Assembly (NCBI GenBank): GCA_039111635.1
Contig: JBCAQO010000001.1
Location: 2,790,001 to 2,854,000 of the forward strand
From: Heterobasidion occidentale
Taxonomy: Eukaryota; Basidiomycota; Agaricomycetes; Russulales; Bondarzewiaceae
DNA: 64,000 nucleotides
Direction: 5' to 3'
Shown here: positions 1-64,000 of the stretch, in pieces
Layout: the number at the start of each line of letters is the position of its first letter
How positions within the stretch are numbered: position 1 is the stretch's first letter
Made by a program: the position numbers and the translations under genes
Notes under the pieces: model-generated
Told to the model about the DNA's origin: nothing
The model's input: only the letters and a program-made list of their open reading frames with translations
Databases searched by the model: none

Positions 1-815
1 CGAACGACTGACGTCAATGATCGTGCCTCGCTCCACATCGTATGTGTCCTCTCCTTTAATCGTCGCTCTCTTTCTGACATAGGCTTCGCAGATCTGTATC
101 CTCAGATGATGAATATACCCTATTTTCGGTGGTCATATTCCGGAGAGTGCATGATGAGTTTGTCCAGAAATGTAGAGAGAACAAGTAAGTCCTCGGTTTG
201 CTCCGCGCTTTTATCATCCGCTGAATCTTACCTTCCAAAGATACTTTGTGCGAGAGTTCCATTTCTCCGAGGAGTCGCTCTTGAAAGAGCGGGAGGATCT
301 GGTCACGGCAGACACCACAGAGAAAGAGCTTTGGGTTTGTTCATTAAGTTTTATCCCCACATTAGAAACTCATCAACTCCACAAAGACCGAGCTCCTGCG
401 ATTGTCACGGACGAATTTCTCCGAATCCTTTCAGATTCTCGTCCATCTTAAAGTCGTCCGCCTCTACATTGAGAGCGTTCTCAGATACGGCCTTCCAGCT
501 AACTACATCGGGCTAGCCATCAAGGTACGTTCGCACATTCACATTCCCGAGCGCTCAAATAGTATTCCCTCCGCACAATCGACTGACGGGGCCATTCCAT
601 TCTACGCCTCATATCCTCAGCCCGAGCCCAAAGCGACCAAGCGGACGCTTGCCCTCTTGCATGACCACTTCGCCTACTTGTCTCCGCGGTCCGGCAGCAA
701 GAATTCGAGCGGCGCTGGCGTTGGCGCTGATGATTTCGTGGGCGAATATCAGACGTTGCTGGAACAGGAATATTTCAATTTTGTGTTGTACGAGGTGCCG
801 TGGATCGTAAATTGA
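1..815 (+). CDS. VMA5: V-type H+-ATPase subunit C, C-terminal part (5' end outside the window)
   Basis: Subunit C joins the V1 catalytic sector to the stator of the vacuolar proton pump and controls reversible V1-Vo assembly. The exons spell conserved C-terminal family blocks: DDEYTLFSVVIFRRVHDEF near 105-170, YFVREFHFSEE after the intron at about 188-240, then TNFSESFQ and VESVLRYGLP-like IESVLRYGLPANY around 400-520, and the closing YFNFVLYEVPWIVN before the stop at 813-815. A second intron of about 54 nt (from about 337) joins the ELW and TELLRL segments. The stretch 526-640 stays open, so it is unclear whether a further intron lies after GLAIK. It is tail-to-tail with the KH-domain gene. 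Family assignment is secure; exon ends are inferred. Confidence 0.9.
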
Positions 816-1369
816 AACCGAGTAGTTGTTTGTAAGATGTTAATTTTCTATCTTTGATCGTCTTACTATATGACTTTCGGCCAACAAGGCTCGAAGTCTA
901 CGTCTTTCCGTCACCAGTCACCACTAGACAAAACATTAGCGGAGAAATGAGATAAAGATATGACCAGCCCACTAGCGTAGGAACATCATATACTATGTTA
1001 CATGTGAGATGTAATAGAAGTGCAGAGGACCAGAACGATGTTGAAGAAAGCCACGAGCAGCTGAGATTGGAGGGAGCAGGTGAGCGAGGGGAGTGCGAAG
1101 TGAGGGGGAATAGAAATAGAAGACTGATGTAGTAATATGTATTCAATATTGTGTACGAGAGATGAGGTACGAGATCAGTTGCGAAGGGAAACAAACAAAA
1201 GAGAAGCGAACAGCAGTAAGAGATGAGGAACTCTTTTGTAGACAAAAGTCCACGGTCCTTCCGGATACAAAGGAATTTTTACAGGCGAACCCTTCTGCTC
1301 GCAAACGACCGCTCGATACGCGCGAATAGCTATTCACTATCATACCATAGAATAATAGATCCCTGGAAA
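816..1369. other. Intergenic region between convergent genes
   Basis: This is the 3'-3' interval between the V-ATPase subunit C gene and the KH-domain gene. It is A-rich on the + strand in places. ORFs here start at non-ATG codons or resemble no family. It probably holds the two 3' UTRs. Confidence 0.6.
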
Positions 1370-4300
1370 TTATAGTCCCAAGTTCGATATCACTCTTGCT
1401 ACTTCGTCGACGGCTTCGTCGTCGAGACTATGTGCGGTTCGGCGGAGGGTGTGGGTGTGGCCAGCCACGACAGGGGGCCGCACGGACGGCGGGCCGTACA
1501 CGCTAGGGAAAGAAGGTGCCGTGGCCGACGTGGGGCTCGAGCTAGGCCCCGTGTCGCCGATTGAGTTGGTGGGTGAATCAGGGGGACCTAGGCGGGACGA
1601 CTCGTTGATACGTTGGAGCGAGAGGGTCAGGTCGAGCGACTGCGCGCGATTCGTCAGCGAGCGAGGCTTCGAGATCTGGTCTTTTAGCTTCGCTTCAAGC
1701 AGCGAGTCCGAGCCCCGCTTCATAGCGTCGTCGATTTGAGACACATGAGATGGGAAGCCAGACCTTGGCGACATGTCCTCCGCGACGTGCGACATTGACA
1801 GGAAACGTCCATGACGACCAATCGGCGGCTGAGGATTCCAGTAGTCGTTGACAGACGGGCCAGGCACGTAATTGGCTTGACTGTCAAGGCTATCTTGAGC
1901 CTCTTCTAGATGGTAGATGTAGGAAGGTGAGTTATTGAACAAGGCCTTTACATCCGGAGACGAGTTGGCAAGCCTGAGTCGCCTGTCAATCATGGGTTCA
2001 GGCCGTGACAAATCGGCAGAACCTGCTCAGGACACGATCAGATCGGTTTGGAGGGCCTTGAAACTCACGGAAAGTACTCACCACGGGTACGAGGCATGGT
2101 CGAAAGAACTTTACTGTCGAAATGGGGGAACGCCTCGGCAAACGAGTCACCCCGCTTATGGGTGTGGGCCGTGGGTGACGGATAGACATGGATGTTGTGG
2201 CTGAGCAAAAACTGCTCTAGCAGCTCACGCGCGCTGACGAGGAAGTCGCTGTTACTGCGCTGGCAGCGGAATTTGAACGAGCATTCCATTGGAATCTCTG
2301 CGCCTGATCCCAAAGTCTTGAAATTGGGAGAGATGACCACCTGCCAGTCGTGCTTGATCTGCTCGACGAAAGCGGCGAATTCAGGGGAAGAGCAGATACG
2401 AGGCAAGTCGGCCTGAGGGGGCACAGCCATGTCGGCTTCGAACGGGACATGATCCTGGGCAAATGTAAGCACATGACGGCAAGTGCGGCCCAGAGCAACG
2501 TACCAAAAGCATCGTGGCTGCGATTTGAATCTGACTCTCAGGACCAAAAACCGTGATGACGTCTGACGCACTCTCTTTGTCAGGAAACCTGACTCGCGAG
2601 TTTGTCTTGTTTTCAATATCGTGGATAAAGATGCTCTTCTCGCCCAATAACGTACGGTGATATTTTCGCGGAATAGAAACCGTTTCGTTCAGATAATCCT
2701 TATCCTATTGACATCAGCGCTGCGGCCACAAAGGGTCAGAATGACAAGCATACCTTCGGGTTGACTAGTTCCATAACGGACTGCTTTAAGTTATCCAGAT
2801 TAATGGCATTTTTGGCCGGTGTACGCGCAACGACGTTGTCCTCATTATCGTTATACCCACCCAACGCAGCGAATTCTTCGGCATTCGAGAATTTGACGTA
2901 GACGCCATACTTCTTCATAATCCGTTGGATACTCCGTCCACCAACGCCGATGATGCGTTTGTGATAGGACTCGGGCACATGGAACGAGATCTCCGCAGGC
3001 AGTTCTTCCTGCAGAAGGGAGAGTCCTTGGATGACAGACCCATCGCTCCCAGCGATGTCGATGAGGAAGTTGTGATCATTGAATGTCTCGAACTTGATCT
3101 TCACGTTGGTCGTCTGCATAATCTTGTTGATCTTGCCATTCTTCTTCCCACTGATGAATTCGCGATGCTCGTTGGCCAACTCGATCTGGAAGCGGATCTC
3201 ATGATGAAAGGCCTGAGGTTACAATCAGATGACGTGGACATTGAATCGAAAGAAAATCAGCACGAACCTTGACAATGTCAAGATCCATGATCATGTTGAC
3301 GGCGTGTCGGACTTCATGCTCGAGTCCATGCATCTCGAAGCACATCCCTTTGAAGACAAGCTCAGCACCAGTCGCATTTGAGACCTGCTTGATGATATTG
3401 GTCACTTGAGTGGCGTTCAACGAGGAGGGTGGTAGAAGGACGTTGAACTGGGTTGGAAGGAGCCAGAATGAAGCGACATAGAATTGGCACGCCTGTAGAA
3501 CACGATCTTAGCGAAAAAGGCTAAAGCCAAATGCAATGAATCACGAACGAGCTGCATGACCGAGCGAATCGTTCTCTGGATGTGAACCCTGTGATCTCCA
3601 AAGACGGTGATCAAGCTGGTCGAACTGCCAATGGACGGGAATTGAATGAATGTGGAGTTATCATTCATGATCATCTTGAGGTCCTCGGTGCGATCCGTGA
3701 CCATCCAATCTAATTTACGGGGCAGAATGGCAGTGTCTCTCGAAATGATTCCCTTGCTCTGCAACGCTTGAGTTTCAGAGTGATGAAGAAAACACAGAGA
3801 GAAACAGGGGACGGACCTTGTTGAGAGCCATCTGAAGCAGCATGTCCCGCCGCGCTGAACACCGAAAAATTCGCCTGTGATCCAAACAGCATTCTTGTTA
3901 AGTCGTGGGTTCCCGGGACTCGAAGGAACAGCGCTCATGTTGGCGATATCAGGCCCAACGAGGCCCTGTAAAGGAGAGGGATAATATATATTTGTCGCTG
4001 TCTCCTCTTGAATGGTCTGCAGGACATGGCGCTTGCGTCCAGCGACGATGGCTTGCAACTTCTGATCAATGTCGACCGCTTCGGCATGAAGACCACTCTG
4101 AAAAGGCGTTAAATGGGGGAAGGAGAAGGGCAAGGCAAGACGTACCAACTCGTCGAGCATCACGAGAAGTCGCACTCGAGCGATCTCCACCGAATCCCCC
4201 TGACCGGTGATGACCAATTCACATACTCGCTCCGTCTCGAGACCAGTCCACCCTGCACTACTGCTGATGCCGTCTGGCGGCGTCCGAGTGGAGAGGGAAA

Positions 4301-4841
4301 AAGGGCTATTTACAACGGCGATGTGCGCGAGAGTCTGCGAAGCAATTTCGTCGAGACGTCGACGAACCTCTGGTTTGAGCGCCGGCTTAGACGAGGGGAA
4401 ATCGAGAAGTTCTGAGCGCGTCACTTTGATAGACGAGCGGTTCTGTGAACCGAAAATGGGCAAAATGAGGGGACGAATAGGAGGAGGGCGAAAAATGAAG
4501 CAAACCTGGATGGGACAGTCTTTGAGGATCATACCTCGGGCGAAGAGAACCTGCTGGTAAGAGCCAGAAATGCAGAAGTTCCATCCAGTGCCCTGTTCAG
4601 CGACTGCATAGGAGACATGGCAGTTCTGAGTGGCCATAGTCATCAAGGCGAGTTTCTGAACAGCGTCCGCATCAGCCTGCGAGGGGGCGACGTGAGAGTC
4701 AACATGACCGTTGTTGTGCTGCTGGAAATGCGAGGGAAAGAGGTCGGGTTGGGGGTGGGTGGGGAAGTCGAGGGAGGAGGAGGAGGAATGAACGTGACGC
4801 GACCGGCGAGGATAGGAGAAGGCGGTTGTGTAAATATCCAT
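1370..4841 (-). CDS. Multi-KH-domain RNA-binding protein (vigilin/Bicaudal-C-like)
   Basis: A protein of roughly 1,000 residues encoded by several exons. It starts MDIYTTAFSYPRRS at 4841 and ends ARVISNLGL at 1370. The clearest KH domain (about 2860-3000) contains ESYHKRIIGVGGRSIQRIMK, with the GVGG loop that contacts RNA. A preceding KH-like unit has ISGKKNGKINKIMQ. A following one, spliced from about 2700 into 2640, reads YHRTLLGEKS, with its loop degenerated. More KH-like repeats precede these (about 3420-4600), and the C-terminal 200 residues are Ser/Pro-rich and probably disordered. Proteins of this build bind mRNA or ribosomes in the cytoplasm; the target here is unknown. The gene is transcribed in the same direction as the neighbouring RBR ligase. 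Confidence 0.8.
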
Positions 4842-5178
4842 GGGCTAGGAAATGATACAAGGCGCGGACGAAGAGGTTGTGCAGGAAAAGGATGGGTCGG
4901 GTATGAAGAAAGGGGGTATTGGACAAGGTGGTATTGATGGTCGTGAAGGAAAGAGAAAGAGAGAGAGGGAGAAGTGGAATATATCGCGGATATATAGGAG
5001 CCTGTTTGGCTCCGCCTTGCACTCTATGACACCGTCCCAATGCTGCTCCTAACAGTTCTTCTCTCCCGCTCCCAATTCGCACTCCGCCCCACCCGGGCGG
5101 GCTCTCAATTCTCGGCCGAAACATGTCTCTGTACCCGCCGCACAGCGCTACATTCATCCCATAATATACTAGTGCACA
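4842..5178. promoter_or_regulatory. Spacer upstream of the KH gene
   Basis: About 340 bp between the KH-gene start (minus strand) and the end of the RBR ligase gene. The minus strand is rich in CT tracts, as in many fungal promoters, and TATA-like sequence lies near 4980-4995. No ORF with family similarity was seen. Confidence 0.45.
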
Positions 5179-6860
5179 TCATATCCCCGCCGCATCGAAC
5201 CCCTCCATCGGCTGCCACTCGTCGTCCACGCTCTGGTAGTCGAACAGCTTCGAGTAGCACCGCCGCCCCGGCGTCGAGAAATGCTCGTACGGGTTGCTTG
5301 CGTTCAGCTTCGCACCACAGCGGTAGCAGAAGTGCTGCTTGCATTTCGCGCATGTCATCTGTCCATTGCCATGCGCGCTCACCATTAGCGTGCGCTTCCC
5401 CCCGTTCGAGTTTACTTACGTGGTTGCAGCCTATCGACTTCTCCACTTTGATCTGACAACCGGGACACGCCATCGTGCTGCTCTCCAACCACTCCCGATT
5501 CGCCTGATCTTCTTTGTATTTTGCGACCAACCGAGTGATGTTCGCCTTTCCATACCGCTGCTCTAGTGCCGCCCGCGATGGTGAGTCGTCCGCCAGTGAC
5601 ATGTACTCCAAAACAAATTTCTCCGCGATGGGTATCGGGCAGTCCGTCAGGGGCCCATGCCTTGGAAAATGGAGCCTGAGCACAGGTTTCGGAAGAGGTG
5701 CGAGACCAGCACACACCATGTACGCTTGCAGAATGCACAGAACGAATATCCGCACGACTGACACGTCCGCAACCTCTCCCAGCCTGAACTCTGCTCGTCC
5801 GCATTTCTCGGTTTCGGTACAGCTGCCTGGCAGAGGGCCATGGGACAGTGCACGATGGTCGGGTCTAGTTCCGAGGTGATAGGAATGGAGACAAAATAAT
5901 GCAAAGCTAAATTTTCAGCGGACGTCTCACCTTGGTCAAGCACTCTCTTCTCCCGAAGCCATTTCCACCGATTCGCTTCGTCCTCGCTGACAACCCTCCT
6001 GACTTCCTCTTCGTGAGATTCCCGACTCTGTTTGACGCAAGCAGGATCCGGGCATCCGACCCGCGCCACGTCCCCCTCTTTGATGAATAGCTTCCAATAG
6101 TCTTCTAGACAGGTGCGACAGAAAACATGACCGCAAACGAGCATTAGACATTTCGCCCCCTTGTGTGATGTTAAACAGATGGAGCATGTATACGAATTTT
6201 GCGCGAATTGGGATGACTTGGAGTTCGCGTCATGCGCTGTGAGCAACGGCGCGAGCAGATGAGGGGCTTCATGTAACAATCTGTTGATGCGTCGAATAAA
6301 GTAATTGATTTTCGGGCAAGACGAAACGCACCGTATTGTCTGTCCGTCCAAAAAGTTGAAATAATTCAAAAATTCCGCGGTCCTTATCCACTCAATCCAA
6401 TTATAGAGCGTGCCATCTCCAGGCTCCCACATCTCCAGCAACTTGTCCTGAAAATGTGCGGTGTGGGGAAGCCATGTCACATGAAGGGAAACAATTTGAG
6501 GTGGATCCAACAAGGGATATGTCGGCGGTAGAACGAGATGAAGCAGCACAGGGGGAAGCGAAGCGATCGAGATCGAGATGGGTTCGAGACGATGAATAGG
6601 GGTGTCCTGCAAAAGCTCTGCGCTAGCGAGGGTGCCGTCACCGACGACAGACACGGTCCTCGCATTGCCAAATTCGACAGGGATTTCGAGCTTCTTGACC
6701 CTCTCTGGAAGATCGCTCGAAAGGCAATCTGGGTAAATGGACTGGGTGCATCGCATCAGTGCTTTGGGCAAGTGGCGTTCCTTCCGCTGCGCACCTCGAG
6801 CACTTGCCACTCTTCTTCTTGGAGCATGGCACATTGCGTGAGGGTGTCGTCGATAGTCAT
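5179..6860 (-). CDS. ITT1: RWD + RING-IBR-RING E3 ubiquitin ligase (RNF14/Itt1 type)
   Basis: The start MTIDDTLTQCAMLQEEEW at 6860 opens an RWD domain. An intron of about 50 nt then joins QVLE to SIYPDCLS, restoring the usual RWD helix. RING1 follows (CSICLTSHKGAKCLML, then CGHVFCRTCLEDYW and CPDPAC), then the IBR (HCPMALCQ, RTCQSCGYSFCAFCKRTW). RING2 has CPGCQIKVEKSIGCNH spliced to MTCAKCKQHFCYRCG, so the expected catalytic cysteine just after GCNHMT is present. RWD plus RBR is the arrangement of human RNF14 and yeast Itt1, which ubiquitinate translation factors on stalled ribosomes. The substrate here is inferred only from family membership. Upstream ATGs near 6900 are unlikely because they add an unrelated N-terminus before the RWD. 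Confidence 0.9.
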
Positions 6861-7158
6861 GTCGAGAATATTTGTGGACGTGAACGGGATTAAATAAAAG
6901 AGAAATACGATACAATCCAATCCAGCGCCGCTAACAGAGTGACTGCGAATCTCTGCGAATGCCGAATGCCGATGACTGATTCACTAAGAACTGAAATAGG
7001 GTTAAGGTCTACTCCTTCGGGTTTACGCCTTTTCGCAACACTTTCATCTGTTCTCCACAAAAGTCTACGGACCTCCCCATAAAGAATACTCATGATGCCA
7101 AACCTGCCACACTAATACATATAACGAAATCATTTGCACTACAGTGACCTTGATCGTA

Positions 7159-10100
7159 ATGGCTTACCTCCAATCTTCCCAAAACTTCGTCCGCGCCCTC
7201 AAGGCTACCCCCAACGCAGGCGAACCCTCAAAGATACATATTGCAAAAGAGGCATGGGACAAACCTTCGTTTCAAGTCCCTAACAAAGGAGAAACCATTG
7301 TGGACTGGGCCCTGACGCGGTTGTTGAAAGACCGCGTAAACGAACCGTACGTGCATACAGTTCGGATCTCCTTCACATGTCCATGAGCTTACACTACACA
7401 GGAATTCGAATCCTATCTTGGATCTGCGGTATTGGGAGCTACTTGCTGATGTCTTATATCCGCGCTCAACATCCCAAACTATTGGAGAGTCTACCCGCAT
7501 GCACAAGACATGGCTTCTCCCTCTCCTCAATAGGACTCCCATTGCGCCTATCGTCATATCTCTGTTCAACCTATCGACTAGCCTTGATTTGAATGGAAAG
7601 AGTCACATATACTCGATATCCTGTCGATCTATATCCTTGCTCTGGCCACTCGCCGTACAAAAATTCACCCCAGACTCCTTGCTAGATTGCTTTGGGGCGT
7701 TGCTCGGGCCCTTGGCTGTCTTCGATGTTCTTGGGACACCATCAGCGGACGATGGCTTCCAAAAAATTGGATCGATGGTCGCCTCGTCGTTGAAAATAGC
7801 GTTGAGCAACTCTTCAAATAAGAAGAAGGTATGCTTTATTCCGAAGTTGTTCGTGTCTGGTGACTCACTTTTACATGCATTAGCTCCACCAAACTTTTGT
7901 GCAAAATCATCTTGAGAGCTGGCTTCGATGTATGACGAAGTCACCTCGCGATGATGACGGAATATTGCAATCCCCACTACTCTCAGACATATATGCGGTT
8001 GGAGTGGAACTTCTGTTCAGCCTTGATATCTTACGGCAACTTTCCGATGCGAATGCCTCCGCATCTCTCTTTAATCCCTTCAGATCTATCATCACCACCA
8101 TGCCCACTATATCCCTTCCTATATTGCCGCACCTGCTAGCCTCTTTCGCGCAGAATGTCCGAAAACATCGTTCAGCTATATTCGGTCCAGGAGACGCATC
8201 GCTGCTAGACGCGCGCGCAAGTTCTGTGAAGTTTTTTGCCGCTCTAGAAGAGAGCTTGAGAAAGCTTGGAGATGGCAAGCAGACGGTTGTATGGAAGACG
8301 CGAGGGGAGATTCTGACCGTTGTCGAGAAAGAGAATCTGTTCGTGGTAGGGTCGGAAGAGGCTGAACTTTTGTTCAAGCAGGACATTGATTTGGCCATTC
8401 ATGCTCTTGACAATGCTTGGGAAGGTTTGCATTTTTTTGGATTCTTCATTGATATGAGAGTCTCATTCAGACCTTACAGAGTCCCGAATAGCCATGACGG
8501 ATCTGTCTATCAAAGTCCTATATATTATCACCCGCATAGATTACGAATTGATCGATGACTCCATCCCGCGCATTCTCCCAAAACTGCTCACAATTCCAAC
8601 ACCTGTACAGACGTCGACCACATCGCCCGCCTCCGAATTACTTTTCCTGCTCCTCTCAAACCACACGAAAACGCGCACGCTCCCAATATACATAGCCTGT
8701 ATTCTCACCGCTCTCGCATCTCCGTTGTCCCTCAACCCTGCACCTCCATCCACCTGGCGCACAATGTACACGAGCACCGCCGCATCTCCCATCTTGATCT
8801 CCTCTCATCTTGAAAAGCTCTCGCGATCTGTCCACGTCTTCCTCACCCCCGGACAGCTACTTAGCACGACGCGAGACGTTCTCAGTGCTCTACAAGAATT
8901 ATGGGAAGGATTCTCAGACGTACACAAAATAGGTGTATCTCACAGCGGAGTCGGCGCTCGAAAAAAGAAGCGCAAGTCCGCACCAAAGGAAGAGGCTGCA
9001 TCTAGGAACTTGGATGTGGACTCATGGGCGATACGCTTTGCGCATGCGGCGAGAGTCGTGTCTTCAGTAATTTCAGCACTGCCCATTCATTCGGTCACGG
9101 ACGAAAGACAAGAAGAGATCAGTGATACAGTAAGGAGCGCAATGGAAGGGTTCATCAGCGAAGCAATACAGACAAGCTTAGAGCAGGTTGGCCGAGCGGA
9201 AGAGGACCGAGCGAGAGCCGACGGAGACGAGTGGGCAGCACAGGTTGTTGGCGCCGCTGCGTTGAGGCTGAGATATGCTGTGGAAGCCGCTGGTAATTTT
9301 GGAGACATTGCGTTTGAAAAAGCAGAGGAAGATATGGTCACCGTTGTGTCGAATGAAAACGCTCTTCCGGAATATCGCATCGAAATTGTACGTGCGCATC
9401 CTAGATCTTTATCTTTCAGGGCTGACTGTGCCCGACACTGCGCAGTTCCGTACCCTATTCAAGCGGTCGGCCTATCCTGCTTTCACGCATCGCCAAACCG
9501 TGATCAACGCCGCTCTGACATATCTCGAGAGATATCTTGCGAGCCCTACATTATTGAGCCCTGCTCCATGGGCTGGCCGATCCTCCCAGTTGGGCTTCGA
9601 AGACCATGGCTACGCAACGGCTGCAGTCGGTCTGCTGCGACTGGTGTTGGACAGGTGGTTGTCCGTCATCGAGTATGTAGGCGAGCTGGCAATATGAGTG
9701 CGTTGGGAGGCTAACGATCGCTTGTTAATTGTAGGATCTTCGGCTCTGCGGCAGAACACGAACGCCTCGTTGGGATATTGCTCGCAATCAGCGGTAGCGA
9801 GAAAATACTGTCGACCCCGTCTACAACGCGAGAGCTTACACCCTTTGCGGTCGTCCTAGAATGCCTCCATTCGGCGGACTTTTGGGAAAAGAGCAATATC
9901 CGCGGTGAGCGATGTTACATGTGCCGCACACCGTGGCTTTCTAATAGCGATCATGACGCGCAGCTGCACTGCTGACGGTGCTCCAGATGAAGACGTCTTC
10001 ACTAGACGCAATAGATGTCCCGCACGTTCTGGCACGCTCAAATAGCAGAAAGAGCCAGAAGGTTTCTGTGACGGCCACACAGATTCAAGATGCTGCAGGA

Positions 10101-12304
10101 GCATATAAATTTTTATTATATGGCCCGAGCGAATACCTTTCGCGATCGTCGCGAAATGATCTGCTCAAGCGAGCTATCGCTCTGGATATCGCCGTCGGAG
10201 TTTCACCATCACTACATCAAGATGCAAATAATGTCTCGGTGGTTGTTTCCTTGAGGGCTTTTTTGCTCAGGACCTTTAGTTTCATGGGATCGGCTGATCA
10301 TCAGGTACGTCTACGATGTTCGCAAACTAGAATGCATCCACATATCAATTCATTTCATAGCTTACACTTGAGTATGTGCTGTACATCATCGAAACGACAC
10401 CGTCCGTGATATTTGACTCCGACGCCATCACTCTCAACCTCATTGACTTGCATCTAATGTGAGACATCTTCTTTTCTCCGATGAATAGCTGAATATTGAC
10501 GACTAAAACCCATAGCACGATAATACGTGACGCGGAGAAGGGGACAGACAGCGCTCTCATACAAACAGTCAAGAGGCTGATCGACTTGCCTTTTGACTTT
10601 GGCTCACAGACCGCAATCCCCCGCTTGAGTGGGCTTCGGTTGATGAGTCTGTTAACCGGAGGAACGTCTGCTTCTGTGTAAGCGGCTTAACCTTTCAAAT
10701 GATTAGGGCCTTCTTTCGAATTTGATGACGGCGTTACAGATTGTCGCAGGCCTTGTTAGCGACATTGATGAAGCTATATGAACATATAGTGGGAAATGTT
10801 CGCCCTCTTGTCGAGAACGTCGTGGACTCTGGAGACATATCTGGGTCTTGTGATGTGCTCGAGTGTTGGTGTCAATGTATCGCATTTGGACGCTGGATAG
10901 GTTCTTCAAGTAAGTACTCATCAACGTGTTTACTTGCTTTTCAATCTGATCAATGCTGACCCTCCTCTTCGCCAGGCCTTCCTCCTGCAGGACATGGAAG
11001 GCGATTGATACAAGTATTGTCTACAAAACCAGACCAGAAAATATCTTCCACGCTATGCAATTCTGTTTTGGCCGTACTGCTGACTGAACTTCAATGGTGC
11101 ACTGCGATCAGCCGGGAATCTCAAATTGGCGTCGTTGTTGCTGCATACGTTCTATTTGCCCGATCATGTGACGAAGAGGGTGAGCTTTATGGCTGCCTGC
11201 TTTGAAGTACGTGAATCCTGACCATTGGTTCGCTGGTCAAAAAGGTCAGAAATTAATAGATGTGACTTTGGCTAAAACCTGTCGCAAGTGGGCAGTAACA
11301 GAATTTTCTCACGCACTAGAACTGGTATTGGAGTCACTGTCTACCCAGGACCATGTCGAGGATATGACGCATTTAGTTCATATCATGGCATTAATGTTAC
11401 GCGAGGCGCCTGAGGGTGAGTTTGAGGCCTTTCCTATCAAAATTTCCAGTTACTAAGATTCGGGACAGGGACATTGAAAGTCGTGCAGTCATGCATGACT
11501 CGCAGTCTCGACGTTTTCGTGAACCATTCAATGTTCTATGCTGGATCGCCATCGCTTCGCCAGCAGGTCCTCGATTTTATGCACCGACAATGCACGGATC
11601 ACGTAGGTTCCTGATATATTTGTGAGAATTTTGCTAAATATTTATCCACACAGCCGACTTCGTTGCGGCCTGTAAACCTCACCAACATCTGGTCTCTCCT
11701 GTCCAAGTTCCTGTCCGGTTCCGATTCCCACGACGCAGAAACTCACAGCAATATGTTCCACGACATCACGGCGATTATTGGCGCACTTGTCCGCCTGCGC
11801 CGGGATCTCGTCTCTATCACGCTTCCCCACCTATGCATAGTGCTTAGCCAGTTGATTCGAACTCTTCGCAGCCCCCGACCTCATCTCGGCATGAAGCAAC
11901 ACAAACTCGTCGCGGACACAATTCCTAAATGGATCGATCCCTCGCGTCCGCTCGGAGTAAACGAGAGCAAGGCATTAGCTCGCCTGCTATCGACGCTCGC
12001 TACAAAAAGTATCGTCCGTAATCACATGCAGGACACGCATAAACACGAGTCACTTGCCCGTCCATTGGCGAAGCACGTAACATATGTCATCGAGGCCTAC
12101 GTCGACGCGCTCAACGATCCGTTGTGCGGGATGTCGACCGAGGTGCGGCGGGAGCTGCAGCCAGGCTTGTTTATATTGTGTGGGATGCTAAGCGAGCACG
12201 CACGAGATGCATTGATGATTTCTGCATTAGATGCGGGCGGTAAGACGGCGATGAAGCAGCTCTGGAGGGAGTATGAGAAGCAGAAATATGTCGGAAAAGG
12301 CTGA
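7159..12304 (+). CDS. URB2: Urb2/Npa2-type nucleolar pre-rRNA processing protein
   Basis: A long gene of roughly 1,500 codons split by many short introns. It starts MAYLQSSQNFVRALK at 7159; the first intron (about 7348-7402) joins RVNEP to NSNPILDLRYWELLADVL. The C-terminus (11663-12304) matches the Urb2/Npa2 C-terminal domain: a block GLFILCGMLSEHARDALM followed by ALDAGGKTAMKQLWREYEK and a stop a few residues later. Yeast Urb2 acts in the nucleolus in early 60S assembly, with Npa1 and Dbp6. The body is helical and poorly conserved, as expected for the family. It is divergent from the RBR ligase gene across about 300 bp. Internal exon borders between 8430 and 11660 were not all resolved. Confidence 0.85.
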
Positions 12305-12522
12305 TCCAAAAATAAACCTCTGAAAACAAGCATGATATCCTGGAAAGCTTGTCGGTTGGCTTACGATGACCCAGTGATCGTTCGGCATTCTCTCTAATAG
12401 ACAAGAGTACAAGAGTAATACAACAGGTAAGTATACCCTTGACAAATCGCCCCCCTTCCAACGATCTTTGAGTGCATATGCTGGATAATATTCGTCATGG
12501 CGATTTAAACCGCCCTGAAGCT

Positions 12523-14082
12523 CTATGCCTTTTTCACAGGACGGATATAGATATCTCTGTACTTGCCCGGCACCTGTGGTTCAGCCACAGGGGCAACGAA
12601 CCCCGCTTTCCGTTTCTCTTCGGCAAGTTCGCGAATCAGAGCGAGGAAATCTTCTACAGCCTTCTCAGTAGTCTGGACGTGCACGACCAGACGAGAGCCG
12701 CCTAATATAATTCGCTCATTCAGCTGGCTACCGCGCTCGGCGATCTCGGCGTAATGCAAACCAAGAGGCGATGGGTCGTAGAAAACCTGTGTTCGGGTAA
12801 GGTACGCGCATATGAGTCGAGTGGAGAATGGCGCACCATGCAAGTCTCGGCCGGGCTTGTTATATGCGCCCCAATATCCTTGAGGCCTTGCTCAAGTCGG
12901 CGAGCAAGCGAGTGCACATAGGGCAATTTCACAAAGTTATTGGTGAGAGCATATGCTGCAGAGGCTGAAAGGATGCCAGTCTGCCGCATTCCACCGCCGA
13001 AGAGTTTCCGGAACCAGCGCGCTTTGGTGATGAGCTCTTTCGTGCCTACAAGACAAGACCCAATGGGGGCGCCTAATGAAACGAGATCGGTCCGGGGTCA
13101 ATGGGGTCAAGCAAAGACAAGTTGCTGAAAACGTACCGAGGCCTTTGCTAAAGCATAGACTGACAGAATCGAATGGTGCGACCAGTTCTGCGATGGAGGT
13201 GCCTGTTTCTGCAGCTACATGCCAGATACGAGCACCATCAAGGTGCATTTTTACACCCTGGCTGTGGGCATAATCGGAAATGCGGTTGACTTCCTCCTGG
13301 GGTATAATGGTACCGTTCAGGGTATTCTCGAGTTCTATAATCTCAGTTGGAGCGCTGACAAGTGGCAAAAGTCAACGGTCCTGATGTCAAGGGGAGAGAC
13401 AATTCGTTGTACCAATGGAGATCGGTGCCAGTGACGATGTGTTCTTGAACATCGGACAAAGTCAAATGATGGCCTTGAAAAACCATAACATAGCATTAGT
13501 TCGTATAATCCCCGAGTAAGTACCTTGATTCAGATCTCGTGTAACTCGCCGTTTGAAGGAATGGCAGTGATCAAATGAGCACCAGAGTGGAAAGCTGCAC
13601 CGCCTGCTTCGTATTTGTTTATGTGCGCACGGTGGTCGCATAGAACCGAATACGGTGGCTGCTTGAGATGTGTCCTCAAGGCTATTTGGTTGGACATAGT
13701 GCCCGAGGGCATGAAGAGAGCTGCCTCTTTCCCAGTCAATCGGGCCATGTGGGCTTCCAGGGCGATGGTTGCCGGTTCGTGATAGACGTCGTCGCCAAGG
13801 GACGCTTGTATAGCATACTTGTACATCTCTCTGCTTGGAACTGAGACCCTTTCAGGATGCCTCCACGAACTGCCAACAAGTAAACGGTATACCTGTGATT
13901 GTATCGGCTTCATCTCTCGTTCAGACAAATCAAAAAGTAAGATTGTTGAATTACTCACATATGAAGCACCTGGCTACGTCTCTAGCCTGACTCGCATTGT
14001 CTTCCGATTGAGTGTCGGTCAGGATGTCGAACTTGACAAGCTCGGCAACCTTAGCTCTGGCGGCCTCGATGTCTTCAGTCAT
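12523..14082 (-). CDS. GLY1: Low-specificity L-threonine aldolase
   Basis: This PLP enzyme cleaves threonine to glycine and acetaldehyde. Conserved blocks appear in order: ASLGDDVYHEP, TGKEAALFMPSGTMSNQIAL, DHRAHINKYEAGG, IIELENTLNGTIIP, KMHLDGARIWHVAAETG, and FDSVSLCFSKGLG, which carries the PLP lysine. GGMRQTGILSASAAYAL follows. The start is ATG at 14082 (MTEDIEAARAKV); a spurious upstream extension starts at a non-ATG codon. The family SDT motif is missing from the long exons. It is recovered by a 15-nt microexon at 13893-13907 between introns of 51 and 52 nt, giving CFI-SDTIT-VPSREMYKYA. A further intron near 13330-13390 joins TDLHC to APTEIIEL. The gene ends IYIRPVKKA at 12523, tail-to-tail with URB2. 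Confidence 0.93.
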
Positions 14083-14896
14083 GGTAGTGTTGCAGCGGAT
14101 TGGTACGAGGCGGCAGTGGAGATGTGGGACGAATCTGCAGGATCGGATATGACTCCCACATAAAAATGGTCGTATCATTTCAGATCATGTCAGAATAGAA
14201 AATGATTTCCCCAGGTTCATTGCTTTGAGATATTGAGATCCGTGACACGTGTGAGTCATAGTGTACTATTATACGGATCGGAACTTCGGCCGTATGTACA
14301 TGTGTGTCTGTCAGTGTCTGCCGCCACCAGGCTACGCTCGATCATATTTAGAGGCACACTCGGTAGCACTCGTCGTCATCGTCAACAACAATGCTATCAC
14401 CGAGAAGCTCAATGCAGCTCGAGTCAAGCCTCGGATTATAAAGTGAACTGTTCCAGGCCACATGAAATGCTATGGGATAGTGAAGATGGTATTACAGCAA
14501 GTAGTCTCGAGGTAAGAGCTGCTGTGTGCCTCTTAAACTGAAATTTCTTGGCTGTATCATGCATCATCATGCATCAACGAGTAACCAAACAACGCAGTCT
14601 GGTGCATTTATGGGTCGCCTCTCATGTGCGTTCGTTTAAAAGGTGCGCTCTGCGCCGAACGTTCTTCACCTTCCCCCAAATACCCTGTTGTCTCGGAGCC
14701 CTGGAGGCCTTTTCACGTTCTTTCTATAGATATTTTTGATCCTGTTATCTTCTGATTTCCCATTTCCCCATCCTTATAACGTAACTAACTTTGTTTCCAA
14801 GGCCAACTTCCTTTGAACGTTCAAGTCACTCGTTTTATTTAAACACCCTCGAGTCTCGTCTGTATCTCGGTGCCCCCCTCCCCCCTCTCGTCCAGC
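14083..14896. promoter_or_regulatory. Divergent promoter region between GLY1 and the secreted App1-like gene
   Basis: About 800 bp with no recognisable coding sequence. A CT-rich pyrimidine stretch with a TTTATTTAAAC element lies directly before the start at 14897. The ORFs inside have no family resemblance. Confidence 0.5.
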
Positions 14897-16235
14897 ATGC
14901 GCATTTTATACACGTCTCTCCTCACGCTCTACCTTCCTCTTCTTTCCGCTAATGCCGCCCCGACACGCCGACTCTTTGATACCATTTCCAGTCTCAATGA
15001 CGTCCTCCTCTTCGATGCGCCCGGATTTCTCGATGCCTCCGGCAAGACGACGATCGCTCAAATGGAGGCCTATGTCTCCCTCGCCGCATTCAATATCTCG
15101 CCGGTCTTGAGTGCCGCCGAATCCTTCATCTCGGGTTTGGGCATCAATGTCACTGATGTAGACAGGATCGGCGACAGGCTCAAATTGTTCGCAACAGTTG
15201 GATCAGGCGGGAAGGAAGTCCCGGTTACCGTCGCTGGGTGTAGTCCAGGAACGGCAACGTTGGATAGTACAGCCGGATTAGGGAGTGACCATGGAATCGT
15301 CCTCCAGAATGTATCCCTTGGAACATGTAGCAGTGGACCATTGGTAGCGACCGTTAAGTCTACGGACAACAGGTCATTCACTGCAAAGGTGTTCCCGTCC
15401 CCTGCGAACGGGTTCGGGGTGATCTCTGGTCAGTCCTCATCCATTCCTTTCATGTAACCCTTCGTCTCATTTGTTTTTCTCAGACATCGATGACACCGTG
15501 AAGGTATGTTCAAGCATAGCGTATTTGAGTTCAGTTAAACGAACCCACATCCAAGATTACCAATACACTGGACAAGCTGAAAGTCATCCAGGCGACTCTG
15601 CTCGATGACCCTACACCAGTATCCGGAGTAAGTCTCTCTGAACTAATTCTCCACACTCTCATTCAGTAACGCATCTCCCTTAGATGCCCGAGCTTTACAG
15701 TCATCTCAACACCGCACTGTCCAAGCCGGCTTTCTTCTACGTCTCAGGATCTCCATTCCAGCTCTACCCTTTCCTCAACGACTTCATCACTACCACGTTT
15801 CCTAATGGTCCAATCTTCCTCCAGAACCTCACTTTCACGAACATCGATGGTCTTGTCAATCTCGTTGCCAATGAAAACCAAGTTTTCGACTACAAAGTTG
15901 GGCAAATTCAAAAGATCCATGGAATGTATCCAGGCAAGAAGTTCCTGACTGTTGGAGACTCGACACAGAAGGATCCTGAGACGTATGGTCAAATGTGATT
16001 TGTATTTATCTTTCAGGCGGTTTGAGCTTCGACTGACGTGTCCATCAGTTTCCGCCAGTTTGGTGCTGACTTCGTCTCCTGCATTTGGATCCGTCGTGTA
16101 GATGGCGCGAACAACACCGATGCTCGGTTCGCGACTGCCTTTGAGGGCGTTCCAAGCACCCGCTTCAGGATTTACGATGATGCAGATATCACCAAGACGC
16201 TTCCTACCGTGGATGTTGCTGGTGGTAAATGTTGA
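14897..16235 (+). CDS. Secreted App1-type phosphatidate phosphatase-like protein (DUF2183)
   Basis: The ATG at 14897 starts a clear signal peptide (MRILYTSLLTLYLPLLSANA before APTRR). The gene has at least four introns. After a beta-rich N-terminal half, the App1/DUF2183 catalytic region begins with DIDDTVKIT (about 15484-15560), the DxDxT motif of HAD-like phosphatidate phosphatases. It continues with PAFFYVSGSPFQLYPFLNDF, then KKFLTVGDSTQKDPETY, and ends with CIWIRRVDGANN and RIYDDADI. Yeast App1 is cytosolic and works at actin patches, so a signal peptide on this copy suggests a secreted or vesicular role in lipid turnover; that is inference. The upstream in-frame codon near 14870 is GTG, not a start. 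Stop at 16233-16235. Confidence 0.85.
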
Positions 16236-16558
16236 TGGATGTTCCGTTCGTGATCGTCGAGATTGCGCATTGCTGTGCTTTACTGTGTCTCTGGACTGCA
16301 TAGTACTGAATTATCTTAAAATGAATTGACCTTATTTGACATTCACCGACGTAAAAAGCCATGAGCATACAGCCATATCCGACGCGTCGACGCGTCAATT
16401 TGCTTTCTCACGTGAAATTTTACGACCAACCACGTGCGCTCTCATGTATATGGTCTCTTCTCTGCTCAACCGTACCTCAACCGTTCCCACTCGTGTTTTT
16501 TCATCATCTTCAGCTTCTTTTGTGTCAAGAATTTTCGTCTCTGTATACTATAATCACT
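16236..16558. promoter_or_regulatory. Promoter of the SERF/zinc-finger gene with palindromic double ACGCGT
   Basis: A perfect 16-bp palindrome, GACGCGTCGACGCGTC, lies at 16381-16396 and contains two ACGCGT boxes. Two CACGTG hexamers follow at 16409-16414 and 16431-16436. All sit 120-180 bp before the start codon at 16559. ACGCGT is the MBF/MCB cell-cycle box in yeasts and CACGTG binds bHLH factors; their use here is inferred. Confidence 0.5.
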
Positions 16559-16965
16559 ATGGGCAACGTAACTACTCTCCGACACGTCTCTGCCAGGCTT
16601 TCTGGCTGCTGAATGTATCGTCTTGGTTCAGGGAGCAAAGGCACAGCAGAAGCGCGAACGCAACGCCGAAAAGAGTGGCAGCAAGGGGTCGAAGAGCCAG
16701 AGCAAGGTCAACGAGGCGGCAAAGAATATCGTGTGCTCTGTCTGCAAGCAACCTTTCGTACGTGCTCATTGCTGGAAGTTGTAATTACTATCGCTAACCA
16801 TCCACGTATCTAGCTGACTACCACTCGTGCACCTGCGTGAGTCCTCGTTCGTTCATCAATCTCAGGGCTTGGCTGACAAGCTTTCCAAATCGCAGTCTGG
16901 AAGAACACGCACAGAATAAACACTCGAAAACGATGGCCGACTGCTTCCCTGGTTCGGCGAAATGA
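16559..16965 (+). CDS. Small SERF-like / zf-met2 zinc-finger protein
   Basis: A protein of about 75 residues in four exons. The first coding exon is only 9 nt (MGN). Then come a lysine/arginine-rich 4F5/SERF-like segment (QKRERNAEKSGSKGSKSQSK), an acidic-helical VNEAAKNIVCSVCKQPF, a 24-nt-scale exon LTTTRAPA, and finally LEEHAQNKHSKTMADCFPG with the stop at 16963-16965. CxxC...H...H spacing gives one zinc finger. This build is conserved in fungi and plants (Arabidopsis At2g23090-like), but its function is not established. The reconstruction is unambiguous because each intron has GT-AG ends and keeps frame. Confidence 0.9.
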
Positions 16966-17252
16966 TGATTTCAGGGTTTCTCACTCGTGCTATCGTGCAT
17001 TCATATCCTTTGGGTCTGATTTAGAGTTTGGAGGGTATGGTGGGATAGATGCTGATAGATGTCGACCAGCTTTCTCCTGCAATGACATTGATTTGAGCAA
17101 AGCCATGAACAAAGTTGAATGCATTCCATTTACGAATTAGAGTCGAGAGCGCATAATTTAAGCTGGCAGATAATGTGCGTCGCTGTCTTCGTCAACGTCG
17201 CTCGTCATCAACATGAATCTGTTGTTCGTCGTGCTCAACGCCATCCTCCGCC

Positions 17253-17675
17253 TCACACGCCCATCGGGCCTCCCGGTCCCATAGCGTTCGCACCTACACT
17301 CTGCAACCGCTCCCCAACCTTCTTATTCGCCTCGAAGAATTTCGCGACGCATCTATCGATACATACGCTCTCGCCCTTGTTCAGATCGCCCTCTGCATAG
17401 CGCGTGCTGATGCACTTCGTGTGACACGACCTGAAGAGACGGCACGAACATTCATCAACATAGCGAAACAGCAGAAAAACTAAAGGCTTCACGTACGTGA
17501 CTATTTTGTTGAAAACGTCTGTCACCATATCCAGTCTGATGCAAAACGCGCAAATGATTGAGCAAGATACAACGGACACGCGTGGATGGAGGCGCACATA
17601 CTCGCTGACGGCCATCTCGATCCGTTCTGCGTTGATGGCGCCTGAAGGCGCGTTGGATCGTCCAAGGAATGACAT
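17253..17675 (-). CDS. TIM10: Mitochondrial intermembrane space chaperone Tim10
   Basis: A small Tim protein that, with Tim9, escorts hydrophobic carrier precursors across the intermembrane space. It starts [12 protein letters not shown] at 17675 and has two introns. The spliced core reads [24 protein letters not shown], then [27 protein letters not shown]. The twin CX3C motifs (CHTKC and CIDRC) form the two disulfides of this family. The MSFLG start and LDMVTD block match Tim10 rather than Tim8, Tim9 or Tim13. The Gly/Pro tail MGPGGPMGV ends at 17253. The start is 252 bp from the divergent UTP4 start, so the two genes share a promoter region. Confidence 0.95.
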
Positions 17676-17927
17676 TGGATTGTAAGACTCTGTTTTTCAC
17701 GAGAACAAGTTTGAGTGTGATTGAGGATGAGGAGAAAGCAAAGAAAGGTTAAAGGGAGTTGGCAAGAGACGAAGTGTCCGCCACTACGCGCCAAATCCGG
17801 CTCGCGATGAGGAAAATACACTTTCGCGTTCTCTTCTTCCCGCGGCAATTGACTCCTTCACTCAAGATCGAGCGCAAGAGCTAGACACGCTCACCGACAA
17901 TCCAGGTGGACTTTCTGGTGCGTTACC

Positions 17928-20809
17928 ATGGGAGGGACGACTACACTCTCTGTTCATCGTTGCCGCTTTGTCGACTACTCGCCGTCCGCCATCACCTCTC
18001 TGGCCTTTCCCCCTTTGCCTTTGCCGTCTCACAAAGGCAAAAAGAAAGCAGAATTCTCTAGAAAAGTCCCAAAAGTTGGGACACTCGTCGTCGGCAGAGC
18101 TAATGGTAATATAGAGATATGTGAGTGGACGGGCTCACAGACTGAGGTCCAGGCTCCTCAAGCTTGGGTTGTGCAAAAGGTACGTCTGCAGTGACACAGA
18201 AGTGGGCCATATCTGAATCGTGGGCGCGTTTCAGACACTATCAGGACCTCATCGATCTAAAGTCGATTCTCTGGCTCTCACTCTCCGGCATGCTGATACT
18301 GTAGATTCAGAGGATGTTCCGTCTCTTGCAGACCTCCGTCTATTTAGTACAGGTGGTGGAAGTGAACTTTTAGAATGGGACATTCTCAATGGATGTATTC
18401 GGGTGAGCAGCGGTCCTGATTTGTGTAACACGATGATTCTCACTTTTTCTGCGCAGAGAACAATTTCGTCTCAAGGAGGCTCCATCTGGTCAATAGCTGC
18501 CAATCCCTCATCTACCCTCCTCGCGCTTGGCTGCGAAGACGGCTCCATTCATCTCTTTTCTCTTGAAGATGACAGCCTTGGTCATTTCCGCCATCTCGAC
18601 CGCTCCAAATCTCGCATTCTGAGTGTAGCTTGGGGTCCTCCTGTACCGCATGAAGCAAAAAAAGGCGCCCAATCGCCCTTGTCAGACAGTGGCGATAGTG
18701 ACGACGATGACGACGAATGGTTAGATTCGTGGATAGTCGCTGGATGCTCTGATAGTAGTTTGAGAAAGTGGGATATTGCGACAGGAAGGGTCCTTGATCG
18801 CATGGGAACGGATAAGATGAGGGGTGAGCGGACATTGGTCTGGACAGTTGGTGCTCTAGGGTGAGTATAGCGCCTGAGTCGATATTATGTCTACGAAACT
18901 GATGTCCTACAGAGATGGTACAATTGTATCGGGAGACTCTCTTGGTATGGTCAAATTTTGGGACTCACGAACTTGTACGCAACTGCAGAGTTTTCAAGCG
19001 CATGGTGCTGATGTTCTTTGCCTCACAATTGGCTCTGTGCGTTTACTTTCGTTCGTAAAAACCCGCTGCCAATGCTGACTACACAACTAGGATGGCACGA
19101 CGGTCTATACATCCGGAGTGGACCAGAAAACAACCCAATTCTCCCTTGTCAAGACCTCAGGCTCGTCCTTTCTTTCATCTGCAAGCCGTTGGGTCCAGTC
19201 CTCCTCCAAACGCATGCACTCGCACGACGTGCGAACGCTAGCGATCTGGCCTCCTCATACCCCACTACCGTCATCCCATCGTCGACGCTTCCCCATTGAT
19301 GTCGCACCTATACTCGCATCCGGTGGTCTCGATATGTCCGTTGTCCTCGCACCAGCTGCCCTCCCTCAAACAACAACATCTGCCAAAATAATTAACCCGC
19401 TCTCTACAAGCACAGTCGCAACCTTCGAAGATGCGTATCATCGACGACTCGCTTACTCTTCTGGGCCTAGCTCTACAAGCGCGATCAAGGTGGCTAAGCA
19501 GATGCGACTGGTCATGTGCATGCGGGAAGCTGGTTTGACGGTTTGGAGGATATTGCCGAAAAGTAGTGGAGAGGAGGCAGAACAAGAGCTGCCTGCGGAC
19601 GGCCAGACGGGAGGCTGGGAGCAAGTGTTGGACATGGAGTTCAATGTTCGCACTAATCTGGTCGCTAGCGCAATCTCGGACGACGGTGCATGGCTTGTCG
19701 TTTCCGATTTTTACGAGACGAAATTATTCTCACTGGAAGCAACCGTGAGTGTTTCGCGTTTTTTGCTCAATCCTTGTTGAGAAAGCTTTATTGAGCAGAA
19801 GTCTGGTGACCTGAGACCCAAACGTGTTCGTGAGTTCGGCGAAGTCTTGCAGCAGCATACAGCAGGCTCGTCAACCTCCACTGGTGCATCCTCGCTCGTG
19901 TTTAGCCCTGACTCGTCAAGGCTTGTGATGGCCACTGCCGGTTTGTCATATATTCTCGTAATTGATCTCGGAATGGACACCGGGAAGCCTCGCGTCCTGC
20001 GTCGATTTAGTCAACATCGATTCAAGGATGTCATCATTGGCGAGAGGACAGTGAAGGGCAGACGAAGCGAAGGCGTGGAGGACATTGAGATGACCGAGGT
20101 CGACACAAATGTCTATGGCGAGTCCCCCAGCATGGCGACCTCAGATAATGATGAGCCAGCATTCTCTAAGCCCGTCATCGGGGCCGTTACTCGCATGGCA
20201 GTCAGCCCTGATGGTCAATGGCTTGCAACTACAGACGACCACAGGCGCACGCACATTTTCAACCTCGACTCCATCCAACACCACACCGTACTTCCAACCT
20301 TCCCACACCCTGTTCATGCGCTCGCGTTTTCTCCAAGTACTCCCTCTCTCCTTCTCCTTGCGTTTGCGAACAACAACATTGAAATGTACGACGTTGAGGC
20401 ACGACAATTTCCCCCGTGGTCCCGCGAGTTGTGCGCGTCCCTCCCGAAGCGGTTCACTCATCTACACGATCCGGTCCTCGGCGTCGCGCTTATGCCTGCA
20501 GTAGAACCGGGCACTACGGCCACAAGCCTGGCGTTGTTCTGGGGCTCGACCTGGATATGCAAGGTCCAGTTGGATGCCCCCGTCGGCTGGGGTGGGTTTG
20601 GGAAGAAGCGCAGGCGGAAGCAGCACGCGCCGCCTGGCGCCCCGACGAAGGAAGACGGACAGAACTTCAAGCTGATCACGCATTACCGACCAATCTTGTT
20701 CGTCGAATTTTTGGATATGGGCGAGCTGCTGGTCGTCGAGCGCCCGCTGGTGGATGTGTTGGCAAAACTTCCGCCAGCGTATTTCAAGCCCAAATATGGA
20801 GCTTCATAG
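17928..20809 (+). CDS. UTP4: U3 snoRNP (t-UTP) WD40 protein Utp4/Cirhin
   Basis: Roughly 850 residues of WD40 repeats in about seven exons, starting MGGTTTLSVHRCRFVDYSPS at 17928 in a good context (TTACCATGG). Repeats visible include GNIEICEW, GSELLEWDI, LALGCEDGSIHLFSLEDD, IVAGCSDSSLRKWDIATGRV, GTIVSGDSLGMVKFWDSRTC and LASGGLDMSVVLAP. An acidic loop (SGDSDDDDDEW) interrupts one blade, and a basic patch KKRRRKQHAPPG lies near the end. The KVDSLAL and HGADVLCL blocks and the end VLAKLPPAYFKPKYG fit Utp4/Cirhin, a subunit of the small-subunit processome that couples rDNA transcription to 18S processing. It is divergent from TIM10 and tail-to-tail with the Mpv17-family gene. Confidence 0.88.
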
Positions 20810-21110
20810 ATGGACGTATAAAAGTACTGTATCTCTCTCAAAGTCGCTGTTGTTAGGTCATTTCGAAGGGGAGCTTAATAGTGATGTGTGTTAGTGTGTG
20901 TTGCGTGATGCAATCAACAAGACCGTTCTGTATTGCCAATGAAAGTATGTACAAAGTCGTCTGGAGCAAAATAATCTAGTGGCAAATGATGCAACGAACA
21001 CCTCTACTCGAATGAGGTTGAGTGTAGGGGCTGATTGTAAGGCTACAAGATACAACAATGATATAATAAATGGTGAGTTGAGGTGGGCTGGAAGATTGTT
21101 CAATGCAAGT
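20810..21110. other. Intergenic region between convergent UTP4 and SYM1
   Basis: A 3'-3' interval of about 300 bp. It holds short A/T-rich stretches that could serve as polyadenylation signals (ATAATAAAT near 21060). No coding signal was recognised. Confidence 0.5.
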
Positions 21111-22070
21111 CTAAAGATGAAGAGCATCCTCCTGATCTTGCCTACGGACCTCGCTGTAGAAGACGATCAGCCAGAGGCTCGATAAGACAGAGAACGAAAC
21201 GAAGGCGCACTTAGAGTTGATGATAGATAGGTAAAGCGTCCAGAACACCCCGCAAGACTGCTGGAAGGGCACCCGATAGGCCAAGGGCATGAAACGGAAG
21301 TTCACAAACTGCAATCGTATCCACTATCAAACATTGAAAAAGACCAACATGGAAGCGAACCTGTGCGGCTGGCCAGACTTTCCAATTGGCGATGAGTGCA
21401 GGGCGGTAGAGATCTTTGTACTTTCCGCGAATGTGGGCCCCATCACGTCCTTCCATCACGCCCATTGAACCAAGGAACACCGCGAGCTGCAAGGACAATG
21501 GCCTCAAAAGGGAGTTAAAACTGCTTCCGAATGACACATACGCCAATGGGTGCCCTGTACGACGAAATGTCAAGCTATCGAAACCATGCTGTAGAACTGT
21601 CGACAAACATTACTATCTGATCGCAGGCAACTCGTTTGCATAGCGTAGCCCAGCGCGAGGTACTGTGGCCAGACTGCTGACGCGCTTGCAATGGAAACCT
21701 AGCCTCGAGAAATTTATTCCAGCGACCGATCATTGGACCTGTAGTATTCCCTCAGTAAATGCTCCACGGATATCTGAAATAAGCAGTCTCACTCATTCCA
21801 GCACCGAAGCAGAAGAAGCGGAGGGTGCGTAAGGGGTCATAAGGCATCCGTTCTTTGTGCGGGTCGTGAGACGCAGACTTTCCAGCACCGACACGAATGA
21901 GATGTCAGTGGGATGTCCAGGAAGTCAAAAAAATGACTCACAAACTGCTGTACCATCTGCGCGACGACATCCCCTAATGCATTGAGCGCACCGCCGGCAA
22001 TGGCGAGCGTGCCGTTTGGATGAGACTCGAACGATTGTTGGTAAGCACGGGCGAGAGCGATGCTAAGCAT
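21111..22070 (-). CDS. SYM1: Mpv17/PMP22-family organelle membrane protein
   Basis: The start MLSIALARAYQQSFESHPNG at 22070 leads into LAIAGGALNALGDVVAQ, the usual family opening. An intron of about 60 nt joins QMVQQF to KSASHDPHKERMPYDPLRTL, followed by the RFFCFGAGMSPMIGRWNKFL block. The C-terminal signature is YRPALIANWKVWPAAQ spliced to FVNFRFMPLAYRVPFQQSC and FWTLYLSIINSK. Four membrane helices are expected. Yeast Sym1 and animal Mpv17 sit in the mitochondrial inner membrane; paralogues are peroxisomal. The frame runs on for about 30 residues after SIINSK to the stop at 21111, longer than usual, so an intron or a natural tail extension is possible there. Confidence 0.85.
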
Positions 22071-22328
22071 TTGTTCTGAAGGTCAGAGCAGAGGATATGT
22101 GCATGGCAAAGACCAACCGAATCGCATTCATGCACTGTCTCGGGTTTCCACTTTTGTGGGGTTTTTGTGCGTCGTTCAGGAGCAAGTTCAGTCATCGCGT
22201 GACGTCACTGCTGCCGCTACGCGTCACCCAAAGCGCGCCTCCCAAACCAGTTAAGTAGCTGATGCCTCAAATTGGGTTCGCCACGAAAATACAGCACTCA
22301 TATACATATTCAGGACAGAGACTAGATA

Positions 22329-23755
22329 TCAAATCTCATTCCCTTCGACCTTTGTCCCCTTCACCACCACAACGATAATGCCTGTAGCGCAGAATTGTGG
22401 TGATGGTCAGAATATTCTGGATCTTTCGAAGGGCGCCTGCCGAAGCTACTTACCTCCGGTGGGCATATTGTAATTTCCTCGTCCTATAACGCGTAACAAC
22501 CCGTTGATGATACCTCCGTGCGCGGTAACCGATATATCTTTCAAAATGCACCTGACATTTGTGAACGTAACCGGCAAGGATCAGCCGCGACTCACAGGTA
22601 TCGTTTTCATCTTGGGTGAAGAGTCGGTCCAAAAAACTTCTTGCGCGCTCGTCTACGTGGGCTTTCGTCTCACGCTCGGGCGTCCAAAGTAAATCATGTT
22701 CCGAGAATCCATTCTCGAACTCGAAGTCAGGGAATTCAGTGTGGATCTCCGAACGCGTCCGGCGCTTGTCGCAGGTGTGTTCTCCGTACTCCTCGCGCCA
22801 GTCCTGTCGTTACGAAAGAGAATTGTTACAACGATGCCGTTCAGCCAGACGGCATAGTTGAAGTCAGAGAGGGTGGATGTATATATACCTCGAGCACAAC
22901 GGGCTTGGGGCTCGTTTCTGTGAAGACGCCGTCGAATGTGAATACAAGCGTGCGCATGGCACGCCTCATCGGACTACTGTAGAGCTTTTGAGGGAGCGGT
23001 ATCCCCTTCGACAGTTCAGCCTTCCATGCAGCGTTTGCGTTGCGTGCTTGGTCTTCACCCAATGCTGTGAGAAAGGGATCCGCTGCCGCAGAATAGTATC
23101 GGAACAAATTCAACCGGAAGATCCGCGTAACTTACGGCCCCATATCATTTCCTCATCACCGTTGAGAAGAGACCAGTAGCTATCCAGGGATCAGCGTTAT
23201 ATGATTGGGTCGACAACGAACGCACTCATCCCAAGCCTAGAAAAAAACAGTTAGGATCAGCTCAATCTTCATTGAGCCACCCTCACCTGTTCGCCATACT
23301 TGCTGGCCGCAACATTATCTAAGAAAATTTTAGTTGCTCTAGTTCTTGATCTACAGTGAAAGTTGACAAACGGTATCCCTGCCCATGTCTTCCAAGAAAC
23401 AAAACTTTATAAGATGTCTCGGGACTGCTGGCAGAAGCAGAATTGAGCTGCTCGATTTTCGACGTGAACTCTGACCAAGAGCCTGATAGCAACCCCAGTG
23501 AAGGCGGTGTCTATGGAGTTTGCGGTGAGTGATTTGGAGCGGAAAATTGTGCTCGCAATGGGGGGATACCACTCGGACCAGCGAACGTTGGGGTGCTTAC
23601 CGGTCCTATCGATACCGGGTCCGATTCTAATTTAGTATTATCCTGGATAAAGAAACCTGGTACAATCTAACATGACGCTTACGATGAGAACTGAAATCGA
23701 GGGACGTGATTTGGAAGAAGGCTCACGAACTGACCTCGTATATTAACTCAGACAT
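22329..23755 (-). CDS. PMU1: Histidine-phosphatase-family protein (Pmu1 type)
   Basis: It starts with a 21-nt exon MSELIYE at 23755, joined by an intron to IVPGFFIQDNTKLESDP. The phosphohistidine motif is LGRHGQGYHNVAAS, split by an intron inside the Tyr-His pair. Then come KYGEQ, an 11-nt microexon (23226-23236) giving AWDD, YWSLLNGDEEMIWGP, DPFLTALGEDQARNA, SSPMRRAMRTL, then REEYGEHTCDKR and FENGFSEHDLLW. The second catalytic histidine is in VTAHGGIINGLL, and the gene ends VVVKGTKVEGNEI. These blocks match yeast Pmu1, a phosphoglycerate-mutase-superfamily phosphatase whose physiological substrate is unclear. It is divergent from the GH15 gene, 626 bp away. Confidence 0.88.
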
Positions 23756-24381
23756 CGTCGTGGATGCGGAGAAAGCAGATGCTTAGGAACTTGACCAAAT
23801 ATTTGTGCTACTAAAGGGTCAGAAAAGAACTCGATCGGAGCGGGATGATATAGAACATGAATTTTGGGCATCGAGATTCCTCGATAGACCGAAATCAATT
23901 TGGCAACAGATAGAGCACGGGTATTGTCAGATGGCATCGTCCCCAGATATCCCCTGGAGTTCGGGCTTTGTGACAGAGAGAAAGAGACGGATATCAACGG
24001 GGTGTGTGGGAGGATATTCACATTTCAAGATGGTTGCTCGTGACGCTCGCGTCGTGAGATTAATTCACAGGATATCGATGCGTTGCGTCGTAGGAACTTG
24101 AACAGAACGTCCTCTGAGTTTGCGAAGGATATGGATGCAGGTCAGTGCTTGTTGCGGAGCAAACCTAGAAGAAGGAAGACGAAGAACGGTGAGCTGCAGA
24201 AGTCGGAGTCAGGCCAAGTTGGAAGAGTTCGGGCGGCACAGCCACCGACGCCCCGAGGCCCGATCAGCAGGCTTCCCCAGCTCGTCACTTAGCGCCCTGA
24301 ATCGATGTCACATAAATACCGAGGTTGAACACATTCGCGTTGCCCTTGATCCACTCGCACGCTTCCCACATACAGTTTGAT
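23756..24381. promoter_or_regulatory. Shared promoter region between PMU1 and the GH15 gene
   Basis: A divergent intergenic interval of 626 bp. ORFs here (for example near 24083-24380) are Arg/Lys-rich, have no family resemblance and are probably chance. No repeated operator was found. Confidence 0.5.
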
Positions 24382-27300
24382 ATGAACACATTCCACTACA
24401 AGGGCTCCGGAGAAAGAGATTATGTGGCGATTTCTGATCATGGCCTGTTCGTTGCGACTCCTTTATTAATAGTATTCAGAATCCTTACGGAATGTGTTGT
24501 CTAGCATTGGGAACTTGAGGACGGCAGCCCTCGTACGTCCCATCATGATGATGCATATTCTTTCAGCTGATTCTATCCCGTAGGTCAGTCTCGATGGCTC
24601 TAGTGAGTGCATGCCCGTGCCGTTGAGCCTAGAGCTGTGGAGTGCTAAATCACGTCGAAGTCGAGAGCTATTGCATTCCAAACTTCGACTCTCCGTCTGT
24701 CTTTGCTAGGATCCTGGACAAGGACAAGGTAGTTAGCCATCCTTGTTTTGACTTCTCAATATCTCAAAAATCTCAAAAAAAGGGTGGACATTTCTCGATC
24801 TCGCCCCCAGTTCCATTCACCATCAAGCAGAACTATTTGCCAAGCTCTAACGTACGTCCCGTAATTCACGAGCCTCCGAAACTCGCTCACAGTCAATAAC
24901 AGGTTCTCCAAACCAAGTAAAGAATTCTAGGCATCCAAACTTTCACCGCCGACTGATAGATCTCTCGGACATAGATTCCTCAATGACGAGGGTGTCATTA
25001 GTGTGACAGGTAAGACATATAGGAGGTGGATTAGTTACACCAATTGAAACCCGATCTAGACTTTCTTCCCCGCAATCCAAGCGCGGCTGCGCACAAGCCG
25101 CTTCTTCATTGGCTCATTCGTCGTGTGGAGGTATACCTCTAATAACATTTGTTTCCTGACTCGCTATTGATGCATCTCAGGTCATCCGCGGCAAACTGCC
25201 TCTTCGAGTTGAATGCGCTCCCGCGTTTGATTACGCCCGCGCCCCACATCACACTAGCATCGTCGACGATCATTCCATCCCCTGCGGCGGAAATGATGGT
25301 GCTCCAAAGCAACAGAAAGCCTCTTTGAATCTGACTCGCTTTCGCTTGATCTCCGCTTTGTCGCGGAATCTACGGTCGAGAATGTCCCTGTACCGGACGT
25401 CGAACTTCAATTCCTTGATCTGACAAAGAGGGGGCACAAAGGTCCTGCAATCAGCGTGGACCTTGCGCTCGAAGAGGGCCAGGCGGTGACGTTCATTTTG
25501 AGAACAGCGCCGGAGACGAACGGCAACGAGGCAAAGCTCAGACCGAGTGAGGCCCGTGCGCAGGCGTTGGGTGTGCCCCTTGAAAGTAGGTTCGCAGTTC
25601 TGCGAGATCGAACACTACAATTAGCGAGTGCTCAATTACCTGTCTTTATAGAGTTGATAATCGGTGCTTCATCCCTCAGGGAAAAGGACGATCCCTTATT
25701 GACCAAGGTTTGCTATGTTTACACGCAAGTGTCTTACAATCGCTCAAAAATCGATGTTCGACAGGACCTCATCCACGAGCTCTTGTTAGGGACCAATAGA
25801 TATTGGAATGCCTGGATTAGGAGGTCTACTTACAATGGATCGTGGAAGGAAGCAGTGCATCGAAGTGCGCTCGCTCTAAAGCTGCTCATCTATGAGCCTA
25901 CTGGTAAACATATGTTGGTTCTTACAGAGAAAACATCTCTCAGATCATCGCCTTTCAGGTGCAATCGTGGCCAGCCCGACATTCAGTCTGCCAGAGTTCA
26001 TTGGTGGGACAAGGAACTGGTAGGTAGATTCCCTGCTTTTGAATCGAGATATGACGGTCGATCACGATGCACAGGGATTATCGGTATGTACAGCTAATCT
26101 CGAGTGTATAAGACCTGGAACTCAATGCATCTCGGTTGTGCAGCGCATCCTGGATTCGTGACTCGTCATTCACGCTCTACGCCCTCATTCGCCTCGGGTT
26201 CACTCATGAAGCCAATTGTCTGCACCCTTTCCAGCTTTCATCAGCATATCCACTCATATCTTGATGTTCTCAGCATACATGGATTTCATATTCGAGAGGC
26301 TGAAAGACAAGAATCCAGATGGATCTCTGCAAATTATGTACACTATTCACGGTAAGCACTGGGTAGTGCCTTATCGTGGGTTCTGTCCTAAAGGAACGAA
26401 TTGCTAGGTGGAAAAATATTCCTGAGGAAGAGCTCACGCATCTAGATGGCCACAAAGGGTCAAAGCCTGTCAGGTGCGTCTGAAGTATAATATACCATCG
26501 TCTATCCTGGCTGACGCATAACTGTTTCAGGATCGGAAATGGTGCCATAGATCATATTCAATTGGTGAGTAGGCCCTAAACATGGCACCGCTATCTTTCG
26601 AATCGAATTTCAATGGTCTCTTTGAAGGATATTTACGGTGAACTGTAAGACAGTGAGTACTTCTTTCATTTTTATCTTCAAGAGTCACTCATCGATGGCC
26701 CAGCAGACTGCAATTTACCTCTTAGCAGGAATGTTCTTATGTTGATCTGTAGATTGGACTGTATTTATCTTGGACAGAAGGTTTGGCCCTCTCTACTTCG
26801 GTCCATACATACTTCGTTTACAAGTTTTTCCTTGACGAACAGTTTGGTCGCCCATTGGTACGTTGCTCATTCACGAAGAGGGTATTGTTACTGAAAGAGT
26901 GTCACAAAACAGTCATATGATACATGGTGATAGCCCTATTACTCCTCACTTTTCGTCTTCGCTGAACGGATCACATACCTCAGGGTTGCTGTTCGAGAAC
27001 TGTAAGCTCACAAATATGAGTACCTTGCAATGGACTAATACCTCGATACTATTCAGAGTAGATTGTACGTTGTCAATCCTACTACACTCGCAGCACGCAC
27101 TCACTCCTGCCTCGTCTTGCATAGTTGTCGTCGCGCACTACAACGACACAGATCTGTACGTTTCTTGTCTATGTTAAAACCCCTTCCCGCCCTGTTCGAT
27201 TACTCAACAGGTATGCACTTGAATGCTTCACAGGTCTATTTGGTCAGTTAGATCATCAAAAATGCGTTTGAGTCTCCTTATGGATGGTGAATCTGGCAGG

Positions 27301-28541
27301 GAAGTGAGGAACAGAGAACGGCATTTCACCGTACGTCTTATGATGCGACTTTAGGAGGATGCAAACAACTGATATACACAATCGGGTGCAGTATTCGAAG
27401 GTGGGTAACACCATGCAGTGGCAGTGACTTTACTGACGCTATCTATATAGGTCATGATGTGGTAAGTTTATCCTCCAGAGCCTTCAGAATATGTTATACA
27501 TGATACTTCTCAGGGTTGCCATAGACCGAGGTATATGCTTCATTGACTTCCATGGACTACCTCCCTAATACGACTTTGACCTTTATTCGTCATCATCGAA
27601 TAGGTCTTCGCCTTGCCGACAAGCGCTCCCTTCCCTGCCCCAGGCGTCTGAAATGGCTGGAGGCGCGCGACGATCTGTATGAGCAGGTGATGAATCGCGC
27701 GTGGAATCCTAAGATGCAGATATTTGGGCAAAGCTATGAAGCTACCCACGTCCTCGACTCGTCGGTGCTCATCATGCCCCTCGTATTCTTCGCCACAGCG
27801 GTGCGCTTGACTTCTCCATATTAATTGTGCCTTCTCTGCTCACGTTTTACCGATGGCAGTCGGATCCACGCTTTCTAAGCACGTTAAATGCAGTCTTAAA
27901 AACCCCGGAACGCGGAGGTCTGATGGCCAATGTGTGTATCACGGCCCTTTCCCTCACGACCTGTTAATCATGCGTGTGTTCTTGCTTCAGAACCTCGTGT
28001 ATCGTTACAACACGCAAGAATCGGATGATGGCGTTGGCGGTGAGGAAGGCACGTTTTGTCTGTGCACGCTGTGGTGAGTCCCCTCATACGTATGGATGAG
28101 TGCTCGTTGTAAACCATGTTCCAATGACAGGTGTATTGAGGCCTTAACGCGGGCTGGGGAGTACGACAAGGCAATGCTAACTAAGGCAGTGTCTATGTTC
28201 GAGGTTGGTTTCCTGTACAATGTGACTCCCTTCAATATGATTTAATTGTGTTTGGCTATCAGGATTTTCTTCTGTACACAAATCACGTCGGCCTATGCAC
28301 TGAGGAAATATCAACGTCTGGCGAAGGGTGCGTCTCAGTCTTGGACTCCAGAGCTGCCCTTCATTCTCATGTGATATTCCCTTAGACTGGGCAATGCTGT
28401 TCAAGGCTTCACGTGTGTTTCATTTGCCCTTGTTTGCCCGGATCTTTCAATCTAACTTACGTACCTCGCTCTGACTGCAGACATGTCACGTTGATCTCGG
28501 CGGCGTTTAACCTCTCAAGGACTTTGCAAAAGGTTAAATGA
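24382..28541 (+). CDS. Glycoside hydrolase family 15 protein (glucoamylase/trehalase-like), highly fragmented
   Basis: The ATG at 24382 opens [18 protein letters not shown]. Successive short exons then give [121 protein letters not shown], the DLSIWEVR block with the likely catalytic glutamate, YSKVMMWVAIDRG, and near the end [20 protein letters not shown]. These are landmarks of intracellular GH15 enzymes that release glucose from alpha-glucosides or trehalose. There is no signal peptide, so a cytosolic role is likely; the substrate is not predictable. About 20 or more introns interrupt it, with exons as short as 8, 9 and 11 nt between 26843 and 27530. Stop at 28539-28541. Confidence 0.88.
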
Positions 28542-28714
28542 AGATGTTTAGAGGTCTGAAAGTTTGTTGTACGAGGATTTGTTGTAAGTGGGAATTGTAC
28601 ACAAGTTGGTGGTGGAGGGTCATGCCCGAGTAAGACTCACATATAAGATCAAAGAAACGTTGCAGAGGAGCAACTACGAGGAAACATGACACCGAATTTC
28701 AACGGATGCGTTCA

Positions 28715-29686
28715 TCATAGTAGCTTGAGATGTCCAGTTACTTGGTTGACCAGTGGAACGGGCGCTGTGTGACATTCTATTAGTGTCGGCTTTCTCGCTA
28801 CAGTGATATTTGGCTTACCAGGTCCTATGCCCAGGACAGTTCGGGAACCTGCTTCCACTTGGGTCCTCCCCCTATGAGCAAAGCGCCATTATTTCGAAGA
28901 ACTTAAGGAAAGCAGAAGAGGGTAAAATCTCACGCGTCTTGTATCGATCGGGCACAAAGGTTCAGACTTTTCGCAATTGCTTCCAGCTCTAGGATTTCAT
29001 CCTCTGACGAACCTCTCAAAGCAATTTTCGCTTGACTGTTTGAAAATGATCGCGTGTCGAACAATCAGATCATAACTAGAGGTAGAAAGATGGGCAGAAA
29101 CCTACCCTGTCCGTTCCCAATGCTGTACCAGCTGAGGAGACGTTCAATATGATGGTGAGATTTGTGGTACATGATATGAATAGGCACCTTCGGGTTTTTC
29201 TTCGCCACAGCTTTGTAGCATGCTAAGGTTGCGTGTCTAGAGCGGACTCTGAGTATAGGGGCATTAGCTAGTGACTGTCTGAGCTGCTACTGACCCGCAT
29301 CTGGATTCAAAAGTGGGTTAATAATACATGAATGTGCACAAATTGAACATACTGTGCAGCGATTTTTCCCGAAGTCATCTTTAGGTCCGTGCGGACGATC
29401 AGGACCTACAAAAAGACTATCCATGAAACTCGCCTTTCGCGCACATGAAGGCAAGATTTACAAGCTTGCAAGGCTCAAAGACACCAGCCTGAATGGCAGC
29501 CAGGTCCCCATCTGCAGATTCATCTTCATCTTCGCTCAAATCTCCCTCATCCTCTGCCTCAATGACAGGCTCTGTCGTCAGCGAATCCACTGTCTCCCGT
29601 GATATTGGTGGTTGTGCAGTCTGTCTTGTTCCAAAGACATACCCAAGACTCGCGGAAGCGGCAGATATAACAAGCCCTAGGGCCAC
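28715..29686 (-). CDS. PTH2: Peptidyl-tRNA hydrolase 2, copy A
   Basis: Pth2 cleaves peptidyl-tRNA dropped by ribosomes. The N-terminus has a membrane segment (ALGLVISAASASLGYVFG), as in membrane-anchored eukaryotic Pth2, then an acidic linker and DGDLAAIQAGVFEPCKL. After an intron come VLIVRTDLKMTSGKIAAQ, a 6-nt microexon at 29295-29300 (Gln third base, Cys, two bases of Gly), then HATLACYKAVAKKNPK, LVQHWERTG, QAKIALRGSSEDEILELE, LNLCARSIQDAGRTQ, SRTVLGIGP and the end VNQVTGHLKLL at 28715. The true start codon lies upstream of 29686, in a short 5' exon that could not be fixed. A paralogue with the same intron positions lies at 40314-41492. Confidence 0.88.
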
Positions 29687-29947
29687 TGAGTATGAGAAGA
29701 GCCATGAGTTGGAGCAATAACGCGAACGGTTCGAAGTTTTTGCACGAACGGAGTGATACCGAAACTGTTTGAGTTGAATGCATTCAAAAGAAATGAGTCG
29801 GTAAATGCCGAGGCACTTTTTCCGTCCCTGAAGGTCCTCGAAATATTACTTCATTCCAAACCACTGGGCAGCCCGGGCAGCACTGGAGATCTCCTTTCTT
29901 CTTGACAATCTATTTCGACATCTGTGATCTCACCTTGCAAAATCATC

Positions 29948-31874
29948 ATGTCTAGTGACGACGAGGTGGCCGCCCCGGCCTCGAAACCCCAGGAGAGCGT
30001 TCCCGGAAGACAACCGTTCTCTACCCTAGAGCTGTCGGAACCTACAATGCGGGCCCTGGAAGACATGGGCTTCAGCACAATGACACCGGTGCAAGCCAAG
30101 TCTATTCCTTCATTACTAGCTGGAAAGGATGTCTTGGGTGCTGCACGTACGGGCTCGGGAAAAACTCTGGCGTTCTTGATTCCCGCCGTGGAGCTTCTGC
30201 ACAGAATGAAGTTTAAGCCTCGGAATGGTGCGCTCTCATACTTTTCCGTTAATTGCTATATCAACAACGTTTGGATATATAGGAACTGGGGTCATCATTG
30301 TTTCACCGACTCGAGAGCTCGCATTGCAAATCTTTGGGGTCGCAAAGGAGCTGATGGCGCATCACTCGCAGACTTTTGGTATCATTATGGGCGGGGCTAC
30401 TCGGAGGGCTGAGGTTGAAAAATTGAACAAGGGTGTCAACTTGCTAGTTGCGACACCAGGTCGTTTAATGGACCATTGCAGGTAGGCCATATAAATCGCA
30501 TCGTCAGGTTGCGGGAGGGCTACAAATGTCTTTAGGAAACCCCAGGATTTGTGTTCCGGAACTTGAAAGCGCTCGTGATTGACGAGGCCGACCGGATATT
30601 GGAGGTCGGTTTCGAAGACCAGATGAAAAAAATCATCTCTATACTTCCAAGTGGTGAGTTCTAATATTTCACCGTCTCCTGTTATAACTGACACATTTTG
30701 TGTTTCTAGAGGACCGACAATCCATGCTCTTCTCTGCAACACAAACCACAAAAGTGCAAGATCTTGCTCGGATATCGTTACGGCCAGGACCCTTGTATAT
30801 TGACGTAGATGGAACGGAAACAACAAGCACCGTGACAACACTTTCCCAAGGCTACGTTGTTTGCCCCTCCGACCGTCGCTTCCTTCTTCTATTCACTTTC
30901 TTGAAAAAGAATTTGAAGAAGAAGATTGTTGTATTCTTCTCCAGCTGTAATTCAGTGAAGTACCATGGCGAACTACTCAACTACATCGATGTACCAGTAC
31001 TCGATCTTCATGTGAGCTCTTGTACTATCATATATATTTGACTCGCTCAATCTGATTCCTCAATCAGGGAAAACAAAAACAGCAAAAGCGGACGAACACA
31101 TTCTTCGAATTTGTAATGCTGAAACTGGTATCCTACTTTGCACAGATGTCGCAGCCCGTGGGCTCGATATTCCACGTGTAGATTGGATTGTCCAGTTCGA
31201 CCCACCGGATGACCCCCGCGATTACATCCATCGTGTTGGGCGTACGGCGCGGGCGGGGAAAGTTGGCAAGAGTCTGCTATTTCTTCTCGAAAGCGAGCTC
31301 GGTTTCCTGCGATACTTGAAAGAGGCCAAAGTTCCATTGAACGAGTTTACATTCCCGGTGGACCGAATTGCTAACGTTCAATCGCAAGTACGTTACTCGA
31401 ATGATCTGACGGACATCAAACTGTTTATTGATATTGAATCTTTGACAGCTCGAAAAGCTCTTGCAGAAAAACTATTTCCTCCACCAGTCGGCCAGAGATG
31501 GCTATCGATCATACCTTCAGTCGTACGCTTCGTACTCGCTCAAGAAGATCTTCGACGTAAACCAGTTGGATCTCGCGAAAGTCGGCAAAGCGTTTGGCTT
31601 CTCCGTCCCTCCTCGTGTAAACGTAAATATCGGTGGTGGTAAGGGTGGAACCGGCCGCACTGGAATGAAGCGAAGAAGGGAAGATGCGGACGGCCATGAG
31701 GACGAATGGGAAGATGTAGACGGCGCGTCAGATGGAAATGAAGGAGGCAAGAATACACCGCGGCGGAGAGGAAAGGACAGGCGGATAGAGACGTTAGGCA
31801 GGAAAAAAGTCGATAAAGAGGTATACAGAAAGTCGATACAAAAGCAAGGTCCGCAGGGACAGTGGAGTCGATGA
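29948..31874 (+). CDS. HAS1: DEAD-box RNA helicase Has1
   Basis: It starts [16 protein letters not shown] at 29948; the longer upstream reading starts at a non-ATG codon. Helicase motifs in order: [19 protein letters not shown] with TPVQAKSIP (Q motif), AARTGSGKT (I), SPTRELALQ (Ia), [19 protein letters not shown] (II), LFSATQT (III), VDIPRV-like [16 protein letters not shown], and [12 protein letters not shown] (VI). After the core come [20 protein letters not shown] and [16 protein letters not shown], the C-terminal signature of Has1/DDX18, then a Lys/Arg/Glu-rich tail. Has1 works in the nucleolus in both 40S and 60S maturation, including release of U14 snoRNA. About five short introns; stop at 31872-31874. 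Confidence 0.93.
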
Positions 31875-32378
31875 CCTTCCGTTGTATGTTTGGTTCAGTT
31901 CCCTGCGCTATGTTTTATTTCTCGGGTTGTTTTATTTCACTACAGCTTGTCTGCCTATCCTCTTCCACATGACACATGTGAGGATTCAATGTTTGAAACG
32001 CGTGTACCACGAGGACCAGATTCATGGATCACCGAAGGCGTTGAACTCAACATCGACACGAGGACTGGCTAGCCGAGAAGGACTCGGAGTGCACTAGCGA
32101 GCGATGATTTACCGAGAAATTCCGGGAGTTGCATCATTGTATCATGAAGGAACAAGCCTTTCTTCCATGGCGACTTTTCGCCCATGACCCGAGCAGGTAA
32201 CGTGTAGACGTGGACAGCTTGAGAACTCCTCAAGCGCCTGCCCTAAACTCCACGTGGTGACGCCATGCTCGATTATGTCATGACCCGCCAGCTTGGAGCC
32301 AGCACCTGCACGAAAACCGGGACGACACGCGTTTGACTTCATCCTCCATCTTGCGCACCTTCTCGTACGATAGCACAA
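31875..32378. promoter_or_regulatory. Intergenic region upstream of the Pom33 gene
   Basis: About 500 bp holding the HAS1 3' UTR and the promoter of the next gene on the same strand. No conserved coding or repeat signal was recognised. Confidence 0.5.
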
Positions 32379-33542
32379 ATGGCTACAACACAGGTACGCA
32401 TCTTCTGAATTTCTTATACTTTCAATGAGAGAAACAAGGGAGGCTGAACGAAGTGGACTTGACAGCATTATGTCTGGGCCGCTGGTCACTTCATTCTGTT
32501 GATCTCCGCATTGAAGTATATCCTAGCTTGGGTGTTATTCAAGACCCCGTCGCTCTGGTGGTACAAAGGTGCGTCTTGAAACGTCGATGCAGTATCGTTG
32601 ATTCTGACTGAGGGTTTCGCTGTGGCTCAGCGAGTTATACAGGGGCTCTTGTCAGCTATGCTATCGTTTGCCAGTGAGTTGACACGTTTCTTCCGCCCCT
32701 TCTCCGCCGCTCAAGACAGCTGGCTGTTCTATGTAGCAAATCTCTTGGGGTGAGAGTGAGAGCTCCTAGACCTTCTTGCTTCCGCTTATTCGCCTTCAGA
32801 CTCCTCAACCGAACGCAAGCTACATCAAAAGAGCTCTCGCGGATGAAGTACGAGGACCTCTTCTCCAGGCGCCATAATCTCTCACGCTTGACCACAGAAC
32901 GTCCAATACCTGCTTCTCGCTGTTTTCTGGTGGTCATCGCGACCAGTCACTGGTGAGCCTTTCGCCCAGACCAGCGAATTACGCGATGTTGAACTTCTGA
33001 ATGTTTAGTCTCCTTGCTCCCATATACGATATTCTCTCTCTTCCACGCGCTCACATTCACGCGCACAACCTTGATGCCCCAGTTCCTTCCCCAAGGTCCT
33101 CCGGCTACACCCAATGGTCCCCCTACTCCTCACCCCTTGGCTAAGAAGTTACAGGCTTGGGTGAAATGTACGTCGACCGTGATGTGACACCCCTTTGATA
33201 TCCCACTGACGCGTTCCAGCCAATTATGACACCGCCATGAGGCTCGTGGCTTACACGGAAATTATCATCGTGTTCCGCGTCATCGTGGGAGCGGTGCTGT
33301 TGCAGAACTCACTGCTGACGCCCGTCATTTACGTCCATTTCGTCCGTATGCGATACTACCAGTCGGCGTTCACGAAGGATGCCATCCACCATGCTATCTC
33401 CAAGGTCGATGGCTATGTCAACAAACCGGAAACTCCAGCTGTTCTCAAGCAAGGCTGGGCCACGGCGCAAGGGTTGGTGGGCAGGTGGACAGGTGCGAGA
33501 CTGCCAGCTACGCCTGCTACTGGAGCCGCTGCCGCGAGGTGA
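32379..33542 (+). CDS. POM33: Pom33/Tts1/TMEM33-family nuclear envelope and ER membrane protein
   Basis: The first coding exon is 15 nt (MATTQ, 32379-32393). Splicing then gives HYVWAAGHFILLISALKYIL, VLFKTPSLWWYK, GALVSYAIV, YLLLAVFWWSSRPV and YTIFSLFHALTFTRTTLMPQ. The conserved C-terminal half follows: NYDTAMRLVAYTEIIIVFRV, LLQNSLLTPVIYVHFVRMRY and TKDAIHHAISKVDGYV. Several membrane helices and the YDTAM/NSLLTP blocks are diagnostic. Yeast Pom33 supports nuclear pore distribution and fission yeast Tts1 shapes ER and nuclear envelope. The Ala/Pro/Thr tail ends at 33542. About five introns. Confidence 0.88.
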
Positions 33543-33907
33543 AGGACCAAAGGTGGCTGGGGACATCAGAGGATAGGAAACGTGGCGTGATAAGTTCTCT
33601 CGCTAGCTCTTTCATCTTGACTATCAGGGCGCGTCAGTAGTAATATGACGTTTCTATAAACTGTCGCTCGTCGAATATCCTAGATAGGTGTGCTCCAGTC
33701 TAAATGCTATTTGTATATTCACCTGTGTCAGTCTGTCTGACAGCGGGCTGGGAGTGGCGGACTGATCATTGCCCCTATTCTGACGTCACGCTCCCGCTGT
33801 GGGGTGGGTACGTATGGATGATATGGGATCGGTCCAGTTTCATACTTCTCCTCAAGGGCTTGAACTCTTCACAACGCTTTCTGCATCACCAATCACCCTA
33901 CCCAGTC
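33543..33907. promoter_or_regulatory. Intergenic region before the small membrane protein gene
   Basis: A 365-bp spacer between two genes on the + strand. It contains no recognisable ORF; ORFs reading through it from about 33704 begin at non-ATG codons. Confidence 0.4.
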
Positions 33908-34280
33908 ATGGCATCGAGCTTGTCAACAGCTTTTGGGAACTTCATCAGTTCAATCTCTACCATTGCGATAGCCTTCGCGCACTCCGTGACGGCATTATTC
34001 ACGGCCGTCCTGGCTTTTGGACAGTCGATCGTCAGCAGCAGTTTGCATCTTGTGCAGGCCGTGATCCTGCTAGGGTTGGACGTGTTTAGAGGTGCCCTAG
34101 GATTCGTGATAGGTATGTGGTCGAGTATTTTGCGCGCAATGCCTGACCTGACGGTGACGGCCGTTCACAGCCAATTTCTTCGCTATCGCACTTCTCGGAG
34201 GCGGATACTATTGGTGGTCTTCGCGGAAGCAGGGTAGAACCGGGACGGGGGGTGGGCCGAGGATCAGATCGAAGAAATGA
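33908..34280 (+). CDS. Small hydrophobic membrane protein, family not recognised
   Basis: Two exons give about 104 residues. Exon 1 starts MASSLSTAFGNFISSISTIA at 33908 and is almost wholly hydrophobic and helical (AIAFAHSVTALFTAVLAF, then LVQAVILLGLDVFRGALGFV). An intron from about 34113 to 34170 joins it to ANFFAIALLGGGYYWWSSRK, and a basic Gly-rich tail ends RIRSKK. Three membrane helices with a cytosolic basic tail are plausible. The KxKxx-like end (RSKK) could be an ER-retrieval signal; that is inference. I do not recognise the family. The splice site pair and preserved hydrophobic frame support a real gene. Confidence 0.6.
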
Positions 34281-34530
34281 ACCTGAACGGCCTGCGCGGC
34301 CTGCGCATTCGTTGTTATTTACCCTGCTTGCATGGTCTCTCTCCGAGTAGACCTGCGGCGGATTATCAGATATTGCACACATATACGGTCGATGTCAACG
34401 GATTGGCATCAGGCAGGTTGAGAAATGAATAGGTCCCAGGAGTGGAACCGCCCGGCCGACGGGGCCAAATAAGGGCAAGCTGAGGGTGATGTGGCGGGAA
34501 GAAACGTTTGAGGGCGAAGTGTCGATCCGA

Positions 34531-37072
34531 ATGTCGCGAATCCCTGTTGCACGGAACACCAGCGCACAGTCTGCGACGTCTCCCATTCCTTTCCCTTCCG
34601 AACGCGCCTCCTCCCCCTTGCCTCCTCTCCGCCACACCTCCTCACCCTCCGCCTCAATGTCGTCTGTCTCAGGTCACGGCTCTGACAAGAAGAAGCTCTC
34701 CAAGAGGGCAATGGGTGATGAGGTGAATTCGCACTTTCTCCATGTCTCCTACGGCAGACGTGTCAAACGAACAGCCCATGCCTCGCAACGATGTGTGCGA
34801 ATCTCTCCCTCCCATTTACACCGTCCAGTGTCAACGGGATGGGTAGCTCCGGAGCAATGGGACTCGACTCAATGCCCAAAACGACGTGTCCTCGCAAGAA
34901 AAACACCATGCTTACGCGTCTCATTTTCACAGGCTCTGCGTAAGAGGATAGAGACTGAGCTCTCGCGGAAACGCACTATATCCACTACACAGCAAGCCAG
35001 CGGCCGCAAATCCCGCAAGGCGAACGTAGCAAAGGGTACAGTCGCTGCGCTCAAGCCTAGTCCAGCCCTCACTGTTCCGGAGACCATCACCGTGGCTGAG
35101 GCTAGTCAGCTGTGCGCCGCTAAGAGGACGGACTGTGTGCTAGTGGTTGACGACGAGGAGGGTTTGAGCGGTATTTTCACCGCGAAAGATTTAGCATACC
35201 GGGTGCGTAGCTATCAAAACATTGCTGGATGCAGTAGTGCTCACGGGCAAAATAGGTCACGGCGGAAGGACTCGATGCTCATGTTACTACTGTTGCCCAA
35301 GTCATGACGCGCAATCCTATGGTGACGCGAGATACTACGAGCGCGACCGAGGCACTGCAGCTCATGGTACAAAGACATTTCAGACATCTGGTCAGTCATA
35401 CCGCTGCATTTGTTCTTGCGCATCTCACGCATCATCTTAGCCGGTCTGCAACGAAGAAGGCAATGTTGTCGGTCTTCTTGATATCACAAAGGTTTTCCAC
35501 GAGGCCCTGGACAAGGTTGAACGTAGCTCTTCAGCCTCAGAGAAATTATACACTGCGCTGGCCGGCGTTCAGAATGAGCTTGGGGGCGGTGTGGCGGCGA
35601 ATCCACAGGCGGCGGCCATGCTTGCGTATGTTGACGCGCTGCGCGAGAAGACTGCGCTGCCGGATCTGACGACTGTCATGGACTCGCGGACTCAGCCTGC
35701 GACTGTCGGGCCCAAGGCGACCGTGAAAGAGGTTGCGAAACTCATGCGGGAACGCAGGACAACGGCGGTTTGTGTCATGGAGGGAACCACTGGAATCGGA
35801 AACGTTCCAAGGATTGCCGGTATCTTCACCAGCAAGGACGTCGTCCTGCGTGTCATTGCCGCTGGTCTGGATGCGACCAGATGTAGTGTTGTCCGTGTCA
35901 TGACTCCTCATCCCGACACGGCGACTCCTACCACCACTGTTCATGATGCACTTAAGAAAATGCACAGTACGAGCCATACATTGTTGTCCGCATACTTATC
36001 GTTGCCGACACATCAATGTTTTTGCAGACGGCCACTATCTAAACTTGCCTGTCATCGAGGCTGACGGCAGGCTAATCGCTATTGTCGATGTGCTCAAATT
36101 GACGTATGCGACTCTTGAACAGGTTCGCTGCCCTCCTCTCAATTTCCGCTGATGAGGTTTGATCTGTACTTGCTATAGATGAACCAAATGACTGCGGAAG
36201 CTGCTGGGGAGACTCAGAATGAAGCCGAGGGAGGCCCCATGTGGGGTCGTTTCTTCGACTCTATTGGTGGTCACGAAGATACGGAATCAGTCATGTCCGG
36301 CTCACATGTACCCACGGACCTACACCCGTCGTCATTCAGCCTGTCCCATCTCCAACAATCACCTCATTCAGAAGTCCATCCGAACGACTCTGCTTCGGTG
36401 GTGGATGACGAACCCCTTTCCGAGTTTCCAAGAATGGGGGGCCGTCATGGCATTCCGTCGATCGTCGGAGCTGGCGCGTCTATCCCCGTCGACGATGGCA
36501 CCTATGTTTTCAAATTTCGCACTCCGAGCGGAAACACACACCGGTTCCAGGCGCGACAAGACAACGTTGAAAACCTACGTGATATCGTGGCGGGCAAGCT
36601 CTCTATCGATCCCTTCTTCGCCGAGTTCAAACCTGTGCACGCCGATGACACGGCTCCGGACCCGCTCGACTTCCAGCTTGCATACACGGATGCAGATGGC
36701 GACACTGTGCTCATGACGTCGGACAACGACGTCGCGGACTCGGTCAAGATTGCGCGGTCTTCGGGTGCGGACAGGGTTGTGATAATGATTCAGGGTGGCC
36801 GTGGGTGGGCAGAGGCCGGTGCCGGCAAGAGCGAAGCAAAGGCCGCTGAGGCCGCTGCTGTTGCTGCGAGGGAATACAAGGAGGTCGAGAAAGCAGAGAG
36901 CACTGTGCCTGAAACTGTCTACACCCCACCCGCTCCCATCCCTGTCCCTGTCCCCGAGCCAGAGGGCGACGTATTCGGGATCCCAAGGGACTTGCTGCTA
37001 CCCGCTAGCATCGGTGTGCTTGCGGCTGTGATCATCGGCGTCTTCACCATCTCGCGCCTCACGAGCGACTAG
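34531..37072 (+). CDS. CBS-domain and PB1-domain membrane protein
   Basis: It starts MSRIPVARNTSAQSATSPIP at 34531 with a Ser/Pro-rich head. Four CBS motifs follow, rebuilt over several introns: TITVAEASQLCAAKRTDCVL with GLSGIFTAKDLAYRV, VMTRNPMVTRDTTSATEALQ with VVGLLDITKVFHEAL, ATVKEVAKLMRERRTTAVCV with IAGIFTSKDVVLRVIA, and VMTPHPDTATPTTTVHDALK with IAIVDVLKLTYATLEQ. A PB1 domain starts TYVFKFRTPSGNTHRFQAR and includes LDFQLAYTDADGDTVLMTSD. A final membrane helix (LLLPASIGVLAAVIIGVF) anchors the protein. CBS repeats usually sense adenine nucleotides and PB1 pairs with other PB1 domains. The combination is widespread in fungi, but no pathway is established. Confidence 0.85.
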
Positions 37073-37510
37073 AGCCTCGAATCAGGTTTTTCTGTTCAAC
37101 CCATCCAATTTTTTCTCGAAAGTACTTTTACGAAGATTCTGTTACTGCAGCCTTTAGCGTACATGGAGAAGGGATGGCTTATTTGATTGCAAACCTACGT
37201 ATATACCTATTCGATTGACTACCGTGCGCTGTCGCTCTTTACAATTGCCTCTGGTGCACCTAGAACCTACGAAAATTTCGATGACTTGTGATGACTCGCT
37301 TCTTCGCAACCGGATTGATGAACACAGATGAAGCATGAGCGCATGAGCGCATGAGCCTATAGACGAGTCGCGATGTTTTTGTCTTGGGTGGAACGATCCA
37401 ACCTTAACCTTACTCATAACGTCATTTCTGGGTGGCCGGGCGCTTGGCGCTTAAGGTGTTGCCGCAACCTCACCGTCTGCGACTCTACTTCCACTCATAT
37501 CGCGCCAGAA
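37073..37510. promoter_or_regulatory. Intergenic region before SGF11, with a small tandem repeat
   Basis: Three perfect 8-bp units GCATGAGC lie at 37333-37356, about 155 bp before the SGF11 start. Otherwise no coding signal was recognised. Confidence 0.5.
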
Positions 37511-39273
37511 ATGGCGAAAGCGGACAGAGAACATATCATATCTTCACTGGTGAGTACTGGTAGACAGCCGTGGCACGCGTGAGATGCTGATTCTTCGCGT
37601 TGAATGCGCAGGCATCTAGGATTTTCTCCGCCATGGTAGACGAGTTCATCATGGACGCGGCTCTCCAGTCGCATAGCGAGGTTGTGCGGAATAGATCGAT
37701 GTGCAATGTTTGCCATACAAGGTGCGTGGTGAGGCATCGCTTTCTTCATGCGAGGGCGGGGGCTGAACCTTACCCGACGCGTGTGGTGGTTCATTCGGTT
37801 CCAGATGCGGGCAGGGTAAGCGCGTTTGGCCTTAGTCGACGTATCAATTCGCTCACCGTGCTTCGTTCAGTCCATAATTTTGCGTCATCCAACACGACGC
37901 AGAACAGTGTTGCAGGCTCGAGCGTAGAGTCTCGTGTGGGAACACCTGCAGGCGAGGGTAAAACGACGGGGGCGGGTGCGAACACGCCGAACAACGTGAA
38001 GGACGGGAATGTTTATCTGGATTGTGTCAACTGCGGGAGGCAGGTATGTGCCTTTTTCTTTCTTCTTTCCGTGGGCGATGTTCATCTACAGTTTTTGGAC
38101 TGATGACTGTCGTAGGTTGCGTCAAATCGATACGCTTCCCATCTAAGTAGTTGCATGGGCCTCGGGACAGGGAATCGGAGAGGAACTACGCGGAGTGCGG
38201 CCAAGTCGAAGTACGTGTCTTTCTTGCGCTCGCTTCCTTTTTGTCACCCATCTATGCGGGCTTCTCAAGATGTGGCGTTGATCAACCTGTGTAGGCAGGC
38301 TTCAGACGCTGGCAGATCGGCGTCCCCGTTCCCCGGATCCGAGAACGGGAATATGTCAGATGACAGTCGACAATCGGTTGCTCTCTCACAGACAACTGCG
38401 AAAATAAAAGGGAAGCCTAAGGGCAGGCCGAAAGGTTTGTGTGACTATGGGTCACCGTATCAACAGTGAACGCTTGCTCAACGTCCATAGGGTCGGGGAC
38501 GGCAGATTCTCCGGCAAATCGGAAACGGGTGCGGTATCTTTGCCCTTCGCGCTAGTTCCTGTATCTGGCATGACTGAAGTTGTTGCTCGCAGCCTGCGTC
38601 ACCTCAGCTTTCGCCGCCGAAGAAGTCGAAAAAACAAAAAACGACTGGTAAGGCTTCTTTAATCTAGCTTCTGTGCCGCAACTCATCCTTATCTCAGGTT
38701 CCGCCGCAACTCGAGTGAAAGCCGAACCCAACACACCAATCATTGTAAATTCTCATCCTTCTGACCGAATGATTTGTTTGTGATACCTGCTTTTCCTCGC
38801 TAGAATCACCACCTCGCCCCGCCGATAAATTCCCACTCCAAAGTCCCATCCAGGCTCCGCGAATCGTCCACTGCCTCTTTCCTCGAGCGCGAGCCCTCAC
38901 ACTCATCCTCTCCCGATTCGCGCTCTTCCTCCCCCGGCGCTTTACTCGTCAGTGCCGCCACGCCGTCATCAGGACACTCCGCACAGAGTCCCGCTGCACG
39001 CAAGCGGAATGCGCAAGCACCGAACGGGCTGAGCGGCCTCGGCAGCAGCTTAGGAGGGCTGGCTGGAAGCTTGGGTGCTGGGATGGGTAAGGCGATGCCC
39101 AGGGTGCCGAGTCCGCCTGCGCCGCCGACCAGGAGGACAGATACGGAATATCTTGTTGGTGAGTGTGAATACTGCATTCCTCCCTGTTTTCTCTGATTTT
39201 TTGCCATCACGCGCGTACTATAGACGTCGAAGGTGATGAGACTGGGTCGTCAACGGACACGGACAGTGATTAA
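37511..39273 (+). CDS. SGF11: SAGA deubiquitinase-module subunit Sgf11
   Basis: The start MAKADREHIISSL at 37511 is spliced to ASRIFSAMVDEFIMDAALQS, the N-terminal helix that packs on the Ubp8/Sus1/Sgf73 module. After a Ser/Thr/Gly linker, the Sgf11 zinc finger reads YLDCVNCGRQ, intron, VASNRYASHLSSCMGLG (CxxC...HxxxC), which contacts the nucleosome acidic patch in the yeast complex. The tail has a lysine-rich stretch (KIKGKPKGRPK, PPPAKKSKKQK), then Ser/Pro-rich sequence, and ends VEGDETGSSTDTDSD at 39273. About seven introns. It is longer than yeast Sgf11 (99 residues) because of the disordered tail, which is common in basidiomycetes. Confidence 0.88.
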
Positions 39274-40313
39274 TTGCCAGTGGGGACTGCGCTTCAACCA
39301 ACCCTTGGATCGGAAACAGTCCATCCGCATGCTATACTCCTCCCCTCACCAGATCTCTCTTATCTCTTGCTGAGCAGATATGTTATGTTTTATCTCACTT
39401 GCTATCTGTTGTTCTCGCTCGCTCTGTATTACCTATTCGGCATCCACGGAATAGTTACTTATTCTTGTACTGTGGACAATGGAAGCTCCGTCTATTATTG
39501 CCCTGCATTGGAATCAGGGAGAGTTCATGGATTGAACTACGAATGTGAATGCCTCGAGTTGTCGCATTCTGTGATGTTCATGCAAATCATTTGACTCATC
39601 ATGAGCAACCCCGCGTGTCCATCAGTAAATGGGTCTACGCTGTTTTTCGAGTCTCCCTCCTCGGTCACTGCCCGACGCTTTATCCTCGCTTTCAATAATC
39701 ACAAAAAAACTAACATGGAGAAATTGAGACATTTGGTCAGGTATGTACACTAGGAGACTGTGCGAGCACAGGGCAGCCAGAAGGGCTAAAACCTGTTCAA
39801 CTCCGGTCCCAGCATAGTAAGCTCGCTCGAGCAAGCTCTGTAAGTGCCGATGACAAATCCAATGAACTAATCAGGCGGTTATCTGCTATTTTTCCAAAAA
39901 TCCATATGATTAATTAGCTCTAATTAGCTCTAATTAGACCTTATAATTTCAGGATTAGAGGGGGGGTCTAGCTAGATTTATGCTTAACTATGGTTAATTC
40001 GATGTGGAGCTTTTCCCTGATGGATTGAGGCTGTGACATTCATATCCACAGCTATAACTTGAAGTTCAGGATTTAAATCATGATCCGCCAGGAGACAATA
40101 GATGGTCATGATGAAGGGAGAGCTAGAGTGAATTACATTGCGAATGTTTGCGAGCATGATGGTTGCAGATCAACCCACATTCCGCACAGATCTTCAAGCT
40201 CCAAGCTTCAAGCTTCAAGATAGGAAGTGCTTATGTAATGTGGAAGTTCCTTATGTCCTATATTGTAAAGGCATCTCATATTTGGACGGATTCGGAGCTT
40301 GTTTGATCAACTC
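39274..40313. other. Intergenic region with an AT-rich repeat
   Basis: About 1 kb without a recognised gene. A tandem unit TTAGCTCTAA/TTAATTAGCTC occurs near 39910-39938 in AT-rich sequence. The phrase CAAGCTTCAAGCTTCAAG appears near 40206-40223. Nothing resembles a transposon or RNA gene. Confidence 0.5.
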
Positions 40314-41492
40314 ATGGATCTGTCAACAAGTTCGGGATGGCTGGCAGATACTCAAGCTCAAGGTTAGTCTCCATAAAATGCTGTGGAATTATACGTCAAA
40401 CCCATTCCTTCAGTACTCTTTTTTGCGACTGCCTGCAGCGCATTGTTGGGGTCCTGGATAGGATATTATCGACGCTCAAATGCATCGGCCTTTGTCAAAT
40501 CCGAGGCCAAGGCACATAGTGCCACTGGTTCCAACAAAGAGGATAGTCTCGCGACTGTCAAGGCTGGCCTCCTGGAAGAGACAAAGCTGGTACGTCATTA
40601 ACATTTTTGAAGTGTTTCCTTTCATGAATTCAACTTTATTGATTATTGAGATTGGATATCGGACTCTGCAGGTGCTGGTTGTCAGAGATGACCTGAAGAT
40701 GACAAAAGGCAAGATTGCTGCTCAGTGAGTCTTGTCGAGCTTTTTCTGAGCATAGCATCCTCCGGAAAAGTGGTATCTACTGACTACCAATGAATATTGA
40801 TCCCGATCTATAGGTGCTCGTAAGGGAATTTCAAGTCTCTTTATTTGACATATTCTGATATGAGTACGGCTCGGCCCCTCATGCATCGTGCATCACTTCA
40901 GACATGCAACGCTTGCATGTTATAAGTCGCTTTCCAAATCTAACCCTGCGGTGCGTCTGCGTTATTTGGCCAATTTATCCCTAATCGTTTCACTCGCAGT
41001 TGGTCCGGCACTGGGAATGGACAGGGTAAGTTCCACTCGTACATCTGAAACAGCAACTTACAAGTAGTTTCATCGTCGGTCAACCTTAGACAAACCAAGG
41101 TTGCGCTGCGCTGCTCGAACGAGGCCGAGCTGGATTCGCTGCAAAGACAGGCGAGGAGCCTGAACCTCACCGCGCAGTCGATCCGAGATGCGTAAGTCCC
41201 CTCCAAAGAATGCACGCACCCTTGCGGGATGCTTGTCGAATCTTTTTCGTCCACAATGAGTTGATATGCATGTTGTTGTAGGGGACGAACACAGATCGCT
41301 GCGGGATCAAAAACGGTGCTTGGCATCGGCCCAGGTGATGTTCAATTTATCCATTTATTTTCACGTATCCCGTTCTTCGAGACGCTATGCAGTACATGCC
41401 TGCATCCCGCTGACTGGGTGCTGTTCCTGCACTGACGTTTAGGGCCTGCGCGGCTGATAAACCAGGTGACGGGCAAGCTGCGGCTGCTCTGA
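40314..41492 (+). CDS. PTH2: Peptidyl-tRNA hydrolase 2, copy B
   Basis: Exon 1 starts MDLSTSSGWLADTQ at 40314. After an intron a membrane segment follows (VLFFATACSALLGSWIGYY), then a linker to DSLATVKAGLLEETKL. The catalytic domain reads VLVVRDDLKMTKGKIAAQ, then a 6-nt microexon (40814-40819), HATLACYKSLSKSNPA, LVRHWEWTG, QTKVALRCSNEAELDSLQ, LNLTAQSIRDAGRTQIAAG, SKTVLGIGPG, and ends ARLINQVTGKLRLL at 41492. It keeps the canonical KMTKGK lysine that copy A has as serine. Intron positions equal those of copy A, including both sides of the microexon. One copy may be mitochondrial or ER-anchored and the other not; both have a hydrophobic N-terminus. Confidence 0.9.
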
Positions 41493-41607
41493 AATCTACA
41501 TTTGAAATGATACAGCGTACAGAGGGAGACAGAGGGTATGGCACAGAAAAGAACATGATACAGGACTGTCGAGACCTTGGTGATCAATCAATGGAGTAAG
41601 CGAGATG

Positions 41608-41998
41608 CTAGTGTGATGTTGACGTTGCTGAGGCAGCTGCAGATGCAGCGGCAGCACTTGATGAGGCGGCGGCAGCAACATCTTGTTTGGATTGGACAAA
41701 AGATGTAAAGAGCGCAATAAAGATGCCAAGAAACAAGAAGGCGGTAAAGGCGATGGCTGACAGAATGACCGCTGGGACGGGCAGAGAATGGAGACAGAGC
41801 GTCGACAGAACGTCACGCGAGGGGCGCAGGCAGACGGAAGTGGGGCACCGTACCTTTGCGAGAGACGTGGTACTGTGCGGAAAGATCGTAGTCAACGCGG
41901 GACGGAGACGGCGATGATGTCGCGGAAGGTACGAGGACGAAGGAGGGGCGCGTGGAGGTGGAGAAGGGGGAGTAGGATGACCAGGTGAGTTTGCGCAT
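41608..41998 (-). CDS. Small single-pass membrane protein with Ala/Ser-rich tail, unrecognised
   Basis: Two exons (41854-41998 and 41608-41771) joined over an 82-nt GT-AG intron give about 102 residues. The start is MRKLTWSSYSPFSTSTRPSF at 41998. The central helix AVILSAIAFTAFLFLGIFIA is a membrane span, and the tail is almost only Ala and Ser, ending ATSTSH. A tail rich in Ala/Ser after one membrane span is seen in many fungal cell-surface or vesicle proteins, but no family is recognised. It is divergent from the UPF0658 gene, 222 bp away. The frame-keeping intron in a hydrophobic context supports a real gene. Confidence 0.6.
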
Positions 41999-42220
41999 AG
42001 CGGTGGTGACCGAAGGCGATGCGGTCGGTATGAATGCATATATATATAGACGACGGAGGGGCCGAAGCCGGCCGGAGGGCCGTTGTCAGAGCGTTCCCAG
42101 CGTGAAGTTCGCGACCCCGCTCAGCCTCGTCCAGTCTGCCCACCCGAGCCGTCCACTCCTTCCTTTCGTGCGACCATCACAGGCAGGTCCTACCCTCCGC
42201 TCATTCTCTCGAAACACGCC

Positions 42221-43894
42221 ATGTCTCGACAGTCCTCCTACATTCACCACCAGCCTCCCGACAACTCAAAGGCGTCTTACGACGATCTCATCGACCAATA
42301 CGCTTCCCCATACGCCGTCACCTCGAAGCACAAGTCCTTCACTTTCGACCCATCATCAGTGCGCAATGTCTTCGCTCCTCCACACCCTCAAACGGAATCA
42401 CTGACAACTCGAACAGAAACAGTCTTTTTCGACCGCTGAAAGCGGCAGGAAGGAGACAGATGACGACTTCGATCCGCGAAGGTCTATGTCTTATCCACCA
42501 TTACCCCAGACAACACCGCAAGACCCTCCTTTTGGAAGAAGGTTTGTCTTGCTTTGTCTCGTCCATCTGTTCAAAAGTGCTGCGGATGCACCCGGGGCAT
42601 ACACTCATCTCATTCCACACTCGTTTCCTTAGATGATTCCGGACTCTATAGCATGCCGTCTTTATGTTCTTATCGTGCTTGTGGAGACAGCAGTAGATCT
42701 CGCTATTGAGAGTGACCTCCTCGTTCGATTCCATGAAGCTGGCAAGGCAGACGACGAGACGGTTTCGCGAAAAATGCCCGTTTACCTTGGCATCTTCGCG
42801 CTCGCCCAGTACGTCCTTCGCTCAGCCACTTTCCCCGCAAATTGCTAAGCCTTGTGGTCATCGTCAGCGTCTTCCAACTTGGCATGGCCATCGATGCGGT
42901 CTACGCCCGAAATACACTTCAATTCATCTCCCTCACGTGAGCTCCTCGCGACCGATATCCTGTTTTTCTAAATTAAACCCCACTTCAGCATCTTTAACGG
43001 CCTCTTCCTCGTATACGCCATCATTCAATCCTCCGAGATACGAAACTCTCTCGCCTCGGTCTCCGATCAACAGGGCATATCACATCTCCCCGTCGATGTG
43101 CTCACGACCATCCTCCCCGTTGTCATCTCCATCTCCGAGCTCGCTTACATTGGATTGGGATACAAAATCTACACAGAGTTCGGTTGGAAGGTGTACAAGT
43201 TCCTGGGCGCGGATCGGCGCATCAAGCAGATGTTTGCGCACTACCAGATTTTCCAGTGTCTCGTCAAGTTTGATGTCTTTTTCTGGGTGGGATTCTGCGT
43301 CCAGTTCATCTGGCTTGTTCTCAGCAGCAACGATTGGGAATTCTATGTCACATGTGCGGCGCTCCCGCTGTCGGTCGTGCTCCTCGTGGAGGGACATCTT
43401 GCGGCACGGTATGAGAATAAGTGGATGATGCTGACCTTCATGTCTGGATGCGTGAGCGCGATGGTGTACTTCTTTTACAAGGTCTGTTCGTTCTGCCATG
43501 TCAATTGGACCCGGCTGACGCGCCCCGCAGCTCGTCAAAGTCTTGATTTTGAAGAACACGGCAGATTTCGCATCTGTTTGGCAATCACTCACCACATTTT
43601 GTATGCTTGGTCATGACACTCGTCTGTTCTCGTACTGACTTGCTTCCCTAAAGCGATCATCGCAATAATGCTGCTCATCGCGACTTTTATTTATGCATGC
43701 ATCATCATGCGAAACTTCGGCCGTGGGCTTAAAGAGCAAAGTGTGTTCTTTCTTCGTGTTCGCGTCCATGAATGGTTTTAGTCTCATCGGGTCCTTCCTT
43801 AGTATCGAAGAAGCAGGAGACAGCATTTGGTACATCGAAACATGGCGCCTATCCATCCATGTCTGTCCGTCCAAACCGGATGAGCATTGATTGA
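42221..43894 (+). CDS. UPF0658 Golgi apparatus membrane protein
   Basis: The start MSRQSSYIHHQPPDNSKASY at 42221 begins a polar head (DDDFDPRRSMSYPPLPQ). Then come about eight membrane helices in exons from 42630: YVLIVLVETAVDLAIES, KMPVYLGIFALA, VFQLGMAIDAVYARNTLQF, SLTIFNGLFLVYAIIQSSEI, LTTILPVVISISELAYIG, FFWVGFCVQFIWLVLSS, YVTCAALPLSVVLLVEGHLA, MLTFMSGCVSAMVYFFY and SIIAIMLLIATFIYACI. RNFGRGLKEQ is spliced to ISSGPSLVSKKQ and ends RPNRMSID at 43894. The layout and the KIYTEFGWKVYKFLGADRRI block match S. pombe SPAC1952.10c-type UPF0658 proteins, located in Golgi; the role is unknown. Confidence 0.82.
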
Positions 43895-44800
43895 TGAAGG
43901 TCGGCAGCGACCGTCGACCGTACGACGCTTTTCTCCTTCCCAAAGGACTTGTATTCTGTGCCTCTATCTCCTCTTCCTCCTCAATGTCCTCTCGTCTGTC
44001 ACTCGCGCTGCAGCTTATATACGTACACAACCCTTCACATACCGCCGCGGACTCCGATACCTACGCTATCCATCGCCCGTCTCCATGCCCGCTCACTCTA
44101 CGCCGTCCACATCCCCGCACCACCTTTTAGGACCTGAGATTCTTAACAGTCTTCTGCGGCGCGCGCGCGTCCGCCACGTCCTTTTACTGGTATATCTTAT
44201 ACATTATCTGCACGCTTGACCGATGGTTGCTGGGTCTACATCCAAGCGTATTTACTCTCTTTTTTTGTGACCTATACCTTCCTACATGCCCCTTCTTCCT
44301 TTGAGCCGCCTGTCCCCAAACATTCCCTCCTCTCCGCCGCCGTTCTTTTGCCTGGCCCCATGTCTCTACTTCCGCTTCTCCTTCTCGTGGCTCTACGCCT
44401 ATGGTCTTCTTCCCGTGAGGGTCCACTCGGTCCAGCCGAGAAGCCACCCATTTCATGACTCTGTACGGGGATGTGGGTCGTACCTTTCATTTGGCGAGAC
44501 GGGCGCGGTGTGTGGGTGGAGACAGATTATACTTGTATTGCTAGTCATGAGCCAGGTGTGAATGGAGGGTTTCCAATTAATATCCCGTATTTTGTGGGCT
44601 GTATGTACTTCTGATTCGTTTGAGCTCGACTGCTGCTCGATTCTTGGTGTAAACAAAAGCAAACCATATAAACCACCTGCTGAGGACGGTCACCTCACTC
44701 GTCTGCAAGCGTCTCGCGCGCCTGGCCGCTTAATACTTTGCCGCTCTGGCCCGTTTAGTTGTCATCACCGCGCAGCACCTTCCAATACTCAACGTATAGC
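43895..44800. other. Intergenic region before BET1
   Basis: About 900 bp of pyrimidine-rich sequence. Short ATG-started ORFs occur (for example 44089-44219), but none has family resemblance. It probably contains the UPF0658 3' UTR and the BET1 promoter. Confidence 0.45.
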
Positions 44801-45548
44801 ATGTCTCAAAGGTACGACCGCGCACTTTTGATTTCGCCCACAGTTAAATGACCACGAAATCATTCCACATTGCCACCCAGATACCGCCCATCGTCCCGCC
44901 ACTCCCTCCGTGACCGTGCCACGCTCGGGCTCCCTGAGCCCTCCTCGGGGTACTTCCACACGCCCCCACAGTCCGGCCGCTCATCGCCCTTCGACCCACA
45001 GGCGCAGGCCCACGCACCGAGCGGGCATCGGTACGTGGATGATCTGGAGGGCCAGAACGACGAGGCGCTCGAGGGGCTGAGCGCCAAGGTCAAGCTGCTG
45101 AAGGACGTGCGTGGACGTTCCACACCTTGTCCTGCTACGATGTGCCGGGGCACGCCCGGGCGTCGTCGTGCGTATCTATGCTGAAGAACTTACGAACCCT
45201 TGTGGACAGATCACGATCGGAATTGGAAACGAGGTGCGCGAGTCGACGGTGCAGCTCAGCCAGATGGTGCGTAGGACGGCCCCTAGTCCCTTCCCTCCAT
45301 GTACCACTCCTGTCCCTTCCCTCCACTCACGCACTAATCTCCACATCTATGTCTGTATCCGCGTTCGCATCCGCACCACCCACGCACGACAGAACGACGC
45401 GTTCGCAGAGACGTCCGGCATCCTCTCGGGCACGTTCCGACGCATGAACAACATGGCCGCACGCCAGGGCTGCCGCTGGCTCTGGTACATCGTCTTCCTC
45501 GCCATCGTCTTTTGGTTTTTCCTCGTCGTGTGGTGGTTTCGGCGGTGA
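44801..45548 (+). CDS. BET1: ER-Golgi SNARE Bet1
   Basis: About 149 residues in four coding exons. The first is 11 nt (MSQ plus two bases of Arg, 44801-44811). It continues YRPSSRHSLRDRATLGLPE and a Pro/Ser-rich linker. The SNARE helix reads LEGQNDEALEGLSAKVKLLK, then ITIGIGNEVRESTVQLSQM, then NDAFAETSGILSGTFRRMNN. It ends with the tail anchor WLWYIVFLAIVFWFFLVVWW and RR. The NDEALEGLSAKV and ITIGIGNEV blocks are diagnostic of the Qc-SNARE Bet1, which drives COPII vesicle fusion with the cis-Golgi. Stop at 45546-45548, tail-to-tail with ULP1. Confidence 0.93.
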
Positions 45549-45994
45549 CGGCCCCACCGCGGCCCGCCCCCGCGCTCATTTCTCTCTCCTATGTCCTCTG
45601 TTTACCACACGCTCTGTTTCGCCTTGCTGTCCCCCGCGGATCTTTCCTTGTACAATCAGTCGACCGTTTGTACGCACACCTGCATTAACACTCATCCATG
45701 CACCGTTGCCCTGGCACGACCACACGCTCGGGATGCTTCGACAGAAACCGATTCCAATGGCCGTGCGGCGCAAGATAGCATTAAGGAAATACAATAAAGA
45801 AATTCGAAAAAATGGCTCTGTCCCTTGTCCACCCAACGACGAAGGGAGCGAACACAACAGCAACAGCAAAACAAGAAGTCCCCTTGCACCAGGGCAAACG
45901 ATCGGGCGACCTCCAACCCACCCCGACAAGCTCCGTCTACGCAGTCCCACCACGCTCACGCGCGCCGAAACGCGCGCAGATGCAGCAGCAGACG
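45549..45994. other. Intergenic region between convergent BET1 and ULP1
   Basis: A 3'-3' interval of about 450 bp. The long minus-strand reading through it (45576-46121) is a shadow that overlaps the end of ULP1 in another frame. AATAAAG at 45793-45799 could be a poly(A) signal. Confidence 0.5.
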
Positions 45995-48783
45995 CTACGA
46001 CTCTTCCCGCAGCCTCGCGTTCCCGATCTCCCATATCATGCGCCGGCGCAGGTACGCCATGTCGCGCTGTGTAAAGTTGAACGCCTCTTCCCCACGTGAG
46101 AGTGTCTCGAGGAACTGACACGTGAACACCCCACAGTCGTACCCGTTCTCCTGCTGCGGCGTCTCCTGCGGAAGCAATGAGTGCAAGTCAGTCATCGGGT
46201 TTCGAGATGTAAGACAGAAAGTCGACGGCGCGACCGATCGCGACCGGAGACACCGGTGAATGGCAGCCATGTTTCAGAGGAACGGGGACCTACCGGATGT
46301 GTGTAGTCTATCCATCCCGTGAAATCAAACGGCTTTTTCCTTTTGTCTTTGTGCTCCGCATTCAGGTATTCGCGCAGAAGCTGGAGGGAGTGAGAGAAGA
46401 GTCGCCGTCAGCGCAAAAACGCAGGCTCGTCCCATCACAGACTGGACGACGATCCTTACCCTGTACACATTCTGACGGTCCATGTTCATACTGTCGTAGG
46501 ACTCTATCCGCTTCCGGCGGAAGTTTATCGCCGCACCGGTCCAATGGGAGTTATTGTGATTGATGGGATAAGGAGCACATCTTTCGAAAATATATCGAAC
46601 TGTGCGGGCAGTGCGCATACATGTCCTTCGTTAAGCATACACGCGCGAACGGTACACGCTGACAGCAGGCAGTGCTTACCTTTTTCGTCCACTTGGCCAA
46701 CCGTCCCTTTTCGTACCCATCCCCTTTCAACTTGGACCAGAAGAACGTGCTGAAGTAATGCACGTCCAAGATCACCGGTCCCAGCTTCCCCCTCGTCGCG
46801 CACCCTTTAGAGATGCCGTTGACCCCGTTGACCCCATTGACCCCATTGGCTCCCATGCTGAGGCCCTTCTTCTGGGCGGTGTTCGAGCGCGACAGGATCA
46901 TCTGCCCGTAAAAGTTGATGATCTCGTCGTTCAGCCATTGAGACGGCAGTAGGCGCGACAAGTCGCGGTCCGTCACCTGCTCGCGCTCGCAGCGCGAGAT
47001 GACGCCGCGCTGGGACAGGAATGACTGGACTTGTGCATCGTCGTCGGCCGGTAGGGACCGGGGGAGCGGCGGAGGTTTGGGTCGCAGGCGCCTCTCAATT
47101 TCTTCATCCTTTCTACGTTTGTTCAAACGGAGCTGTTCGTAAGAGGGGGTGAACGGTTTGAGAGGTGCCGGGCTGAATCGAAGGAAAAGGTGAGGACCGG
47201 TTGGAGGTATATGGCACGTGATCTTGAACGAACCCTTCGAGCGATTGTAGCGCCTTGGTGAGAGCGCGCTTCAGGAAAGCGCTGCTAGGTTCCTGCAGAC
47301 AGCTTGAGTCAAAAGTGAAAAGGGATATTGGGGACTTTGCTCACTTCTGAGAATGAGTGTCTCCTGCTCGGCGAGGAAACTAATGGCTGGATGTGCAAGT
47401 CCCGTAATGAAGGGGATGCTACAGTGACAATGCATGAGTATCGAAGTTGAATCAGACCGCGATGCGCACGTACGAGAAAGCGCCTCGTTCTGGTCCAATA
47501 GCTCTAAGCGTTCCTGGTAACCCAGAAGCCCTGTCCACGGAGGTAAGATCCCTGAATGAAGAATCACAACGGGATGAGCACACCTCTGAAGGTGTTAAAA
47601 TTGGACGAGTAACCTGTTGCGATGCGGAGACCCTCAGCTGTAAAGATGCGTGTTCCCGAGATTGAACTACACTCACCAGCTGAGCGCTTCAGAGCGTACA
47701 GCTCGCTCATCTCGTCTCTTTCCTTCTTGCGCGTCTCCTTCACCTTGGCCTTGTGCTACACATCACATCACAAGGGATAGTCCAATGAGCGATGAGAAAC
47801 AACTACCAGGAGCGTAAGCACAGAAACGGGAGAAACTTACAGCTGCGGCGAAGATGTGCTCGTGTTTTTTCGTCTGTGCCAGGTATTTCTGAGTGCGGCG
47901 CTGTTCGGCGCCTTGTATCGCTGCGGCTAGTTCTGGGGGGTAGCCATGCCGCGTGTAGGGCCAGTGCGGTGGAACTGATGTTGACAGTTGCGTGGATGCC
48001 TTGGGCGCGGAGGGCACGATGGAAGGCGGTGGCATGGCTGACTTGGCATTCGCAAGGACTGACGCAGAGGTAGATGCCGTGGGCTGGCGCTTCACCGGCA
48101 GATCGTTGACATTCAGGTGAGCGACTCGCCGGAGTTTTGGGGGTACGGCGACGGCTTTTGAACGCGGAGGCTCCGTCGAGTGGGGTTGTCGCAGGGTTTG
48201 AGGAGGAGGTTGTGATACGTTCGTGGACTCGACGTCCTGCGATGACGATGTACGTTGATCATTAGGAGGAGGGATTGGCAGCGGTCGCGAAGAAGGTTTT
48301 GCTGAGATGGCGGGATCGACTTTTCGCGGTGTCGGTGCTGAAGGGAGGCGGGAGAGGGAGGAGGCGCCATGGAGCGATAATACTGCAGCGGTATTGGCGG
48401 GCGGTGGGGGAGCCGACCGGAAGACGGGCCGCGTTGAGGAAGGGAAGAGGACTGGCGAGAGGTGGAGGGAGTCGGAAGGGAGGAGTCGAGCTGCTTGATC
48501 GCTGGGTCGCGGCAGGGCAGACGAGTGTTCAGTATGACGGGGACGAAGGCAGGTGAGCGGGAGACGCACCTTCCGCGACCTGGCGGAAGGTATCTCTGCC
48601 GAGGACGAGGCTGTCACGAGCGAGTTGGATCCAGCGAGAGAGGATGCCTTCCGCTTCGGATGGGCTGGGGTCGCCGCCGAGCATGCCCGTGCGGGATGTG
48701 CGAGGGTGCTTCGGCGCACGGACGGGGAGGATGGCGTCAGAGTCGTCTACTATGCGGCGTTTTTGGCTGGTGTGCAGAGGCAT
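45995..48783 (-). CDS. ULP1: SUMO-specific cysteine protease Ulp1 (C48/SENP)
   Basis: The start MPLHTSQKRRIVDDSDAILP at 48783 leads a long Ser/Pro-rich, likely disordered N-terminal half. A charged coiled region (KVKETRKKERDEMSELYALK, near 47700) and KRRKDEEIERRLRPKPPPLP precede the protease. The catalytic domain reads VTDRDLSRLLPSQWLNDEII, VHYFSTFFWSKLKGDGYEKG, INHNNSHWTGAAINF (His), RIESYDSMNMDRQNVY (Asp), and TPQQENGYDCGVFTCQFLET (Gln and the nucleophile Cys). It ends with MAYLRRRMIWEIGNARLREE. Ulp1 matures SUMO and removes it from targets, typically at the nuclear pore. An insert of about 30 residues with repeated Asn-Gly-Val lies between the first two catalytic blocks. About eight introns; some N-terminal borders are uncertain. 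Confidence 0.9.
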
Positions 48784-48949
48784 CGGTGAGAAGGCACACG
48801 AGTCGGGACACAGGCACGGAGGAGAACAGCCAGAGACAAGCAGAGCTGCGCGTGGTCCGTGTGGCAGATCAACGCCCTCGACGCGATCGCAGGGGCCGTC
48901 CACTTGACATGCAATATCTAATACTGCACTCAGCCCACACCTCCCCAAC

Positions 48950-49054
48950 GCCTGGTTGGCTCAGTTGGTTAGAGCGCAAGTCTCATATTATACATATGAG
49001 TGATCAACAAATCACGTAATCTTGAGGTCGTGAGTTCGACCCTCACACCGGGCA
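48950..49054 (+). tRNA. tRNA-Met(CAT), elongator, with a 31-nt intron
   Basis: The acceptor stem GCCTGGT pairs with ACCGGGC and the discriminator is A. The D-arm is GCTC-AGTTGGTTA-GAGC with G18-G19 present. The anticodon loop is CTCATAA with anticodon CAT at 48984-48986. The T-arm is GTGAG-TTCGACC-CTCAC. A 31-nt intron (48988-49018) follows A37; its ATGAG can pair with the CTCAT of the anticodon, as nuclear tRNA introns do. A run TTTTT at 49057 serves as Pol III terminator. The loop CTCATAA and stem fit elongator, not initiator, tRNA-Met. Confidence 0.93.
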
Positions 49055-49222
49055 CCTTTTTGGCCCTCGATTCCCCGACAGCTCTCAGCACGCAGTTCAC
49101 CTGCGGGCACGGTAACGTCTTCCGCTTTGCTGGATCTCACAGTAGGAGGACCGAGACACAGAGTGACCAAACAAGGAAAGACGCCTCAAATATCCAGCCG
49201 TCTTGAGCAGTCGATTTTCAAG

Positions 49223-49323
49223 GCCTGGTTGGCTCAGTTAGAGCGCAAGTCTCATATTATGCATATGAGTGATCAACAAATCACGTAATCTTGAGGTCGT
49301 GAGTTCGACCCTCACACCGGGCA
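49223..49323 (+). tRNA. tRNA-Met(CAT) copy 2, with D-loop deletion (possibly a pseudogene)
   Basis: Near-identical to the copy 273 bp upstream, including the intron (one A-to-G change in it). The D-arm is GCTC-AGTTA-GAGC, so 4 nt including G18-G19 are missing. Acceptor, anticodon and T-arms are intact. A terminator of four T follows at 49327-49330. The flanks are unrelated to copy 1. The lost G18-G19 normally pair with the T-loop, so folding and charging may be impaired. Confidence 0.85.
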
Positions 49324-50878
49324 CAGTTTTGCCCCCGTGAACGCACAGCATCTGCTCTCCATCTTTCGATGCGAGGAAGTGTCTTGTTCATGTTCAGACA
49401 ATCTATATGTCAGAGACGACTCAGAGCAATATCGTTAGAAGGGGCACTCATTTGGCTCAATTATCGGACCCAAGGGACTCCGCTATAACCTCAAATTATT
49501 GTACTGGAATTGCATACAAGGTATCGGATTCCATGGAGCAGACACATCGCGTGCTTGACATCTGCACGTTCGATTCGATGCCCTGGCGATCAGTCAATCC
49601 GGCTCAGTGGTCTAAGAGGTGCTCCAGCCCTTCTAAAGCATGGACGTGTACAAAGAGGTCTACCGCCCCTGCGACCGCGGAAGGTCATCGAGGGTCAGTG
49701 GCGGTTCCAAGCAAAGAAAGGAGCGGACGCTAGTGTCGAGAATGTGAAAGTCAAGACCCGGCGACAGTTGAGGTCTTCTGGCGAACACGAGCATCACCCA
49801 GTTTCACGTCCATGCGTGTCGTCCCGTTCAGCAATGAGAGGCACCGGTCTACCGCCTGACATCCCTAATGTTATGCTGCCTGGCATGTCCCTCGTATACC
49901 CATGCTCCCAGTTGCGGGATTGTATGCGGCGCTGTCATCGCATCAGGGTTAGCTGACGGTCAGTGACAGGGCTTGTAGTATTTGAGCAAAGCTTGGCGTG
50001 TGACGGCCTTAACGGTATTGCATGACGATTCTGTGGCTGGCGTGGTAGGCAATGAGGACATTGCATGATGGGAAAACATTGCCATCTGTGAGGGCAATTT
50101 GCACTACGCGATCGGACAAGATATTAATTCGTGCACTGTTTCACAGTCCTGTAAATGTTGAGTGAGACAGGTCGGACATGTGAGGGCATGGCTGGTGACA
50201 AAACATAAAGACAGCTCCAGACAGAAATTTTGTCATTGATGGCAGACACGAGCGTCCACAAAGTCGCAAGACCTCTTAATGGGCTGCATACGTCACGATG
50301 CTACTTGCGGGGCGCCGTCTAGGCCAGCCTCGTACGCCAGTCAAGCACAGTCTAACATATGACGGCGGTGAAGGTTCGGTGACCGCTGCGAAAAGGAACG
50401 TACAGAGAACGTCAGAGAATGGGACGGGATAGAGCGCAGATAAAGCAGAATTGCGAGCCGAAGAGCAAGGGCGATGGTGTTTTGGATGGAAAGCGTCCTG
50501 GATCAAGGTCGAGCTGAAACACGGATGGCACGCACCAGTACGCCCCATTCTCGTTCATGAGCGCGACAGCCACCCAACACTGTTGAGGAAACAACGATGT
50601 GTGCAGACAGCGCGGGAGGCAGGTTGCCGCGCGGAAGCAGGCCGACCGCCGAAAAGGCCGGAGCACAACTCCCTTGCCCGGGTTGCCCCTTCGAACTACC
50701 CCGCCCACTCTTATCTTCCATCTTCCTATATAATCGCTCAAACTCTCATCCCACCACCGCCCCACTGTTTTCTTCTACGTACCTGGTGATTTCCTCCTGC
50801 ATTGTCTTTTGCGCTGCTTCGTGTATAGGAGCCTTTGAACCTGAAACTCCCCCATTAGTACCTCGTCCTTGAACCAGC
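49324..50878. other. Gene-poor interval between tRNA genes and the Yippee gene
   Basis: About 1.5 kb. A stretch at 49603-49622 resembles a tRNA D-arm (GGCTCAGTGGTCTAAG) but no full cloverleaf follows. Short ORFs have no family similarity. The last 300 bp are pyrimidine-rich and probably form the promoter of the Yippee gene. Confidence 0.45.
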
Positions 50879-51405
50879 ATGGGCATGAGCTACCGTCGTT
50901 ACCTCGCAGGTGCCCGCGTATACGGGTGCTCAAAGTGTCGCACACACCTCGCGACCATTCATTCCATGATTTCTCGAGTGAGTGATTTCGCAAGTCAGGT
51001 TCTCGTCGCGAGGTCTGATTGTCCTTCAGGCGTTCAATGGTCAGCACGGCCGCGCATACCTGTTCGAAGATGTGTGAGTGCTCTCTGCCATTTCGATCGA
51101 TGCGATGATCGCTAATCTAGACGCTTATTAACTCCCGGCCCTGCCGCAGTGTGAACGTGGTTGAAGGTGAACCGAACGACCGCCAGATGACCACAGGCAA
51201 CCACACCGTCCGTGATATCTACTGCTGCAAGTGTCAAACAATCCTCGGCTGGAAATACGTGCGCTAGCCTTTTGCTTCCGTATCGTCTGCTCTTGGTTCT
51301 CACACTAACGCCATATGTTCGCAGGACAAGGCATACGAACCTACACAGAGATATAAAGAGGGCAAATTCATCCTCGAGCGCAACCTCCTGGTCGACGTGC
51401 AATAG
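50879..51405 (+). CDS. Yippee-family zinc-binding protein
   Basis: About 110 residues in four exons, starting [20 protein letters not shown] at 50879. The Yippee/CULT-like fold signatures are [68 protein letters not shown] and [19 protein letters not shown]. Four cysteines in two CxxC pairs bind zinc. The introns close GRAYLFED to VVNVVEG and [10 protein letters not shown] to DKAYEP. Human YPEL5 and yeast Moh1 belong to GID/CTLH-linked or stress roles, but no function can be assigned from sequence alone. Stop at 51403-51405. Confidence 0.92.
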
Positions 51406-54400
51406 TCGCTCTCACCGTCTTCTGCGCACGTTCCTCCGTATACACTCACCGTCACAGGCATCAGGCATCAAGTATATATCTAGCAATGGCAGGCCGCACG
51501 CGGCCATCCCGATTCCGAGCATTCGCAGCGTTTGACGTAAAGCCCACCGTCGCACGCGGTCGTCACGCTCTCATTCACACCGCGCATCTTGATCCATCGT
51601 GCATCTTGTGTCGCGCAACGCATATCGCACGATCGCACCTTTGCACCTACAAACTCATATCTCCCCGTGCTGCGCGCCCCACCTTCACTCACATGCGACA
51701 ATCTCGTTGAAGGATCATATAGATTCAGATCTATTCGGGGTTGGGTCTGGGACTCTGGGTGGGTACATGGTTAGAGAGGTCACGTGGTTCGATCTGTCCG
51801 TCGGCTGCAAGGCACCGTCGCTCCAGTCTCTCACTAACTTCCGCAGCATGGGATCTTGCTCGGTTTCTCCCCGCTCCCCCGCTCCCCCCTTCTAACGCCG
51901 CCTTTTTCGCATCGCCTTTTATGGATGATATCCCTGGTCTCCGCTTCATTCCGTTTTATCCCATCCCTCCATCCTTCCATGTAGAAGCTCCTTCCGTCGG
52001 CACCCGTTCGTTCCCCACGCGGGTTGCTGCATATTCGTTTGGCACTCGAATATCCCCCGGCGCGGCCCATCACATCATCTCCCGCCTCTATCCTTCCAGA
52101 ATGCTCGTCTCCCATCATTAATTTAAATTCCATTTCCTTTCCATTTGGTTTATATTTTTTATTGGTACGCGAGCATCTGTTGTTCTCCTCTTGTTCCCTC
52201 TTTTCTCTCTCTCTTTCGCCCTCAGACGCCAATGGCGTGTTTCTTTGTGTGTTGCCCACTCGAGCAACACAATAAATGAATGGATGTACGTTTAGATTGT
52301 ATATATGTTCGCGCGGTTGCGGGTCCTAAGGATATGCAAAGAACGCGAACGGGAGTACGCGTTGACTTCATATCCTCTCAGCATGTAGCCAAGGCATGTC
52401 CCCCTTGTGCTCACAGCTCCCTTGGTTATATATGTCATTGCATCAACTGCCATTTTAAGTACGTGTATTGTAAGTTACTTCATGTCCAGTTTTGTTCATG
52501 ATATCATCGCAACTTCAAATTCTGGGAGATGGACCCTCGCTATGCAGCGGTCCCACACACTTGGCCAGACCATCACGCCCACAACATGACATGAAAAGTC
52601 TGCGTATGATCGAGTTTCGAAAAGGATTCAATAAACAACGGAGGCAGCCCGCGCCGGCTCGCACTCCTTCCGGCATTACCATCTTCAATGATGCGTGAGA
52701 CCTGCTATCCTTGTACATTCGATGATGGCTTCCCGAAGCATTTGCCGGGATTATAAGCCCGCTGCTAGATATGGCGGACACTCATAGATGCACTCTAGCA
52801 GTCCTGCAAGCGAAAAAAAATAAAGAAGTTTGATCGAGGCAGCCCGCGAGACTTCTCTTCTGACCGGCGGTTCACCACTAGTTGCAGGACCTCAGGTATT
52901 CGCGATGCGAGCTCTGTCGCCCAGAGCGTCCCGATTGCGAACGCGAAAGGATGTAGATACGACGATCGGTGCTTCCTGGACGCTTCGCTTGCAAAGGAGT
53001 TCTAAACAAAGATATGCCGAGGCTAGGCGACAGACGCGATGTCCTTCCTGAGGAGAGAGCCACCAACGATAGAGATAGATCTTTCCTCGAGTATTGAAGG
53101 CGAAGGCGAAGGAGCGTTCGGAGATGAGAGGTCTCCATGTGTATGGGAGACGCTCATGGCATCTCTTGACGCTCTTGCAAAGATGTTCAACACACGACAG
53201 CGCCAAACAGACATCGAGCCATCGCAGACTCATGTACTCGAGGCGCTTTGGGGCCGGTAGGCGCCCAGCTAGCATTGACGCTGACAGCAAGTACTGCGGG
53301 GTCTGCTTATTCCAATCGCTCCCATGAGAAGGTAAGATGCAAGAGCACCAGCGCCTTGGAAGATATCAAAGCGCTGGGGGGAGACTCGGGATGTGCTCGC
53401 AGGTTCGAGCGCTGGTATTGAGAATCTAAATCGACCAGTCATCATCCAACAATTCACACGATCCGAAAGTATTTACCATGACACTCTGACGATGACTCAG
53501 GAAGTCAAACATTATGGTGTTCACTCGGCAATCGGACCCCGTTCAATCTTGATTTTTTTGGGGAAGTCTTGAGGGCGTGTGTGCCGCAAATCGTTTACTC
53601 TACTTGGGATCATTGGGCCGAAGCCAGTAGTGAAGCCAGTATGGAGAAGGCTAGGTAAGTCGGATGTCAGCAGAGTTCGCATGGGCCCACTGTCAAATTT
53701 CTGGGGTACGCAAGCAATGTCGGTCAATCGCAAGTCTGTTCACTGAAGTATTAAGAAGGACTGCACTTATATGGCAATCTGGAACTCTTCAAACGGATCG
53801 AGTAGGAGTGCGGGTTGATGAAATGCTTGTCTGTTGACTTGCAGTGAGAAAAGAAGTAGAATTGAGATAGCTGAGGGAGTATTGTTGAGCATGAGAAGCC
53901 TTAAGGATTAAAGAGGAGTGATGTCGACGGTTCTCGCAGCACAATTTACAAAGCATCTGGTCAGGAGGACTTGAATCCTTGACAGCAACACCGCTGTTGG
54001 GGTTGTGGAGAATCTGTGGAGGCAACGCGTATTAGCAAGCATCGTCCTTAATCAGATCAGCTTTGTGAGGGTTTGGGGTGCAAGGGTATCGTAGACTTAC
54101 GTTACCTGACATGCCATGAGCGCCGTTACCGACGGTGGCAGAGCACGAGCTTTGTTACTGTGCTTTATAGCACATATCTGTTGTTGGGTCAACAGTTGGA
54201 ATGTGTAGAAACCGCCAGCAGGCCATCTTCGAAGGGCCGAGAACAAGTAGTTCTTTAAATTGATCGGGGGCAAACTATAAATATAATCATCTCGGAGCGG
54301 GAAATGTGATCACAGTTGACTATGAGTTGAGGAAATAGTAAACGCTATGCAGATGTGCGCCGTCACACGAAGTAGGGATAGTCGTAGAATTGCGGAAACG

Positions 54401-54756
54401 AGCACATTTGTACCTTGGAGGGCGAGAGAGGGAGTTGGCTGGAGGAGGAACGCTCAGAAAGGCAAGTGTACAAGAAAGATGCCGAGAAGCCGCCGTCGGG
54501 CAAGGCAACGGAATTACGCTGTCGAAATGCCCCAACCTTGCGGGCAACCCCAACAGACCGACCAGAGCAGTCCACGATCGTTTATAACCACGCTCCTTTC
54601 GCGCTTGCCATTCCCCACATTCATATCATCCGGCCACCACAGCGTCATTCTCCTTGGAGCCCCTCGCGAAGCCCTTTCCACAGTCCGAACACACAATGGG
54701 TCAGTTGTTTCGAGTCTTTTATAAACTCAGCGCTCATCCCCGCAAATTTAGCGACC
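51406..54756. other. Gene-poor interval with broken ORFs
   Basis: About 3.3 kb. CT-rich tracts lie near 52180-52220. A segment at about 53390-53650 on the + strand has coding-like phrases (IENLNRPVIIQQFTRSES, then VPQIVYSTWDHWAEASSE) in different frames without a usable splice pair, which suggests a decayed gene. Nothing resembles a reverse transcriptase, transposase or tRNA. Confidence 0.4.
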
Positions 54757-55044
54757 ATGTCTTTGTCCGTGGCCACCCGAACATTGCCCACCATCTCCTC
54801 TCCCCTCGCCTCTCCCTCCTCCCCGACAAATTCGCGTCCACTACCAAAGCGCGCATCGTTATTTCCAACATCTCGTCCACTACGCCCGTTCCCCTCCATT
54901 TCGCAGTCGTTCACACCCTCTGGGTCGCGCGCTACCCGCCCAGACGCGAAGAAAAGCGTAAAACTCATCGAACCGCCCAAGAACTTCTCTGGCGGCACAT
55001 TTGTGCTTAACCTCACTCAGGCGGAGCTGCGTAGGGATGATTGA
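54757..55044 (+). CDS. Small Ser/Pro-rich hypothetical protein
   Basis: An uninterrupted ATG frame of about 95 residues in a typical fungal start context (GACCATGTCTTTG). It begins MSLSVATRTLPTISSPLASP, passes through a basic Ser/Pro/Arg-rich middle, and ends KLIEPPKNFSGGTFVLNLTQ with a charged RRDD terminus. The last third is less biased than the rest and looks like a conserved short motif. I do not recognise the family. A longer upstream reading of the frame exists but its ATG is far upstream. Confidence 0.45.
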   Translation: MSLSVATRTLPTISSPLASPSSPTNSRPLPKRASLFPTSRPLRPFPSISQSFTPSGSRATRPDAKKSVKLIEPPKNFSGGTFVLNLTQAELRRDD

Positions 55045-58000
55045 AGATATGAGCGGGTTGGGTGTCGCTCACTCTGGGACATACGAAGAAAACTTCGCAA
55101 AGCGATACAAACCTGACTCCAAGTCTCACTCGGCCACTGCTGCCAATCCACTCAGCTATTGCTAGTTCGCCATCATTCCTCCCTCTCCCCCAGCCGCCAC
55201 CATTATTGTCACCGCTGGCACCGTTCCCCTCGTCTCGAGTCTCTCTCTGTATACCTGCCACCGAGTGTACATCCTTCATCACATTCGCGTCTCTTCCATA
55301 TTCTTCAGTATCGTCGGGCCCTATACATTCATACATGCCCTCATTCGCCGTCTCATCAAAAGTTCCGCACTATATTATTGCCTTATCCTTTTTCTCCCTC
55401 CTCGTCTCTTGGTTCTTTGTCTCAGTTGTGTCGTTATCCTTGGTTTAGGATTGCCCGTCTCCATTTGAACGCTGCATCACATCCACTTACTCGCTTTCTT
55501 CACCTCCTTCGCAGCATACTTTTGAGCATTTCTCAGCTCAGCAGCGACCTCGGGTTATCCGCCGTTCCGACTATCTCCTCATGCCATACATCATGCCGCC
55601 TACGACTGTTTTCTTCTCTTTTGTAATAACAATACAAAGATTGCGAATCATGTTTGCTTGGACCACATTGTTTGTATGACGTCGATAAGCTCCTCATGAT
55701 GAACGAATCTTCAAATGACATCATGCTAGACAGTCGTTCTTCAATAAATTAAATTAAATCAAATCGATGGCATGGCGGTTGCTCGATATAGCTAATTATT
55801 CCAACATGTCACTACTCAGTCCATCTAGGTCCATCCGCGATGTGAGGACATATGTTCCTATACTAGAGCGCATGCTAATTACATGGCTGATCACTGGCTG
55901 ATCGAAGAAAAGCTACGAGTATAGAATGAGCGCGCGCCTTCATTGCAGAAGACGACCCCCACGGACAATGCTGCGCCGCAGTCGCTCTCTATAAGTCTGC
56001 CAACATGCTGCCTGTTGGTGAGTTATTACTAACAGCTGACCTTGGCAGAAAGGAAAGCCTTGGTCGCAAGGTTTTTCGAAGTGTACCTGGCTTGCGCGGA
56101 CAACTTGTGAAGTCCCTCGTTGTGTTCAAAATCAATGGGGAGGCCTGACATTGGTATGGCCAACCTTTCTGAGGAGATGGCGCCTTTTGGGACCGCAGAT
56201 GTGTTGGCGGTAGAAAAGGGTAGAACGTCTCGGGAACAACTCTTCCCATTAGTCTCCGTGGCTGACCTTTACACAGAAGACAGTCGTTCTGTGTATAAGC
56301 TTCCCATTACCTCCCGTTACCATCTTGATCACGATTAGCAGATTGCGCTGCGTGTGGGTCTGTATGCCCTTGAAGAATGTCACGAAGCACTCGTGATGTC
56401 TCATACATTAGAGATAGACGAGAGAAATGAGAGATGCACCCCTGTCAGCCAATAACATCTCGCTTTGCGCTGGGCATGAACTTGTCGGCTGCTCAATCTT
56501 ACCCCATGTGTCAGCGTTAGATGCACCCAGTTTGTAGTATGGTCAGGGAAGGAACGATCGCGGGGCTGCAGTGAAGGCGCTAGATTTTGGAACGGCGACA
56601 CAAGAGGACACACAAGACACTCTGCGACACTGCTCAAATTCAAAGTTCACTGACTCGATCCTGGAAGGAGTTGAGATTCTTCCTTCTTGAGATTCCTTCG
56701 TCTGACAATAAGTAGCGTTGTGTCCACAGCTCACTGATATCACTGTTCATCAGTTTTCTGTCACGGGAATTCGCTTTAGATCCACTTCTTGCCGACCAAA
56801 GTGCGCTTTATTTGGGCGCCCTGGGATCTTTGTACCCATGGCTAGCCTTCCAGGCATCATACCTGCTCATCCGTCTGCTGTCCTGAGAACTTCCTTCCAA
56901 CAAGGTTAGAGGTACCCCTTCAAAGTTCAGAGTACGCGTGTCGGATATGCGGGGGCTTTTCTAGTCGAACTTGGAATACCTTTCAGAACACTCCGGATAG
57001 TGCGGTGGTTTTACGTGGCTTTGACTCCTCGGAAGTTGAACAAGGTGAGCAAAAGAAGGTCGTGTGCAGCACCTGGATTTATTAATATTCACAGCCAATG
57101 ATCATCGAATGGTGAACTTTCTCCACGTCTTCCAGGGAGGATTTCTCTTACTCAGCGGTACGGTCTCGAATCGATGGTCTCTTTTCCGTTATCTGTAGGC
57201 GTGCAGTTCTATACTCGTCGCAGCGGACGGGCGCAGATGTGACGACTGATCATCGCAGAAGCTTCCCCTAGCATATCCGGCCACTGACGTCGATTTGGTA
57301 GTACCGGAGGAGAGCCCTTTGGACTCGGTCAGTCCCTTGGAGTATAAAACCTGAAATGGGTCAAATTGATATGAATCGGCATTCATCCGAATGTTACAAT
57401 TGCGTTGCCGCCCACCCCTATAACGATGTGAATAACCCTAGTAATGCTTGCACAATGGATGGGAAGGGTAGGAGGCCGCCAATTTTCCAGGCGTCCCTGA
57501 CATAACTAATTTGGTTCTACACCAGATGAAGAAACTCAAAGCAGACTCACTCGATGTCAATTCATTTTTTGCACATAACGATCCCAATTCTTTACTTTTC
57601 GTCAGTAGTGAGTGCCAAAAGGAACCGCCCCTCCGTCCGAGTCATCAGTGCAGCACTGCTCGAAACACAACTTGATAGTTAGCGCCCATATCAATTCACG
57701 TCGGAACGACCCGGGCAATGCGGGAGTGTTGTTCCTTTTACAGGTCTTTGCGCGGATTCACTTAGCAGACGCCGTTCAACTTACACATGGCTATTTCCTT
57801 GACGAACATTCTTCTGCGGAGACGCCTCTTGGGTCTTAATGCGTCTATGTGGATGCCGCGGTCGTTCTGCCTGCGAGCTTCGATGACCAGTCAGGCAATT
57901 CCACGGTCCACAGCTTCCAAAGTTTGAGTCGGATTAGATTATCTGTGTAACGGAACCGGTATCATTGAGAGGTTCGGGAGATTCTCATTCTGTGGGGACG

Positions 58001-59409
58001 AGGAGGGATGCATGATGCTAGCGCGTAGCCTGAGCGTCTGTTCCCAGGACTGTCGGCATGGGTAAGGAACAGCGAGGCCGAGCATTCCTGGCATCTGACG
58101 CGATTATCAGACAGCTACGCATGCATGATCTGGCGAGGCGGTTCTGGGCGTGCGCTCCTCGGCCATCATCTTGAATGCCTTGTTGCTCAAACCGTGCACG
58201 CCCCCATCTATCATCAGTCTTCTCTGGATCCGTTCCTTGCACCATGCAGACGACTCTCTGTCATGACGGCAGGTCCTCACACATGGAGTATATATATACG
58301 GGCCAGATGCGCGCTCTCATCAAGTATGTGGTCTATCTTGGTCTGCTCATAGCGTCAAGCCTGTAGGCGTCCACATTTGTATCAATGGAGCTCATCTCGG
58401 GAACTCCGTCCCTGAAACGTCGTCCGTGACTTTTCTTTGGCATGTTCAAAGACAGATATGAGCAATACCAAGAGGTTCACAAAGCTGGACCAAGCAAGCC
58501 CCTATTCCGCACGAGCCAACAGAGCATGGGCTAACACGGTGACTTGGACATGGATGACCGACAATTGGCCTGTTCGGAGTGTGGGGCGGAGGTCGTATTG
58601 AGGTAGTCATGTATTTTGCGTACAGACATAGGAGGTTAACGGTAACCTCATCATATCAGGTGTTGGGAGATTGGGAGGATTGCTGATTTGGATCCGGTGA
58701 TGGGAGAGGGCGTGTAAGATTGAGGGTCTCCGGTTGGGCCCAATCCACCGCGCAGGCCGGACGTGATGGAGACAGAAAGCACCTTGTGAATGTTGTGCAC
58801 TGAGGCGAAATGCGGCGATGACCGGGGGTATCGAGCACTGGGAGAGACATGGCCGACCGGAGTGCAGGTCTCAAGGTGCCATTGTGGGCATGCGCGGAGG
58901 CGGCTGGACGCTGGCCGGCAGCAAGGCCGATGGACGGAGACCGACTGGTGCCGGGGAGGAGGCCGGAGACCGAAACGGGCAAGCGCCGAGCGGTGTCTGC
59001 CGGGTAGAAATAGGGCAACGGGTGGAAATCGCTCGAACAAGCGTCAGTACACTTCACAGCAAGTCTCCTCCTCGTCTGCTCCTCCTCCACCTTTTTCTTC
59101 CCTCCTCTCACGACCTTTACACGACCCCGCACGACGTTCGCTTTGTTATCTGCATTTCGTCGCTCTTCTATTCACCCCGCCAGCGCGCTCTATCTTCAAT
59201 ATCTTCGGACTTATTTGTCAAATTTCTCGTCTCTCTCGAAGGTGATTCCCCTCGATCCTCCAACCCTGGGCAATTCGCTCATGTGCGCCCGATGATCAGT
59301 CTCTGTTTCTATACTATCTCTTTCAATTTGAATAGTGCGTCACTTACCCTCTGGTCTATTTTCGGTTCCCTGCGCTTGCTTACAATTCGGTTCAAACTAT
59401 AGAGCAGAT
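55045..59409. other. Gene-poor interval of 4.4 kb before the Ras gene
   Basis: No protein family was recognised on either strand. A few frames (56040-56120, ERKALVARFFEVYLACADNL; 57530-57680) look coding-like but stop early. The last 350 bp are pyrimidine-rich with TTTCTTCCCTCC-like stretches and probably form the Ras promoter and 5' UTR. No long repeats were spotted by eye. Confidence 0.4.
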
Positions 59410-60276
59410 ATGGACAGTTGGAGAGTAGCCGTGCTGGGCGACGGTGGTGTCGGGAAAACGGCGCTGGCTGTTCAGGTGCGTCGTCCCGCATAATCTTTTT
59501 CAAGCCGCGACGGATAAACATGATTACATAGTTCACGCTTAACTGCTTCGTCGGTAAGTCCATCTTGATCTTGAATATCAGAAGGGGAGCGACTGAGCTT
59601 TTGAATCTTTTCGCCTCCTTCTCGCAGAGGTAAGCGATGGTTTCAACCGTTGAATACTTCTGGAATGACGGCCGGATCTTAGACTTATGATCCTACAATA
59701 GAGGATGCGTATAGAAAGCAACTTGTAGTCGACAATCGGATGTGTTTTGTAGAGGTTATTGACACTGCGGGTCAAGGTACGACTCTTGCTCCCGAAATCT
59801 CTTCTCTCTTATGCTCACCGATCATCAAGAGGAGTACGCAACTTTACGCGACCAGTGGGTGCGGTGAGTTATGGGATGAGAGATACATGTCTGTGCTCTT
59901 TCCTCACCACTTTCTCAGCGAGGGTCAAGGATTTATCCTTGTGTATTCCATCGCGTCGCGGGCGACATTTGATCGTCTGGACGTCTTCCGCCAATCAATG
60001 ATGCGGGTGAAACGTCAAAAGCCTATTTTTATGCTCGTTGGCAACAAGTGTGACAAAGGATACGAACGGGAGGTTTCTCGAGAGGAGGGGCAAGCGCTGG
60101 CGCGGCAATTTGGTTGCGATTTCCTGGAGACATCCGCGAAAACAGCACAAAATGTGGAGCGTCTCTTCACAAGCCTTGTCCGCATGCTTCGTAACACGAA
60201 ACAGACAGAGCAGGCATTGGCAACCCCCGGGAGGCCACTCGAGAAGGAGAAGAAGCGGAAATGTATTATCATGTAG
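59410..60276 (+). CDS. RAS: Ras-family small GTPase with CAAX tail
   Basis: 191 residues with human-Ras numbering preserved. P-loop GDGGVGKT (residues 10-17), FVETYDPTIEDAYRKQ (28-43; effector Y32, T35), DTAGQEEYATLRDQW (D57, Q61), then GQGFILVYSIASRATFDRLD, VGNKCDK and DFLETSAKTAQNVERLF. It ends in lysines and the farnesylation box CIIM. Coding exons: 59410-59475 (about 66 nt), 59532-59553, a 2-nt exon AG at 59628-59629, then from 59683 on. Glu30 needs the 2-nt exon. Residue 11 is Asp, where animal Ras has Ala. Ras GTPases control cAMP signalling, morphogenesis and mating in basidiomycetes; a specific role is not deducible. Stop at 60274-60276. Confidence 0.92.
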
Positions 60277-60889
60277 GGATACGTCTCGCTACGATTGCTG
60301 GACACTAGACTCCCTATACTCTGCTTTTACCTGCCTCCGATGATACCAACTTTTCTTTCTGTGTATTTGGTTTGGCCTATTGGGATGTTCTTACGGCGTT
60401 GGATGCACGTTTGCACGATCTGTCAGATGCCTTCTACGTTTTCTTTTTTGATCTCTCCTTCACGTGCTTATTCTTCCGCCGGCTACGACCTTCACGCTAT
60501 CGAACACTCCCTGGGGCTTTGAGTGACTCGTGTACTCATTGATGGAGTCTCACAGTATCGAATACTCTGTATACATTCTGTACACTCGGTACAATGACTG
60601 AAGCCATCGGACAAAGATAGAGGGCTCGTGAGCTGGTCTCACATCCTAGCCCGTATCGTAGATTGGCGTCACTGTTGGAAGCTGCGTTTTGATCATTTGA
60701 TACGCTTTTACGAATTTTTAAGAGGAGACCTGACAGTATCGGAATGTGATAGAGGGCAAGAGTCCGAGAAGAACAAATACTGAGAAGGACAGATCTAGTG
60801 TGGAACAGTCAGGCACCTAGTCTTCCATCCAATTCTAGCCTTTCACCGGTCGCCACCATTGAAAGGCACGTCTAACAACGATTCACCAT
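60277..60889. other. Intergenic region between convergent Ras and PXMP4 genes
   Basis: A 3'-3' interval of about 610 bp. It holds no recognised gene. Short alternating TGTACA/GTACAC-type runs occur near 60570-60600. Confidence 0.45.
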
Positions 60890-61634
60890 TCATGTGTTAT
60901 ACCAGAACAACGTCCGCAGGCTGTTCCAGTGCTCGGAATCCCGATACAGGTATTTCATGGAGTTGAACATCCCGGGCTGAATGGTCTCCCCCCGATGTTG
61001 GAATAACCACATGACCATTCCCCAAGATACGGCCGCGAAGACGGAGAAGTAGCGGGAGTCTGGGGGAACAGGCTTTACGCCAGAGGGGCTCGTGGATGGC
61101 ATGGAGTAAGGCGATCCAGCACGGGGTATGAAAGATGCTACGACGCGCGAGCAAACGTACAGTACAATCTTTATGTCAAAAACACGTACCACATCAGCTT
61201 GAGCCGTACATACGATCAGCGCAATACACGTACTTGTTCATTGATAGCGTTTCGGTCGCCAAAAACAATGTAGCCGCCGAGCAGACCTGCAAAGAACGTA
61301 TCATGGGATCTCTCCTTTCCGCCGTTGAGTTTCTTCTGGAGGAGCAAAAACGTCTTGTAGAGCGAGACGAATTTGGCGAGGTTCAGTGCATGATGTTTCG
61401 TAGCGCGAAAAATGACCCGCAGACGAGTCTGCCAGCTGCATCTGATCAATATCTACCCCAGCTACTACCAAAGGCAAAGTGAACTTACTCTCCGCGCCCG
61501 AATAGAATAGCCATTATCAAGGCATGGGGGAACCTCACTTTAGCTCCATACACCAACCCATTCCGTGCGCCCTTCAAGATGGCCAGGTAGTCATGATAGC
61601 GCGGGTCCGCAAGAATTTCTTCAATGTTAGGCAT
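60890..61634 (-). CDS. PXMP4: Peroxisomal membrane protein PXMP4/PMP24
   Basis: The start MPNIEEILADPRYHDYLAIL at 61634 leads to KGARNGLVYGAKVRFPHALI and MAILFGRGE, the family opening. An intron joins it to ATKHHALNLAKFVSLYKTFL and KERSHDTFFAGLLGGYIVFG with DRNAINEQ. After another intron come YVCSRVVASFIPRAG, VFAAVSWGMVMWLFQHRGE, QPGMFNSMKYLYRDSEHW and LFWYNT at 60890. The GLVYGAKVRFPHAL and FGDRNAINEQ blocks are diagnostic of the Tim17-superfamily protein PXMP4 in peroxisomal membranes; its transport role is not established. About three introns. Confidence 0.88.
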
Positions 61635-61988
61635 GTATATGAGTATACTCGTGCAATGCGGTATGTGGGGAAGAGACGATGAAATGTGGGGTATCAAATA
61701 TGACAAGCAGCTTACCAGCCAACCTGTGGCCGGTTACTTGGAGATCAAATGGGTTCGGATGAATTCACAATCACATGCTTTTGGATACACAGCTGCCGAC
61801 TCGTGTTAAGTTTAGTATAAGTCGTCTACTCTTTGAAAAAATGACTTCCTGGTTCTTTTGTCGTCTACACGATGAATAGACATAGCTACAGAGGTATATT
61901 GATTCTTTGATAGTGCAGGATATAGTGGTACAATACGAAATACGACTTGAAACTGGCAAGAAAATACTTTGAGAGCCAGCTACTGTAA
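61635..61988. promoter_or_regulatory. Intergenic region upstream of PXMP4
   Basis: About 350 bp between the PXMP4 start and the end of the next minus-strand gene. No coding or repeat signal was recognised. Confidence 0.4.
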
Positions 61989-64000
61989 TTATCGAGAAAT
62001 TGGCTCGTCCCTGTCGCCACCGACACTGAACTGTAATAATTGTGAACTAGCATCAGGGAAAAACTCGTCTTTGAAATCGAACTGTGACAAGGGAATCCAT
62101 TCAACCTGTAGTAGAGATGTGATCAACGGAAGAAGATGGCCTGCAATGAAGGACTCACGCCTCCTGGAGTATGACCTTCGCCCTGTTGGCCATCTAAGAC
62201 GACAAACCGTCGATAATTATCCATAATGGCTGGTTGCAATTGTATAGAAGCGAGAGATGTTAAGATCTCTCTCTCGACAGAAGAAGACCATTGCTCCTCC
62301 GGCAACTCTGTATGCTGTTCTACAAACGATCGCAAACACCGCTCTAAGATGTCACGTGCTTGCAGGAGAGGAAGTTCGGTTTGCCAGGAGACCCAGGTTG
62401 ACACTTGTCTGCTGTTAGACTGACTGATAGGCGGTGTTGACAGAAGTGACAGTTCTCCTGCCTCGACCATCTTTAACAGGTCAGCATATGCAAAGGACCC
62501 TCTGAGATTGAGTCAGCAATAAAAAATATGATATAGAAAGAGAACGAACTGCTCAAAATTGATAAGGGGTTCAGAACCACAGGTATCTCTAGCCAGCATG
62601 GCTAATAACGACGGAGTGATGTAACAGTCCCATAGAGGATGTTCTTCTATCATAGATATCAATCTATATACAGCAAATGGATAGTCTTTAAAAGCAGCTG
62701 GCGTAAACGTGATGATGCCACCTGAAGCCAGTAAAAAAATCAGGAACTACATGGAAAACAGAGACGAACAGACCTAGTGGATAAATCTCGCGTACACCCC
62801 ATCGTTTAGAAGATACGCTTTGATGTGTTCCATATGTGAAGAACTGCGTGTGTGAGAATTTCTTGCGACGTTCGGTAAGGGTTGGTAACTTGGACAAAGT
62901 GGTCAAGGAGCCAACGTGCACGAAAACAATGCGAGCATGGGTATTGAGGCCGACATCCGGTGCGCCGCAGCGTTTTAAGATTGACCTCAACGCTATTGTT
63001 TCGAACTCCTCCTGCGAGTGGTCGCCACGAAAGTTCCATATGCAATACTTTCGATTGAGCTGCGACATATGATCGTGAAGCCATTTCGGAAATTTGAGGA
63101 TGTGTAGAGCGCGATGATACATAGGATCGCCACGAAGAACGCGGGGAGGATCTGAGATTGGCTCTGGATTGCGAACCAGTTGGGAAAACATTTTCTTCTC
63201 TTCAGGAGTTCGCCATATTCGCAGAGCAACGGCTTCCTTCTCAGACATTGCCCATGGAATGAGTGCTGCAACGAAGGCCCCAGTATTTTGAAGTCGCATG
63301 GGTACTTTAAACTCATGGCACAATTCTGCGGAGGTGGAGGGTATAACAAGCATGAGAGCCGATAGATCTGTTTGATGAGAATGCAGGATAACATAGGTCA
63401 CCTGCGTTCGAGGTTTGTCACACTGATCAGAACAAAAGATGTCCCTTGTACATACCAATCTCCTCGGCGACATATACTTGTTAAGTGTTTGAAATGCCTC
63501 AGATGCTTCGACATCCTTGTCATCAACAGGTCCGAACTTGGCCATTTGCGCGACGGGCATGCATGCTGATTGAAGTAAACTGAAGTCGGAGATATGTAGC
63601 AGCTTCGCCAACCTCATGGAGTCGACCGGACGCTCGTCATCGAAGTGATAACTGAATCGTGACCCGTTCGGTATCCCCTCTGTCAAATTAGATAACATCG
63701 CATTACATAGTCGTTCGGCACGATCTCTCTCGGTATTGAGGAAAATCTCGCCGACCCATTTGAATTTCCGCGGTATTCTACAGCATTTATCAGTATGAAA
63801 AGATATAACATCGATGTGATCAAACCTATATGTGCTGCTCGCGCTTGACTTAAAAGCAGGAGCAGAAGGACGCGACAAGGAATTCCTGATTTCGAAGCGT
63901 TGAATGGATTTCAGTCAAGATATATCGCAGAGGACCATACTTTGGCACTGAATCCAAAAACTCCAGTACGGCGGCCATCGGTTCCCTGAGAGTTTGGCTG
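61989..64000 (-). CDS. Large protein of unrecognised family (5' end outside the window)
   Basis: The gene runs off the right edge. Exons read, from the edge: LREPMAAVLEFLDSVPK, NSLSRPSAPAFKSSASSTYR, IPRKFKWVGEIFLNTERDRA, HFDDERPVDSMRLAKLLHIS, YVILHSHQTDLSALMLVIPS, LIPWAMSEKEAVALRIWRTP, KFPKWLHDHMSQLNRKYCIW, ARIVFVHVGSLTTLSKLPTL and QFFTYGTHQSVSSKRWGVRE. It ends VEWIPLSQFDFKDEFFPDAS and a short tail with the stop at 61989. At least five introns of 50-70 nt. No domain I can name with confidence is seen; the mixed alpha/beta phrases suggest a folded protein of at least 550 residues. A chromatin-linked role was considered but not supported. Confidence 0.7.

What the first reader, a model, noticed from the sequence alone, without database searches (positions are those of the whole stretch)
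59532..59702. Two-nucleotide exon AG in a Ras gene
Seen: the exon at 59532-59553 ends GTC G before GTAAGT, and the next recognisable coding sequence (ACT TAT GAT CCT) starts at 59683 after CTTAG. Direct joining breaks the frame. Between them lies CGCAG-AG-GTAAGC at 59620-59635: a perfect acceptor, two bases, a perfect donor. Using AG as an exon gives V29-E30-T31-Y32 and keeps every Ras landmark at human numbering (G12, K16, T35, Q61). Known: microexons below about 10 nt need special recognition, and recursive splice sites can create such intermediates. Inference: this is a genuine 2-nt exon or a zero-length-like recursive site that leaves two bases in the mRNA.
Basis: partly seen in the sequence, partly recalled or inferred. 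Interest (0 to 1): 0.85.

Follow-up and report, generated by a model that had tools for sequence, protein, structure and literature searches.

The report
Two-base exon in fungal Ras gene
A mushroom-type fungus (a Heterobasidion or very close kin) appears to build its Ras switch protein from six exons, one of which is only two bases long, and the same tiny exon seems to be shared by many mushroom-forming fungi, whose public gene models often get it wrong.

Summary
The Ras gene at 59410-60276 (+) needs bases 59628-59629 (AG), between a canonical acceptor (CGCAG) and donor (GTAAGC), to restore frame and give V29-E30-T31-Y32. Of 671 one- or two-intron GT-AG forms tried, 71 stay open in frame; this one scores best against Ras. 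Such motifs are rare by chance (0-3 of 20,000 shuffles; 29 for any frame-restoring length). Omitting AG gives a stop at codon 32.

Relatives support it. The top-ranked public protein, Heterobasidion irregulare HETIRDRAFT_413838, equals the window product except that V29-E30 is missing. Of 85 annotated relatives 47 are disturbed at this junction; of 107 transcript-like ones none has an insertion or deletion there. A Schizophyllum amplum model differs from a transcript-like protein only by the missing VE. Misread Mycena and Sanghuangporus models are compatible with YAG-AG-GT.

Best reading: a constitutive 2-nt microexon, probably ancestral in Agaricomycetes, spliced sequentially by intron definition. 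Caveats: no RNA of this species seen, no fungal orthologue DNA found, and a GT-TT intron 59554-59680 would give the identical mRNA.

The parts
59410..59475 (+). Ras exon 1 (66 nt, start codon, P-loop)
59476..59531 (+). intron 1 (56 nt, GTGCGT...ATAG)
59532..59553 (+). exon 2 (22 nt, FTLNCFV + first base of codon 30)
   Evidence: residues FTLNCF present in most of the 192 relatives held, with the variants listed
59554..59627 (+). intron A (74 nt, GTAAGT...TCTCGCAG)
   Evidence: donor matches 7 of 9 positions of the U1 complement
59628..59629 (+). 2-nt exon AG (bases 2-3 of the Glu30 codon)
   Evidence: relatives
59630..59682 (+). intron B (53 nt, GTAAGC...CTTAG)
   Evidence: donor matches 7 of 9 positions of the U1 complement
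59683..59776 (+). exon 4 (94 nt, TYDPTIED... to the first base of codon 62)
59777..59829 (+). intron (53 nt)
59830..59863 (+). exon 5 (34 nt)
59864..59918 (+). intron (55 nt)
59919..60276 (+). exon 6 (358 nt incl. stop; protein ends in CIIM, a CaaX-type tail)

Best explanation
AG at 59628-59629 is a genuine, constitutive 2-nt coding exon of a Ras gene, probably shared by Agaricomycetes generally. Both flanking introns are short (74 and 53 nt) and carry complete GT-AG ends, so each can be recognised across the intron (intron definition). The 3' splice site of intron A and the 5' splice site of intron B are only 2 nt apart, so they probably cannot be occupied at the same time. Splicing is therefore sequential: whichever intron goes first fuses AG to a full-size exon, and the second intron then has ordinary neighbours. 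Shown here: the sequence, the frame, the ranking of splice forms and the pattern in relatives. Inferred: the order of steps, steric exclusion, constitutive use, conservation and age.
For: Frame and Ras landmarks. Best of the 71 open forms among 671 tried: score 320 against an independent orthologue, next 303, 300, 299, 299. Motif improbable by chance. The H. irregulare model is identical bar V29-E30 and sits on a contig of other length (3,591,957) than the window's (4,136,843), so an error of one assembly is unlikely. Junction disturbed in 47 of 85 annotated relatives, but no insertion or deletion in 107 of 107 transcript-like ones (Fisher 4e-20, rows not independent, one VQTY substitution counted as non-standard). 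The 10 annotated rows also held by jgi or lgn all have VE (10 of 10). S. amplum genome model P0089 equals transcript-like P0022 minus VE. Misread models, by back-translation: Mycena indigotica compatible with intron A 56 nt, AG, intron B 58 nt (null 405 of 20,000); Sanghuangporus sanghuang with intron A 89 nt then CAG-AG-GT (null 252 of 20,000); Armillaria ostoyae and Lentinula guzmanii with a whole retained intron A of 51 and 69 nt ending at Glu; Pyrrhoderma and Desarmillaria with GAG followed by GTRNGY.
Against: No RNA read of this species was available. No orthologue DNA from another fungus was found, so conservation rests on protein models and on back-translation, which is degenerate. The transcript-like label is mine, from source codes; only one of the 107 (P0126, eukprot) has a header that looks like a transcript ORF. 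38 of 85 annotated models have VE, whether by a 2-nt exon or by intron loss is unknown. Two models (FVGTYDP, Jaapia and Mycena galericulata) are unexplained. A GT-TT intron would give the same mRNA. Branch points were not identified.
Confidence: 0.92

Rival explanations
1. A single canonical GT-AG intron 59550-59682 with donor TTC|GTCGGT: the protein lacks V29-E30, as in the public H. irregulare model.
For: In frame, GT-AG; the product equals the deposited P0001 exactly; 30 of 85 annotated models have the same CF-TYDP form. Any Val codon starts with GT, so this fallback is open to a gene finder.
Against: Donor fits the U1 complement at 4 of 9 positions, against 7 of 9 for the overlapping GTAAGT. 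None of 107 transcript-like relatives has this form. It loses two residues of the Ras switch I region. For S. amplum a transcript-like protein has VE.
Confidence: 0.03
2. One non-canonical GT-TT intron 59554-59680 keeps the AG of CTTAG; mRNA identical to the 2-nt exon form.
For: Gives the same protein (first 60 aa printed); needs no microexon.
Against: Needs a TT 3' end right beside a normal CTTAG; leaves CGCAG-AG-GTAAGC at mid-intron unexplained (0 of 20,000 shuffles); read-through models of M. indigotica and S. sanghuang are compatible with the same internal motif.
Confidence: 0.03
3. Another small exon: introns 59554-59597 + 59630-59682 (32-nt exon, FVAFESFRLLLAETYDP) or 59554-59634 + 59640-59682 (5-nt exon, FVAMTYDP).
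For: Open and in frame, 3rd and 2nd best of the scored forms. The Epithele and Hericium models extend the exon leftward in a similar way.
Against: Adds or changes residues absent from the 107 transcript-like relatives; one 43- or 44-nt intron and atypical sites.
Confidence: 0.01
4. Recursive site without trace (introns 59554-59629 and 59630-59682), or a broken gene or assembly error.
For: GTAAGC directly follows CAGAG, so a zero-length form is physically possible.
Against: Gives VDL* (skip form); the rest of the protein is intact and identical to that of a model from another contig.
Confidence: 0.01

Closest known systems
Arabidopsis APC11 1-nt exon (PMC4674806; part 1 of 3 of the text read)
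   Same: Ultra-short constitutive exon between canonical sites, needed for frame, missed by annotation; shown there by base substitution.
   Different: 1 nt, plant, within a 422-nt annotated intron; here 2 nt, fungus, introns of 74 and 53 nt, no experiment.
Conserved plant microexons incl. 1-nt exons of APC11 and VPS55 (PMC8831610; passages)
   Same: Deeply conserved, widely misannotated, hard for read aligners.
   Different: Plants; '2-nt', '2 nt' and 'fung' do not occur in its main text.
Fungal microexons: Trichoderma Xlr2 (PMC11121469; introduction and passages); Phanerochaete P450 genes, shortest exon 6 bp (PMC1184071; passages)
   Same: Very small exons in filamentous fungi.
   Different: P450 exons are larger; Xlr2 is a regulated switch, its size not noted here.
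Stwintrons (PMC5639578; passages)
   Same: Consecutive splicing by intron definition in fungi.
   Different: There one intron interrupts a splice element of the other; here both have complete ends and two exon bases remain.
Recursive splicing / RS-exons (PMC6224609; passages)
   Same: Two-step removal with a 5' splice site next to a fresh junction.
   Different: Here two bases stay in the mRNA and the donor lies 2 nt past the junction.
Sago palm genome, shortest annotated exon 2 bp (PMC8760474; passages)
   Same: A 2-bp exon in print.
   Different: An entry in an annotation summary for an uncharacterised gene, beside a 5-bp 'shortest intron'; no test or conservation in the passages seen.

Membership tests
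Ras small GTPase | PF00071 above cut-off | tested here: met
   176.2 bits, cut-off 21.6
Ras small GTPase | G12, K16, T35, Q61 and a CaaX-type tail | tested here: met
   tail CIIM
Ultra-short constitutive microexon | Flanked by canonical acceptor and donor with complete introns on both sides | tested here: met
   CGCAG-AG-GTAAGC, introns 74 and 53 nt; branch points not examined
Ultra-short constitutive microexon | Needed for the reading frame | tested here: met
   skip gives VDL*
Ultra-short constitutive microexon | Present in mature mRNA | tested here: inconclusive
   No RNA of this species; 106 of 107 transcript-like relatives have VE, one VQ
Ultra-short constitutive microexon | Changing the exon bases changes the mRNA bases | not testable with these tools
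   needs a minigene
Stwintron | Internal intron interrupts donor, branch point or acceptor of the external intron | tested here: not met
   donors and acceptors of both introns are complete; branch points not examined
Recursive splice site (no trace) | AG|GT juxtaposed, nothing kept | tested here: not met
   nothing kept gives a frameshift

The most novel reading that the evidence does not exclude
A 2-nt coding exon in the switch I region of Ras has been kept since the common ancestor of the Agaricomycetes (disturbed or revealing models in Russulales, Polyporales, Agaricales, Boletales, Hymenochaetales, Gloeophyllales and Corticiales; order names recalled), forcing two-step splicing of a core signalling gene and distorting about half (47 of 85) of the annotated orthologues examined.
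Probability: 0.75. Interest if true: 0.7.

Novelty: new member of a known kind. Interest (0 to 1): 0.62.

Why it matters
It would be among the smallest coding exons known, and in a fungal gene whose protein family leaves little doubt about the right reading. It gives a clean test of how the spliceosome handles two introns 2 nt apart, fits the idea that intron definition makes such exons tolerable, and means that many public Ras models of mushroom-forming fungi lack or garble residues 29-30 of switch I. My ten library searches (seen as listings) showed no title or abstract start about a 2-nt exon in a fungus. The three papers that matched a 2-nt/2-bp exon phrase were looked into: a sago palm annotation table with a 2-bp exon, and two unrelated uses of the words. 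The library lacks most subscription papers, including older mushroom ras cloning papers (recalled), so prior notice cannot be excluded.

Tried and rejected
The window's genome has no relatives held and gives no file (stated). The canonical ras paralogue (L012) reads FVDEYDP without an intron at this codon, so it neither supports nor refutes the microexon. L013-L017 were fetched but not analysed. The RNA duplex energies were set aside: the row for the rival donor was one base off, and duplexes can slip; the position matches replace it. In one search the rows for P0007 and P0179 were parsed wrongly (a second CFV motif); one search corrects them. For P0179 one search prints 'donor GTRNG False' because the peptide ends four bases into the donor; that part is untestable. 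The test 'codon before Glu can end in YA' (5 of 5 models; two are Lentinula and share sequence) is weak, since 9,661 of 20,000 random residues pass. FVGTYDP models (Jaapia; one M. galericulata) are unexplained. PMC3990503 (passages) only mentions a microexon mapping option. No branch-point scan and no structure prediction was run.

Full report
What is there. The window holds a complete Ras-family gene at 59410-60276 on the + strand with six exons of 66, 22, 2, 94, 34 and 358 nt and five introns of 56, 74, 53, 53 and 55 nt. The joined CDS is 576 nt and encodes 191 aa ending in CIIM. Pfam PF00071 scores 176.2 bits, and human KRas (7kyz) aligns over residues 2-191.

Why two bases are needed. Exon 2 ends GTC G and exon 4 starts ACT TAT. 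Direct joining gives VDL and a stop at codon 32. CGCAG-AG-GTAAGC lies between them; using AG gives GTC GAG ACT TAT (V29 E30 T31 Y32). With exon 1 and the start of exon 2 fixed, I enumerated 671 one- or two-intron GT-AG forms between 59532 and 59776 (introns at least 35 nt); 71 stay open and end in VIDTAGQ. The 2-nt exon form scores 320 against Dichomitus squalens P0002 and 314 against S. commune Ras1p P0066; the next four score 303, 300, 299 and 299 against P0002. In 20,000 dinucleotide shuffles, YAG-AR-GTRAGY appeared 0 times, YAG-NN-GTRAGY 2 times, YAG-NN-GTRNGY 3 times and five frame-restoring lengths with GTRNGY 29 times; by window density the last expectation is 0.069 per 129 nt.

Identity of the organism. 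The top-ranked protein hit is Heterobasidion irregulare TC 32-1 HETIRDRAFT_413838 (P0001). It equals the window product exactly once V29-E30 are removed. Its contig length (3,591,957) differs from the window's contig (4,136,843), so I take these as different assemblies of the same or a very close species (inference). The deposited model is what a gene finder obtains by using the GT of the Val29 codon as donor (inference; the form is).

Relatives. Three protein searches reported 1523, 7913 and 7686 hits (the last two from capped candidate sets); each lists 120, 192 distinct proteins in all, and only these were examined. I split them by the source codes in the listings into 85 annotated rows (ncbi/uniref/nr) and 107 rows held only by jgi, lgn, ena or eukprot, with longest contigs of about 0.9-7.9 kb where given. 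I read the latter as transcript-like, because a complete uninterrupted frame of about 190 aa on such contigs is what spliced RNA gives (inference; the tool does not label them RNA). Annotated: 38 VE; 47 disturbed, of which 30 are CF-TYDP, 4 lack FTLNCFVE altogether and 13 have other forms. Ten annotated rows are also held by jgi or lgn; all ten have VE, so among the 75 purely annotated rows 47 are disturbed. Transcript-like: 106 VE, 1 VQ, no insertion or deletion in 107. Fisher p = 4e-20 (counting the VQ row as non-standard); rows share ancestry and pipelines, so this measures contrast and is not a true probability. The Schizophyllum amplum genome model P0089 is identical to the transcript-like P0022 except for the missing VE.

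Fossils in misread models. Some bad models translate parts of the introns and so reveal DNA. Mycena indigotica P0159 reads through the whole region: its peptide permits a donor G|GTRNGY directly after Val, then YAG-AG-GTRNG at a spot that makes intron A 56 nt and intron B 58 nt (405 of 20,000 random window peptides of that length allow such a site). Sanghuangporus sanghuang P0179 permits intron A of 89 nt followed by CAG-AG-GT near its end (252 of 20,000); the rest of that donor lies outside the peptide. Armillaria ostoyae P0130 and Lentinula guzmanii P0144 permit an in-frame retained intron A of 51 and 69 nt and stop exactly at Glu. Pyrrhoderma P0063 and Desarmillaria P0127 read GAG, then a GTRNGY-compatible donor (375 of 20,000 random dipeptides allow GTNNG). 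Mycena rebaudengoi P0176 permits GTRNGY after Val, Marasmius P0124 GTRNG but not GTRNGY. Not explained: Jaapia P0004 and M. galericulata P0138 (FVGTYDP). These are compatibility tests on degenerate codons, not reads of DNA. The taxa span several orders of Agaricomycetes (order names recalled, except Russulales for Heterobasidion).

Mechanism. Shown: both introns are short with complete ends; the rival donor GTCGGT fits the U1 complement at 4 of 9 positions, GTAAGT at 7 and the microexon donor at 7 (consensus recalled). The three bases before the microexon donor are GAG both before and after removal of intron A (from the sequence), so its near context does not change. Inferred: the sites 2 nt apart are used in turn by intron definition. 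That splice sites pair by intron definition in filamentous ascomycetes, and that nested introns are spliced consecutively, is stated in PMC5639578 (passages); the window's fungus is a basidiomycete. CAGAG offers a competing acceptor 2 nt downstream, whose use would give the stop at codon 32; whether the fungus uses this as an off-switch is unknown.

Limits. No RNA of this species, no orthologue DNA. AG is repeated at the end of intron B, so the 2-nt exon form and a GT-TT intron 59554-59680 give the same mRNA; substitution tests or partly spliced RNAs are required. The own-genome canonical ras paralogue has no intron at this codon.

Known or new. Ultra-short exons are known: 1 nt in Arabidopsis APC11 (PMC4674806, part 1 of 3 read) and in plant APC11/VPS55 (PMC8831610, passages). 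In fungi, microexons have been described (PMC11121469, introduction and passages; PMC1184071, shortest P450 exon 6 bp, passages). Phrase searches for a 2-nt exon gave three papers and none; of the three, one is a sago palm annotation table with a 2-bp exon and two use the words otherwise. The listings showed no title or abstract start on a 2-nt exon in a fungus. I therefore file it as a new member of a known kind, notable for its size, kingdom, gene and probable age.

Noticed in passing
59532-59553 and 59830-59863: The same gene has two more small exons (22 and 34 nt); exons 2 and 3 together are 24 nt, so skipping both keeps frame, as 4 of 85 annotated relatives do.
   Followed up: partly
48950-49054 and 49223-49323: Two tRNA genes found by Rfam but not by ARAGORN (0 genes); their lengths (105 and 101 nt) suggest introns.
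   Followed up: no
L012 (own genome C4:1700500-1704500): Canonical ras paralogue with FVDEYDPTIE uninterrupted by an intron and other intron positions.
   Followed up: partly
public protein models: 47 of 85 annotated orthologues examined are disturbed at Ras residues 29-30, apparently a shared annotation error.
   Followed up: partly
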